Assembly: GCA_039028155.1 (NCBI GenBank)
Contig: JBCCIS010000035.1
Coordinates: 1-50,396, forward strand
Length of the DNA stretch: 50,396 nucleotides
From: Pseudomonadota bacterium
GTDB lineage: Bacteria > Pseudomonadota > Alphaproteobacteria > SP197
Direction: 5' to 3'
Below the pieces are notes generated by a model. The model was given only the letters and a program-made list of their open reading frames with translations, ran no database searches and was not told where the DNA came from. Position 1 is the first letter of the stretch. Each line of letters opens with the position of its first letter. Position numbers and translations under genes: made by a program. This document shows, one piece after another, positions 1 through 50,396 of the stretch.

Positions 1-1
1 C

Positions 2-844
2 GGTGGCGCCATCAACTCGCCCCAGCTTCTTCTGCTGTCGGGCGTCGGCGATCCCGCCCATCTGTCCGAGCACGGCATCGCCGTCAACGCCGCGGTGCCA
101 GCGGTCGGCCGCCATCTGGAAGACCACCTGATCGTGCCGATTCAGTTCTCGACACCGCCCGGCGTCTCTCCCGCCGGCAAGTTCAAGGGGCTCGGACGCT
201 ATCGCATCGGCGCGCAGTGGCTGTTCTTCAAATCTGGCCTCGGCGCGTCGACATTCTGCGAGTCCGGCTGTTTCTTCAAAAGCTCCGACGACGTCGACTA
301 CGCGGATATCCAGCACGAGTTCTATCCGGTCTGCGCCCAGATGGGTGAGGCCGAGAGCAATGTCGCCGAGGGCTTCATGTTCTCCATGGGCATCATGCGG
401 CCGAAGAGTCAGGGACGCGTCTGGCTCAAATCCGTCGACCCCCGCGCCCACCCGGCGATCCTCTTCAACTATCTGGACGACGAGGACGATCGGCGCGTCA
501 TGATCCATGGTCTGCAGCGCACGCGCGAGATGGCCGCCCAGTCCGCGTTCGATCCCGTGCGCCGTGCCGAGATGTCGCCCGGGCCGGATGTGCAAAGCGA
601 TGCGGAGATCCTCGCCTGGCTCGCCGCCGAAGGCTCGACCGAATACCACCCCTGCTCGACCTGCCGCATGGGCACCGGCGACGACAGCGTCACCAATGGC
701 GAGGGCCAGGTGCACGAGACCGAAGCGTTGCGCGTGATCGACGCCTCAATCATGCCCGGCAACGTCACCGCCAACCTGAACGCGCCGGTCATCATGATCG
801 CCGAAAAACTCGCCGATGCCATCCGCGGCAAACCGCCGCTCTGA
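2..844 (+). CDS. GMC family FAD-dependent oxidoreductase, C-terminal part (5' end outside window)
   Basis: The reading frame is open from base 2, so the gene begins before the window; about 280 residues are visible. The fragment opens with GGAINSPQLLLLSGVG, the second GMC signature. Near the end are EYHPCSTCRMG, carrying the active-site His, and ANLNAPVIMIAEKLAD, where an Asn replaces the second His as in choline-dehydrogenase-like members. The family uses FAD to oxidise alcohols, often choline or aliphatic and aromatic alcohols. The N-terminal FAD-binding Rossmann motif is outside the window. Substrate cannot be read from this fragment. A second, more divergent GMC gene lies at 34099. Confidence 0.93.
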   Translation, partial: GGAINSPQLLLLSGVGDPAHLSEHGIAVNAAVPAVGRHLEDHLIVPIQFSTPPGVSPAGKFKGLGRYRIGAQWLFFKSGLGASTFCESGCFFKSSDDVDYADIQHEFYPVCAQMGEAESNVAEGFMFSMGIMRPKSQGRVWLKSVDPRAHPAILFNYLDDEDDRRVMIHGLQRTREMAAQSAFDPVRRAEMSPGPDVQSDAEILAWLAAEGSTEYHPCSTCRMGTGDDSVTNGEGQVHETEALRVIDASIMPGNVTANLNAPVIMIAEKLADAIRGKPPL

Positions 845-974
845 CCTGTTCGCGAAGAGGCTAGATTTACCCTGTGACCGCCGTCACCGATCACGGCGCT
901 TTCACGGGTATTTGCGCGCGCCCTGCCCATCTTGTTGGCATCAAGCCTGACTGCCTGGACATGGAGCGCCAACG

Positions 975-1115
975 ATGACCAGCAAAACCGCCAACACGAC
1001 GAACACCGCCTCGTTCAAACGTGTCGCCACGAGCGCCAAGACGCTCTATCGCGAGGTCATCATCAACGCGCCGGGACGGTCCCGCGGCTACTGGGAAGGC
1101 CCGCCCACCTACTAA
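975..1115 (+). CDS. 46-residue hypothetical protein
   Basis: A short ORF with a GGAG ribosome-binding site (963-966) eight bases before its ATG. It encodes a basic, Ser/Thr/Asn-rich N-terminus followed by TLYREVIINAPGRSRGYWEG and ends in Pro-Pro-Thr-Tyr. There is no signal peptide or membrane segment. It sits alone between the GMC gene and a convergent NTF2-like gene. I do not recognise the family. The ribosome-binding site and the non-random C-terminal half make it more likely real than not, but at this length chance is possible. Confidence 0.5.
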   Translation: MTSKTANTTNTASFKRVATSAKTLYREVIINAPGRSRGYWEGPPTY

Positions 1116-1136
1116 CCGGGCTCTCTCCACCCCCCA

Positions 1137-1808
1137 TCATTCCTTCCAAAAACTGTCGCTATAGGCGGGCAGCGCCTCGACCATGCGGATCTCGTCGATC
1201 CGCCGTTCGTGCACGGTCATCAGGAACGCTGCGTGGTTATGCAGCGACCGCCCCTTGCGTTCGGCCTTGATCTCGACCATCGCCATGACCTGACGCAGCC
1301 CGACACGTGCCGTCTGGGTAATGGCGACACTGAGATTGACCTGCTCGATCTTCATCGCGCGCACGCTCTCCATGAGGGCGTCGCTACCCTCCAACCGGTT
1401 GACGCCACCGTCGGCGTTGGTGATGTAGCTCACCGCGTCCGCCGCCAGCAGCGCCTCCATGGACGCGAGATCGGCACGGTCGAACGCCGCGATGAACGCG
1501 GCGACGGTGCTCTCGGGCTCGGGGTCGGCAACGTCATCAAAAGGCTCGGCCGCTTCGGCCAGGATCGCTTCGATCTTGGGAATGCGGCATTGGAAGAAGC
1601 GGTGGACATCGAGTGCGGCGAGACCCGGCGCCAGATCCTTGATGGCCTGCATCGCGGCTGCTTTCTCGTCGGCCGAGCCTGACTCCAACATCGCCATGTT
1701 GCGCATGGATGCGGCAATACTGCCCTTGCGTACGCGCACGCCCTTGATCGTCGCGAAGTCGTCGCCATCCGGCAACACGTCTTCCGGCTTCACACCTTTA
1801 TCGGTCAT
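1137..1808 (-). CDS. NTF2-like / SnoaL-domain protein with extra N-terminal domain
   Basis: 223 residues. The start is fixed by a near-perfect AAGGAGGA site at 1813-1820. The N-terminal ~95 residues (with KGVRVRKGSIAASMRNMAML) are an extra region that I do not recognise. The C-terminal ~125 residues look like a cone-shaped alpha+beta NTF2 fold (ESTVAAFIAAFDRADLASMEALLAADAVSY, i.e. the helix and cavity pattern of SnoaL-like proteins). Such domains bind or isomerise small hydrophobic ligands, but the catalytic role here is unknown. It is divergent from the dehydrogenase at 1896 with an 87-base gap, so the two may share a control region. Confidence 0.75.
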   Translation of the reverse strand: MTDKGVKPEDVLPDGDDFATIKGVRVRKGSIAASMRNMAMLESGSADEKAAAMQAIKDLAPGLAALDVHRFFQCRIPKIEAILAEAAEPFDDVADPEPESTVAAFIAAFDRADLASMEALLAADAVSYITNADGGVNRLEGSDALMESVRAMKIEQVNLSVAITQTARVGLRQVMAMVEIKAERKGRSLHNHAAFLMTVHERRIDEIRMVEALPAYSDSFWKE

Positions 1809-1895
1809 GGCTTCCTCCTTAATCGGGTTGCCGCGATAATGTGGCGGCGCAAGGCTACTTGTGGCCGACTTCATCACGAGACGGGGAGATTTGCC

Positions 1896-2798
1896 ATGCC
1901 GCAGAACGCGCTGGTCGGCTTTGTCGGCCTGGGCAACATGGGCTGGCCCATGGCGGGCAACCTGTGCAAAGCGGGTTTCAGGCTGATCGGCATGGACGCC
2001 GATGCCGAACGGCAGGCCGCGTTCGCCGCCACGTTCGGCGCCGAGATCGCGGACGGGCCGGACGCCTTCGCCCGGACGGACCGCCTTATCACCATGCTGC
2101 CGGATGGCCGCATTGTCGCCGACGTGCTGGTCGGCGCGGGCGACCTGCTGCGCCACCTGCCGCCGAACAGCCTCATCATCGACATGAGCTCCGGCGACCC
2201 CTCGGCCTACGACGCGATCACACCGGAGGTCGATCGCTTGGGCCACGCCATGATCGACGCGCCGGTCTCCGGCGGCACCGGCGGCGCGGAGGCAGGCACG
2301 CTGACCATCATGACCGGTGGTGGTGACGCGGCCATCGACCGCGCCATACCGTTGTTCGAGGTGATGGGCGGCAAGATCTTCCGCACCGGCGGCCTCGGCA
2401 GCGGCCAGGCCATGAAGGCACTCAACAATTTGGCCTCGGCGACCGCGTTGATGGTGACCATCGAGGTCCTGATCACCGCCCAGCGCTTCGGCCTCGACCC
2501 CGCCATGGTCAACAGCATCCTCAACGTCTCGACCGGCCGCAACAATTCGACCGACAAGAAGATCGCGCCACATGTCTTGAGCCGCACCTTCGACTCCGGT
2601 TTCGGGTTATCGTTGATGGCAAAGGACCTGCGCACCGCCCATGCTATCGCCGAGCGCACGAAAACACCCGTGCCGCTCAGCGATCTCGCTGTACAGATGG
2701 CGCAGCAGGCGTCCCAAGCGCTCGGTCCCGACGCCGACCACACCGCAGTTGCGCTGTGGATCGAGGAACGCGTCGGCGAGGCGCTCAAGGCAAGCTGA
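1896..2798 (+). CDS. 3-hydroxyisobutyrate dehydrogenase-family NAD(P)-dependent oxidoreductase
   Basis: 300 residues, the usual size for this family of beta-hydroxyacid dehydrogenases. FVGLGNMGWPMAGN is the N-terminal dinucleotide-binding motif. DAPVSGGTGGAEAGTLTIM is the substrate-binding signature, and GSGQAMKALNNL contains the catalytic Lys. The enzyme oxidises a beta-hydroxyacid (3-hydroxyisobutyrate, tartronate semialdehyde or similar) in the cytoplasm. ATG 1896 is chosen over an in-frame upstream start because GGGGAG lies at 1884-1889 and the Rossmann motif begins a few residues later. Substrate is not predictable from sequence alone; there is no valine-degradation neighbour. Confidence 0.92.
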   Translation: MPQNALVGFVGLGNMGWPMAGNLCKAGFRLIGMDADAERQAAFAATFGAEIADGPDAFARTDRLITMLPDGRIVADVLVGAGDLLRHLPPNSLIIDMSSGDPSAYDAITPEVDRLGHAMIDAPVSGGTGGAEAGTLTIMTGGGDAAIDRAIPLFEVMGGKIFRTGGLGSGQAMKALNNLASATALMVTIEVLITAQRFGLDPAMVNSILNVSTGRNNSTDKKIAPHVLSRTFDSGFGLSLMAKDLRTAHAIAERTKTPVPLSDLAVQMAQQASQALGPDADHTAVALWIEERVGEALKAS

Positions 2799-2808
2799 TC
2801 GCAAGCCC

Positions 2809-3957
2809 CTAAAGACGCCTGTCCAACACGGCCTGCAGGGCGGTGATCAGTTGCAGCTTGCCATCAAGGCCCATGCCTGAGCGGTCGATGTGCGAAAAGC
2901 CATCGATCACAAAGACCTCGCTGCCGGCGACCGCGTCGCCCAGGGCGATGCTTTGCGTATAGGGGATCAACGTGTCCTCGCGGCCGTGGATCAGGATCAG
3001 GCGGCCTTCCAGATGGCTGAGGTCGTAGTTTGACGGCGACAATGTCTCGAGTTGGCCGCGAATCGCCGGCGGCAGGTCCTGCAACAGGTCGCCAACCGCT
3101 TCGGGATCGTCGTTGATCATGACGTCCAACAACGCCCGTCCCTCCGGCCCCAAGCCGGCGACGAGGTCATCGATCGGCACGTTCTCCGCCCGACTGCGGC
3201 GTTCCGCGATGGCCTGCAACAGGGCGCGGTCCTGCGCATCGTCCAAGAGTTCGGTATTGCTCGACAACAGACGCCACTTGGCGGCGGGCACGGGATCCTT
3301 TGTCGACCAGCTCTCACGTGTTTCCAGCCGATAGTGACCGGTGGTCGCGAAGGTAACCACGGCCTGCGTGTCGTGGTAACCACCAAGCCCGACCAGAAAG
3401 TCGATCTTGTCGCCGGCGTCCGGCTCCAGACTCGCCAGGAGCGCCAAACCCACCGCATAGGAAATCGCCGCGACGCCGACATCGTGACCCGCCGGCAAGA
3501 GATCGCTCTCGGCCAGGAAGACGGCACCGTCGGCAATGGTGCGCGCGTCATCCAGTTGGATCTCCTCCGCGCGCGAGCCCGCGAGATCGGGCACCAGAAC
3601 CAGAAACCGCGCACGCGCCAGCGACATCGCCAGGTCGATCACACGGATGTCGTCCTTGCCGTCCTCCGTGAAACCCGGCACCAGAACAAGACCGGCGCCG
3701 ATCGGCTGCAAGGGCTCGTAGATATCGGCCACCAACGACCGGCCGTCGATGGCATAGGTGACCAGACTGCGCCGCGGCTGAGGCGTTGTTTCCTTAAGCC
3801 TGCTCGGGCCGCCGCCGGCATCGATATCCTGCAACACCCGCGTCGCTTCCCAACTTTGCTTTGAAACGCAGGCCGCCGCACCGAAGGCCAGGACGAGCGC
3901 CGCCACGACGGCGATGACGGCCGTGGTGCGGCGGGCTATCCAGGGTTCTCTCAACAC
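2809..3957 (-). CDS. Exported or membrane-anchored alpha/beta hydrolase
   Basis: 382 residues. Residues ~10-32 form one hydrophobic segment ending in FGAAAC, which could be a lipobox-like signal or a membrane anchor, so the enzyme probably faces the periplasm. The hydrolase fold is recognised by LVLVPGFTEDGKDD (oxyanion region), GREDTLIPY (acid residue) and GFSHID (catalytic His). The nucleophile elbow reads VAAISYAVG, i.e. A-x-S-x-A instead of G-x-S-x-G, which is unusual. A helical insertion separates the core strands. The start is GTG without a clear ribosome-binding site, so the exact N-terminus is uncertain. The substrate is unknown. Confidence 0.8.
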   Translation of the reverse strand: MLREPWIARRTTAVIAVVAALVLAFGAAACVSKQSWEATRVLQDIDAGGGPSRLKETTPQPRRSLVTYAIDGRSLVADIYEPLQPIGAGLVLVPGFTEDGKDDIRVIDLAMSLARARFLVLVPDLAGSRAEEIQLDDARTIADGAVFLAESDLLPAGHDVGVAAISYAVGLALLASLEPDAGDKIDFLVGLGGYHDTQAVVTFATTGHYRLETRESWSTKDPVPAAKWRLLSSNTELLDDAQDRALLQAIAERRSRAENVPIDDLVAGLGPEGRALLDVMINDDPEAVGDLLQDLPPAIRGQLETLSPSNYDLSHLEGRLILIHGREDTLIPYTQSIALGDAVAGSEVFVIDGFSHIDRSGMGLDGKLQLITALQAVLDRRL

Positions 3958-4141
3958 GTGGCCGTTAGTTTAGAACGAACCCGGGGGCATTCGCACGACC
4001 GTTGGCTGTTTGTACAGGCAATGCAGACCCGCTACGCTCCACATTGGGATTACGGCATCGGCTTTGCGCGGCAAAGCCGCCCTCTTTTTTGGGCCAGGGT
4101 GCGGCCTCGCATTTGAATGAACATGAATGGGAGAGCATGTC

Positions 4142-5260
4142 ATGGAGAGCAAAGCGCTTATTGAACGTTTGCAGGATAAGTCGCTTACCCGACGCGAGTT
4201 TAAACAGATTCTCGCAAGTGCCGGCGTCGGCCTGTTGACCCTACCAGTTCTGCGCCGGCCCGCACGGGCCGCCGGCGAGGTGATGTATTTCGGATGGGCA
4301 GGCTACGAGACGCCGGAGTTTCATCCGTCCTATACGGAGAAGTACGGCGGTTCGCCGGAAGCGACCTTCTGGGCCGCCGAGGACGAAGGATTCCAGAAAA
4401 TGCGTCAAGGCTTCACGCCGGACGTCATGCACCCGTGTACCTATGAGCTTGTGAAATGGCGCGAGGCCGGCCTGATCGCCCCGCTCGATCCGGACCGCCT
4501 GGAGTGGCTGCCCGACATGTTCGAGGGCCTGACCGACATCGAAGGCTCGCTTCACGACGGCAAGCGCTACTACATGCCGATGGACTGGGGCAACTCGACC
4601 GTGCTCTACCGCAAAGACCTGGTGGCGCCAGAGCATGCCGGCGACAACCTGAGCTGGGCGATCATCTTTGAAGACTGGTACTCCGGCCGCATCGCTTCCT
4701 ACGACTCCACCGCAAACGTGCAGATTGCCGGCCTGTTGGCGGGCGTCGACGATATCTTCGCAATGAACGAAGAACAGCTGACGGAGATTCGCCCGCTTCT
4801 GGAAATGCAGCGACAAAACCTACGTTTCTATTGGGGCGACGTCTCCGAGATCGATCAGGCCTTGGCCTCTGGAGAACTGGTCGCGGCCTATGGTTGGAAC
4901 GACTCCTATGTCCGCCTGCGCGATCAGGGCGTGGATATCGAGCTGGGCGTGCCAAAGGAAGGCATCTTCACATGGTGCTGCGGTCTGACCATCCATCCCG
5001 AGACCAAGAACCTCGATGCCTCCTATGACTTGATCAATGCCATGACCAGTCCGGAGGCTGGAGCCTATGAGATCGAGAGCTGGGGTTTTGGCCATGCCAA
5101 CAAGAAGGCCTTCGATCTGGTGCCCGAAGACGTGCTGGTCGCACTGGGTCTTTCCACGCCGGAGGCCCTGCTCAACAACGGCATCTACTTCGCCGCCATG
5201 CAGGCCAATGTGGAAGAGAGCTACATCCGCCTCTTCGATGAGGTGAAGGCCGGTTTCTAG
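4142..5260 (+). CDS. Tat-exported polyamine-type (PotD-like) solute-binding protein
   Basis: 372 residues. The N-terminus has a twin-arginine signal (LTRREFKQI then a hydrophobic stretch and PARAAG), so the folded protein is exported. The mature part resembles family-1 extracellular solute-binding proteins of the spermidine/putrescine group: VMYFGWAGYETPEF, DVMHPCTYELVKW, MPMDWGNSTVLYRKD, ASYDLINAMTSPEAG. It should deliver a cationic small molecule to an ABC permease, but no permease or ATPase gene is adjacent, so it is an orphan here. ATG 4142 is preferred to ATG 4127 because GGGAGAG lies just before it. A strong terminator follows. Confidence 0.9.
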   Translation: MESKALIERLQDKSLTRREFKQILASAGVGLLTLPVLRRPARAAGEVMYFGWAGYETPEFHPSYTEKYGGSPEATFWAAEDEGFQKMRQGFTPDVMHPCTYELVKWREAGLIAPLDPDRLEWLPDMFEGLTDIEGSLHDGKRYYMPMDWGNSTVLYRKDLVAPEHAGDNLSWAIIFEDWYSGRIASYDSTANVQIAGLLAGVDDIFAMNEEQLTEIRPLLEMQRQNLRFYWGDVSEIDQALASGELVAAYGWNDSYVRLRDQGVDIELGVPKEGIFTWCCGLTIHPETKNLDASYDLINAMTSPEAGAYEIESWGFGHANKKAFDLVPEDVLVALGLSTPEALLNNGIYFAAMQANVEESYIRLFDEVKAGF

Positions 5261-5702
5261 TTTGGCCTGGATTGGTTCCATTCAACGCCCCGGCGCGAAA
5301 CCGCCGGGGCGTTTGATTTCGTGAAATTGACCTCACGATGCGCAGCTGTGCATCGATCGCGCATTCCCAACCGCGCACGCTCTCTTCGGGCGCGGCGAAG
5401 ATCCGGTCGGCGACCGCTTCGAACGTTTCGGACGGAAGAAAGCCGGTCGCCGAGCGGTCGTTTTCATGCATGGCCTCGCGTACCTCGATAGCAAGACCCG
5501 ACATACGCGCGATGACGTCGGCGGTTTCGACCGCCTTCACCTCACCGCTCGCGACGATGCGCGTTGTATTGCGCAGGCAGGGGTATCCGGCGAAGGTTTC
5601 GGCGCGCGCTCGGCCCACTTCGTTCAACGACCACAGGGGCACCGGAACGGCGGGATCGATCGTGACCTGCGGGTGCGTCAGATAGCGGACGATGACGGCC
5701 AT
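5172..5702 (-). pseudogene. Truncated histidine-phosphatase-like gene
   Basis: The first ~120 residues after the ATG resemble a branch of the histidine phosphatase (phosphoglycerate-mutase-like) family: VRYLTHPQV replaces the usual RHG start motif, followed by SLNEVGRARAETFAGYP and ASGEVKAVETADVIA. The similarity stops near base 5330, just after WECAIDAQLRIV. From there the frame runs through the neighbouring terminator and antisense into the end of the binding-protein gene. The C-terminal half with the second catalytic His is absent. I read this as a deletion that fused the gene to foreign 3' sequence. There is no good ribosome-binding site. Confidence 0.6.
5284..5320 (+). terminator. Intrinsic terminator of the solute-binding protein gene
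   Basis: Perfect 11-bp inverted repeat (AACGCCCCGGC at 5284-5294 with GCCGGGGCGTT at 5303-5313), 8-base loop, followed by a T-rich run. It lies 24 bases after the stop codon and would also work, more weakly, on the opposite strand. Confidence 0.88.
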
Positions 5703-5715
5703 GACGTCCGGTTGG

Positions 5716-6063
5716 TTAGCGGAAACGTTGGCGGTTGATCCCCACATTGCACGCGGGATTCGGGGTGACCTGGAACGTGGTCGTGTCGTTGAAGATGCCT
5801 TCGGTCTTGATCGAGGTGCATACCGTTGTCGTGTGAACGTTCAGCCGCCGTTCCAACCGATAACCCTAGGTGGATAGCAGCGACGCGTTCGTGACAGTCT
5901 CGCCGTTGGTCGGCGACCAGGCTACGGCCCGCTCGTCCAACGGCACCCATGCGACATCTGCCCGGGAAGTCGATTGCCCAAGATGCCCATGGTGGCCACT
6001 CTCGCGCCCGGCGTGGCTGTACCGGCGAGCGAAGAGGCCCCAATAGTAGTCGCGTGGATACAT
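5716..6063 (-). pseudogene. Unknown protein gene interrupted by an in-frame TAG
   Basis: Reading from ATG 6063 gives MYPRDYYWGLFARRYSHAG and continues to ETVTNASLLST, then TAG at 5866-5868. The same frame then stays open for 49 more codons (GYRLERRLNVHTTTVC, then GIFNDTTTFQVTPNPACNVG) up to TAA at 5716-5718. The part after the TAG has two Cys and a composition like an exported or surface protein. I do not recognise the family. It lies 14 bases upstream of the truncated phosphatase gene on the same strand, so both may belong to one decaying transcript. A nonsense mutation is the simplest explanation. Confidence 0.4.
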
Positions 6064-6290
6064 CGCGACCAAAGACGTGTTGCGAACGCGCCAAATTACT
6101 CTCTATACTTGTATGAGAAAGAGCTAAAGATCTACGTGAAGTTGTAAGACAAGTTTCCATCAAGCCAAAAAGTACTTCGACCTAAGCCGCCGCGCCCCAT
6201 GGATTCGAACATGTGGACGACGTCGGTTCGGCGGCCATCCACGGGATCGGCAAGGCTCGGGCGCGGTTCTAACGACGCAGTGTGGCGACC

Positions 6291-6812
6291 ATGATCGATT
6301 TGCGTATTGTTCCCGAGATCACGCTCACGCCGGCTTTGCGCGACGGCGTCCGACAGCTCATCGATGTCAGTTTCGACAGCGCTACGTTCCATGACGTCTC
6401 CGAGATCGAAACACCGGTGTTCCGCGTTCTCGGGCTGACCGACGGTCGGGATGTGGCCGCCCATGTCGCGGTCTATGAGCGCGACGTCACCATCGGTGGC
6501 GACCCCAACCGTATCGCCATGCTGGGCGATGTCGCCGTCGCGCCTGCCCTGCGCCGCCAGGGCATTGCGCGGCGCGCCATCGACATCGCGCACCGCGAGC
6601 TTAAGCAGCGCGCGATCGAGTTTTGCGTTCTCTTTGCTTACGAACCGGCGGTCTACCACGCCAACGGTTACCGCGAGATGACGAACGAGATCCGCCTGCT
6701 CGACCGCGACAGCATGTGGCGAACCCTGGTCTATCGCGGCAGCATGGTCTGCGCACTCGGCAACCGTCCCTGGCCCGACGATCTCCTTGATCTCAAGGGC
6801 ATCGTCGTTTGA
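6291..6812 (+). CDS. GNAT family N-acetyltransferase
   Basis: 173 residues. The acetyl-CoA-binding motif A is VAVAPALRRQGIARRAIDIA (R/Q-x-x-G-x-A/G pattern), with the following helix and the AYEPAVYHANGYREM strand-helix segment typical of the fold. The family transfers an acetyl or acyl group to an amine. An in-frame GTG at 6282 could add three residues; neither start has a clear ribosome-binding site. Neighbours do not suggest a substrate. Cytoplasmic. Confidence 0.85.
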   Translation: MIDLRIVPEITLTPALRDGVRQLIDVSFDSATFHDVSEIETPVFRVLGLTDGRDVAAHVAVYERDVTIGGDPNRIAMLGDVAVAPALRRQGIARRAIDIAHRELKQRAIEFCVLFAYEPAVYHANGYREMTNEIRLLDRDSMWRTLVYRGSMVCALGNRPWPDDLLDLKGIVV

Positions 6813-6867
6813 TGCAGCCTCCCCTGCACCTCGACCAGGCGTTCACAGAGGCAACCACTTTCGATGT

Positions 6868-7227
6868 CTAACGCGTGAAGCCGCCGGCGCTTTCCATGAA
6901 CACGGGATCGGCCCCGGCTAAAGTCTCTCTCAAGGCTTCATCGGGGTTGCCGTAGACGGTCATGCGCTGCGGCTCGACCAGAGCCATCAGGCGGTCGGCG
7001 TAGTTCTGATTGAACGACTCAAGGTGGGTCAGCGCTGCCTGCGAATGGGCATAGCGCTCGTGGACTTGCGCCGTGGCACCGTCCGCGCTGATCGACCACT
7101 GGAACGACAACGTGTCGGGCTCGTTCGCTTCCGCCCGCTCGGCCATTTCGGCGATCAACTTTTTGAGGTTGTCGGCCTCGCCCGCCTTGACGGCAACCTC
7201 AAACACCCACGATACACTCGACGTCAT
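6868..7227 (-). CDS. Antibiotic biosynthesis monooxygenase (ABM)-domain protein
   Basis: 119 residues, a single ABM ferredoxin-like domain: VSWVFEVAVKAGEADNLKKL at the start, then FQWSISADGATAQVHERYA and SQAALTHLESFNQNYADRLM. These small dimeric proteins are cofactor-free quinol or anthrone monooxygenases, or simply ligand-binding dimers. The C-terminal 25 residues extend past the domain. The ribosome-binding site is GAGGGTGGG just before ATG 7227. It is convergent with the GNAT gene and monocistronic. Confidence 0.85.
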   Translation of the reverse strand: MTSSVSWVFEVAVKAGEADNLKKLIAEMAERAEANEPDTLSFQWSISADGATAQVHERYAHSQAALTHLESFNQNYADRLMALVEPQRMTVYGNPDEALRETLAGADPVFMESAGGFTR

Positions 7228-7382
7228 TGCCCACCCTCTGTTGTCACCACGTCAGCACAGCCTACCAGCTCACCGTCGCGCGACAAGCGCGTCGGTATGC
7301 AATCGTGGACTAACGCGGCAAACACGGCATCGCTCAAGATCGTCCATGTGTACGATAACAGGCCCGAACGCGGCGTCGGGCG

Positions 7383-8324
7383 TTAGACGCGGAAGAGCGC
7401 CAATGCGAGCTCGTCGAGCGTTGCGATATCGCGGAATGGATACCGCGCCGCGATCGGTTCGAACACGTCCATCGTGCGATGCTGAGCCAGACCGATTGCC
7501 TGTCGATAGAGTGCAAGACCCAGCGTTTGGTGCGGGAAGTGGGGCGTCACCGGCCAGTCACTGGCGTCCAGAAAGACCCGAAACAACGCCTTGTCGCAAT
7601 CGAACATATCGCGATAGAGCTGGATCAACTCATAGTGACGATCGGTCACCAGCGCATCGCCCCAGTCAATGATGCCGGCAACGCGGCCGTCGTCGATGAA
7701 GACGTGGTTGGCGCAGAGATCGCCGTGCACGAAGGTACGGTCGAAGGGCGCCAAACGCGCGATGAAATCGTCGGCCTGCTGGACAAGGTGGTGTGGCAAT
7801 GAACTCGCTTGCAAAGCCGATGTCATGTCGATGGGTAGCCAATCATCGTGCACAGCAACACCTTGCGGCGACAGCCGGTGCAGACACCGAACCTGCTCCC
7901 CCAACCGCATGGCAATGGCGCGTCTTTCTCGGAGCGTCAGCTCCACGTCACACGACGCACTTCCGGCCACGCGCGATGTGATCAGGTATGGCCATGGCTC
8001 GTCTGGGTCCTCAAACAGCCTACCATCGCCCAAAAGCGCCGGTGCGCTGACTTCAGGAACGGCGGCAAGCGCCATGTGTGCCGCGCGCTCGTTCGCGTGG
8101 CTTTGCGCTGCGCTATGCAGAAAACCAAAGAACTTTACGACGACATCGTCACATAGAAATGTTGGATATGTAGCATTGAACCCGGCGACCATCGCGGCAT
8201 GACAATTGTCGAGGTCATGCCGTCGAAGGGCTTCTGCGACCCACGATGACCAATAGTCAACATTGCCGAGGTTGGCGTGATATTCACGATCAGAGGCGAA
8301 CATTGGTCGGCTTATCTTGCACAT
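7383..8324 (-). CDS. Aminoglycoside phosphotransferase (APH)-family kinase
   Basis: 313 residues. The kinase-like fold shows VVVKFFGFL (ATP-site Lys), FVHGDLCANHVFID (Brenner motif with catalytic Asp) and AGIIDWGDAL (Mg-binding Asp). The family phosphorylates aminoglycosides, choline, homoserine or other small hydroxyl compounds. Nothing nearby points to antibiotic resistance, so a housekeeping small-molecule kinase is as likely. Two possible starts, ATG 8324 and ATG 8303, both with weak ribosome-binding sites; the second starts just before the conserved region. Confidence 0.85.
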   Translation of the reverse strand: MCKISRPMFASDREYHANLGNVDYWSSWVAEALRRHDLDNCHAAMVAGFNATYPTFLCDDVVVKFFGFLHSAAQSHANERAAHMALAAVPEVSAPALLGDGRLFEDPDEPWPYLITSRVAGSASCDVELTLRERRAIAMRLGEQVRCLHRLSPQGVAVHDDWLPIDMTSALQASSLPHHLVQQADDFIARLAPFDRTFVHGDLCANHVFIDDGRVAGIIDWGDALVTDRHYELIQLYRDMFDCDKALFRVFLDASDWPVTPHFPHQTLGLALYRQAIGLAQHRTMDVFEPIAARYPFRDIATLDELALALFRV

Positions 8325-8441
8325 TATCTGTCGCAGTTCTGCAGAATGCGGGCTGAAAGCGCGCGCCAGTTCAGCTTTGCCACGACGCGCAGGAGCCCAG
8401 CACCTATTCTAACGCCTCACACAAGCGTTGGAGATCATTCG

Positions 8442-9071
8442 ATGCGCTTCCTCGTCACGTTGTTGATTGCCCTGTTCATTTCGACTGGCGGCGCGTCCGC
8501 GCAGTCGGTTCTGCCCACCAGCGCGCCGGACGGCGCCGAGCCACTGACAGGCGATCAGATCCGCGCTCTGCTAGGCAGCGGACAGAATTTCAGCTTCGTC
8601 GGCGTCGGCGCTCCGATCACCGGCACGACATACTGGGACCTCGCGACCGGCACCGCGTCCGGTAACTTCGCGATCGCCGACAGAGTAAAGGGCCATTGGG
8701 GCATGCCGTGGTCGATCGATGGCGACCGCAATTGTCTGACGTATTCGCCCACCAAGACGGTGTGTTCCCACATCTACGCTCACGGCGATGGCGGGTTCAT
8801 GGAAGTGTATCCCAACGGCACCGTGCACACGGTGTACACGCCGATGGTCGTTCAACCACTGCCCGTTCCGCTTGAGCCAGACGAAGTGAAGGGTCTGCTC
8901 AGCCGCTTTCTTGACTGGAACCAGCAACCGGAGATTTCGGTCCAGGACGTGCGCGTGTCGGGCGACAGCCTGGTGGCCGACTTCGTGCACGAAGACGGGT
9001 CGCCCGCATGGTCGCTGCAACTCGACCGCGCAACAGGGTGGAGTCGCGTTCCCGACGCGTCGGGCAACTGA
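8442..9071 (+). CDS. Exported protein of unknown function
   Basis: 209 residues. A Sec signal peptide is clear: MRFLVTLLIALFISTGG then ASA/QS as the likely cleavage site. GGAG at 8430-8433 fixes the start. The mature protein has LTGDQIRALLGSGQNFSFVG, then TYWDLATGTASGNFAIADR and NCLTYSPTKTVCSHIY with two Cys that could form a disulfide. The C-terminal third looks like a second beta-rich region (DEVKGLLSRFLDWNQQPE). The pattern is reminiscent of small periplasmic DUF995-type proteins, but I am not sure of this. It is divergent from the APH-like kinase gene. Confidence 0.75.
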   Translation: MRFLVTLLIALFISTGGASAQSVLPTSAPDGAEPLTGDQIRALLGSGQNFSFVGVGAPITGTTYWDLATGTASGNFAIADRVKGHWGMPWSIDGDRNCLTYSPTKTVCSHIYAHGDGGFMEVYPNGTVHTVYTPMVVQPLPVPLEPDEVKGLLSRFLDWNQQPEISVQDVRVSGDSLVADFVHEDGSPAWSLQLDRATGWSRVPDASGN

Positions 9072-9229
9072 AACCCGACTGAAACACAATTCGGTCCGTC
9101 ACCGCGGAAACGCGAGGTTGATCCGACACGGTCGGCCCCTATCTTTACGTCACATTTGCCGCCATCCATTCTAACCGGCGATCCGTCAGGCACAGAAAGC
9201 GTGGCGGCGCGAACGCAAAGGGGGCTTCC

Positions 9230-10315
9230 ATGACCACATCAGGTATCCGTACGACCAACGGCCGCGGCCGCCGCTTCGACAGCGTGCTCGACACCATCGG
9301 CGACACGCCGGTGATCCGGGTCAACAACCTGGGGCCGGACAACGTGACGATGTATGTGAAGGCCGAGGCCTTCAACCCGGCCGCGTCGGTCAAGGACAGA
9401 CTGGCCGTCAACATCATCGAGGCCGCCGAGCGCAACGGCACGCTGAAGCCCGGCCAGACCGTGGTCGAGGCGACCAGCGGCAACACCGGCATCGGTCTTG
9501 CCATGGTGTGCGCGCAGAAGGGCTATCCTCTCGTCGTCACCATGGCCGACAGTTTCTCGATCGAGCGGCGCAAGCTGATGCGTATGCTGGGCGCAAAGGT
9601 CGTCTTGACGCCGCGCGCGCAGAAAGGCTTCGGCATGTACCAGAAGGCAGCCGAGCTGGCGGAGGCCAACGGCTGGTTCCTGGCCCGTCAGTTTGAGACC
9701 GAGGCCAATGCCGATATCCACGAAGCGACCACCGCGCGCGAAATCCTGGCCGACTTCGACGGCGAACGGCTCGACTATTTCGTCACCGGCTACGGCACCG
9801 GCGGCACGCTAAGCGGCGTCGGCCGGGTGCTGCGCAAGGAGCGCCCAGAGACCAAGATCATCCTGACCGAACCGGCGAATGCTCAGCTCGTCGGCAGCGG
9901 TTACGTCAACAAGCGCGGCGCCGACGGCTCGCCAGCCGAAAGCCATCCCAATTTCGAACCCCATCCGATCCAGGGCTGGACGCCCGACTTTATCCCGCAT
10001 GTGCTGCAGGAATCGCTCGACAGTGGATTCTACGACGAGCTGATCCCCGTCCCCGGTCCCGAAGGGATCAAGTGGGCACGTGATCTTGCGGCCAAGGAAG
10101 GCATCTTCACCGGCATCTCCGGCGGCTCGACCTTCGCCGTCGGCGTTCAGGTCGCCGAAAAGGCCGAACCCGGCTCCGTCATCCTCGTCATGCTGCCCGA
10201 TACCGGCGAACGCTATATGTCGACGCCACTCTTCGAGGAGATCGGCGAGGACATGGACGAGGAAGAGCTGGCACTGTCGAAGTCGACTCCCGGCTTCCAG
10301 ATGGAAGCGGCATAG
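9230..10315 (+). CDS. cysK: Cysteine synthase (O-acetylserine sulfhydrylase), PLP-dependent
   Basis: 361 residues, some 40 longer than typical CysK. PLP-binding Lys is in FNPAASVKDRLAVN; the substrate loop is EATSGNTGIGLAM; the phosphate loop is GYGTGGTLSGVGR; and GISGGSTFAVG closes the site. The enzyme makes cysteine from O-acetylserine and sulfide. The extra length comes from an insertion after NAQLVGSG (KRGADGSPAESHPNFEP) and a tail after the usual end (EEIGEDMDEEELALSKS). AAAGGGGG precedes the ATG. A cystathionine-synthase-like specificity cannot be excluded. Monocistronic. Confidence 0.9.
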   Translation: MTTSGIRTTNGRGRRFDSVLDTIGDTPVIRVNNLGPDNVTMYVKAEAFNPAASVKDRLAVNIIEAAERNGTLKPGQTVVEATSGNTGIGLAMVCAQKGYPLVVTMADSFSIERRKLMRMLGAKVVLTPRAQKGFGMYQKAAELAEANGWFLARQFETEANADIHEATTAREILADFDGERLDYFVTGYGTGGTLSGVGRVLRKERPETKIILTEPANAQLVGSGYVNKRGADGSPAESHPNFEPHPIQGWTPDFIPHVLQESLDSGFYDELIPVPGPEGIKWARDLAAKEGIFTGISGGSTFAVGVQVAEKAEPGSVILVMLPDTGERYMSTPLFEEIGEDMDEEELALSKSTPGFQMEAA

Positions 10316-10398
10316 CGCCAGTTATGGTCAGGTGAGGTGAGTATGCTCTCCATCTATGCGTAGAGCAGATTTGCCCACCTTGACGGAAAGGCGAGGCG

Positions 10399-10965
10399 TC
10401 AGTTCGACATGTGCTGGTGATAGAGGCGGCGGGCTTCGCCGATCTCGTCGATCGTCATGCGAAGCGACAGGTCGTCGCGGTATTGATCCGCCGCGCCGAA
10501 GCCGCTGGCCGCGGCCAGGTCGAACCACATGTGGGCGCGCACCAGATCCTGCGGCACGCCGTCACCACGTTCGTACATCATGGCCAGCATGTACTGGGCG
10601 CGCGCGTGGTCCTGTTCGGCGGCCAGTTGGAAAAGCCGCGCGGCCTCGGCGAAGTCATGCTGCGGGCTCGTGCTGTTCAGGTGATAGGCGCCAAGCCGGA
10701 ACTGCGCGTCCGACACGCCGCCAGCCGCCGCGGCCTGAAACAGCGCGGCTGCCTTGGCATGATCGAATGGCATGCCATGACCGGTATAGTACTTCATGGC
10801 GAGGTCGTATTGGGTGCGCGGGTCGACGTCGTCGTGAACGACCGTATCGTTCACGGCTGCCTGCACCGTGCCGGTGCTCGCGCCGTCATAGCGCGTGCCC
10901 TGCGGATCGGCCATCGCCGGTGCCGCGAAACAAACAAGGAAAGCCATCAGAGCCAAGCGCTGCAT
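10399..10965 (-). CDS. Exported Sel1-like repeat protein
   Basis: 188 residues from ATG 10965, which has GAGG five bases upstream and starts a signal peptide (MQRLALMAFLVCFAAP, cleavage near AMA/DP). Three Sel1-type (TPR-like) repeats follow: TQYDLAMKYYTGHGMPFDHA, AQFRLGAYHLNSTSPQHDFA and AQYMLAMMYERGDGVPQDLV. These alpha-solenoid repeats mediate protein-protein contacts in the envelope. The partner is unknown. An in-frame ATG ten codons upstream is less likely because it would put charged residues before the signal. Confidence 0.88.
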   Translation of the reverse strand: MQRLALMAFLVCFAAPAMADPQGTRYDGASTGTVQAAVNDTVVHDDVDPRTQYDLAMKYYTGHGMPFDHAKAAALFQAAAAGGVSDAQFRLGAYHLNSTSPQHDFAEAARLFQLAAEQDHARAQYMLAMMYERGDGVPQDLVRAHMWFDLAAASGFGAADQYRDDLSLRMTIDEIGEARRLYHQHMSN

Positions 10966-11230
10966 GCCGGCCTCATGATTTCTGCGCAGCCCCAAAAGAG
11001 CCGCCTAGCGCCCGCGAACCATGACATACGCCCGGGCCCCCACCGTCTGTGACGGACCGCACGATCCCGTCGAAATGGCCTTCCTGTTGCCGGACCGCCG
11101 TTATGGCGCCAAACGCGCGGTCTGCCTTCGCCTAAGGGCCATTTTGACACCTTGGTGACGCGACGCTTTTTGTCACGCCGTCTCGCGTCGTGCTAGTTCT
11201 TCGGTCTGGCGATTCAACCGGAGGAACACG

Positions 11231-11647
11231 ATGAAGGGGTCTATTCCTGTGCTCGGCGACCAGGGCCTTTCCGACAGCGATGTCGACGCCATCAAGCAGG
11301 CGGTCGAGACCTGGTCCAACGACCTTGTCGTCGGTGATATCGATACCTGGCAAACCTATTGGGACGCGAACGGCATGCTGATGCCGCCCGACCAGCCGCG
11401 CGTCGTCGGCCGCGACAACATCACCGCGTTCATCACCGCCAACTTTGGCGGCCTGAAGTCCCTGACTTTGACCGATTGGGTTGTCGCCGGCCGCGACGAT
11501 CTGGCCGTTGCCGTCACGACCGTGTCGTGGGTCACGGCCGATGGTGAGGCGTCGGACCCCGCCAAGCAGGTCATCGTGCTGCGCCGCCACGACGGCGGCC
11601 GCTGGCTTGTGCAGACCGTTATGTTCAACAGCGACGGCAAGAGCTGA
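11231..11647 (+). CDS. SnoaL/ketosteroid-isomerase-like protein (cytoplasmic)
   Basis: 138 residues with GGAGGAA before the ATG. NTF2-like fold: DAIKQAVETWSNDLVVGD, YWDANGMLMPPDQPRVVGRD, ITDW-type strand LTDWVVAGRDDLAVAV and VIVLRRHDGGRWLVQTVMF. There is no signal peptide. It is clearly related to the exported protein at 37264: both share ISD/LSD-x-x-x-AIKQ, M-P-x-x-x-P-R-x-VGR and AGRDDLAV. Function is likely steroid-like ligand binding or a stress-related DUF4440-type role; no catalytic assignment is possible. Confidence 0.82.
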   Translation: MKGSIPVLGDQGLSDSDVDAIKQAVETWSNDLVVGDIDTWQTYWDANGMLMPPDQPRVVGRDNITAFITANFGGLKSLTLTDWVVAGRDDLAVAVTTVSWVTADGEASDPAKQVIVLRRHDGGRWLVQTVMFNSDGKS

Positions 11648-11662
11648 ACACAGCCGGACCGG

Positions 11663-12148
11663 TCACATCGCGACGATGATCAGCGTGCCGATACCCCAAA
11701 GGGCGGTCAGGAAGTGAGTCATCTGGCCGTGGTTGCCGTGCCAGTATTGGAACCACTGGCCGCCGATCAGGAAGGCGGTCCAGATCATGATGAAGCCGAG
11801 CACGGCAAGGATGGCGAAGCCGCTTGCCAGATCGTGGCCGATGACACCGGTCGCCGCCAGCAAGAGACCCAGCCCGGCGAACCAGAGCGCCAGGGACACG
11901 ACGCACTCCGCGGCAACGATCAGCGCGAAGACCACACGCACGGTCCGCGGACTGTGGATGCGACGCCAAGCCATCATCTCGTAGTACTTCGGTTCGTGCT
12001 CGGCCAGTGTATCCAGGCGCAACACACGGCCGACATCGTCACGGTTGATCGCGGGATAGCGCAGGTTATCGAGCGCGCCCATGCTCAGCCACGCCGCCTG
12101 CGCCGATATCAACACAATCTGCGCGATCTCAATCGCCAGACCCTGCAT
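11663..12148 (-). CDS. DUF2165-type small integral membrane protein
   Basis: 161 residues from ATG 12148, preceded by GGGGGAAGG. Four membrane segments are visible: residues ~1-20 (IEIAQIVLISAQAAWLS), ~66-85, ~95-118 and ~140-160. The sequence IGGQWFQYWHGNHGQ between the last two helices and DNLRYPAINRDDV after the first match the DUF2165 pattern. The function of the family is unknown; it sits in the inner membrane. It is convergent with the SnoaL-like gene and heads the minus-strand direction of three adjacent single genes. Confidence 0.8.
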   Translation of the reverse strand: MQGLAIEIAQIVLISAQAAWLSMGALDNLRYPAINRDDVGRVLRLDTLAEHEPKYYEMMAWRRIHSPRTVRVVFALIVAAECVVSLALWFAGLGLLLAATGVIGHDLASGFAILAVLGFIMIWTAFLIGGQWFQYWHGNHGQMTHFLTALWGIGTLIIVAM

Positions 12149-12224
12149 CGCCTTCCCCCGGATGCTCCAACAAAATGGTCCGGCGATGGTGCCCAACTCG
12201 GCCTTTGGGGACAACCGGCTTTGA

Positions 12225-12683
12225 TCAGACGATCTTCTCCGGCAGTCCGCGTCCGTCGTTCCACCAGCGGTTCGGGTTGTCGCTGTTGGGGTCATAGGCC
12301 GCCCGGCTCGCCCAGTCCTCACGCACGAAAATGGCCGGCTGTTCGTAGTGATGGACGTCAAGGATCGCGTCCATCACCTGTTCCAGAGCTGTGCGGTCGC
12401 GCTCTATCGAGATTTTGAGCTCGACCATAGGGTAGGTCTCGGTCGCGCCCGCCTCGAACCCCGCGACATGGGTGGTCGTCGTCGAGTTCGCTTCCGGCTG
12501 CGTCGTCTCCTTGCCGACAGCCGAAATGCTGGCCGTACGCTGATAGCGCCCATAGCTCAGCGGGTGGACCGCCATGATCGCGTCCAGGATGCGGTCGGTG
12601 TCGTCGGGACGGGTCTGGATCTCCAGAGTCCAGACCGGCACCAGCGTTCCCGATTGGGCTTTGTAATCGACGAGGTCACTCAT
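12225..12683 (-). CDS. Small protein with a NIF3/CutA-like (PII-fold) pattern
   Basis: 152 residues. Two ferredoxin-like halves: PVWTLEIQTRPDDTDRILDA near the N-terminus and VELKISIERDRTALEQVMDA, ending in VHHYEQPAIFVRED. The latter resembles the AHPYEEPA motif of NIF3-insert and CutA-like PII-fold proteins. These form trimers or dimers that bind metals or small ligands; the role here is unknown. The middle (ETTQPEANSTTTTHVAGFEA) aligns in place with the glycine-rich loop of that fold. AAGGA precedes ATG 12683. The family assignment is an inference from pattern, not a full match. Confidence 0.6.
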   Translation of the reverse strand: MSDLVDYKAQSGTLVPVWTLEIQTRPDDTDRILDAIMAVHPLSYGRYQRTASISAVGKETTQPEANSTTTTHVAGFEAGATETYPMVELKISIERDRTALEQVMDAILDVHHYEQPAIFVREDWASRAAYDPNSDNPNRWWNDGRGLPEKIV

Positions 12684-12762
12684 GGCGGTCGTCCTTTTCT
12701 TCTCAAGTCCTGACGAACACCCTGCCACACCACTCCTGACACCATCGTGTCAGGAGTCGATG

Positions 12763-13233
12763 TCAGCCCTTCGTGCCTAGCGGCGATCCGTCGCGATGGG
12801 TGAAGGCCGAGCCCTCCTTCGTCTTGGTCAGCAGCAGATCGACGTCGCTGTAATGACAGCGATCTTCTTGCGCGCGCGTGCCGACCACCAGATAGGTCGC
12901 CGGCTTGTCGCTCGTGTTCTTGAAGTGGTGACCGTTGGCGTCGCCCGCCTTGAACGCGGCGGCGTCGCCCGGCGCCATCACGTGCTCGCCATCGTCGTCG
13001 ACCAGCACCAGCGCGCCTTCCAACAGATAAAGGAACTCGTCCTCTGTTTCATGCCAATGACGCAGCGATGACGTCGAGCCCGGAAACAGCGTCTCCAGGT
13101 TGACGCCGAACTGCGTCAGACCGCCCGCGTCGCCCAGCGGCCAATCCCTATAGCGGCCCAACTGGCCGTCAAACGGGGCGGGGTAATCGCCACCTTCGCG
13201 AGCCTCGACTTCGTCGCGTCGAATGACCGGCAT
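12763..13233 (-). CDS. Cupin-domain protein
   Basis: 157 residues. Cupin motif 1 is SLRHWHETEDEFLYLLEG (His, His, Glu metal ligands) and motif 2 is PGDAAAFKAGDANGHHFKN (His). The protein is a single-domain cupin of the type often linked to metal-dependent isomerases, oxygenases or sensors. CTGGAGAA precedes ATG 13233. It is divergent from the methyltransferase at 13406. No specific substrate can be given. Confidence 0.88.
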   Translation of the reverse strand: MPVIRRDEVEAREGGDYPAPFDGQLGRYRDWPLGDAGGLTQFGVNLETLFPGSTSSLRHWHETEDEFLYLLEGALVLVDDDGEHVMAPGDAAAFKAGDANGHHFKNTSDKPATYLVVGTRAQEDRCHYSDVDLLLTKTKEGSAFTHRDGSPLGTKG

Positions 13234-13405
13234 CGTGTTCTCCAGGGCTGAGGTCGCGGCAGCACGACCATAACAGCGCCCCAGAGACGGCCGTGTCAAC
13301 GCATGCGCCACGCGCGCCTGACAATCTCCGTTCACGGCAGCGCGCTTGTGACGAGCGGGCATTTGCGGTTAGCTCATTGTCTTCTTCAGGACTGGGGGCA
13401 CCGTC

Positions 13406-14251
13406 ATGAGCGAATCCCAACATTTCGACCAGGTGACCGGGTTCTACGACACCCATCCGATCAACGAACACCAGATCCTGGAGAAGCTGGAGCGCGACGG
13501 CGTCGATTTGGGCGCGCTCAGCGAAGACCAACTTCAGGCCTACGACCAAGACCACTATGGCGGTCTGGCGGCCAATGACAGATTGGCGGAACTCGCCGGC
13601 ATCACGGCATCCTCGCATGTTCTGGACGTCTGCTGCGGCATGGGTGGGCCGGCGCGCTATCTCGCCCACAAGTACGGCTGCCGCGTCACGGGAAACGATC
13701 TGACCCAAAGCCGGATCGACGGTGCGGCCAAGCTGACCGAGCTAGCGGGGCTGGGCGATCGCGTTGGTTTTCGCCAAGGCAACGCGCTCGATCTGGCGTT
13801 CGACGACGGCACCTTCGACGTCGTGATCAGTCAGGAATCGTTCTGCCACATTCCCGACAAGGACCGGCTCATTGCCGAGTGCGTGCGGGTCATGAAACCC
13901 GGCGGCCGCATGGCCTTCACCGACATCATGACGACGGAACGCACCACGCCCGCGGCGCTGGAGCGCCTGTCGCGGGAAATGGCGTTGGCCGAACTCAGTT
14001 CGCCGGACACCTACCGCCGCCGCTTCACCGACAACGGCTGTGAGGTCGAGGTCTTTGAGGACCTCAGCCAAGAGTGGCATGACATTCTGGTCGAACGCCT
14101 GGCCATGTACCGCAGCCTGGAAGACCAGACCGTCGCCCGCTTCGGCCAGGCGCACTTTGACAAATGGGACAGCGCCTACGCCTTCTTTGTCGGCCTATAT
14201 GAGACCGGAGAAATGGGCGGCGGCCGCATCCTCGCGCGGCGCGGCGACTAG
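13406..14251 (+). CDS. SAM-dependent class I methyltransferase (sarcosine/dimethylglycine-methyltransferase-like)
   Basis: 281 residues. SAM motif I is VLDVCCGMGGPARYLAHKYG; then CRVTGNDLTQSRI (acidic loop) and GNALDLAFDDGTFDVVISQE, with PGGRMAFTDIM as the post-motif. The GMGGPARYLA form and the QE-x-x-CHIPDK segment resemble sarcosine/dimethylglycine N-methyltransferases, which make glycine betaine, and also other small-molecule methyltransferases. The N-terminal ~60 residues include the YDQDHYGG segment seen in that group. The ribosome-binding region is GGGGG before the ATG. No betaine genes are adjacent, so substrate is uncertain. Confidence 0.85.
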   Translation: MSESQHFDQVTGFYDTHPINEHQILEKLERDGVDLGALSEDQLQAYDQDHYGGLAANDRLAELAGITASSHVLDVCCGMGGPARYLAHKYGCRVTGNDLTQSRIDGAAKLTELAGLGDRVGFRQGNALDLAFDDGTFDVVISQESFCHIPDKDRLIAECVRVMKPGGRMAFTDIMTTERTTPAALERLSREMALAELSSPDTYRRRFTDNGCEVEVFEDLSQEWHDILVERLAMYRSLEDQTVARFGQAHFDKWDSAYAFFVGLYETGEMGGGRILARRGD

Positions 14252-14252
14252 A

Positions 14253-15101
14253 TCAGCTGCCTGACGGTCGGCGCCTCAACATGATGAACGCGACCGCGCT
14301 CAAGTAGAGACCCGCCAGCAGGATCGCGACCGCGGTGCCCCAATACATCCCCATGGATTCGAACACGTAGCTTCCGGCGAGCGCGAAGATCAGCAGGCTG
14401 CCGATTCCAAACGGGAAGTTCTTGATGATGCCGTGCACCTGGCGCTCCGAATAGGTCACGTGCACGATCAGCAGGACGGGGTAGAGCGTGATTGGGAAAC
14501 CGGACAGAAGGCCGGACCACGCCTCGCCGACCGCATCGGCAAGTCCGGTGATCACCAGAACGATGGCCGAGGCGATCGCCGCGCGGATCAACAGCGTCAA
14601 GGGCGTCACCGCGACAGCCTGGGTCGCGTCGGCTTCGACATCATCGATGCGGCGGAACACAACAATGGCGAGGCCCGTGATGACCAGCGTGATCACCGTC
14701 AAGAGCCAGCGCTCCTGAGGCAGGACCGCCAGGATCCCGGCTGCGATCACGAAGACGACGAACGACCCCAGCGAGGTCAGAAAGGCGCTCCACAACACCG
14801 GCGATCCACGGACCTTCCAGTACGAGAACCAGTGGACCAGCGAGCCGCCCAGGAACTTTGAGATCTGCCAATAGGCGAAGCAAAAGATCAGCGCCGCGCC
14901 CAGTCCCCCGATTGTCGAGGTCGACGCAACGGCGGCGAAGGCGGAGCCCTGCTCGACGCCGATGAAGAACAGGCTGACACCGATGCCCAGCGGGAAACCG
15001 GCCAGCACGCCGGCGGTCTTCGGCCCAGCACGCTCACTGAGCCACGCCAGGCCCAACACCATGACCGACGTCACGACTATCTTGATCACGACCATCAGCA
15101 T
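14253..15101 (-). CDS. Polytopic membrane protein with an internal duplication
   Basis: 282 residues with about nine hydrophobic segments and almost no soluble domain. Two halves are related: GPKTAGVLAGFPLGIGVSLF in the first half and AWSGLLSGFPITLYPVLLI in the second, each followed by further helices. Such repeats are typical of small transporters with inverted or tandem topology. I do not recognise the family. Its stop is only one base from the convergent methyltransferase stop. Start ATG 15101 or 15095. Confidence 0.8.
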   Translation of the reverse strand: MLMVVIKIVVTSVMVLGLAWLSERAGPKTAGVLAGFPLGIGVSLFFIGVEQGSAFAAVASTSTIGGLGAALIFCFAYWQISKFLGGSLVHWFSYWKVRGSPVLWSAFLTSLGSFVVFVIAAGILAVLPQERWLLTVITLVITGLAIVVFRRIDDVEADATQAVAVTPLTLLIRAAIASAIVLVITGLADAVGEAWSGLLSGFPITLYPVLLIVHVTYSERQVHGIIKNFPFGIGSLLIFALAGSYVFESMGMYWGTAVAILLAGLYLSAVAFIMLRRRPSGS

Positions 15102-15250
15102 CGCGACATGGCCCTCGCCCCCTCACCCGACAGCGCCCTCGTCCGAAGGCGCCATCATCCTAAAGCACTTTTGATCGGATGGGCGATTGGGTTGCGCGGC
15201 CTTCTATGCGATCACGCACCCTTGCCCAATGGAACCGGAGGACACACACG

Positions 15251-15622
15251 ATGCAACTTGGAAACTTCTCCGTCAGCCTTGCCGTCAAGGACCTAGCGGC
15301 CTCACGCGCCTTCTATGAAAAACTCGGCTTTCAGGCGATAGGTGGCGATGCCAGCCAAGGCTGGCTGATCATGCGCTCTCCAAGCTGCGTGATCGGCCTG
15401 TTCCAGGGCATGTTCGAGAAGAACACGCTCACCTTCAATCCCGGCTGGGACGCGTCAGGTCAGCGTCTGGAAGGCTTCACCGATGTCCGTGATATCCAAA
15501 AGGCGCTGAAGGCCGACGGCATCGTCCCGATCAGCGAAGCCGACGAAACGACAACCGGCCCCGCCAGCTGCATGGTCATCGATCCCGACGGCAACCCCAT
15601 CCTGATCGACCAGCACGTCTAG
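15251..15622 (+). CDS. VOC-superfamily (glyoxalase-like) protein
   Basis: 123 residues, one VOC unit: NFSVSLAVKDLAASRAFYEK at the start and SCMVIDPDGNPILID at the end. The usual first His is Ser here (FSVSLAVKD), so metal binding is doubtful and the protein may act by ligand binding. GGAGG lies before ATG 15251. Glyoxalase, dioxygenase or antibiotic-sequestering roles are all seen in this family. Confidence 0.88.
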   Translation: MQLGNFSVSLAVKDLAASRAFYEKLGFQAIGGDASQGWLIMRSPSCVIGLFQGMFEKNTLTFNPGWDASGQRLEGFTDVRDIQKALKADGIVPISEADETTTGPASCMVIDPDGNPILIDQHV

Positions 15623-15694
15623 GAGACCTCAGTCGTCGGCGACACGAAAACAGCGAGAATGCGTTCTCGTCCGGGCCTTGCCGTCGGCGCTCAC

Positions 15695-16237
15695 CTACCT
15701 TTGGTGACTAGGGGCAAGCAGAGGCAGCCACTCGTTCATGCGCTCTTTCAGCGTGTAGCTCTTGGCGCGAAACACAAACCATCCCATCAGCCGAACGGCC
15801 AGGTAGATGGGAACACGCGTCGAGGTCTTGGAGACTTTCAAGCCGGCAAGAAAGACCGAGTCGGCGAAATCCCAGTCACGCTTCCGCGCCTCATCGCGAT
15901 AGTCTGTCCACGCCATGTAGAGGTAATCGTGGATAATGCTCGCTTCTAGGTGAGAGCCGATCGGCCCGATGAACAGCCAAAGCGCTTGCGGTACCGAAGC
16001 GAGATCGGTGTACATTCCACGCGGTGCCGTCAAGGTCAGATCATACGAGGTGCCATCTTTAAGATGGACCCGCATTCGAGCGCGAAAGTCACCGGCTAGC
16101 TGCCAAAGGGACTCCGGCGTTTTTTGAACATGGACCCTCGCATGCCTGACGAACTTCAGCTCGTCGAGATATTCGAAATCCGAGATACGTTTGACGTCAC
16201 CCTTTGGGAAAGGGTCTTCGCCCGGCTCCCAAGTCAT
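15695..16237 (-). CDS. DUF1353 family protein
   Basis: 180 residues with GGGGGCGACG before the ATG. The diagnostic stretch is RGMYTDLASVPQALW followed by EASIIHDYLYMAW and the C-terminal FAGLKV/YLAVRLMG pattern. DUF1353 proteins are often found near prophage endolysin genes but also occur alone; their function is unknown. No phage gene is near. The IIHDYL His-Asp pair is the best candidate for a functional site. Confidence 0.82.
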   Translation of the reverse strand: MTWEPGEDPFPKGDVKRISDFEYLDELKFVRHARVHVQKTPESLWQLAGDFRARMRVHLKDGTSYDLTLTAPRGMYTDLASVPQALWLFIGPIGSHLEASIIHDYLYMAWTDYRDEARKRDWDFADSVFLAGLKVSKTSTRVPIYLAVRLMGWFVFRAKSYTLKERMNEWLPLLAPSHQR

Positions 16238-16399
16238 CGTCGCCCCCTATGCCCCTTAAGGCGAGCGCTGTGTCATCAATACACGTCAAAGATACTTTGT
16301 CATCGATGCGACGTCTACGTTTCTCGTTTGCCTCTAATGATCACCAATAGTTGATCGACCGGCTTCGACGTGACTCGTTTGGCTCGTCCATGGCGCGGT

Positions 16400-17527
16400 T
16401 CAATCGGCCGATAGGGACGCGCGAAAACCCGCGACAAACGCGTCGACATCGGGCTCGATGCAAACGATGACCCAGGCGCCTTTGGCCATGTCCCTGACCA
16501 GGCCGCCCGCATCCGCCGTCGCCAGATGGTGGCGCGGTTCGCCGCGCCAGTTCGTTGCGGGAAAGTCGTCCGCCGTGCCGGGATAGGACCAGCCGCTTGC
16601 CGCCGTTTCGGCCATGACATGCAGCGGCAGCAATGTGAACCGGCAGACCGACCCGTCGAACGCGATGCTCGCCGTCAACGGATCCCAGAAGTAGAACCCG
16701 CCGGATGCGATGGCGCCACTCAACACGTCATGGGCCCAGCGCGCCGGCGCCGTCTCGATGCCGTTGAAGATGCGGTCGGCGAGCGCGCTGTCGACCGGCG
16801 CGAGGTTGGTGGCGTCCAGGGGCACCAGGCGGATCGTCACGTCGGACGAAAACACCGCGTCCGCCGCCACGGGATCAAGGAACATGTTCCACTCAGCGAC
16901 CGTGTTGGCCGGCATCGTGCTGTCGCTGGGATCACCAACATTGCCGGATACATAGACGGCGCCGCCCATGACGACGACCTCGCGCACGTTCTCGACGATG
17001 TCAGGTGCCTTGTCGAAGGCAAGTGCGATGTTGGTCAAAGGCCCGATGGCCAGGATCCCGATCGGTTCGTCGGCCGCGCGCACCGTTTCGATGATCAGAT
17101 CGACACCGCCGCGCGGATCCGCCACCGCCTCAGCGACCGGCAGGGGTTTGAAGTTCTTCGGGTTCGCGGCGTCGCGCCAGGCCGGTGGCATGGCGTGAAA
17201 CCCGTCGAGTGGACTGGTCGCCCCGCACGCGACAGGGATGGCGCCGTCCTCGCCGGTGGCGAACAGAGCAAGCGCCAGCGCCATCGCCTCGGACCCCGGG
17301 CACCGCCCGACGCCGTCACCGACGATGCTGATCGCCCGGACGTCGATATCGGACCGGCCGAGCGCATAGAGCAGCGCCATCCAGTCTTCCTGGCCCATAT
17401 CGGTATCGATAATCCAGGCACGGGGAGCACCGGCATCGTCCGATTGCGCCTCCGCAAGGCCGCTTAACCCGGACAGCACCAACCAAACCCCTGCCCAAAG
17501 TGCGGCAATGCGACATCCCACCGACAC
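16400..17527 (-). CDS. Exported inosine-uridine-preferring-type nucleoside hydrolase
   Basis: 375 residues. The GTG start shares its first base with the stop of the preceding gene (TAGTG), so translation is probably coupled. A signal peptide (LWAGVWLVLSGLSGLAEA) directs it to the periplasm. The nucleoside hydrolase core is visible: WIIDTDMGQEDWMALLYAL (family DTDPGxDD, with Met-Gly-Gln-Glu-Asp here), LAIGPLTNIALAF, VVMGGAVYVSGN, EWNMFLDPVAADAVF and FYFWDPLTA. The enzyme splits the N-glycosidic bond of nucleosides, releasing base and ribose. Partner is the NHLP-type protein upstream. Confidence 0.87.
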   Translation of the reverse strand: MSVGCRIAALWAGVWLVLSGLSGLAEAQSDDAGAPRAWIIDTDMGQEDWMALLYALGRSDIDVRAISIVGDGVGRCPGSEAMALALALFATGEDGAIPVACGATSPLDGFHAMPPAWRDAANPKNFKPLPVAEAVADPRGGVDLIIETVRAADEPIGILAIGPLTNIALAFDKAPDIVENVREVVVMGGAVYVSGNVGDPSDSTMPANTVAEWNMFLDPVAADAVFSSDVTIRLVPLDATNLAPVDSALADRIFNGIETAPARWAHDVLSGAIASGGFYFWDPLTASIAFDGSVCRFTLLPLHVMAETAASGWSYPGTADDFPATNWRGEPRHHLATADAGGLVRDMAKGAWVIVCIEPDVDAFVAGFRASLSAD

Positions 17528-17844
17528 TAGGGCGCGTCCCCCAGGCCCCAGCAGGGATTGCGGTGGGTCGCCTCGTGTTTGGCGATCCGATCGGCGGTCG
17601 CGTCGTCCAGACCCATCCACGCGGGCACGCACGGCAGCACCAGATAGAAGACGTTCTCTTCCTCCTTGGCGATGCGGATCTCGACGCCGTCGGGGATCGT
17701 CTGACCGGGCTTGGCCTTGGCCAGTTCCTCCGCATAGACCGCCCTTGGATCGTCCAGAAGGCGTTTTCGGAAGGCCTCGTCCATGATCGCGCGGGCGATC
17801 AGACCGTCATCGAACGTGTTGCGTTGAAAGTGTTTCTCCGTCAT
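17527..17844 (-). CDS. NHLP (nitrile-hydratase-like leader peptide) family protein, candidate RiPP precursor
   Basis: 105 residues with GGAGGTCGCG before the ATG. Residues ~12-70 match the NHLP leader pattern: LIARAIMDEAFRKRLLDDPR, then TIPDGVEIRIAKEEENVFYLVLP. In this family the leader guides modification enzymes, and the region after V-L-P becomes a ribosomally made, modified product. Here the tail after VLP has ~35 residues with two Cys (CVPAWMG and RNPCWGLGDAP). No YcaO, radical-SAM, dehydratase or transporter gene is near, so it is an orphan precursor or a non-RiPP derivative. It is the first gene of a two-gene unit with the nucleoside hydrolase. Confidence 0.75.
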   Translation of the reverse strand: MTEKHFQRNTFDDGLIARAIMDEAFRKRLLDDPRAVYAEELAKAKPGQTIPDGVEIRIAKEEENVFYLVLPCVPAWMGLDDATADRIAKHEATHRNPCWGLGDAP

Positions 17845-18027
17845 CGCGACCTCCTGCCATCATGCAATTCCATCCGCAAGACCCTGTTGCGATGCTGACG
17901 CACACGGTATCGTCATTCAACCGGCAGGAAGTTTGAAGGGGCTGAAGCGTGTAGGTCCTTGGACTTGCCAAGGAGCGCCCCCATTCTTCTGTTGCGCGGT
18001 GGTCAAGGCACGCGCCTGGGAACTGCC

Positions 18028-19578
18028 ATGCCCGATACCGTCCCGTCACCCAAACCCAAACGCGGCGAGCGTTCGTCGCGGCGCAAGCACGCCGACAAAA
18101 CGCCCGCGCCCGCCGTCATCGCCGGCGTCCGGCGCCAGATCCCGCCCTATGTGCTGATGGCCGAGGAAGGCCTCGACCTCATCGAGCGTCACACCGACAG
18201 AATCCTCAAGGAGGTCGGCATCGAGTTTCGTGGCGACGAAGACGCGCTCCGACTCTGGCGAGACGCCGGCGCATCGGTCGACGGCAACCGCGTGCGCTTC
18301 GACGAAGGCCATCTCAAAGCCATCATCACCGCGACCTCGCCCAAGTCGTTCACCCAGCACGCGCGCAACCCCGACCGTTCGGTCGTCATTGGCGGCGACA
18401 ACGTCGTCTTCGCGCCGGCCTATGGCGCGCCCTTCGTGCACGACATGGATAACGGCCGGCGCTACGGCACGCTCAAGGATTTCCAGAACCTGATCACACT
18501 CGCCTACGCGTCGCCCTGGCTGCACCATTCCGGCGGCACGGTGTGCGAACCCGTCGATATTCCGGTCAACAAGCGCCACCTCGACATGGTCTACGCGCAC
18601 CTGACCTGCGGCGATAAACCGTTCATGGGGTCGGTCACCATGCCCGAACGCGCCGAGGACTCGATCGATCTCGCGCGCATCGCCTTCGGCGAAGACTTCG
18701 TCGACAAGAACTGCGTCATCATGGGCAATATCAACATGAACTCGCCCTTGGTTTACGACGGCGCCATGTCCGGCTCGTTGCGCGCCTACGCCCGCGCCAA
18801 CCAGTGTCCGGTGGTCGTGCCCTTCATCCTGGGCGGCGCGACCGGTCCCGTCACCATGGCCGGCATGATCGCGCAGTCGATGGCCGAGGTGATGGTCGGC
18901 ATTGCGCTCGGCCAGCTCGAGCGGCCGGGCTCGCCAGCCGTTTTCGGCAACTTCCTGACCACCGTCGACTTAAAGACCGGCTCGCCCACCTTCGGCACGC
19001 CGGAGCCGGCGCTGGGGTCTTACGTCGCCGCGCAACTGGCCCGGCGCATCGGCCTGCCGCTACGCTGCAGCGGCGCGTTCTCCTCGTCCAAGCTGCCGGA
19101 CGCCCAGGCGATGCAGGAAAGCGTCAACTCCATGAACACCGCCATCCTGTGCGGCGCCAACTTCGTCCTGCACGCCGCCGGCTGGCTCGAAGCCGCGCTC
19201 ACCATCGGCTACGAAAAACTCATGCTCGACGCCGACTATCTGGGCGCCCTCCACACGTTCGTGCGGGGCCTTCCCACCGACGACAACGCGCTCGCCATGG
19301 ATGCCTTCGCGGAAGTCGGCCCCGGCAACCACTTCTTCGGCTGTCAGCATACGCTGGCCAACTACGAGACCGCCTTCCACCGCTCCGACCTCGCCGACAC
19401 CCAGGCCTATGAGAACTGGCTCGACAACGGCGCGATGGATGCCACCACCCGCGCCAACGCCGCCTGGAAAAAGGTGCTGAAGGAAACCGAACCGCCGCCG
19501 CTCGACTCCGGCATCGACGACGGGCTCAAAGACTATATCGCGCGCAAGAAGGAGACCCTGCCGGACATCTGGCACTGA
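18028..19578 (+). CDS. MttB-family (COG5598) trimethylamine-methyltransferase-like protein, non-pyrrolysine
   Basis: 516 residues. The TIM-barrel methyltransferase family is recognised by YVLMAEEGLDLIERHTDRIL at the N-terminus, then VFAPAYGAPFVHD, LHHSGGTVCEPVDI, NINMNSPLVYDG and LLHAAGW-type FVLHAAGWLEAALTIGYEK. True TMA methyltransferases carry pyrrolysine at an in-frame TAG; this gene has none, so it belongs to the glycine-betaine/other-quaternary-amine (MtgB-like) branch. It would transfer a methyl group to a corrinoid protein, but no corrinoid protein gene is adjacent. ATG 18028 chosen since upstream residues show no family similarity. Confidence 0.88.
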   Translation: MPDTVPSPKPKRGERSSRRKHADKTPAPAVIAGVRRQIPPYVLMAEEGLDLIERHTDRILKEVGIEFRGDEDALRLWRDAGASVDGNRVRFDEGHLKAIITATSPKSFTQHARNPDRSVVIGGDNVVFAPAYGAPFVHDMDNGRRYGTLKDFQNLITLAYASPWLHHSGGTVCEPVDIPVNKRHLDMVYAHLTCGDKPFMGSVTMPERAEDSIDLARIAFGEDFVDKNCVIMGNINMNSPLVYDGAMSGSLRAYARANQCPVVVPFILGGATGPVTMAGMIAQSMAEVMVGIALGQLERPGSPAVFGNFLTTVDLKTGSPTFGTPEPALGSYVAAQLARRIGLPLRCSGAFSSSKLPDAQAMQESVNSMNTAILCGANFVLHAAGWLEAALTIGYEKLMLDADYLGALHTFVRGLPTDDNALAMDAFAEVGPGNHFFGCQHTLANYETAFHRSDLADTQAYENWLDNGAMDATTRANAAWKKVLKETEPPPLDSGIDDGLKDYIARKKETLPDIWH

Positions 19579-19588
19579 GGGAGCTTCG

Positions 19589-20047
19589 TCACGCCACCAC
19601 CGCCTCAATGTCGATCGGGTCGGCCCGGACGCCGGCGCGACGGAACGCGTCGGGGCCGTCGGCGCCTGGTTCGAGCGTCGAAAAATAGAGCTCAACCGTG
19701 TGACCGTCGGGGTCCAGCATATAGATGCCATAAGCAACGCCGTGATCGGCGGTCCCGGTCACCTCGACGCCGCGTTCCTTCAGCCGCCGGTAAGCTGCCT
19801 TGTAGTCGTCGAGGGAACCGTCAAACTCGAAGGCCAGGTGGTTGAGGTCCTGTGGCTCGCCGCCAGACGCATCCTGTTTCTCGAACAGAGCGAGATCATG
19901 GTCGCGCGTGCCAAATGACAGGAAATTCGCCCGAAATCCCTCTGCAACACCCACGAGGTCCATGTCGAAGAGATCGCGATACCAAGCGGTCGATGCATCG
20001 AGATCGCGGACGTAGAGGACGATGTGGGCCAATTGCTTGATCTTCAT
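19589..20047 (-). CDS. VOC-superfamily metalloprotein (glyoxalase/dioxygenase type)
   Basis: 152 residues with a GAGGAAG site before ATG 20047. Both VOC modules are present: LAHIVLYVRDLDASTAWYRD, DLNHLAFEFDGSLDDYKAAY and GIYMLDPDGHTVELYF. The two His and the Glu (AHIVL, NHLAF, VELYF) fit a 2-His-1-Glu metal site as in extradiol dioxygenases and glyoxalases. It is convergent with the MttB-family gene (10-base gap). Substrate unknown. Confidence 0.9.
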   Translation of the reverse strand: MKIKQLAHIVLYVRDLDASTAWYRDLFDMDLVGVAEGFRANFLSFGTRDHDLALFEKQDASGGEPQDLNHLAFEFDGSLDDYKAAYRRLKERGVEVTGTADHGVAYGIYMLDPDGHTVELYFSTLEPGADGPDAFRRAGVRADPIDIEAVVA

Positions 20048-20114
20048 GGTTTTCTTCCTCTCCCCTGGATTGCGACAGCATAACCCCTCACCTTGGGTAC
20101 GCCGCAAGAAGGGG

Positions 20115-20143
20115 GTGACATCGGCCCCTGATCTCTGTATCTA
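20115..20143 (+). promoter_or_regulatory. Sigma-70-type promoter for the DAHP synthase leader transcript
   Basis: GTGACA at 20115-20120 and TATCTA at 20138-20143, separated by exactly 17 bases, fit -35 and -10 boxes. Transcription would start near 20149-20151, two to four bases before the leader-peptide ATG, so the transcript would be almost leaderless. Confidence 0.65.
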
Positions 20144-20152
20144 CCCTGCCCC

Positions 20153-20239
20153 ATGACCTCGACTGGCCGCCATACCGCGTACTTTTGGTACTTTGGCTAT
20201 CCGACGCCCCTGGCGCCGGCAGAGGATCGTTCGGCTTAA
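20153..20239 (+). CDS. Aromatic-rich leader peptide of the DAHP synthase attenuator
   Basis: A 28-codon ORF whose middle reads TAYFWYFGYP: Tyr, Phe, Trp, Tyr, Phe and Tyr within seven codons (20180-20200). These are the end products of the pathway that the downstream gene starts. The peptide ends at TAA 20237-20239, 94 bases before the DAHP synthase ATG. There is no ribosome-binding site, which fits an almost leaderless transcript. A run of regulatory codons like this is the hallmark of ribosome-mediated attenuation; the peptide itself is not expected to have another role. Confidence 0.85.
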   Translation: MTSTGRHTAYFWYFGYPTPLAPAEDRSA

Positions 20240-20296
20240 ATTCAAGCAGCAGCCGATCTCCCCGAACCGCCGCCAGGGTCCTTGGCGGCGTTTTTT
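20210..20296 (+). promoter_or_regulatory. Transcription attenuator (antiterminator and terminator arms)
   Basis: The segment CTGGCGCCGG (20210-20219), ten bases beyond the last aromatic codon, can pair at 9 of 10 positions with CCGCCGCCAG (20267-20276), the 5' arm of the terminator. A ribosome stalled at the aromatic codons would leave this antiterminator free to form. A ribosome that reaches the stop at 20237 would cover it and let the terminator form. TCGGCT (20231-20236) can also pair with AGCCGA (20251-20256) as a pause hairpin. Confidence 0.75.
20268..20296 (+). terminator. Attenuator terminator hairpin with T6 tract
   Basis: CGCCGCCAGG (20268-20277) pairs with CTTGGCGGCG (20281-20290) through ten base pairs including one G-U, with a three-base loop, followed directly by six T (20291-20296). 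It lies between the leader peptide and the DAHP synthase start. Confidence 0.88.
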
Positions 20297-20332
20297 GTGG
20301 CCGCCGGCACCCCAACACCCCGGAGCCATACG

Positions 20333-21397
20333 ATGAAAACCGCCACCCAGTTGACCGACGACCTTCGCATCGAGCGCCTCGATACGCTGAGCACGCCCGC
20401 CGAGGTGATCGAGGAAGCGCCGTCCAACCCGGCCATCGCGCACACGGTGGATGGCGCCCACCGGGCGATCCACAGGATCCTGCATGGCGAGGACGACCGC
20501 CTGGTCGTCGTCATCGGCCCGTGTTCGATCCACGATCCCAAAGCGGCGATGGAGTACGCCAACCGCCTGATCGCCGAGCGCCGGCGCCATGCCGAGGATC
20601 TGGAGATCCTGATGCGCGTCTATTTCGAGAAGCCGCGCACCACGGTCGGCTGGAAGGGGCTGATCAACGATCCGCGCCTCGACGACAGCTTCCAGATCAA
20701 CGAGGGCCTGCGCCTGGCGCGCCGCCTGCTGCTCGACGTCAATTCGCTCGGCCTGCCCGCGGCCTGCGAGTTTCTGGACGTCATGACGCCGCAATACATC
20801 GCCGACCTCGTCGCCTGGGGCGCGATCGGCGCGCGCACGACCGAAAGCCAGGTGCACCGCGAGATGGCGTCGGGCCTCTCCTGCCCGGTCGGCTTCAAGA
20901 ACGGCACCAACGGTGACGTGAAGATCGCCGCCGACGCCGTCCAGGCGGCCACCAACCCGCATCACTTCCTGGCGATCACCAAGGAGGGCCGCGCCTCCAT
21001 CGCGACAACCACTGGCAACGCCGACGCGCACGTCGTGCTGCGCGGTGGTGCGGCGCCCAACTATGACGCCGCCGGTATCGAGGCCGCCGCCACGCAATTG
21101 GTCAAGGCCGGCTTGCGGGAGGCCATCATGGTCGACGCCAGCCACGGCAATTCCGGCAAGGACCACACCAGGCAGCCCGGCGTCATCGCCGACATCGCGG
21201 GCCAACTCGCTGGCGGCGAGAAACGTATCATCGGCGTCATGATCGAAAGCCACCTGGTCGCCGGCCGCCAGGACATGAAACCGGGCGAGCCGCTCACCTA
21301 CGGCCAGTCGATCACCGATGCCTGCATGGATTGGGAAACCTCGGTCGCGGTGCTGGACGACCTGGCGGCGGGCGTGCGCGCGCGGCGGGAGGCGTAG
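20333..21397 (+). CDS. aroG: 3-deoxy-7-phosphoheptulonate (DAHP) synthase, class I
   Basis: 354 residues, the normal length for class I (AroF/G/H) enzymes. Motifs: VVVIGPCSIHDPKAAMEYA, LMRVYFEKPRTTVGWKG, TESQVHREMASGLSCPVGFK, VDASHGNSGKDH and GVMIESHLVAG. The enzyme condenses phosphoenolpyruvate and erythrose 4-phosphate, the first step to Tyr, Phe and Trp. GGAG at 20322-20325 fixes the start. Expression is probably controlled by the attenuator upstream, in addition to the feedback inhibition common in this family. Which aromatic amino acid inhibits the enzyme cannot be told. Confidence 0.95.
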   Translation: MKTATQLTDDLRIERLDTLSTPAEVIEEAPSNPAIAHTVDGAHRAIHRILHGEDDRLVVVIGPCSIHDPKAAMEYANRLIAERRRHAEDLEILMRVYFEKPRTTVGWKGLINDPRLDDSFQINEGLRLARRLLLDVNSLGLPAACEFLDVMTPQYIADLVAWGAIGARTTESQVHREMASGLSCPVGFKNGTNGDVKIAADAVQAATNPHHFLAITKEGRASIATTTGNADAHVVLRGGAAPNYDAAGIEAAATQLVKAGLREAIMVDASHGNSGKDHTRQPGVIADIAGQLAGGEKRIIGVMIESHLVAGRQDMKPGEPLTYGQSITDACMDWETSVAVLDDLAAGVRARREA

Positions 21398-21464
21398 GCG
21401 CCGACCCCACCACGCCCTCTCACCCAGCTCCGGCTAGGACGCTGCCGCGCCCAAACCTGCGCAA

Positions 21465-21550
21465 CCCTCTCCCCCACCGAAGCGGGGGCGAGGGGACGTG
21501 GCGACGGTCCTTCTTCCCCTCTCCCGTGAACGCGAGAGGGAGGGTGAGGG
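21465..21550. repeat. Tandem GC-rich palindromes between convergent genes
   Basis: Two adjacent hairpins: CCCTC-T-CCCCC (21465-21475) with GGGGG-C-GAGGG (21484-21494), and CCCTCTC (21517-21523) with GAGAGGG (21534-21540), followed by GAGGGTGAGGG. This CCCTCTCCC / GGGAGAGGG type is common as an intergenic palindromic repeat in alphaproteobacterial genomes. Between the convergent DAHP synthase and hydrolase genes it may also act as a bidirectional terminator. Confidence 0.7.
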
Positions 21551-21583
21551 TCGGCCGGCCGCATCGACGACACCAGTCATGCC

Positions 21584-22408
21584 TTAGCCGCCCGCGTACT
21601 TCTCCAGGAACGCGCTCATACGCGCGTAGGCGTCATCGGCCGCGACCGGGTCATACGTCATACCCTGGATCGGCGGGCCGTCCAGCAGTTCTTCCAGGTC
21701 GAAGCCGTGGCTGGCGCCGGGATAGACGACGAGACCGTATTCGTGATCCAGCTTGCGTGGCATGAACATGGCGATGCAGCGTTGTGCGGGTGTCCAGACA
21801 TCCGCGTCGCCGATCATGATCAGAAGCGGCGAGTCCAGGTCCAGCATGCTTGGCGCGCAACCGGGATAGATGGCAATTGCCGCGGCGAACGGACGCTGCC
21901 GGTCCGGCTGTTCGCTCTTGATGCTCTCGATCGCGGCCAGCACGGCCGAGCCGCCATGGGACCAGCCGATGATGGCGATGGCGTCCGGGTCGACATAGTC
22001 GAGACCCTCCAGGAACGTCTTGCCTGCATGGGCGTCGCGCGCGCGGATCGCCGGGCTGGCGACGGCGCGGTGCTCGCGGCACACCCCGTCGATGCCGCGC
22101 GGCCCGTAACTGTCGATCCTCAGCGCGACGTAGCCCAGCGCGCCAAAAAACCGCTCCGCCCACGCCGCGGTCGGATAGGTCCCGCCGCAGCCGTTCAACA
22201 GCACCACCGCCGGGAACGGCCCCTCGCCCGCGGGTCGCGCCAGTGCCGCCGACAGCACCGTCGTCTCGCCGGAGAACTCGGTCATCGGAAACTGGACGGT
22301 CTCGATCTCCGCACGCGCGTCGGGCACGAACGTCATCAGCAGACACAACGCCACAAGCGATCTACCGATCGCGGCGCCCGTCGTCCAACCATGTCGCGCT
22401 TTCGCCAT
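21584..22408 (-). CDS. Exported dienelactone-hydrolase-like alpha/beta hydrolase
   Basis: 274 residues. A signal peptide (SLVALCLLMTFVPDARA) precedes the mature domain. Dienelactone-hydrolase-like features are PAVVLLNGCGGTYP, IIGWSHGGSAVLAA (nucleophile, Ser instead of Cys), IGDADVWTP (Asp) and GASHGFDLEEL (His). It hydrolyses an ester or lactone in the periplasm; substrate unknown. ATG 22408 lies 14 bases after the stop of the MFS gene, so the two are probably one operon. No clear ribosome-binding site, consistent with translational coupling. Confidence 0.85.
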   Translation of the reverse strand: MAKARHGWTTGAAIGRSLVALCLLMTFVPDARAEIETVQFPMTEFSGETTVLSAALARPAGEGPFPAVVLLNGCGGTYPTAAWAERFFGALGYVALRIDSYGPRGIDGVCREHRAVASPAIRARDAHAGKTFLEGLDYVDPDAIAIIGWSHGGSAVLAAIESIKSEQPDRQRPFAAAIAIYPGCAPSMLDLDSPLLIMIGDADVWTPAQRCIAMFMPRKLDHEYGLVVYPGASHGFDLEELLDGPPIQGMTYDPVAADDAYARMSAFLEKYAGG

Positions 22409-22422
22409 GCCCCAGGCTCGGC

Positions 22423-23760
22423 TTATGTGGGGCTTTCCGCAAGCTTCTTCAGTCGCGCGAGATCCCGGTCCGGCTGATGCCAGATCAAAAGCCCGATGAC
22501 CGACGAGGCGGCGAACGCCGCGATCAGCACGAACGCCGCGTCGAAACTGCCGGTCGCGTCCAGCGCGAAACCGGTCAGCGCCGGGGCAAGGAAACCGGAA
22601 ATCGCCAGGCCGCTGTTCATCACACCCATGCATGTGCCGGCCGCGCGCGGCACGATGTCGGCGATCACGGCGTAGAAGACGGGGTTGGCGCCCAAGCCGG
22701 CCGCCACGGCAACCGTCATGCAGGCCAGGGCCACGGGCAGGCTGTCGGCAAAAAGCAGGGGCAGGACCGCAATCGCGATCAACGCGTGCGACCCGGCCAT
22801 CAGGTAACTCCGCGCAACCCGGGTGCGCCCGGTCCTAACCAGCAGCCGGTCAGACCAACGCCCGACGAGATAAAGCGATACCGCGGCGGCGGCCCACGGC
22901 AGCGACGCCAGCCAGCCGATTTGCGTGAGATCCAGGTGATAGGTCGTGCGCAGAAAGTCCGGCAACCAGGTCATGACGAAGAACAACAGATAGCCGAAGA
23001 CGAAGTAGGACCAATAGCCCGCCAGCAAGGTCGGCGTCGTCAGGATGATGCGCCAGTCAGCGCGCGACAGACCGCTGTTACCGGCGGGCGTGGCCTGCGC
23101 CTCACGGCCCTCGGCGATGTGGTCCCGCTCGGCGCCGTTCACGAAGCGCGACTGCGATGGAAAGTCGCGTCCCAGAAGATACCAGGCCGGCAGCCATGCC
23201 AGACCCGCCGCCGCCAGAATGAAGAACATTACCCGCCAGCCGAACGCGGTGATCAGATACGTCACCAAAGGCGCGCCGACGGCAAGCGCGACCGGGATCG
23301 CGACCAGCGCGATCGCGACGGCGGTCGCCCGTTCGTGCGGCGGCAGCCACCGCTCGACGATGCGCGAGTGCGCCGGGAACGACGGCCCTTCCGCCAGGCC
23401 CAGGACCATGCGCGCAAAATAGAGCATCAGAAAACCGGTCGCCACGCCTGTCCAGCCGATGGCGAGCGACCACAGCACGACGGCGATCAGAAACGTCACG
23501 CGCGCGCCGAAACGGTCGGCGACATAACCGCCTGGAAAGGTGGTGATGAGATAACCGATGCCGAAGGCGCCGAGGACCAGACCCAGCTCGGATGCCGACA
23601 GATCGAACTCCGCGCTGATCAGGTGGGCGGCGAACGCGATCGCCGAGCGATCGACATAGTTGACAGTATTGATCGCGAAGAGCAGCAGAATGATCGTCCA
23701 GCGGAACCGGCTGGCCGATGCGGACGCCGCGTTCACGACACGGTCCGGAGGAGCGTACAC
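22423..23760 (-). CDS. MFS transporter, anion:cation symporter (ACS)-like
   Basis: About 445 residues with 12 membrane segments. NYVDRSAIAFAAHLISAEF in helix 1 and GGYVADRFGARVTF between helices 2 and 3 are MFS and ACS-family signatures; the family imports organic anions such as sugar acids and aromatic acids with protons. The start is uncertain: GTG 23760 (25 bases after the ytoQ-like stop) or GTG 23736, neither with a good ribosome-binding site. It is followed in the same operon by an exported hydrolase, which fits hydrolysis of a periplasmic ester and uptake of the acid (inference). Confidence 0.88.
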   Translation of the reverse strand: MYAPPDRVVNAASASASRFRWTIILLLFAINTVNYVDRSAIAFAAHLISAEFDLSASELGLVLGAFGIGYLITTFPGGYVADRFGARVTFLIAVVLWSLAIGWTGVATGFLMLYFARMVLGLAEGPSFPAHSRIVERWLPPHERATAVAIALVAIPVALAVGAPLVTYLITAFGWRVMFFILAAAGLAWLPAWYLLGRDFPSQSRFVNGAERDHIAEGREAQATPAGNSGLSRADWRIILTTPTLLAGYWSYFVFGYLLFFVMTWLPDFLRTTYHLDLTQIGWLASLPWAAAAVSLYLVGRWSDRLLVRTGRTRVARSYLMAGSHALIAIAVLPLLFADSLPVALACMTVAVAAGLGANPVFYAVIADIVPRAAGTCMGVMNSGLAISGFLAPALTGFALDATGSFDAAFVLIAAFAASSVIGLLIWHQPDRDLARLKKLAESPT

Positions 23761-23785
23761 ATGGCTGGGTTCGATGCCGCCAAAA

Positions 23786-24253
23786 TCAACCTGCTTTGGG
23801 CAGCCTGCCGTTGATGGCGTAGTCCAGAATCTGCACGACCTGTTCGGGCTCCTCGGCGACGGCCAGCGCGGCGGCGTCAACCTCCTTCAGCGCGTGTTGA
23901 TGTTCGGACGGATGCAAGACGATCAGGGGTTTGCCCAGCGCCGCCGCGTAACCGGCGTCGAATGCCGCGTTCCACTGTTTGTACTTCTCTCCGAAGCGCA
24001 CCACGACCAGATCCGCGTCACCGATCATGGTGCGCGTGCGCAGCGCGTTCACCTTCGCACCCTTGTGATCGTGCCAGAACGCATCGTTCTCGGCGCCCAG
24101 GATGCGCACGCCGCAATCATCCGACGAATCGTGATCGGTCACCGGACTGGTCAGCCTGACCGGCAGGTCGGCCGCCTTCACCGCGGCGGCGATGCGCTCG
24201 CGCCAATCAGTGTGGATTTCACCCGACAGATAGACATTCCAGGTTTGGCTCAT
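23786..24253 (-). CDS. YtoQ family protein
   Basis: 155 residues, full length. The family signature is close throughout: VYLSGEIHTDWRERI, SPVTDHDSSDDCGVRILG, FWHDHKGAKVNALRTRT, VVVRFGEKYKQWNAAFDAGY and AALGKPLIVLH. YtoQ proteins have a nucleoside 2-deoxyribosyltransferase-like fold; their reaction is not established. GAGGATC precedes the ATG. It lies upstream of the MFS transporter gene with a 25-base gap, so the three genes may be one transcript. Confidence 0.92.
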   Translation of the reverse strand: MSQTWNVYLSGEIHTDWRERIAAAVKAADLPVRLTSPVTDHDSSDDCGVRILGAENDAFWHDHKGAKVNALRTRTMIGDADLVVVRFGEKYKQWNAAFDAGYAAALGKPLIVLHPSEHQHALKEVDAAALAVAEEPEQVVQILDYAINGRLPKAG

Positions 24254-24289
24254 TGTGCGGATCCTCTTCCTTTCGTTCGCGCGCGCCCT

Positions 24290-25291
24290 TTATCGCGGCT
24301 GGCGGGTGGCGTCGCAATAGCGTGATTCGCCGTGGAATGAACAACCGAACTCGCCGGTCAGACAACCCAGGATCTGGTTCTGGCCGGGATCGGCAACATG
24401 GTAGTGATAGCCAAGCACGTCGTTATGGTGTCCGCGGCAGGCGTCCAGGCCCTGCGGCTCGCGCCCATTGGCATCCAGTTCGGCGAACAGCGCGTAGCCG
24501 TCCATGGCGATACCCAGCATCGGCGCATGGCCGTCTTCGACCGCGACCTCTTTCAGACAATCGGTCACGGCGTGGATGTGATAGCCGGCGTTCAGGTTCA
24601 CATGACCGCCGCAGTCGTCGAACGGCGCCAGCGTGTGGGCCGAAAGAATCGCGTCGAGCGGCGCCGGCTTGTCCAGCCGCACGCCGTTGAAGGCAAGGCC
24701 GGCCCCCGGCCCGCCCAGCGGTGCGGGTTCGGATGCCTTGACCGGCTCGACGGGGATCACGACCGTGATCGTGAAATCGTCGGGCAGATAGGTAATCTCG
24801 CATTCCACGCAGTGGTTGTAGAGATCGGGGTCAACATCCGGGCGCGCCGCCGCCGCGCACGTCTCCCGCGTGTCGGTCACCTTGATGTCGCCAGTCGCGG
24901 GGTCGTAGAGCTGCCAGGTATCGTCGTCGTAGAACGTGGCGAGGTTGGCGATGAACGCGCCGTCGGCGTCATAGACGACACCCTGGTCGAGCCAGATGCC
25001 CGAGAGCTCCGGCCCGTCGGCGATGTTGCGCGGACACCACGGCCCCACGTCGTACCCGGTCGGGTACTTGCCGACAGTGATCGAGACGCAGGTCGTCTCG
25101 GTACCGCCCGACAACGTGCAGTCGACCAAGCCGGGTTCGCCGATGATCGCGCCCGGCTCGAAATGCGCCGTCAACCGTTCGATGATCTCGTCATGCTGGG
25201 ACTGCGCCTGCGCGACGTCATGCGCCAGGGCGCCGCCGCCGGTCATGACTCCGACAAGAACCGCAAGCGCGCCCGCTACGCCAAACCGCAT
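24290..25291 (-). CDS. Exported YHYH-domain protein
   Basis: 333 residues. A signal peptide (LAVLVGVMTGGGALA) is followed by a long mature region with many Cys. The name-giving YHYH motif occurs as DVLGYHYHVADPGQN, preceded by DGYALFAELDANGREPQGLD and LNAGYHIHAVTDCLKE; the domain is often found in secreted or surface proteins of uncertain function, possibly metal-binding because of its His content. ATG 25291 has GGGGGTG upstream. It is convergent with nothing and sits just upstream of ytoQ on the same strand. Confidence 0.87.
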   Translation of the reverse strand: MRFGVAGALAVLVGVMTGGGALAHDVAQAQSQHDEIIERLTAHFEPGAIIGEPGLVDCTLSGGTETTCVSITVGKYPTGYDVGPWCPRNIADGPELSGIWLDQGVVYDADGAFIANLATFYDDDTWQLYDPATGDIKVTDTRETCAAAARPDVDPDLYNHCVECEITYLPDDFTITVVIPVEPVKASEPAPLGGPGAGLAFNGVRLDKPAPLDAILSAHTLAPFDDCGGHVNLNAGYHIHAVTDCLKEVAVEDGHAPMLGIAMDGYALFAELDANGREPQGLDACRGHHNDVLGYHYHVADPGQNQILGCLTGEFGCSFHGESRYCDATRQPR

Positions 25292-25394
25292 TGTCACACC
25301 CCCCGCCGGTCCACAGGATTGGGAGCGTACCATGTCGGGCGCACGTTGTGGCGGCGTCGCAACCCGGCGGCCCCGTGCTAGAGCAGCCCGGTGG

Positions 25395-25661
25395 TTAGAG
25401 CGGATAATCGCGCCCAGGATCGATGCCGGCGCTTTCCAGGAACTTTCTGATCTGCTGCACGTGGGCAGGCTTCAGCGAGTGGCTGTCGTGGGCGATCTCG
25501 ACGAAGTGGCCGCTGAGATGCAGGCCGACCCGCCCGCCATGGCGTTGGTCGATTTCACCACCCAGCTCTTTGATGACCGACTCCACCGCGCGGGGCGCAA
25601 TATTGGCGCTGACAGGATGGGCGAAGAGCGCGTGAAGAACTTTGCGATGTCTGTGGTTCAT
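25395..25661 (-). CDS. HicA-like mRNA interferase toxin (solitary)
   Basis: 89 residues: NHRHRKVLHALFAHPVSANI, IDQRHGGRVGLHLSGHFVEI, then VQQIRKFLESAGIDPGRDY. This is the chromosomal HicA-like pattern, a double-stranded-RNA-binding-fold endoribonuclease with an essential His in the strand region (FVEIAHDSHS). AAGGA lies before ATG 25661. No HicB antitoxin gene lies on either side (the neighbours are a YHYH protein and the acyltransferase fusion), so it is either a domesticated or a degenerate toxin. Assignment from pattern only. Confidence 0.65.
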   Translation of the reverse strand: MNHRHRKVLHALFAHPVSANIAPRAVESVIKELGGEIDQRHGGRVGLHLSGHFVEIAHDSHSLKPAHVQQIRKFLESAGIDPGRDYPL

Positions 25662-25889
25662 GGGTCCTTCGGCATTGTGTTGCTTTGACGTGCCGCCAGG
25701 GATGTACGACCTGGCGCCGGCACATGCAAAGCTTATTGCCGCCAGGCATCGCGTAATCACCGGTTTTCATGGCCTTGGCGCGAAGTCCGGGCATGATTGG
25801 CCGGACGGGCGGCAAACCGTGATCCATTGACACGGCGACCGGTCGTAGCAACTTGAAGCGGGAGGGCCATCAACGCGGAGACGGGCGGG

Positions 25890-28508
25890 ATGATGCACGG
25901 CATGACGCAACAGGATTGGACGGTTCAGACCCTGCTCGCCGACATGGCCGGACGCGGCGATCATGCGGCGGTCATGGCGTTCCACGGTGGCGAGGTGACC
26001 ACGGTCTCCTACGCCGCCTTGGCCGCCGACGCCCTGGCTTTCGCCCGCGGCCTGCGACACGCCGGCGCGCAATCCGGCGAGCGTGTGCTGCTGATCGGAC
26101 CCAACGGCGCCGACCTGATCGCCGCGCGCCTGGCGCTTGGCGCTGCCGGCCTTATCAGCATGTCGGTCGATGATCTGTCACCGCCGACAGACATCCAGGT
26201 TCTGGCCGCCGCCGCGCCGCCCGACTGGGTGATCGGCGCCGCCAAGCATCTGGACACGTTAAGGCCGCTTGCGCCCGCCGGCCGCCTGGTGTGCCTTGAT
26301 GCCGACGATCAAGACGGCGCGCCGTCCTGGCGCACGTTGCTGGCCGAGACCGGCGACCTGCCGCCGGTCGATCCGGCGGCGCCGACGGCGCTGTTGCAGA
26401 CGTCCGGCACCACCGGCGCGCCCAAGCTCTTCAACCTTAATCACCGCCATATCGGCGCCAATGTGCTGGCGATCGCCGCCGAGGGCCTGATTTCCCAGGA
26501 CGACCGTCTCGTCCTGCCGTTGCCGCTGCATCACGCCTATCCCCAAGTGGTCGGCCTGTTGACGCCGCTTGCCGCCGGCGCCGTGATCGTGCTGCCGGAA
26601 TCCGTCACCGGCCCGTCGCTTGTCGAAGCGCTCAAGGGCAGCGAGGCGAGCGGGCTGATCGGCGTGCCGCGGCTTTATGACGCCATCATCTCCGCCATCG
26701 AGCAGAACGTCGCGGCCAAGGGCGGATTGGCGCGCACCGTCTTCAACACCATGATGTCGGCATCGATCGCCGCGCAGCGTCATCTCGGCATCAAGCTCGG
26801 CCGCGTCCTCTTCCGGCCGCTGCGCGGGCGCCTGTCGGCCAATCTCCGGCTGCTGGTCTCCGGCGGCGCCAAGCTCGATCCGCTGCTGACCTGGAAGCTG
26901 GCGGCGATCGGCTTCAACGTGCATTCCGGCTACGGCCTCGCCGAGACCGCCTCGACCACAACCGGCAACCTGCCCGGCCGCGACCGCCTGGGCAGCGAGG
27001 GCCGGCCGTTCCAGGGTGCGGAGGTCAGGATCTTCGAACCCAACGAGGAAGGCATCGGCGAGGTCCAGTTGCGCGGCCCCAACGTGTTCGACGGATATGT
27101 CGATCCGGAGGCCAACAAAACCGCGTTCACCGAGGACGGCTGGTACCGCACCGGCGATACCGGCTATCTGGACGCCGACAAGTTCCTTTTCATCACCGGG
27201 CGCATCAAGGAAGCGATCGTGCTCGGCGGTGGCAAGAAGGTAAGTCCGGAGGATCTTGAGAGAGTCTATGGCGAAAGCGCGCTGATCGCCGAGATCGCGG
27301 TCCTGGAGAAACAAGGCGGACTGGTCGCCCTTGTGCGCCCGGACGAGGCGGAGATCGCCAAGGGCAGCCACGCGAAACCCGATGACGCCATCCGCATCAC
27401 GTTAAGCCAGGCGGGCGAGACGCTCGCGCCCTATCAGCGCCTGGCCGGCTACGCGCTGACCCGCGATGAGCTGCCGCGCACGCGGCTCGGAAAGTACCGC
27501 CGCTTTATGCTGCCCGAGCTCTATGACGAAGCCAAACGCGGCCCGGCGCGTCGCGCGGCATCCGCCGAGCCGGTCGTCGAGCCGCAATTCGACGACCCGC
27601 GCGACGCTGCGACCTGGCAGGTGCTGCGCGATCATTGCCGCGACCAGTTGCGCGGGCTCGACGACCACCTGGCGCTTGACCTTGGCATCGACTCGCTTGC
27701 CTGGATCACGCTTTCGCTGGAGATCCAGCAGAAGATCGGCGTCGATCTGAGCGACACCGACACTGCGCAACTGATCACCGTTCAGCATCTGCTGGATGCG
27801 GTGCGCGAAGCACCCGACGCCGCGCCCGCCTCCGGCGCCGAGGTCGCGGCCCGCTGGCTGCGTCCGCCCGCGCCACTTTACCGTACGCTAGCCGGCCTGC
27901 TCTATGGCGCCAACCGGCTGCTGATGCGCATGGTGTTCCAGCTCAAGGTCACGGGCACCGAACACCTGCCGGCCGCCGGCCCCTTCGTCATCGCCTGCAA
28001 TCACTTGAGCGATCTCGATCCCCTGGTGGTCGCCGCCGCCCTGCCCGGCGCCACGCGCCGCCAAACGCGCTGGGGCGCGGAGATCACCCGGCTGTTCGAA
28101 GGACCGCGCTGGGACGCGCTCTATCTGGGCCTGCGTCTGTTTCCGATGTCGGACGTGCAGCCGGCCCAGGGTCTGGCCTGCGCCCGCGCGACGCTGGACA
28201 ATGGCGACGTGCTCGTCTGGTTTCCGGAGTCCTGGCGCAGCCCCGACGGCAACTTGCAGGCTTTCCAGCCCGGTATCGGCCACCTGCTCGCCGGCACCGA
28301 AGTGCCGGTCGTGCCTGCCTGCATCAGGGGCACGTTCGAAGCCCTGCCCCGCACCCGGCGCTGGCCACGCCCCCATGCCGTCGCCATCCGCTTCGGCGCG
28401 CCGGTCATGCCGGGCGACCTGGCCACGCGTGGCGAGGGCAGCACCGATATCGAACGTGTCGTCAACGCGCTGCGCCCAGTGGTCGCCGAGGTCTGCACGA
28501 CCGTCTAG
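25890..28508 (+). CDS. Fusion: acyl-CoA/ACP synthetase - acyl carrier - PlsC acyltransferase
   Basis: 872 residues with three domains. Residues ~15-540: adenylate-forming enzyme (LLQTSGTTGAPKLFNLNH ATP motif, GYGLAETASTTTG, WYRTGDTGYLD, and GRIKEAIVLGGGKKVSPEDLE). Residues ~570-640: acyl carrier with LGIDSLAW, phosphopantetheine Ser near residue 601. Residues ~670-860: PlsC-like acyltransferase with NHLSDLDPLV (HX4D, near 704) and FPESWRSPDG, where Ser replaces the usual Gly of FPEGTRS. It would activate a fatty acid, load it on its own carrier and transfer it to a glycerol-type acceptor. Two in-frame ATGs at 25890/25893; the downstream CoA-transferase gene is convergent. Confidence 0.9.
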   Translation: MMHGMTQQDWTVQTLLADMAGRGDHAAVMAFHGGEVTTVSYAALAADALAFARGLRHAGAQSGERVLLIGPNGADLIAARLALGAAGLISMSVDDLSPPTDIQVLAAAAPPDWVIGAAKHLDTLRPLAPAGRLVCLDADDQDGAPSWRTLLAETGDLPPVDPAAPTALLQTSGTTGAPKLFNLNHRHIGANVLAIAAEGLISQDDRLVLPLPLHHAYPQVVGLLTPLAAGAVIVLPESVTGPSLVEALKGSEASGLIGVPRLYDAIISAIEQNVAAKGGLARTVFNTMMSASIAAQRHLGIKLGRVLFRPLRGRLSANLRLLVSGGAKLDPLLTWKLAAIGFNVHSGYGLAETASTTTGNLPGRDRLGSEGRPFQGAEVRIFEPNEEGIGEVQLRGPNVFDGYVDPEANKTAFTEDGWYRTGDTGYLDADKFLFITGRIKEAIVLGGGKKVSPEDLERVYGESALIAEIAVLEKQGGLVALVRPDEAEIAKGSHAKPDDAIRITLSQAGETLAPYQRLAGYALTRDELPRTRLGKYRRFMLPELYDEAKRGPARRAASAEPVVEPQFDDPRDAATWQVLRDHCRDQLRGLDDHLALDLGIDSLAWITLSLEIQQKIGVDLSDTDTAQLITVQHLLDAVREAPDAAPASGAEVAARWLRPPAPLYRTLAGLLYGANRLLMRMVFQLKVTGTEHLPAAGPFVIACNHLSDLDPLVVAAALPGATRRQTRWGAEITRLFEGPRWDALYLGLRLFPMSDVQPAQGLACARATLDNGDVLVWFPESWRSPDGNLQAFQPGIGHLLAGTEVPVVPACIRGTFEALPRTRRWPRPHAVAIRFGAPVMPGDLATRGEGSTDIERVVNALRPVVAEVCTTV

Positions 28509-28525
28509 AGCGGCACGATCGCGCG

Positions 28526-29686
28526 TCAGCGATGACGCTCATCGGGCGTGCGTGCGCGCCACGCAATGCCGTCATTGTCCTCACCCAGATTGGGCGCCGC
28601 CTTATCGGCCTCCGGCGCCGCGCCCTCAACCCGGAACGGCGAGCGCAAGGCGGTCAGATCGCCCTCGGTGGGATGGTCGTGATCGACGAAGAAGCCGACA
28701 TCGCGCAGGTGCGCGTCGTCTTCCAGATCGGCCAGACCCTGGACCGGCGCGCAGGGCACATCGAGCTCGCGCAGAACCTTCAGCCACGCCTCGCTGGTCC
28801 GCTCCGGCATGACGTCGGCCACGACCTCATAGAGTTCGCCGACCCGTTGGCTGCGTTCGACCATATCCAGGACCCATTCGGCCTCGGCCAGATCGCTTCG
28901 GCCGATATGATTCAGGAACCGTGTCCACTGTCCGGCGCTATAGGGCACGACGCAGATGAACCCATCCTTTGTCTTGTAGGGCCGACGGTGGGGCGACAGC
29001 AGCCGCTCATACCCAATGCCGCCCAGCGGCGGCTGGAACGTCCGTCCGGCGAGTTGTTCGACCATCAGGAACGACACCATGCTCTCGAACATCGGCGCTT
29101 CGATCAGGCAGCCCTTGCCCGTCGTGCGCTGGTGGATGGCGCCGGCCAAGACGGCGAGCGCCAGATGCAGGCCGCTTACCTTGTCGCCGACGATGGTCGA
29201 GAGAAAGCGCGGCTCGCCCTTGTCGTTGGTGTTGAGCGCGGCAAGACCCGACACTGCCTGGATGACATCGTCATAGGCCGGCCAGTCGGCGTAGGGCCCG
29301 TCGCTGCCGAAACCGGGCGCGGCGCAACAGACGAGCCTGGGATAACGCTTGGTGAGATCGGCATAGTCCAGGCCCAGCCGCGCCGCCGCCGGCATGCGCA
29401 TGTTGTGGACCAGAACATCAGCGTCCTCCAGCAGCCCCGCTAGAACCGCCCTACCCTCATCCGTCTTCAGATCAATCGTCACCGAGCGCTTGTTGCGGTT
29501 GAGGTTCAGATACCCCGCGCCCATGGTCTCCGAATGGCCTGGCCTGACGTAACGATAGATGTCGCCGCCGGGCGGCTCGACCTTGATGACATCGGCGCCT
29601 AGGCCACCCAGAAGCTGTGTCGCATAGGGTCCCAGCACGACGGCCGTCAGGTCGATGACGCGAAGGCCGTGTAAGAGATCAAACAT
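28526..29686 (-). CDS. CaiB/BaiF class III CoA-transferase
   Basis: 386 residues with the class III pattern: LRVIDLTAVVLGPYATQLLG, ADVIKVEPPGGD, NRNKRSVTIDLKT, DVLVHNMRMPAAARLGLDYA and the catalytic-Asp region ADWPAYDDVIQAVSG. The enzyme moves CoA between carboxylic acids (for instance succinyl-CoA to an aromatic, branched or dicarboxylic acid). AAAGGAGCG precedes the ATG. The M24-type hydrolase gene lies 94 bases upstream on the same strand, and a TetR gene before that, suggesting a small regulated catabolic unit. Substrate unknown. Confidence 0.92.
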   Translation of the reverse strand: MFDLLHGLRVIDLTAVVLGPYATQLLGGLGADVIKVEPPGGDIYRYVRPGHSETMGAGYLNLNRNKRSVTIDLKTDEGRAVLAGLLEDADVLVHNMRMPAAARLGLDYADLTKRYPRLVCCAAPGFGSDGPYADWPAYDDVIQAVSGLAALNTNDKGEPRFLSTIVGDKVSGLHLALAVLAGAIHQRTTGKGCLIEAPMFESMVSFLMVEQLAGRTFQPPLGGIGYERLLSPHRRPYKTKDGFICVVPYSAGQWTRFLNHIGRSDLAEAEWVLDMVERSQRVGELYEVVADVMPERTSEAWLKVLRELDVPCAPVQGLADLEDDAHLRDVGFFVDHDHPTEGDLTALRSPFRVEGAAPEADKAAPNLGEDNDGIAWRARTPDERHR

Positions 29687-29780
29687 CCAGACAGCGCTCC
29701 TTTATTCCAACCCGCCATCGTTGGCGGCGCGCCACCTTAGCCTGGAACCCGGCCGATCGTGAAAAGGAGGAGAACCGCCT

Positions 29781-31049
29781 TCAGCGTTTGATGATGACCT
29801 CGCGGCTCAGGTTCGAAAACCGCTCGCAGCCGGCCTCCGTCACGACGATCGATTCGGAGAACCCGATGCCGAACTCCCGGTACTTCAAGCACAAGGGCGG
29901 CATGTGAAAGGTCATACCCGGAACCAGCGGGCGATGCTCCTCCTGGCGCAGCGAGATGATCTCGCCCTCGCCCCAGTCGGGCGGATAGCTGACGCCGATC
30001 AAATAGCCCAGCCGATTGCGGTGATAGTCGCCGAAGCCGGCCTTCTGCGTTACCGCGCGCGCGGCGGTGTCGGCCTCGTGCGGCGTCGCGCCCGGTTTGA
30101 TCGTCTCAAGTGCAGCCTCGACCGCGCCGATGCAGGCCTCGGCCGCGCGCACCCATTCGTCCTTTGGATTGCCGACGAAGATGGTGCGCATCAACGCCGC
30201 CGTATAGCGGTGCTTCGACGCCGAGATCTCGAAATACATCAGGTCGTCATCGGCGAGCCGGTTGGCACCGCCGGTCTGATGCGGCAGGCACGAACGCTCG
30301 CCGGCCAGGATGAACGGCGGCAAGCCCATGTATTCGCCGCCGTTCTCGAACAACGTCTTGTTGACGACGGCATTGATATCGTCGCCGCTGGCGCCCGGCT
30401 TGGTCGCGTCCCAGCCCGCCTGCATCGCCAGATCGACCAGGTGCGCCGACTTGCGCATCACCGCGATCTCCTCATCGGACTTCACCATGCGCGTGTCCCA
30501 CAGGATCCCGGTCGCATCGACATAGGTGTTGTCCGGCAGATCGGCCAGCAGCGTCTCGTGCTCATCGACCGTATAGAAGAACCCGTGCTTTTCGACGCCG
30601 ATACGTTTGCCGGCATCCAGACCCAGTTGACGCAGCACGTTGACCGTGACGCTGGGCGGATGGTCCCAGTCATAGACCTTGGCGATCTTGGTGCTCCAGG
30701 CGAACTCCGGCGAGTTGATCCATTCGAAGTCGCGGAGCAGGAACACGGGCTCGCCGTCCTTGGGCACGACGACGCAGTGGTACTTGTAATAGCCCGGCGT
30801 TTCGTAGCCGCTGAAATAGGTAATGTTCTCCGGGCCACGAACCAGCAACGCGTCCAGATCGTGTTTGGCCATCGCCGCGCGGATGACGTCATAGCGACGG
30901 ACATACTCCTCCGGCGAAAACGCCAGACGGTCGTGCACGATCATCGGCAGCTCGTATCCGGACTCGGTCCGCCGCGTCGTCTTCTGGAACGTGACGTGTT
31001 CGGTGTGGTCGGCGACGTCGAAGATTTCGCGGTCGCTATCCAGGGCCAT
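29781..31049 (-). CDS. M24-fold hydrolase, creatinase/ectoine-hydrolase (DoeA)-like
   Basis: 422 residues with the creatinase N-terminal domain (RYDVIRAAMAKHDLDALLV) and the pita-bread C-terminal domain. The usual metal ligands are missing: YFEISASKHRYTAALMRT stands where metallopeptidases have two Asp, and PGMTFHMPPLC lacks the first Glu, while SESIVVTE keeps the last. RLGYLIGVSYPPDWGEG closely resembles ectoine hydrolase DoeA and creatinase. The enzyme would open an N-C bond in a small cyclic or guanidino compound rather than a peptide. GGAGAG precedes the ATG. It is grouped with the CoA-transferase downstream and the TetR regulator upstream. Confidence 0.8.
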   Translation of the reverse strand: MALDSDREIFDVADHTEHVTFQKTTRRTESGYELPMIVHDRLAFSPEEYVRRYDVIRAAMAKHDLDALLVRGPENITYFSGYETPGYYKYHCVVVPKDGEPVFLLRDFEWINSPEFAWSTKIAKVYDWDHPPSVTVNVLRQLGLDAGKRIGVEKHGFFYTVDEHETLLADLPDNTYVDATGILWDTRMVKSDEEIAVMRKSAHLVDLAMQAGWDATKPGASGDDINAVVNKTLFENGGEYMGLPPFILAGERSCLPHQTGGANRLADDDLMYFEISASKHRYTAALMRTIFVGNPKDEWVRAAEACIGAVEAALETIKPGATPHEADTAARAVTQKAGFGDYHRNRLGYLIGVSYPPDWGEGEIISLRQEEHRPLVPGMTFHMPPLCLKYREFGIGFSESIVVTEAGCERFSNLSREVIIKR

Positions 31050-31166
31050 GGCAATACTCTCCGAGCGCTGTGTGACGCCGACATGCTAAGCGACGAACGC
31101 ACAGCCGGGTACCGCCTTCATCGCACACTTACGTTTAGCGCTATCGACGTAAAGGGGCAGCGCCCG

Positions 31167-31748
31167 CTAAGCGCGCCGCTTGGCCTTTGGCGCTCCGGTC
31201 AGCGCCAGTACGGACGTCTTCAGTGTCGCCAGCAGCTCTTTTAGATGTGCCGGGTCTCTCGCCGATTTCTTGATCCCGTGGCCAGCCTGTTCAACAAAGT
31301 CGGCATATTGCGTGATGCTCAGCCCGACCTTTGTCAGCGCCGCCTTATGGGGCTTGAGCGCTTCCTCCAGCAACTCCCTGAAACGATCGCGCGCGCGCGC
31401 GATCTCGTCTTTGGCCGCGTCGTTGAAACCGCTGATGATGTCCTCGGCCTCCGGCGAGGCATGGGCCATCTTGTAGTGCTGGATGATCGTGTGCTCGAAC
31501 AAGATGTCGAGCTTCTTTCCCAGATCCTCGGTGTCGGCCCAGGCGGCCCGCACCGCCGTCAAGGCGGTCTCGGCGAAGTACTCGATCGTCGCGCGCAGGA
31601 CATCTTCCTTGCTGCGATAGGTGTTGTAGAGCGTCTGGCGCACAATGCCTGCCTCATCCGCGATGTCCTGCATGGTCGTGCGTTTGACGCCATAGCGTGA
31701 GATCACGCGGATCGCGGCCTCAACGATGTTGGTCTGTTTTTCGTCCAT
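31167..31748 (-). CDS. TetR family transcriptional regulator
   Basis: 193 residues from ATG 31748 (an upstream in-frame ATG at 31784 overlaps the palindrome described below, so it is less likely). The N-terminal HTH is ISRYGVKRTTMQDIADEAG then IVRQTLYNTYRSKEDVLRA, the standard TetR DNA-binding domain. The C-terminal ligand-binding half is helical (KLDILFEHTIIQHYKMAH). It is divergent from the SDR gene at 31899. A ligand would release it from the 24-bp palindrome and de-repress itself and the SDR gene; that is inference from the position. Confidence 0.9.
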   Translation of the reverse strand: MDEKQTNIVEAAIRVISRYGVKRTTMQDIADEAGIVRQTLYNTYRSKEDVLRATIEYFAETALTAVRAAWADTEDLGKKLDILFEHTIIQHYKMAHASPEAEDIISGFNDAAKDEIARARDRFRELLEEALKPHKAALTKVGLSITQYADFVEQAGHGIKKSARDPAHLKELLATLKTSVLALTGAPKAKRRA

Positions 31749-31777
31749 CGACTCGTCTTTTTCTTGCCGGGTCAGGG

Positions 31778-31801
31778 TTGACATTCCGCGCCGAATGTCA
31801 A
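31778..31801. promoter_or_regulatory. 24-bp palindrome, probable TetR operator
   Basis: TTGACATTC (31778-31786) and GAATGTCAA (31793-31801) form a perfect inverted repeat with a 6-base centre, in the 150-base gap between tetR and the divergent SDR gene. Each half carries a TTGACA -35-like box, so a bound dimer would block promoters in both directions. A weaker GACAAA...TTTGTC repeat starts at 31806. Confidence 0.75.
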
Positions 31802-31898
31802 TTTAGACAAAGCGACGTTTTTTGTCGTGTTGTTGTATCCCTGGTCCGTCTCCGTCAACCCTCCACTCGCACGCCTCAACGCGAAAAGGACACCAATC

Positions 31899-32717
31899 AT
31901 GCCACATACCATCCTCGTCACCGGCGCCTCCTCGGGCATCGGCAAGGCCACCGCCCGGTACTTTCAGGAACAGGGCTGGAACGTCATCGCCACCATGCGC
32001 AACACCGATGCCGGCCAGGATCTGGCCGAGCTCGACAACGTACTGGTCGCCCGCCTGGACGTCACGGACTCCACCTCGATCGAGACTGCCGTCAAGGCCG
32101 GCGTCGAGCGCTTCGGCGGCATCGACGCCCTGCTCAACAACGCGGGCTACGGCGCGTTCGGTCCATTGGAAGCGTTTCCCATGGAAAGCGTCCGACGCCA
32201 GTTCGACACCAACGTCATCGGCCTGATCGAGGTGACCAAGGCGGTCCTGCCGCTCTTCCGCGCCCAACAGTCCGGCACCATCGTCAACGTCTCCTCGGTC
32301 GGCGGCAAGATCACGATGCCACTCGGCACGCTCTATCACGGCACCAAGTTTGCCGTCGAAGGCATGTCGGAAGCGCTGCACTACGAACTCGCGCCGCTCG
32401 GCATCAAGGTCAAGATCATCCAGCCCGGCGCCATCGAGACCGATTTCGGCGGCCGCTCCTTCGACTTCAACAACGATGAATCGCTCGTCGAGTATCAGGC
32501 GACGGTGGACCGTGTCATGACGGCGGTTGGCACCATCATGGGCCAGGCATCGCCGGCGCGCGAGGTGGCCGAGGTGATCTGGCAAGCCGTCACCGACGGC
32601 TCCGACCAGATGCGGTATCTGGCAGCCGGCGGCGCCGAGGATTTTATCGGCGAGCGGCAGGCGCTTGATGACGCCGCTTACTTCGACACCATCAAGACGC
32701 GCTTCAGCCTGCAGTGA
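31899..32717 (+). CDS. SDR family NAD(P)-dependent oxidoreductase
   Basis: 272 residues. TGASSGIGKATARYF is the cofactor-binding motif, DALLNNAGYGAFG is the NNAG motif, NVSSVGGKI holds the catalytic Ser and YHGTKFAVEGMS the Tyr-x-x-x-Lys pair. AAAAGGA precedes ATG 31899. The enzyme oxidises or reduces a hydroxyl/keto compound. It is divergent from a TetR gene with the palindrome between them and is probably its target. A GC-rich hairpin follows the stop. Confidence 0.92.
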   Translation: MPHTILVTGASSGIGKATARYFQEQGWNVIATMRNTDAGQDLAELDNVLVARLDVTDSTSIETAVKAGVERFGGIDALLNNAGYGAFGPLEAFPMESVRRQFDTNVIGLIEVTKAVLPLFRAQQSGTIVNVSSVGGKITMPLGTLYHGTKFAVEGMSEALHYELAPLGIKVKIIQPGAIETDFGGRSFDFNNDESLVEYQATVDRVMTAVGTIMGQASPAREVAEVIWQAVTDGSDQMRYLAAGGAEDFIGERQALDDAAYFDTIKTRFSLQ

Positions 32718-32726
32718 GACACTATG

Positions 32727-32750
32727 CGCGGCGCCGGCACCGGCGCCGCG
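32727..32750. terminator. GC-rich hairpin between convergent genes
   Basis: CGCGGCGCCGG (32727-32737) pairs perfectly with CCGGCGCCGCG (32740-32750) around a two-base loop. No T tract on either side. It separates the SDR gene from the convergent small membrane protein gene. Confidence 0.55.
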
Positions 32751-32897
32751 TCAGTCCGTCTCGATGGACAGATTGTCACCGCCGACATCGATGTTGATGC
32801 CGGAGGAGCGCTGCTCATTTTCGTAGATGATATAGCCCAACACCGCCACAACCACGACAAGCGCGCCGATGATGAACCAGGGAAGATTGCGTTTCAT
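32751..32897 (-). CDS. 48-residue single-pass membrane protein
   Basis: A short ORF reading KRNLPWFIIGALVVVVAVLG at the start (one membrane helix, positively charged N-terminus, so the C-terminus lies outside), then YENEQRSSGINIDVGGDNL. Small proteins of this shape are frequent and conserved in alphaproteobacteria; function unknown. Only a weak AGG is seen upstream. It stops right at the SDR terminator hairpin. Confidence 0.7.
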   Translation of the reverse strand: MKRNLPWFIIGALVVVVAVLGYIIYENEQRSSGINIDVGGDNLSIETD

Positions 32898-33068
32898 GGC
32901 AGAGTAACCTTGCTCAGGTGCTGGATGGACGACAGGCGGGTGTTTTAAACCCTTCGGTCCGGGAAGCCCAACCTTTGTCGCATCGGTGACCGCGCCGCCT
33001 TCGCCCTCCCCCTACCACGTTCCGGCCCGGCGCGATAAGCTGGCGCCATGAAGCCCGAAGGAGGCGTC

Positions 33069-34058
33069 ATGGCGACCAGCACGCAAGCCAACCCACCGGC
33101 ACCGTCAGTCGACGGTGACAGGGCGGGACTCACCTTTGAACCGCTTAACGGTGCGGCCTTTGGCGCGGCGGTGCGCGGCCTTGACGCGGGGGCGATCACC
33201 GAAGACCAGGAAACGGCGATATGGCGGGCCTACAAGGCCGCCCACGGCCTCTTGTGCTTCCGCTTCGACCGGCTGCTGGAGCGCGAGGAGCTGCACGCGC
33301 TGACCGCCATATTCGGCGACAACGAGTATGCGCCGGGGGTCGTCAACGGCATCGGCAAGCGCGCCCTGCCCGGCGAGGAAGACCAGTCGATCGAGGACCA
33401 ACTCGAAGCAGTACGCGCCCGCGGCGAGGACCCGTTCATCTCCTATATCGGCAATCTTAATCCCGCGACGCTCAAACGCGTGGCGACCGACCCCAATTTC
33501 TTCGGGGAATGGGAATGGCACACCGACATGTCGTACATTGACGTGCCGCCCACGTTCAGCCTGTTGCACGCGCGCCGCATTCCAACTGATGGCGGCGATA
33601 CCGGTTTCTGCAGTCAGGTCATGGCGGCGCGCCATCTGCCCGATAATCTGCGCCGCCAGATCGAGGGCCGTCGGCTGAAACACGATTCCACTTACAGCAG
33701 CAACGGCACGCTGCGCCCCGGCATGACGGTGCCCGCCTCACCCATCGAGGCCGAGGGCGCCATCCATCCGATCCTGCGCGCCGTTCCCAGCACCGGCGAG
33801 GAAGCCTTGTTCCTGGGACGGCGCACCAACGCCTATGTCGTCGACATGCCACTTTCCGAAAGCGAGGCGCTGATCGACGCCCTGTGGGCGCACGCGACCC
33901 AGGATGCCTTCTGCTATCGCCATCACTGGCGCGAGGGCGAGGTTGTCGTCTGGGATAACCGCATGCTGCTGCACAAACGATTTCCTGTTGACGAGAGCCT
34001 TGACCGTTTCATGTGGCGCACCCAGACCAAGGGCGAGGCGGTGATCGCCGCCGACTAA
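33069..34058 (+). CDS. TauD/TfdA-family Fe(II)/2-oxoglutarate dioxygenase
   Basis: 329 residues from ATG 33069, which has AAGGAGG five bases upstream (an in-frame ATG at 33048 lacks one). The metal triad is EWEWHTDMSYIDVP (His-x-Asp) and NRMLLHKRFP (distal His), followed by RFMWRTQTKG with the 2-oxoglutarate-binding Arg. It hydroxylates a small substrate with O2 and 2-oxoglutarate. The GMC oxidase gene starts 40 bases after its stop, so hydroxylation followed by oxidation is a plausible two-step route (inference). Confidence 0.92.
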   Translation: MATSTQANPPAPSVDGDRAGLTFEPLNGAAFGAAVRGLDAGAITEDQETAIWRAYKAAHGLLCFRFDRLLEREELHALTAIFGDNEYAPGVVNGIGKRALPGEEDQSIEDQLEAVRARGEDPFISYIGNLNPATLKRVATDPNFFGEWEWHTDMSYIDVPPTFSLLHARRIPTDGGDTGFCSQVMAARHLPDNLRRQIEGRRLKHDSTYSSNGTLRPGMTVPASPIEAEGAIHPILRAVPSTGEEALFLGRRTNAYVVDMPLSESEALIDALWAHATQDAFCYRHHWREGEVVVWDNRMLLHKRFPVDESLDRFMWRTQTKGEAVIAAD

Positions 34059-34098
34059 GGACGGCGCCCGATCGTTACACCAAGAACGCGAGGAAATC

Positions 34099-35451
34099 AT
34101 GCCGTCAGATGTTGATGTGGTGATTGTCGGCAGCGGCCCGCTCGGCACAGCGGCCGCGCGCCGGCTTGGCGAACACGGTCTCAATGTCCTGATCATCGAG
34201 CAGGGCCCGGCGATCTCCGACCCCGCAGGCTCTCACACCCGCAACGCCGCGCGCTTCCACACCGATCCCGACGCCTATCTGGAGGTCGCCACCGCGCATC
34301 TAGATTTTTTCGACGACACGGTGCCACGCGACAATCTACCCGGCGCCGCCGTCACGCCGGCGCGCGGCGGCCAGGGCGTCATCTGGACCAATCTGTGCCC
34401 GCGCGGTGACGCACTGTGGGGCGCCCTCACGCCCGATGAGTGGGCGACCTACTACGGCCATGCCGAAGCCTATCTGGATGTGCACGCCGCGCCGTTTGAC
34501 GAATCGACGCGCCAGCAACGGATCAAAGACAGGCTTGGCGGCGCGCTGGCGCCCGATGGCCGCTCGATTGAGACCCTGCCCGTCGCCGCGACGTTCGATG
34601 GCGACGGTTTTCTGCACTTCACCGCGCCCTACGACACCCTGGCGGCTTCGGTGGAAGCATCAAAGCGGGTCCAGGTCATCGAAGCCCCCGTCGAGACCCT
34701 TCTCCACAAGGACGCTAAGGTCACCGGCGTCGTGGCCGGCGGCAAGACGATCGAAGCGCCGGAGGTGATTGTCGCGGCCGGCGCCATCGGCACGCCGCAG
34801 TTGCTGCACCGCTCGGGCATCCGGCCTAAGGCGCTGGGCCGCTGGCTTTCCTATCATCCGATCCTGGTGGCCCAACTGGTGCTGGACGCCGATCTCTGCG
34901 CCGCGCCGGGTGAGGCGGACCGCGAACCGCGACTGCAGATACCGCCCAGCGCGGCAGCCGACTGGTATTCGCTCGTGCTGCGCGACGTCTCGCCATTCCA
35001 GCCCGAAGCGCCTGACGACACGGTCGACCCCAACCGCCTCGTCGAAATCCAGGGCATCTGTCCGGTCGACCCTGTCGAGGAGAACGGCATCGCATTCGAC
35101 GCCGACAGCCGGCCGACATTCCACGTGCCGCTATCGCCGGCCGACAACGCGCGGCTGGACGGCGCCCGCGCCGACGCCGACCGGATCACCGCCACGCTCG
35201 GGCGCTACCGCGCCGGCTGCGAACCCATCTGGATGCCCTTCGGCTTTGCCCACATGACGGGGACGACCCGCATGAGCGCGTCCGACGACGGCACCGGCGT
35301 CGCCGATTACCAGGGCCGCGTCTGGGGTTTCGACAACCTGCGCCTGGCGACCAACGGCCTGATCCCGACCCGCCTCACCGTCAATCCGACGCTCACGGGC
35401 ACCGCACTCGCCATCGCCGTCGCCGACAGGCTCGTTACTCGGCAAACGTGA
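34099..35451 (+). CDS. GMC-type FAD oxidoreductase, pyranose-oxidase-like
   Basis: 450 residues. VDVVIVGSGPLGTAAARRLG is the FAD-binding Rossmann motif and LIIEQGP ends the strand-helix-strand. APEVIVAAGAIGTPQLL is the second GMC signature. The C-terminal region FAHMTGTTRMSASDDGTGV and LIPTRLTVNPTLTGTALA resembles bacterial pyranose 2-oxidases and similar C-glycoside oxidases. It lacks a signal peptide. GAGGAA precedes the ATG. It lies 40 bases after the TauD-type dioxygenase gene, in one operon. Substrate unknown, probably a sugar or glycoside. Confidence 0.88.
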   Translation: MPSDVDVVIVGSGPLGTAAARRLGEHGLNVLIIEQGPAISDPAGSHTRNAARFHTDPDAYLEVATAHLDFFDDTVPRDNLPGAAVTPARGGQGVIWTNLCPRGDALWGALTPDEWATYYGHAEAYLDVHAAPFDESTRQQRIKDRLGGALAPDGRSIETLPVAATFDGDGFLHFTAPYDTLAASVEASKRVQVIEAPVETLLHKDAKVTGVVAGGKTIEAPEVIVAAGAIGTPQLLHRSGIRPKALGRWLSYHPILVAQLVLDADLCAAPGEADREPRLQIPPSAAADWYSLVLRDVSPFQPEAPDDTVDPNRLVEIQGICPVDPVEENGIAFDADSRPTFHVPLSPADNARLDGARADADRITATLGRYRAGCEPIWMPFGFAHMTGTTRMSASDDGTGVADYQGRVWGFDNLRLATNGLIPTRLTVNPTLTGTALAIAVADRLVTRQT

Positions 35452-35594
35452 CCCGTTGCCCCACGCCAATCTCTGCCTTCGCCCACTGCCATCAATGGTT
35501 GAGTAAGCTCTGGACGTCGCCGATACTGGCGCCTTCGTTGAACGACGAGTGATCGGCAGCCGGTTTGAACCGCCGGCCCCAGATGAGACCAGAC

Positions 35595-35915
35595 ATGGAC
35601 GTTCCAACGGACCGGGTTGACCTTTGGACCTTCTACGCGGTCGTGACCGTATTGAGTTTCATCCTCGTTCGATTTGCTTCCGGCTTGCTGCACAGCACCA
35701 AGGTCCCGGCCCTGGGGTTCGCGCACATCCTGGTTGCCGGCGTTTCCGTCGTCGTGGCGGCACAGATATTCACCGGCGACGGGACGGCCCGCTACGGTTT
35801 GGCGGCACTCGTCTGCGTACCGCCGGTCATCGTGTGGTTTCTCCTCGATTGCGTGATCGCGGTTCGCATGCGCGCCGTCGAACGCGAAAAGGCCGAACGC
35901 GACCTCGAGGAATAG
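35595..35915 (+). CDS. Small integral membrane protein
   Basis: 106 residues. Three hydrophobic segments: LWTFYAVVTVLSFILVRF, FAHILVAGVSVVVAAQIF and YGLAALVCVPPVIVWFLL, then a charged tail (RMRAVEREKAERDLEE) likely in the cytoplasm. No recognised family. ATG 35595 is the best start; the upstream region has no convincing ribosome-binding site. The stop overlaps a hairpin. Confidence 0.65.
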   Translation: MDVPTDRVDLWTFYAVVTVLSFILVRFASGLLHSTKVPALGFAHILVAGVSVVVAAQIFTGDGTARYGLAALVCVPPVIVWFLLDCVIAVRMRAVEREKAERDLEE

Positions 35916-35931
35916 GCGCTGTCGCAGCGCC
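35915..35931. terminator. Hairpin between convergent genes
   Basis: GGCGCTG (35915-35921) and CAGCGCC (35925-35931) with a three-base loop, 15 bases before the peroxiredoxin gene's end. No T tract on the plus strand. Confidence 0.5.
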
Positions 35932-35945
35932 GCCCGCCTGGGTGG

Positions 35946-36488
35946 TTACGACGCCGCTTCGAACGTGCCTCTGATCGGATAGCTGTTGTCGGGGTTTCGG
36001 ATCCAGGCAAGGCCGGACGTCAGCGCGTCCAGTTCGGGCCGCACAAACGGATTGTTCGACAGATCGACCACCTGCACCTGGCGATCCGCGTTGACGACAA
36101 AAAGACCAGGTTCCGCGAACGGATGATCGGTCTCCTGCTCCGAGCGCGGGTGCGAGATATAGAGGCCCAGCGCCTGCATTTGTTCGATGCTCAGGCCATA
36201 CAACAGCGGGAACGTCACGTTCAACTTCTCCAGGTGCCCGGTCAACTGTTCCGCGCTGTCCGCCGACACGGCTACCAGATCGACATTGATGTCGCGCAAC
36301 TGCTGCCGGTAATCCTCCAACGTGTTCAGATACTTCGTGCACATCGGGCAGTGCCGCCCCCGGTAGACCACGACCATCATCCAATCGTTGTCACCGGTGG
36401 GTGAGCCGATATCGATCTCCTGGCCGTCAAGACTACGCGCGGCAATCGCCGGAAACATCGATCCCGCCTGAACTTTGGTGCTTGTCAT
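35946..36488 (-). CDS. Peroxiredoxin-like (AhpC/TSA) protein
   Basis: 180 residues. AhpC/TSA fold with WMMVVVYRGRHCPMCTKYL, a Cys-x-x-Cys pair at the usual peroxidatic Cys position, then YRQQLRDINVDLVAVSADS and ITFPLLYGLS-type VTFPLLYGLS. Such proteins reduce peroxides or act as thiol-disulfide exchangers. ATG 36488 with AGGAGG about 13 bases upstream. It may protect against H2O2 from the nearby oxidase (37920), though the GFA and SnoaL-like genes lie between. Confidence 0.87.
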   Translation of the reverse strand: MTSTKVQAGSMFPAIAARSLDGQEIDIGSPTGDNDWMMVVVYRGRHCPMCTKYLNTLEDYRQQLRDINVDLVAVSADSAEQLTGHLEKLNVTFPLLYGLSIEQMQALGLYISHPRSEQETDHPFAEPGLFVVNADRQVQVVDLSNNPFVRPELDALTSGLAWIRNPDNSYPIRGTFEAAS

Positions 36489-36661
36489 GGTCTCGCTCGA
36501 TCCTCCTGATGGTTCTTTGCATGCCCCGGCGCCGGCGCGGCCGGTGATGCGGGAAGAGACGTGCTAACCGCGGCATGGAATGTCAGCCAGTAAACTCTTG
36601 GTAACCTGCTACGGAAGGGCGGCCTGTAGATAGACAAACGCTCTCCCGCAGCTACCGGGAC

Positions 36662-37093
36662 TTACGATGTTTCATAATCCCTCAGCTCGTCCGGCGCGTG
36701 AAGCAACGTGCCCTCGTACTTCGGAAGATCGTCGTCGATCCGAAGCCACGGCAGCTTGCTCTCCCAGTTGACGTGGAACGCCGGTTCGAAGTCTTCCGGG
36801 TCATCCAGGGAGGCAGCATAAAGATGCATGCCGCCGGGGTAATGATCGGCTTCGAATCCCATCGGCGAACCGCAGGTCGCGCAGAAGTGCCGCCTGACGC
36901 CTTTGGAACTCTCCAGCGTCTTCGGCGCGTCACCCAACCATCGGAAGTTTCTTAGTGGCACGCCGAGCCACGCCACCAGGGGTGCCGCGCAGTTACGCCG
37001 GCAATCATCGCAGTGGCAATAGCACGCCCATGTCACCGGACCGTCAAACGCCCACCGTGTCTTGCCGCACAGGCAATGGCCTTGCTTCGTCAT
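36662..37093 (-). CDS. GFA family (glutathione-dependent formaldehyde-activating-like) zinc protein
   Basis: 143 residues. Zinc-binding motifs are GHCLCGKTRW (Cys-x-Cys-Gly), CYCHCDDCRRNC and RHFCATCGSPMGF. GFA proteins bind two zinc ions; the founding member was thought to speed the reaction of formaldehyde with glutathione, but many homologues have unknown roles. GAGGGGC precedes ATG 37093. Confidence 0.92.
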   Translation of the reverse strand: MTKQGHCLCGKTRWAFDGPVTWACYCHCDDCRRNCAAPLVAWLGVPLRNFRWLGDAPKTLESSKGVRRHFCATCGSPMGFEADHYPGGMHLYAASLDDPEDFEPAFHVNWESKLPWLRIDDDLPKYEGTLLHAPDELRDYETS

Positions 37094-37191
37094 GGTGCCC
37101 CTCTGGTGTTGCGAAAGCGCAGCTGGCACGCCGCCCCGCCTCCAACTGAGCCATTCATTATCGGACGGATTGCTTTCGGCGCACGTGTCCA

Positions 37192-37208
37192 TGGGCCCGG
37201 CGGGCCCA
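37192..37208 (-). terminator. Short GC hairpin downstream of the exported SnoaL-like gene
   Basis: TGGGCCC (37192-37198) pairs with GGGCCCA (37202-37208), three-base loop. It lies about 55 bases after the stop of the 37264 gene on the minus strand; no clear T tract, so its role is uncertain. Confidence 0.35.
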
Positions 37209-37263
37209 CCGTGTCAATGCGCTTTCGCAGCTTCTCTGAACTGACGCTAGCGGCGGGCAACGA

Positions 37264-37767
37264 TCACTTTGCGGTCGTGAGCGCCCAGATCGCCGCCTGG
37301 ACCATCCATTGGCCATCGTCCTGCTTACGCATCACGATGATCTGGTCGACTTTTTGAACTTCACCGCTGTCGCCCGGCATGAAGTGGGCGTTGTTCGTGA
37401 CTACCGCGAGGTCGTCACGCCCTGCGAACTCCCAATCCGAAAACGTGACTTCCGTACCCTTCGTATAGTTCGCCTCAACAAACTTGACGATGTTCTCGCG
37501 GCCAACCAGACGCGGATGGTTCATCGGCATCAGGACGCCGCCTTCGACCCAGTACTGGGCATAGGCGGCAAAATCACCTTTCGCCAGGTCATTCGCCGTC
37601 GCGACAATGACCTGTTTGATGGCCTCGGTCTCGGCATCGGATATGCCTTGCACGCCGAGCTCCCCGACCTCGTCGGCCGACGCCGTCTCGGCACTGGCGG
37701 CCAGCGATACAATCGACACAACAGCAGCAATCGAAAAGACGAAAAACCGACGCGTCACATAGTTCAT
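37264..37767 (-). CDS. Exported SnoaL/ketosteroid-isomerase-like protein
   Basis: 167 residues. A signal peptide (RRFFVFSIAAVVSIVSLAAS then AETASA) starts at ATG 37767, which has GGGAGA upstream. The mature domain is NTF2-like and clearly related to the cytoplasmic protein at 11231 (AIKQ, GGVLMPMNHPRLVGRENI, SDWEFAGRDDLAVVTNNA). So the genome has an exported and a non-exported version. It lies 152 bases downstream of the amine oxidase gene on the same strand; both are exported, which suggests a common periplasmic task (inference). Ligand unknown. Confidence 0.85.
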   Translation of the reverse strand: MNYVTRRFFVFSIAAVVSIVSLAASAETASADEVGELGVQGISDAETEAIKQVIVATANDLAKGDFAAYAQYWVEGGVLMPMNHPRLVGRENIVKFVEANYTKGTEVTFSDWEFAGRDDLAVVTNNAHFMPGDSGEVQKVDQIIVMRKQDDGQWMVQAAIWALTTAK

Positions 37768-37919
37768 TTTGGATCTCCCAAGTTTCTGTTCTCTCAATAA
37801 CATTCGTGCCCGTACAAATCCCGCCCAGCGTTCACCACCGACCCTGCGGCGCAAACACGTCGACCCGCGCCGGGCTGTCGCACGGATGGCAATGCACCAA
37901 GGGGCGGTTGGCGACGCCG

Positions 37920-39476
37920 TCATGCATAGGCCGGCAGCCCGAACTTCGCCTGCAGCATCGAGTCTGTCGTTTCGATGGCGCCTTCGACCCAGCCCTGGGC
38001 GACGGACCAGGCCTCGCCGCAGACGTGCAGGTTCGGCATTGGCTGTTGCATGTAAGCGATGGTCTCGGCGGCATCGACACCGATCGTCCACAGGTGATAG
38101 GCGGCACCCCACGGTGCGACACCCCAGTTCATGTGGGTGGCGGCATAGGGGGCGCTCACCACGCCGGGCCCGTGCAGCACCTCCAGCTGGCGCATGGTTT
38201 CCTCCACCAGCAGGCGCGAAGCAGGCAGCCAGCGCGCCATGGAAGGAGCCAAGGGCTGACCGTCCGGGCCCTCGGCCCCGGCGAGCCATTCCAGATCGCC
38301 GTAGCGCGGGCCACCCGCCAGTTCCTGCCAGAATGAGAGAGCCCGACCGTCATGATAGCTGGCCATCATCAGGCCATGGCCGCTCTCGGGATCCTTTCCC
38401 CAGTAGTAGGCCTGACGTAAGGGCAGATCGGTGATCGCCCGGCCGGTGGTAAAGCCCAGCTTCTCCCACCAGGCGTCCTTGAAGGCGAAGTGAACCTTGG
38501 AGAGCGGAATCGAGTTCACGGTGGCCAGGGCCGCGCGAAAGTCAGCGTCGCGCAAGGGGTCGCTCTCGACATCAAGCCGCTCGATCGCCAAGCGCGGTAA
38601 GGCGAGGATGACTTTTTCTGCGGTCACTCGCTGCGCGCCGTCCGGGGTTTCGAAGTCCAGCACCCAGATTCCGTCGGCGCGGCGATGCAGGCTCCGCAAC
38701 CGATGCTCCAGATGCAGTCCGCCACCCAGGCTGATGAAATCTTGTGACAGAGCATGGGGCAGCCGCTCGTAGCCGCCCTTCAACACGTGATAGCTGATGC
38801 CCGGACGGAAGTCGGCGTTGAACCAGGGCACGATTTGGCTGAGGTTCCAGTTTCGGACCGGCGTGTAATAGCCCAGGCTGTCGGAGATGAAGTTGTAGGC
38901 CTCCTTGCTGCGCGTTTCGAGAAGATACTGCCAGAGGCCGCGGTCCATTTGGCCGCTAGTCTGCGCATCGCGCCGATACTGATCCAAGGTCTCGACCAAG
39001 AGGTTTTTGCCGGCGCGCACGATGTCGGCTTCCTCCGGGTCCAGGTGATAGGGCAGGCTCTCGGGATCATCCAGGCTCGTCAATTTTTGGCCCCGCAGGT
39101 GCCAGAATCTCGTGGGGTAATCGAAGGGGGCAAGCTGATCGGTGCCGATGTAACTCTCGATCAGCTTCAGCAGATTCTTATCCAGATTGGTAAAGCGCAT
39201 GCCGCCGACCTCGGCGACCAACCCGTCAAGGCCGGGAATCTTGACCGAAAGCAGGCGCCCGCCCAGGCGGTCGCTGCTTTCAAACAACGCGACATCCTGC
39301 TGGCCCTCCTTGCGCAGACGCACCGCCGCGAACAGTCCGGCCACGCCGCCACCGACGACGGCGACCGGCACATGCCGCGGTGACGTTTGACCGAAGACCG
39401 CGCGCGGTCCAGCCAACAGCGATCCACCGGCGGCGGAAACAAAACCCAAGACATGGCGCCTTGTGTGTTTGATCAT
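37920..39476 (-). CDS. Tat-exported flavin amine oxidase
   Basis: 518 residues. The signal IKHTRRHVLGFVSAAGGSLL is a twin-arginine signal, fitting export of a folded flavoprotein. VPVAVVGGGVAGLFAAVRLR is the FAD-binding motif, ALFESSDRLGGRLLS the amine-oxidase glycine motif and AEVGGMRFT the next conserved stretch. C-terminal MPNLHVCGEAWSVAQGWVEG is the second FAD-contact region. The family oxidises amino acids or amines to imines with H2O2. GGGAG lies before ATG 39476. It is divergent from an MHS transporter gene with a 302-base gap. Substrate unknown (amino-acid oxidase-like). Confidence 0.9.
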   Translation of the reverse strand: MIKHTRRHVLGFVSAAGGSLLAGPRAVFGQTSPRHVPVAVVGGGVAGLFAAVRLRKEGQQDVALFESSDRLGGRLLSVKIPGLDGLVAEVGGMRFTNLDKNLLKLIESYIGTDQLAPFDYPTRFWHLRGQKLTSLDDPESLPYHLDPEEADIVRAGKNLLVETLDQYRRDAQTSGQMDRGLWQYLLETRSKEAYNFISDSLGYYTPVRNWNLSQIVPWFNADFRPGISYHVLKGGYERLPHALSQDFISLGGGLHLEHRLRSLHRRADGIWVLDFETPDGAQRVTAEKVILALPRLAIERLDVESDPLRDADFRAALATVNSIPLSKVHFAFKDAWWEKLGFTTGRAITDLPLRQAYYWGKDPESGHGLMMASYHDGRALSFWQELAGGPRYGDLEWLAGAEGPDGQPLAPSMARWLPASRLLVEETMRQLEVLHGPGVVSAPYAATHMNWGVAPWGAAYHLWTIGVDAAETIAYMQQPMPNLHVCGEAWSVAQGWVEGAIETTDSMLQAKFGLPAYA

Positions 39477-39778
39477 GGCACCGGGCTCCCTACCCGAGCG
39501 CATCAGCAGCCAATCGGGCGACGATGCTTCGTGTTCCTTTTATCACGTCTGTCGTCAACGAGATTAGCGGCGGTGCGCAGCGATATCTATGCCGTCGAGG
39601 CGGCGGTCCGTGACGGCTTGTCGCGAAGAGCGGGCATCTCGTTGGCTCCTTCATCTGAACGAGGGAAGAACCGCATAGCGGTCTTTCTTGCGATTGGGCA
39701 GCTCCGCTCGCGAGACACAAGTTTGACAAGGGGTCGTGCTTTCCGGAATGGTAACCAGTCGAGCGGATATGGGGTGAC
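39477..39778. other. Intergenic region, divergent promoters
   Basis: 302 bases between the divergent amine oxidase and MHS transporter genes. It holds a TTGACA box at 39723-39728 on the plus strand with only a weak -10 downstream. No convincing gene or repeat is visible. Confidence 0.5.
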
Positions 39779-41044
39779 ATGAAAACGGGTGAGGCCAGCA
39801 CCAGGCGAATCATCGCCGGATCGGTCGGCAACACGCTCGAGTGGTATGACTTTGCCGTCTACGGCTTCTTCGCACCGGTGATCGGGCGACAGTTCTTTCC
39901 CAGTGATGACCCGCATGTCAGCCTGATCAGCGCGTTCGGTGTGTTCGCGGCGGGCTTTCTTATGCGGCCATTGGGCAGCGTGTTTCTCGGCCACGTCGCC
40001 GATAAGGCGGGCCGCCGCAAGGCGCTGATTCTCTCGGTTGCCTTGATGGCCATTCCAACGACGCTGATTGGTGTGTTGCCGACCTACGAATCCATCGGCA
40101 TAGCGGCACCGATCGCCCTGACCCTGCTCCGCCTCCTGCAGGGTCTTTCCGTCGGCGGCGAATACACCGGGTCGTCTGTCTACCTTTATGAAATCGCGCC
40201 GAAGAACAGGCGCGCTTTTGTCGTTTCATGGGCTCTTGTCGGCGTCGCACTCGGCATCCTGATGGGGTCCGGTGTCGCAACCCTGGCCACAAGCCTTCTG
40301 CCCGATGACGACCTGGCAACTTGGGGGTGGCGCATACCGTTCCTGTTCGGCCTTGTCGTCGGCATCACCGGTTTCACGATCCGCCGACGCAACACGGCCT
40401 ACGCAAGCGATCGGCCTCTGTCGCCCTACGGTCCCACGGACATTCCCGTCGTTGAGATCTTTCGCCACCACCGCACGGCTCTGCTGCGCACGATAGCGTG
40501 CAACACGTTGAACGGCGTCAGCTTCTACATGGTGTTCGTTTATCTCACCACGTATCTGCAGACCTATAGCGGCCTTTCGGAACCCGATGCCCTGGGGATG
40601 AACACACTCACGATGGTTCTCTACATGGCCTTGTTGCCGCCGATCGCCTTTCTTGCGGACAAGACGAGCAGGAAGAGTGTCATGCTCTTCGGCACGGGCC
40701 TGACCGCGCTGGCCGGTCTCCCTCTCTTCTGGCTCTTAAGCCACGACAATCTGACACTCGTCATGATTGGGCAATTCGGTCTTACCGTCGCGCTCGCCTT
40801 TTTCTTCGCGCCGTTGATGGCGACGATGATCGCGCAGTTCCCAAGCTCGGTTCGCGTAACCGGCTACTCGATCGGCTACAACATTCCCCTCGCCATCTTC
40901 GGCGGCACATCACCGCTTGTCGCAACCTTTCTGATCGACAAAACCCATCTGCAGCTGTCGCCGGCGCTCTATCTGATTGCGGCCGCCATACTCGCCTTTG
41001 TCGTTATCTGGCGCATGCCCCACACCGAAAACGCGCCCGATTAG
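39779..41044 (+). CDS. MFS transporter, metabolite:H+ symporter (MHS, ProP/CitA-like)
   Basis: 421 residues with 12 membrane segments. AGSVGNTLEWYDFAVYGFFA is the diagnostic MHS helix-1 motif, and GHVADKAGRRKALILS and LLQGLSVGGEYTGSSVYLYE are the loop 2-3 and helix-5 motifs. The family imports compatible solutes (proline, betaine), citrate or other organic acids with protons. The ATG is preceded by GGGGTGAC. It is divergent from the exported amine oxidase, so uptake of the oxidase product or substrate is possible (inference). Confidence 0.9.
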   Translation: MKTGEASTRRIIAGSVGNTLEWYDFAVYGFFAPVIGRQFFPSDDPHVSLISAFGVFAAGFLMRPLGSVFLGHVADKAGRRKALILSVALMAIPTTLIGVLPTYESIGIAAPIALTLLRLLQGLSVGGEYTGSSVYLYEIAPKNRRAFVVSWALVGVALGILMGSGVATLATSLLPDDDLATWGWRIPFLFGLVVGITGFTIRRRNTAYASDRPLSPYGPTDIPVVEIFRHHRTALLRTIACNTLNGVSFYMVFVYLTTYLQTYSGLSEPDALGMNTLTMVLYMALLPPIAFLADKTSRKSVMLFGTGLTALAGLPLFWLLSHDNLTLVMIGQFGLTVALAFFFAPLMATMIAQFPSSVRVTGYSIGYNIPLAIFGGTSPLVATFLIDKTHLQLSPALYLIAAAILAFVVIWRMPHTENAPD

Positions 41045-41051
41045 GCGGAGC

Positions 41052-41074
41052 GCGGCTTGGCGGGCCGGGCCAGC
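41052..41074 (+). repeat. Half-unit of the 45-kb hairpin repeat
   Basis: 23 bases identical at 21 positions to 45618-45640, the right half of hairpin repeat A, immediately after the MHS transporter stop codon. Confidence 0.55.
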
Positions 41075-41190
41075 AAGTCGACAGGTGTGACCGTTGCGTA
41101 AAGCCATTGAGCTTGCTTCTACGGGGATGCCGGGGCAGCAATCCGCTGCGGCAGCAACTCAGTGCGGTCCCGAGTGCTCCGCTCAGCTTT

Positions 41191-41244
41191 CGTGCTCACT
41201 GAAAAAGAGACTCTGATCTCGGTTCAGGGAGTTTCGGACCGAGA
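41191..41244 (-). pseudogene. Remnant of a sensor-kinase 3' end
   Basis: On the minus strand 41244-41191 aligns with 42378-42323, the end of the intact sensor kinase gene 1.1 kb away. The first 32 plus-strand bases match at 27 positions, all five differences being transitions; the rest aligns with small gaps. The copy encodes SVRN as in the intact kinase, then loses frame. It suggests an old duplication or a second kinase gene deleted almost completely. Confidence 0.5.
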
Positions 41245-41425
41245 GGACTTCACCACACTCAAAGGCGTGCCGCTCAAGCACACCTTGAGGGACCCGGTCG
41301 TACTTCATGCGGACTCATGAAATCCCGGCGCGATGCATGGACCAACCCGACCTCTGCTTTTCTGCTCGGCGCTTCCGAAGACTTGAGGGAATGGTAATGT
41401 AAACGAGCCGTTGGAGATAAGCCTC

Positions 41426-42046
41426 GTGTCGATGAACATCTGGGTCCTGTACGTCGTGACGGTCTTTGTTTTGATGGTCACACCAGGCCCGACCCATTTC
41501 CTCATGTTCTCAAACAGCAGCACCCATGGTTTTCGGCGCGCACTGTCTACGGCCATGGGCGACATTTCGGCCAATGTCGTTCAAATGATTATTGTGGGCT
41601 TGGGCATGGTCGCACTTGTTGCCGCATGGGGCGATGCGTTCTTGGTCATCAAGTGGGGAGGCGTCGCTTATCTGGTTTGGCTCGGCATTCGTATGATACG
41701 CGATGCGAATGCAAGAGCGTCGGAACTCGATGAACCCCGGCCAAAAGTTCCGCTGTACAAACTCTGGATGCAGGGGTTGTTGACCTCGGCGGCAAACCCG
41801 AAGGAGATTGGTTTTTTCGCGGCGTTTTTTCCCCAGTTCATCACGGCCGACATTGAGTTCTGGCCGCAGTTTCTGATTTTGTCGGGCACCTACATCGTCA
41901 TGGATATGATGTTTCTGACAGCTTATGGCCTCGTCGCCGTTTGGTTCGCCGTTCGTTTTGCGCGATCTCATAAAGTCTGGACCGAACGAATTGGCGGCTG
42001 CTGCATGATCGCTGCAGCGATTGCGCTGGCTATCCTTCCGCCCTAG
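41426..42046 (+). CDS. LysE family amino-acid/metabolite exporter
   Basis: 206 residues with about six membrane segments, the normal size. The LysE/RhtB signature is VTVFVLMVTPGPTHFLM at helix 1 and GDISANVVQMIIVGLGM; NPKEIGFFAAFFPQFI is the conserved middle motif. The family exports amino acids or related small molecules. GTG 41426 is chosen (GGAG nine bases upstream); ATG 41432 is a close alternative. It lies between a gene-free region and the convergent sensor kinase gene. Confidence 0.9.
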   Translation: MSMNIWVLYVVTVFVLMVTPGPTHFLMFSNSSTHGFRRALSTAMGDISANVVQMIIVGLGMVALVAAWGDAFLVIKWGGVAYLVWLGIRMIRDANARASELDEPRPKVPLYKLWMQGLLTSAANPKEIGFFAAFFPQFITADIEFWPQFLILSGTYIVMDMMFLTAYGLVAVWFAVRFARSHKVWTERIGGCCMIAAAIALAILPP

Positions 42047-42250
42047 CACGCGGGATAACTTATCGGTCAAGGATCAAGCGCTCGCACAAAGCAGGCATTG
42101 CCTTCAGTGATGCCGTGACGATCTCGAAAGGTGCATGTGCTTCGATCTGTAGAACGGCCTGGCGCAGTTTCGCCGCAGTACCGGTGCGTAAGGATCCGCA
42201 ACGCCTGAACCGAGAGAGGTCGCGCGTGCGCGCGTCTGTTTGGCTTGTGC

Positions 42251-43576
42251 CTAGCTGGGTGAGGGAACTTCGATCGGCCTCGGCACCGGCGCAGTGTGAT
42301 CGTGCGTGCTGTACGCGGCCGTCGTGCTCGCTGGAAAGGAGACCCTGACCTCGGATCGAGGACGGTTCCGGACCGAGATTGTCGCTTGGTGAATTTCCGC
42401 AATTCTGCTCACCATGGGCAAGCCGAGACCGTATCCGGGAACGTTCTGCTTATCAGCAGCACGGTAAAATGGCTCGAAAACCTTGCTTTGTTCAGAAGCT
42501 GGAATGCCTGGTCCCCCGTCGGAGACGATCAGGTCAACGCGCTCGCCGTGCTGTTCGAGCACGACCCTGACCGGCGACGCGCCATGAACTTGGGCGTTAT
42601 CAACCAGATTTCGGACCAGGTGCTGCAGCATGCGAAAGTCCCCGGAGATTTCCGAGACCTTACCAACAAACGCGCAATCGGGATAGCGAGCGCACTCCTC
42701 CGCCACAAGCGCGACAAGGTCTACAGGTTCAAAGTCGCCATGCGCGAATCCCGAATCAAGTCGTGTCATCAAAATCAGCTCGTCTATGAGCTTGTCCAAC
42801 TCCTTAATGTCGTCCTGAAGGGCCAATCGCCTGTACGGATCATCGACCTTCTGGATCATCTCGATACCGAGACGAATGCGAGCCAGAGGTGTCCTCAATT
42901 CGTGAGAGGTGTTCGCAAGTAGCATGCGTTGCGCGTTGACCAGTTCTTCGATCCTGTCGGCAGACTCGTTAAAGCTGTGCGCGAGAAGTGCGATTTCATC
43001 GGTCCCGCGGACATCAACCCGAGCCTTCAGATCGCCTTGCCCAATGCGGACCACTTGCTGTTGAAGGCTCTCCAACCGGCGCGTCAACCTTCGGGCGAAT
43101 GGAAGCATGATAACCGCAATAAGAACGGCCAAGACGACCAAGATGATCGCAACGCTCGTTCGATCGCTGGGGACAGCAATGCGGTCCAGGTCTACGACAA
43201 CCCATCGACCGTCCGATAAGACCGTTGTCCAGTAGGTCTCTCCTTCGGTTGCGATCCATTCTCGTTTTGAGAGCTGATCGACAGCGGGTTCGTTGACCGG
43301 CCCGCTCGCAGCGATGAGCTGCCGGTCCTCGCTCCAAAGAGTAATGTCGAGCTCGAGTATCCTGGCAATCTCTTGAATCGCCTTTGCTTGTTCATCGCGT
43401 GTCGAATCCGGCGGCGGCAAAAGCAATGTGGCGAGGTCGGAACTCTTGTCAAAAACCGCACCGTTGTACTCCTCGTGACCGACCATACTCCAAAGCAAAG
43501 ACCCAGCAACGGCGAAGACAAGCAAGCCGGCCACGACGACCATGCAAATCTGCATGTAGAGATAGCGTCTGAACAT
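42251..43576 (-). CDS. Two-component sensor histidine kinase
   Basis: 441 residues. Two membrane helices (~10-31 and ~142-161) enclose a periplasmic sensing domain of about 110 residues; a HAMP domain follows (~160-212). The H-box SHELRTPLARIR has the phosphorylated His at 225. N-box NLVDNAQVHG, G1 DGGPGIP and G2 GYGLGLPMV complete the kinase core. The start is four bases after the response regulator stop, so they are co-translated. The sensed signal is unknown; the gene pair follows a MipA/OmpV-type porin gene. Confidence 0.95.
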   Translation of the reverse strand: MFRRYLYMQICMVVVAGLLVFAVAGSLLWSMVGHEEYNGAVFDKSSDLATLLLPPPDSTRDEQAKAIQEIARILELDITLWSEDRQLIAASGPVNEPAVDQLSKREWIATEGETYWTTVLSDGRWVVVDLDRIAVPSDRTSVAIILVVLAVLIAVIMLPFARRLTRRLESLQQQVVRIGQGDLKARVDVRGTDEIALLAHSFNESADRIEELVNAQRMLLANTSHELRTPLARIRLGIEMIQKVDDPYRRLALQDDIKELDKLIDELILMTRLDSGFAHGDFEPVDLVALVAEECARYPDCAFVGKVSEISGDFRMLQHLVRNLVDNAQVHGASPVRVVLEQHGERVDLIVSDGGPGIPASEQSKVFEPFYRAADKQNVPGYGLGLPMVSRIAEIHQATISVRNRPRSEVRVSFPASTTAAYSTHDHTAPVPRPIEVPSPS

Positions 43577-43580
43577 CAGA

Positions 43581-44348
43581 TCAGTCCTGCGTACGGGCGA
43601 ACACGTAACCGGCGCCCCTTACCGTAATCACGCGACGCGGGTGCTTGGGATCATCTTCGATCTCCGCGCGAATGCGGGAGATATGGACGTCGATCGATCT
43701 GTCAAACGCACCAGCGTTCGTGCCCTTTAGTCTGTTCATAAGATAGTCTCGCGTCTGGACACGTCCCATGCCCTGCGAGAGCAGATCGAGTAGCTGGAAT
43801 TGAAAGGCGGTGAGATCACAACGCCGTCCATCGATCCGCGCCTCCATGGCATCGCGATCAATCTCCAAGCGGCCGTGGCGTTCCAGGTTGACCGAACCAC
43901 CACTCTTGCTGCGCCTTAGCAGCGCCCGCAGCCGCGCCAGCAACTCTCTTGGTTCGAATGGCTTCGGCAGATAGTCATCGGCGCCAACTTCCAGTCCGAC
44001 AACACGGTCCATGGGATCTCCCTTGGCGGTGAGCATCAGTATCGGCGTGTTGTCGAAGCTTCGCAGCGCCTTGCAAATTTCCAAACCGTCAATGTCAGGC
44101 AGCATGAGATCCAGGATCACGGCATCGATGGTCTGGGTGCGCTGCATGCGAAGTCCATCGGTGCCTGTCGCTGCGATTGACACGGAAAATCCGTGATCCC
44201 GCAGATAGTCTCGGATCATGCCGGCCAGCTTCGCGTCATCGTCAATCAACAGGATTTCGCCCTGAGAGGCACGATCGCGGTCAATGGGTGAGACAAGATC
44301 TCCCCCACTAGAGTCATTGCGCGCATCGGCGGTCTTGCTGTCTGTCAC
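43581..44348 (-). CDS. OmpR-family response regulator
   Basis: 255 residues from GTG 44348. Receiver domain ~30-147: ILLIDDDAK acidic pocket, phosphorylated Asp80 in VILDLMLPDIDG, Lys129 in LPKPFEPREL. C-terminal winged-helix ~160-250: LTAFQFQLLDLLSQ, SIDVHISRIRAEIE and VRGAGYVFA. The N-terminal ~30 residues are a hydrophilic extension before the receiver, unusual in length. The cognate sensor kinase follows by four bases and the MipA-like gene lies 39 bases upstream on the same strand. Confidence 0.95.
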   Translation of the reverse strand: MTDSKTADARNDSSGGDLVSPIDRDRASQGEILLIDDDAKLAGMIRDYLRDHGFSVSIAATGTDGLRMQRTQTIDAVILDLMLPDIDGLEICKALRSFDNTPILMLTAKGDPMDRVVGLEVGADDYLPKPFEPRELLARLRALLRRSKSGGSVNLERHGRLEIDRDAMEARIDGRRCDLTAFQFQLLDLLSQGMGRVQTRDYLMNRLKGTNAGAFDRSIDVHISRIRAEIEDDPKHPRRVITVRGAGYVFARTQD

Positions 44349-44387
44349 CGAAGTTCTCAGTGCTCCTGGGTCGTTCTCTGTCGGCGG

Positions 44388-45227
44388 CTAGAAGTCATAG
44401 GTCAATCCAAGTAGTCCCGTCACTTGGTTTTCATTTTGGACCAGAGGGCTGTCTGCGGCATCGCCAACCAGTCGTTGGTAGATTACCGCGCCGCGAAGGC
44501 TAAGGTTGTCTGTCAGCAAGTATGACATCCCAAGGGTCGAACCAACGGACCTTACTCCGGCTCCCGGGCTGTAAACCGGCAAGCCGCTCCCCGCGGACTG
44601 ACTCGAACTCACACCAAATTGGCTCTGCATGTAGTCGCCATCGGCGACTGCGATTCCAGCCGATGGTCGAACGAAGAACATGTCTGTTACGGCGAACCTG
44701 TAGCCAATATCTGTCTCGAATAAAAGGCCTTCGTCGCCGGTGAATTGATACTGAAGCCTCGAACCGACCGAAAGACCCGGTATCCGTATCGCACCCAGAA
44801 AATTGTACTCCAAGGTACCGACAAGTGCGGCTCCCCCGTCGACGTCGCCGAATCCGTCCAGACCATCCAGATCGTCCTCATCTCTGCCAAACGCGTATCC
44901 TATTCCACCGCCGATGCGTAGCGTCTTGTCGCTATAGACGTACGCTCCAAGCCCGTTCCTCATGTTCAAGTAGATCGAGTCGTCCCAGACAATGTCGACG
45001 ACGGGAAACACGCCGAACTCTTGCTCATCTGACCCCAGGTATTTTGGCCCATACGTGGTGACGGCACCCAGAACGACATCCCAGTCACCGTCCTCCGGCT
45101 CAACCGGTTCCTGAGCGAAAACAATCTCACCTGAATCGTCACCACCGGCGGTCATCTGTGCGGGCGCGCGTATCGGCGAGATGACAAGAAACGCGAAACT
45201 GAACAGCGCAAACACAACAAACTTCAT
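44388..45227 (-). CDS. MipA/OmpV family outer-membrane protein
   Basis: 279 residues. A signal peptide (KFVVFALFSFAFLVISPIR, then APAQ) precedes an acidic linker and a beta-barrel that ends in Phe, as outer-membrane proteins do (LLGLTYDF). WDVVLGAVTTYGPKYLGSDE and FPVVDIVWDDSIYLNMRNGL are the family start pattern. The family includes MltA-interacting scaffold MipA and OmpV. AAGGAAGG precedes the ATG. It is the first gene of a run with the response regulator and kinase, so its expression may be their input or output. Confidence 0.88.
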   Translation of the reverse strand: MKFVVFALFSFAFLVISPIRAPAQMTAGGDDSGEIVFAQEPVEPEDGDWDVVLGAVTTYGPKYLGSDEQEFGVFPVVDIVWDDSIYLNMRNGLGAYVYSDKTLRIGGGIGYAFGRDEDDLDGLDGFGDVDGGAALVGTLEYNFLGAIRIPGLSVGSRLQYQFTGDEGLLFETDIGYRFAVTDMFFVRPSAGIAVADGDYMQSQFGVSSSQSAGSGLPVYSPGAGVRSVGSTLGMSYLLTDNLSLRGAVIYQRLVGDAADSPLVQNENQVTGLLGLTYDF

Positions 45228-45342
45228 GATCGAGCCTTCCTTGCGCGAGTGCCTAAGGTGGAGTGCTGAGAGGGCCGGTGATGACCTGCCCTGATAGGTG
45301 TTGAGAGCACGAGCGGCGAGAGAATCAGCGCTAGGACTGCTA

Positions 45343-45431
45343 TGTGATCCACATTGCTGCCGCATGCTTTTAATGCGCGCCAATCGATTGCCGTCGACCT
45401 CGTTCGGTTCGGGACGGCAATGTGGATCACA
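45343..45431. repeat. 15-bp perfect inverted repeat pair
   Basis: TGTGATCCACATTGC (45343-45357) and GCAATGTGGATCACA (45417-45431), 59 bases apart, lie 116-204 bases upstream of the mipA-like start. They could be a looping operator or ends of a small mobile remnant. Confidence 0.65.
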
Positions 45432-45581
45432 AACGTTCAGTCGATTTGTCTCGAACGTAAAGAATTGTAAAGACCGCGAGCTCGAACGTGTTGCCAGAAG
45501 CTCCCGATGGACATCGGCAGAGAACGCGCCTGGACGAACGTCGCCCCGATAAAAGGACAATATCTGCAAGCACTCGATGAT

Positions 45582-45650
45582 TGGCGCACACGGGAGCGAG
45601 ACCGCGACTGGCCGCCAAGCGGCTTGGCGGGTCGAGCCAGCGACCCCGTG
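45582..45650. repeat. Hairpin repeat unit A
   Basis: Begins GGCGCAC; has an inner perfect hairpin CCGCCAAG (45611-45618) / CTTGGCGG (45622-45629) and outer arms ACACGGG (45587-45593) / CCCGTGT (45644-45650). Related to unit B at 45685. Confidence 0.6.
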
Positions 45651-45684
45651 TCAGATCGCAATGTTTGAATGGCCTTGGGTGGTG

Positions 45685-45748
45685 GGCGCACCTGGGGGCG
45701 AGGCCGGCAGAAGACGCGGAGCGTCTTCGACGGTTGAGCCATGGCCCC
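45685..45748. repeat. Hairpin repeat unit B
   Basis: Same layout as unit A (GGCGCAC, then G-rich GCGAG, hairpin, GAGCCA and CCCC) but its inner hairpin has a different sequence, GAAGACGC (45710-45717) / GCGTCTTC (45721-45728). The pairing is kept although the bases differ. Confidence 0.55.
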
Positions 45749-46114
45749 TACGATGATCAACGTAAATCGGCGTTCCGGCCCCTCTCCATAGCGTCTTACT
45801 ATTCAACGACTTGGCTTCCGTTCAGAAGCCAGATTTTTCTTCCTATGTGATTGGTTTGGGGCACAGCTCGGCAATACCTGGCAACAACCAGAGCAACCTG
45901 TCGAGCGCTGGCGAAGCCTCGCGGTACTGAAACCTCTTTCTCGTTCTATGCCGAATAGAGGGGTCATCCGTGTCGGTTCGACGCCCACTCAACGCTCGAG
46001 TATGGAACTCTTCAGAGTCGGCCAATTTGCGTGCTCACAGCCATCATTGAACCAACCCACATCACACAGCCAGGTATCTTGTTTGGGCCGCCGATGCCGC
46101 AGAGTTCACGAAGC

Positions 46115-46963
46115 CTAACCGGTGATCTCCTGTACTTTCATGACAAGCTCGTTCCAGTTCCTCTGGTTTTCGATGTCATGCTCAAGGCCTTGCTCATCAG
46201 CAATCGTGAAACGCTTAAGGGCAGGTGTTTTGCTCGTCGCCTGGTAGAGCCAGTAGGCTTCGGCCTTTAGCGCCTCATCAATGGGCTTGTCGATGGACTC
46301 ATAGACCATCTGTTTGCACGCGTTGATCGATGCGGCCGGGAACCGGGCTATGCGCTTCGCCAGATTGTCCACGTAGTCGCCGATCTCATCGGGCTCCAAC
46401 GCCTTGTTGATTGTGCCCATGGCTTCTGCCTCGTCGGCATCGAAGTCGCGGGCGCTGAGGATGATTTCGAGCGCGCGGCCCAATCCGGTTTGCCGCGCCA
46501 TCCGCGACGCGCCGCCGCCACAAGGCAGAATACCCATGGCGACTTCCATTTGCATGAACTTGAACTTGCCGCGAGCGGCAAAGCGCATATCGAGTGCGAG
46601 CGCCAACTCGTGCCCGCCACCACGCGCGAAGCCTTCCAGTTTGGCAATGGTCGCTTGCGGTACTCTACTGATCCGCTCACAGACAGCCTGCAGGTCGAGT
46701 AGCTCGGCTTCTTCGCGCGATACAGCTTCGTCGGACATATCCTTCAAAAGCTCGGTGTCATAGTGACAGACCCAGATTTCCGGGTTGGCTGACTGAAAGA
46801 CGACGACTTTCGTCTCACGGTCCCGTTCGAGACGCATAGCGAGGCTATTCAAGTCGGCCAGCATCTCCTGGCCTTGAACGTTGACAGTGCCGAAGTTGAA
46901 CGTGACGGTCAAAATGCCGTCCGATTGTTCGGTCGTGAATGTGGTGAATCCTTCGTACTTCAT
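46115..46963 (-). CDS. Enoyl-CoA hydratase/isomerase family protein
   Basis: 282 residues. The crotonase oxyanion region is AKLEGFARGGGHELALALDM with the first catalytic Glu, and MQMEVAMGILPCGGGASRMA supplies the second Glu. So hydratase chemistry is possible, although the N-terminal region (VTFNFGTVNVQGQEML) differs from the usual A-x-x-x-D-I/F-x-x-G start: the CoA-binding loop reads IWVCHYDTEL. It probably acts on a CoA ester in the cytoplasm. It is the last gene of a run with the SDR (50-base gap) and CmcJ-like genes. Confidence 0.85.
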   Translation of the reverse strand: MKYEGFTTFTTEQSDGILTVTFNFGTVNVQGQEMLADLNSLAMRLERDRETKVVVFQSANPEIWVCHYDTELLKDMSDEAVSREEAELLDLQAVCERISRVPQATIAKLEGFARGGGHELALALDMRFAARGKFKFMQMEVAMGILPCGGGASRMARQTGLGRALEIILSARDFDADEAEAMGTINKALEPDEIGDYVDNLAKRIARFPAASINACKQMVYESIDKPIDEALKAEAYWLYQATSKTPALKRFTIADEQGLEHDIENQRNWNELVMKVQEITG

Positions 46964-47013
46964 GGCTTCTTCTTTCGATGGCTGGTGTCAGGATTGACGT
47001 CTGATGAGGCTGT

Positions 47014-47823
47014 TCAGCCGCCCAACTCGGAAATGACCTGCTCGATCGCGGTCACAAGGGCCGCGTTCCCATCCGGATCGAGTGCGTCGGGATGGGGATC
47101 AGCAAACTGTCGGCGGTCATTGTCGTAGTAGCGACCTGAGGATCCCGCGAACTCGTCGCTCAGCGCGGCCCTAAACAGGATGTCTGCGCCAATTGAGAGG
47201 TCATTGCCGCTCGTACCGTAAGCATCCTTGACCATTTTGCTCCCGAGGAACGACGCCGGGTTCACCGCAATGAATGACGGTCCGGCCTCTCCCAATGACC
47301 GCGCCAAATGGAACGACCACATGGTGATGCCAAGCTTGCTTTGGGCATAGGCGTCGCTGTCGGCCAGCGGTTGCCTGTCGACAAAGGCATTCACATCGAC
47401 TGGAGCCTGCGCCGCGGACGAGAGATTGACGACCCGGCTATCTTCATGGAACAGAGACGACAGTTCCTGTGTGAGGAGATAGGGGGCGACCATGTTGACG
47501 ATGAACCGGACATCGTAGCCCCCGCCGGTCGTCGTGTTCGGCACCTTGAAAACCCCCGCATTGTTGATGAGGACATCTATCTGCGGATGATCTCTTTTGA
47601 CGTCGGCGGCCAGGGCTTTCACTTCTGACAATATTGAGAGGTCTGCACGATAGGTCTGCACGGCATCGCCGCGAGCTATCGTCGAGAGTTCTTCTTTGGC
47701 TTGCGAAAGTTTGGACTCGCTGCGGCCATGCAGTAGTAGCTTGTGGCCTTCCGCGACCAGCAGTTTTGCCGTCTCGAGTCCGATGCCGTCGGTCCCGCCG
47801 GTCAGCAATACGGTTTTGGTCAT
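47014..47823 (-). CDS. SDR family oxidoreductase
   Basis: 269 residues. LLTGGTDGIGLETAKLL (cofactor), DVLINNAGVFKVPN (NNAG), VVNLSSAAQAPVD (Ser) and YAQSKLGITMW (Tyr-x-x-x-Lys) are all present. AGGAGAACAG precedes ATG 47823. The sequence resembles the retinol-dehydrogenase/light-dependent-protochlorophyllide-like branch. It lies between the CmcJ-like and enoyl-CoA hydratase genes on one strand, suggesting a shared pathway. Confidence 0.92.
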   Translation of the reverse strand: MTKTVLLTGGTDGIGLETAKLLVAEGHKLLLHGRSESKLSQAKEELSTIARGDAVQTYRADLSILSEVKALAADVKRDHPQIDVLINNAGVFKVPNTTTGGGYDVRFIVNMVAPYLLTQELSSLFHEDSRVVNLSSAAQAPVDVNAFVDRQPLADSDAYAQSKLGITMWSFHLARSLGEAGPSFIAVNPASFLGSKMVKDAYGTSGNDLSIGADILFRAALSDEFAGSSGRYYDNDRRQFADPHPDALDPDGNAALVTAIEQVISELGG

Positions 47824-47912
47824 ATCTGTTCTCCTAGAGACTCGATGCGGTAGAGAATCTTTGCTAACTGCCTGGGGCCTCTCGCTGATCTCGGGCATGA
47901 TCAATCGCGCCG

Positions 47913-48695
47913 TTACCGATACCGAACCAGAGTGCGGCTCTCGATGCTCTTTCTCGGCGCGGTGACATCGATGGCGTCTGCCATGTCGAGTGCGCTGTGC
48001 CCCAGGAACGGCCGACCAGCATTGTCATAGATGTTAAAGATCGCGACATCCGTCGGCGTCATTCGGGACATGTAGAACCAGTCGTGATTGTGATTTGCTG
48101 CGACACCGAGGATCTGGCCGACCCGGTCGGGATAGATGAGCTCGATCGTCATCCAATCGTCGTCGGCCATGGATCGGGGACGAATGAACCCCAACGGAGA
48201 GGTCAAGATCGGATGTTCAATAGGACGCCAAACGTTGACGAAAGCGTAGTGGCCGGCACGGAACGCGCGAGCGCGGTCTTCGCCGACGATGTCGATCAGG
48301 CGTTGCTCCGCGCCGGCCCGGCTATAGTCCGTGTGGACGTTGCGTGCCGGTCTGCGTTCCGCATCCAGCGCATCGATCCGTACAGTGTGGTCGAAGACAA
48401 TGACGTCTTTGGCGCCGATGCGGTCTTCCAGGAGGAGCTTCAACTCGGTGTCGTACGTATCCCTCCAGTCCGAGGGATCCGAGTAGTCCTCGATCCGTGA
48501 AGCATGACGCTCGAACGTTATGCTGTCGGTTTCAAAGTTGATGCTGGATCGGTTGTTCCGTACGTCCGTTACGCTGATCCGCGTCGGTAGAAGTTCCGGT
48601 GACACGAGATTGCCCACGATGCCATCGACGTCGAAATGGAACGCCTGATTGTCCGCACTCTTGATGTGATAGTTGACGATTGCTGACTCAGACAT
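47913..48695 (-). CDS. CmcJ/NvfI family Fe(II)/2-oxoglutarate-type oxidoreductase
   Basis: 260 residues. Metal site: NVHTDYSRAGAEQRL gives the His-x-Asp pair (His121, Asp123); FLGHSALDMADA probably gives the distal His and SIESRTLVRYR the Arg. VIVFDHTVRIDA and FVNVWRPIEHPIL are further CmcJ/NvfI-type segments. Named members act in beta-lactam and fungal meroterpenoid pathways, but most bacterial ones are uncharacterised. ATG 48695 follows a weak site. First gene of a probable operon with the SDR and enoyl-CoA hydratase genes; divergent from the LysR gene. Confidence 0.82.
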   Translation of the reverse strand: MSESAIVNYHIKSADNQAFHFDVDGIVGNLVSPELLPTRISVTDVRNNRSSINFETDSITFERHASRIEDYSDPSDWRDTYDTELKLLLEDRIGAKDVIVFDHTVRIDALDAERRPARNVHTDYSRAGAEQRLIDIVGEDRARAFRAGHYAFVNVWRPIEHPILTSPLGFIRPRSMADDDWMTIELIYPDRVGQILGVAANHNHDWFYMSRMTPTDVAIFNIYDNAGRPFLGHSALDMADAIDVTAPRKSIESRTLVRYR

Positions 48696-48757
48696 CTGCC
48701 CACATCCCGAATGTTCTTTCTGCAAGAGCTGTCACTCAAGCGATCGAACAGGCATAT

Positions 48758-48769
48758 ATTCAATTGAAT
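48758..48769. promoter_or_regulatory. AT-rich palindrome in the divergent control region
   Basis: ATTCAATTGAAT is a perfect 12-bp palindrome in the AT-rich gap between the CmcJ-like gene and the LysR gene; the surrounding 48745-48825 is far poorer in GC than the flanks. A LysR binding site is likely here. Confidence 0.5.
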
Positions 48770-48826
48770 AGTCGATATAAATTGATCAAGAATTGGAACT
48801 GTTTTTAGATATTGGATATAATTGCC

Positions 48827-49750
48827 ATGGATACCGAAGGCCTACGGCTCTTTGTGATCGCCGCTGAAACGCTGAACATCAGCGCGGCCGGACGCCAACT
48901 TGGACTATCTCCAGCGGTCGCCGGCGCACGGTTGTCCAAGTTGGAGACTCAGATCGGTGCAGATTTGCTGCATCGATCGACACGAAGAGTGTCGCTGTCG
49001 CGCGAAGGTGCGGAGTTTCTTCCCTTTGCCAAAGAGGTCCTGGCCCAGGTCGATGCTGGTCTGGCTGTATTGGGTCATGGCAGCGCGGAAGTACAAGGGA
49101 CGTTGCGGTTCGCCGCATCAAGCACGTTCGTGCAAATGTACATCGCACCGATCCTGCCCGAGTTCATCACGCGGTATCCGCGTGTGAACCTCGAGCTAAA
49201 GCTGTCCGACACACAGATGAACTTGATTGAAGGTGGATTTGACCTGGCGCTCCGCAACTATGCTATCGAGGACAGCAGTCTTAAGGCGCGGAAATTGGCC
49301 AGCGACCGTCGCATTCTCTGTGCGTCGCCAGACTACTTGGCAAGGTATGGGACGCCGACCGTGCCCGAGGATCTAACAAACCATCAGATACTGGCCTTCA
49401 TGGATAGTCGTCCCAGAAAACTGGAGGCATCGACAGACAAACCTGCCTGCACGTTTCCACCACCGGACGCGGAGAACCGGATCGTATGTGACGACGGTGC
49501 AAGCATGCGCATTGCCACCTGCGCCGGTGCCGGTATCTCGATGAACTCGCTTTGGAGCGTCCATCCACAGATCAGTGACGGCTCGCTCGTGCGTGTGCTG
49601 CCCGATTACGAGGTCCGGGACCAATCGGCAATCTGGCTCGTTTACCCGAAGTCGAACGTTCTCACGTCAAAGGTTCGGGTGTTTATTGATTTTCTCCTCG
49701 AAAAGATCGGAACCACACCGGTTTGGGAACGTTCGCTGCGCCGCTCCTAA
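48827..49750 (+). CDS. LysR family transcriptional regulator
   Basis: 307 residues. N-terminal winged HTH (~1-60): LRLFVIAAETLNISAAGRQL and LGLSPAVAGARLSKLETQIG. The C-terminal periplasmic-binding-like domain recognises an inducer (TLRFAASSTFVQMYIAP, GGFDLALRNYAIEDSSL, IRVCDDGASMRIATCAGAGI-type segment). ATG 48827 without a ribosome-binding site; a TTG five codons upstream is the other option. It is divergent from the CmcJ-SDR-hydratase operon and is its likely regulator. Confidence 0.92.
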   Translation: MDTEGLRLFVIAAETLNISAAGRQLGLSPAVAGARLSKLETQIGADLLHRSTRRVSLSREGAEFLPFAKEVLAQVDAGLAVLGHGSAEVQGTLRFAASSTFVQMYIAPILPEFITRYPRVNLELKLSDTQMNLIEGGFDLALRNYAIEDSSLKARKLASDRRILCASPDYLARYGTPTVPEDLTNHQILAFMDSRPRKLEASTDKPACTFPPPDAENRIVCDDGASMRIATCAGAGISMNSLWSVHPQISDGSLVRVLPDYEVRDQSAIWLVYPKSNVLTSKVRVFIDFLLEKIGTTPVWERSLRRS

Positions 49751-49894
49751 TCAGCTTACGGTCTCTCGCCAACCCGTTGGCATGCGATATCATTTGCATC
49801 AAAATCAAAAAACTGTCTATCCAAACTGACCATTTATATCGAAATACTGTTGCATATGTTGACGGTCATCCAGGCGGCTAAGCGGAGATGACCG

Positions 49895-50396
49895 ATGAAA
49901 GCGATGGCCCTCAACGCCTACGGCGACAGCGCAGCGTTCCAGCTCACGGAGCTTCCTCAACCTGACGCGACACCCGGTCATGTGGTCGTGCGTGTCGTCG
50001 CGACCAGCGTGAACACAGTCGACACGATGATCCAACGAATGGGGCAGGAGGAACTCCCGATATCACCGGACCTGCCAGCCGTTCTAGGAATGGACTTCGC
50101 AGGAACGGTCGAGTCGGTTGGAGAGGGCGTTGTTGGCTTTGTCCCGGGCGACGAGGTCTATGGGTGTGCCGGCGGCCTGGCGAATCTGCAAGGCGCACTT
50201 GCCGAGTACATGCTGGCCGATGCCAGGTTGATCGCCCACAAACCCAAGTCGCTTTCGATGCGCGAGGCGGCGGCTCTGCCGCTGGTTGGCATCACTGCCT
50301 ACGAAGGACTCCATCGGGCAGGTGTCAAGAAGGACCAGAAGGTCCTGGTCCATGGCGGCGCCGGTGGCGTCGGACACGTCGCCGTGCAGTTGGCCA
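49895..50396 (+). CDS. Zinc-type alcohol dehydrogenase / quinone oxidoreductase, 5' part (3' end outside window)
   Basis: 167 residues visible. The MDR superfamily is recognised by VLGMDFAGTVESVGEGV (GroES-like domain), REAAALPLVGITAYEGLHRA and VLVHGGAGGVGHVAVQLA (NAD(P)-binding Rossmann motif). The catalytic-zinc Cys and the zinc-lobe Cys cluster of true alcohol dehydrogenases are absent, so it is quinone-oxidoreductase-like. GGAG lies before ATG 49895. The gene runs out of the window. Confidence 0.88.
   Translation, partial: MKAMALNAYGDSAAFQLTELPQPDATPGHVVVRVVATSVNTVDTMIQRMGQEELPISPDLPAVLGMDFAGTVESVGEGVVGFVPGDEVYGCAGGLANLQGALAEYMLADARLIAHKPKSLSMREAAALPLVGITAYEGLHRAGVKKDQKVLVHGGAGGVGHVAVQLA

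Follow-up and report, generated by a model that had tools for sequence, protein, structure and literature searches.

In annotation pipelines, the NHLP fold at present serves as a flag for the precursors of RiPPs. In the definition of Haft et al. (2010, PMC2887384), NHLP precursors are marked by leader homology, by a Gly-Gly at the end of the leader, by a hypervariable core that is often rich in Cys, Ser or Thr, and by an ABC exporter that co-occurs with them. A smaller arrangement has been described in Paenibacillus, in which the cluster consists of a histidine kinase, the NHLP precursor PalX, and the prenyltransferase PalQ (PMC10853753). Here we describe an NHLP-type protein of 105 residues that fails three features of a RiPP precursor: the Gly-Gly, the hypervariable core, and the co-occurrence with maturases or exporters. 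The gene lies in a window of 50,396 nucleotides, by which we mean the whole stretch of DNA that was analysed (contig JBCCIS010000035.1 of the assembly GCA_039028155.1, from a marine alphaproteobacterium). The features of the window, and the comparable loci in other contigs and genomes, are collected in Table 1.

Table 1. Features of the window and of NHLP loci elsewhere. Locations without a prefix are window positions; G003 is the congener and G093 a member of another family.
Feature	Location	Strand	Remarks
NHLP-clan protein, 105 aa	17527..17844	-	ATG start, AGGAGG Shine-Dalgarno just 5'; TIGR03793 above cut-off
NHLP leader domain, residues 8-88	17581..17823	-	three-helix bundle (predicted); aligned to positions 2-75 of the 77 in the model
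K89-H90, at the Gly-Gly cleavage-pair position of other NHLPs	17575..17580	-	KH in congener, RH in G093
Fixed C-terminal tail EATHRNPCWGLGDAP, residues 91-105	17530..17574	-	15/15 in congener, 12/15 in G093
TAGTG stop/start overlap	17525..17529	-	NHLP TAG 17529-17527 and NH GTG 17527-17525, one base common
Exported IU-type nucleoside hydrolase (NH), 375 aa	16400..17527	-	PF01156, signal-peptide-like N-terminus
Block of ~65 bases, nearly identical in congener	17877..17941		divergent intergenic region between NHLP and MttB genes
Divergent MttB-family (trimethylamine methyltransferase-like) gene	18028..19578	+	
NHLP biosynthetic cluster, window genome	contig C4:90000-109000 (L093)		NHLP, two PhyH dioxygenases, C39-ABC, ABC, YcaO, squalene-cyclase-like protein, DMATS-like relative
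NHLP/squalene-cyclase-like fusions	L026:1483-2787 (G009); L027:388-1911 (G011)		
AGLCCCW precursors	L010:702-959 (G010); L064:1450-1728 (G291); L066:1447-1719 (G301); L070:1450-1737 (G368)		

The 105-residue protein is NHLP-type by profile, by fold match and by alignment. In a profile search it scored 57.9 bits with TIGR03793, against a cut-off of 50.9, and the models for the nitrile hydratase alpha subunit and for Os1348-type NHLPs matched it more weakly. An AlphaFold2 model gave a three-helix bundle (mean pLDDT 60); among solved structures it is matched best by two proteusin precursors, 8tb1 and 9cjx. The NHLP leader pattern that had been proposed from the sequence is thus borne out, including the match to NHLP models on which that proposal hinged. 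The nitrile hydratase metal site (C-x-L-C-S-C, or CTLCSC) is absent from all 105 residues, and by sequence the protein carries no signal peptide. The gene is not a chance open reading frame, because the congener (G003) has an orthologue of 91% identity with a dN of 0.04 and a dS of 0.46, and because the family model had no match in 14 control genomes; the resulting dN/dS of about 0.09 indicates a real gene under purifying selection. When we considered a mobile origin, nothing matched in phages or viral contigs, and among plasmids there was only a partial match, to one from Nostoc (65% coverage, 37% identity); both origins were rejected.

We sought homologues in three genome samples, comprising 96 relatives, 385 members of the class and 398 members of the phylum, and found full-length ones in only three genomes: that of the window, the congener (contig JANQGO010000161.1, isolate PL23b_bin.48), and a genome from another family (G093). 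The PL23b label appears in a study of metagenome-assembled genomes from the skeletons of the corals Porites lutea and Isopora palifera (PMC9868349). The orthologue in G093 is 63% identical over its full length and scores 62.7 bits with TIGR03793. Both G003 and G093 are draft assemblies with an estimated completeness of 95-96%. In G093 the NHLP gene ends a run of genes on one strand, separated by gaps of 14-57 bases, that encode a CN_hydrolase, an Orn/Lys/Arg (OKR) decarboxylase-like protein, an ATP-grasp protein and an AAT/C45 Ntn-hydrolase. The ATP-grasp gene suggested an amino-group carrier, with a C-terminal Glu as in LysW, but that residue has been lost from the window protein and we rejected this reading.

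The original prediction held that the protein ends in a tail of about 35 residues with two Cys. Both Cys exist, but C72 lies inside the leader domain and only C98 in the tail, which measures only about 15 residues because leader homology extends to residue 88. A Gly-Gly at the leader end is absent in three of three orthologues. For both the window protein and its G093 orthologue, the TIGR03793 alignment ends at position 75 of the 77 in the model; for true NHLP precursors from the same bacterial family it reaches position 77, with GG or AG. The tail, by comparison, varies little: its consensus over the three orthologues is HExTHRxPCWxLGDAP, and codons 89-105 have undergone no nonsynonymous change within the genus, whereas the rest of the protein is 90% identical to that of the congener and 60% to that of G093. 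With three sequences, the excess in the tail between the window protein and G093 (12/15, against 66/105 overall) is not significant (hypergeometric p 0.11), and because there are only three the conservation could reflect shared ancestry. The tail holds one Cys and one Thr, and is not the hypervariable core rich in Cys, Ser or Thr that is expected of an NHLP precursor. It is predicted to be disordered (AlphaFold2, pLDDT under 50), as a RiPP core would be, and other NHLP precursors of the sampled genomes also close with a Cys-Trp pair. An HExxH motif is present in all three orthologues, too few to weigh the idea of a zincin.

The neighboring gene encodes a nucleoside hydrolase with a strong match to PF01156 (E 7e-48; 164 bits, against a gathering score of 34.2). 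Its N-terminus, MSVGCRIAALWAGVWLVLSGLSGLAEAQ, resembles a signal peptide when read by eye, and its metal-site motifs are DTDMGQED, GPLTN, EWN and WDP. The first of these has Glu in place of Asp (D14E) relative to the usual DTDPGxDD, in the customary numbering of the catalytic Asp. As had been predicted, the NHLP stop codon overlaps the hydrolase start by one base, the G at 17527 belonging to both codons. In the congener, where the hydrolase is 90% identical, the overlap is the four-base GTGA.

On the other side of the NHLP gene, in the intergenic region toward the divergent MttB-family gene, the block that is nearly identical in the congener is a probable shared regulatory site of promoter or operator type. 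Scans of the region for sigma-70 promoters and terminators gave no useful signal, and no known structured RNA was found in the window at gathering thresholds. Among the window genes scanned around the NHLP gene we recognised no RiPP maturase and no peptide exporter, in agreement with the original prediction that no modification or transport gene lies nearby; an MFS transporter is encoded at about 22.4-23.9 kb.

We extended the search for maturation and export genes to the three orthologue genomes. No maturase adjoins any of the three NHLP copies. Neither G003 nor G093 has a YcaO, and no NHLM-type exporter (TIGR03796) was matched over the cut-off in any of the three. No C39-type NHLM exporter is present among the top transporter matches listed for G003 and G093: the TIGR03796 matches listed for G003 start beyond the peptidase region; in G093 a single match extends into it, and this belongs to an HlyB-like transporter in which no C39 cysteine motif was seen. 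The genome of the window itself carries an NHLP biosynthetic cluster on another contig, C4, whose own precursor has a core ending in NCWPNSPS. It also holds a YcaO-TfuA pair on contig C47 (L094:298-2315), with no obvious small precursor among the open reading frames read there. The remaining TIGR03793 hits of this genome are three operons of the nitrile hydratase/thiocyanate hydrolase type (L003, L004 and L005). Because of the C4 cluster and the YcaO-TfuA pair, modification in trans would be possible in the window genome, and to that extent the suggestion that enzymes elsewhere serve the precursor holds up; the lack of YcaO in the other two genomes, the missing Gly-Gly and the fixed core count against it.

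Other NHLP systems were encountered in the sampled genomes. Four other alphaproteobacterial genomes encode NHLP precursors whose AGLCCCW core does not vary; the precursors are 82-85% identical to the one in G010, and each of their genes is flanked by a gene for an RND/MMPL-like exporter and by an unannotated gene of ~370 codons. A relative of the latter in a further genome (G014) has a predicted aromatic-prenyltransferase (DMATS/CymD-like) fold, as judged by AlphaFold2 and Foldseek. The AGLCCCW set has the look of a fixed-core NHLP system not yet described, and we consider these precursors ending in CCCW, beside a protein of predicted aromatic-prenyltransferase fold, a stronger lead. In G014 this DMATS-like gene (372 aa, L130:9012-10130) lies, along with ABC genes of NHLM type, in an array of NHLP genes (L130:6334-11893). 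The 11 cores read from this array are variable; each has Trp as its last residue, and all are free of Cys.

How should the NHLP gene and its neighbor be interpreted? One of the two alternatives in the original prediction was that a leader-like domain has been recruited to act with a periplasmic nucleoside hydrolase. Its role might be that of a chaperone, regulator or subunit. The stop/start overlap is indeed kept in both members of the genus, with slightly different geometry (TAGTG and GTGA), and the upstream block is conserved. The pair goes no further, however: G093 has the NHLP gene, with an AAT/C45 protein as partner, and yielded no nucleoside hydrolase match at E 1e-10. Elsewhere among the relatives, other nucleoside hydrolases are at most about 42% identical to that of the window over about 210 residues, and the genomes that carry them were not found to have a full-length NHLP orthologue. 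Furthermore, the compartments differ, the signal-peptide-like N-terminus being on the hydrolase alone. Beyond the genus the pair is thus not conserved, an outcome that the original prediction had named as counting against it. We therefore reject a recurring module beyond the genus: by these comparisons the pairing is a feature of one genus, the link between the two genes is local to the lineage and probably incidental, and a functional partnership is very unlikely. We give almost no weight to a canonical proteusin precursor processed in trans by the YcaO/C39 machinery of the C4 cluster. That cluster exists, but it has an NHLP of its own; the window protein lacks Gly-Gly and has a single fixed core with one Cys, and its orthologue is retained in two genomes without YcaO.

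We give some credence, short of an even chance, to a precursor of a fixed-core RiPP, in which the NHLP leader would recruit an unlinked maturase (a prenyltransferase, YcaO or radical SAM enzyme) to modify the conserved Cys-Trp or the Thr of the tail. The NHLP fold, the family score and the predicted disorder of the tail are consistent with this account. PalX, itself an NHLP precursor, receives a prenyl group from PalQ on its C-terminal Trp (PMC10853753), other alphaproteobacterial NHLPs have their fixed CCCW core beside a protein of predicted DMATS fold, and contig C4 offers a YcaO, a C39-ABC and a DMATS-like relative. PalX/PalQ and the AGLCCCW system demonstrate that an NHLP core can be invariant, at least terminally, and contain Trp, like the PCW of the window tail. 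Against such a precursor stand the absence of Gly-Gly, the lack of an adjoining maturase at all three copies, and the lack of YcaO in two of the three genomes. It is unlikely, in our estimation, that this is a fixed-core NHLP peptide, kept in two bacterial families with neither Gly-Gly nor YcaO nor any recognised NHLM exporter, which is matured by an unlinked enzyme (for example one of the DMATS-fold kind that lies beside other NHLPs) and serves as a signal or cofactor and not as a toxin.

The reading that we prefer, which we hold with about even confidence, is that the window encodes an orphan protein of the NHLP clan with a fixed tail, and not a canonical proteusin precursor, and that the nucleoside hydrolase is co-expressed with it by operon position only. 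The protein keeps the predicted three-helix fold of the leader as far as the Gly-Gly position and then bears the fixed 15-residue tail, which is under purifying selection. It would work in the cytosol, unmodified, as a small protein in its own right. The conserved tail, with C72, H90, H94, C98 and W99, would be its working part; binding of a metal or of a partner protein is our most likely guess as to its role. The hydrolase would be merely co-transcribed and translationally coupled with the NHLP gene, as a passenger in the operon. There is precedent for an NHLP domain outside precursors: in G009 and G011 the leader domain is attached, at the N-terminal end, to a squalene-cyclase-like protein of about 430 aa. 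If confirmed, an orphan protein of this kind would mean that the NHLP fold occurs, too, in a stand-alone protein whose tail is fixed, and that NHLP hits alone would over-call biosynthetic clusters.

Compared with known systems, the window protein is like NHLP/proteusin/TOMM precursors in its leader above the cut-off, in its nitrile hydratase alpha ancestry without the metal site, and in its three-helix fold; it is unlike them in having no Gly-Gly, a fixed core, and no linked or reliably co-occurring maturase or exporter (PMC2887384). With PalX it shares the NHLP domain and a conserved Trp in the tail, and the PalX cluster too is named without YcaO or an NHLM exporter (PMC10853753). Unlike in PalX, six to seven further residues come after the Trp of the window protein, and no prenyltransferase adjoins the gene. 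The protein is homologous to the C-terminal region of the nitrile hydratase alpha subunit (PF02979, positions about 114-169), but is only 105 residues long and lacks the VCTLCSC metal-binding motif. Its neighbor is a clear member of the IU-type nucleoside hydrolases (PF01156; RihA/RihC, IAG-NH), from which it differs in its signal-peptide-like N-terminus, in the replacement of D14 by Glu, and in having Trp for His before the last conserved Asp.
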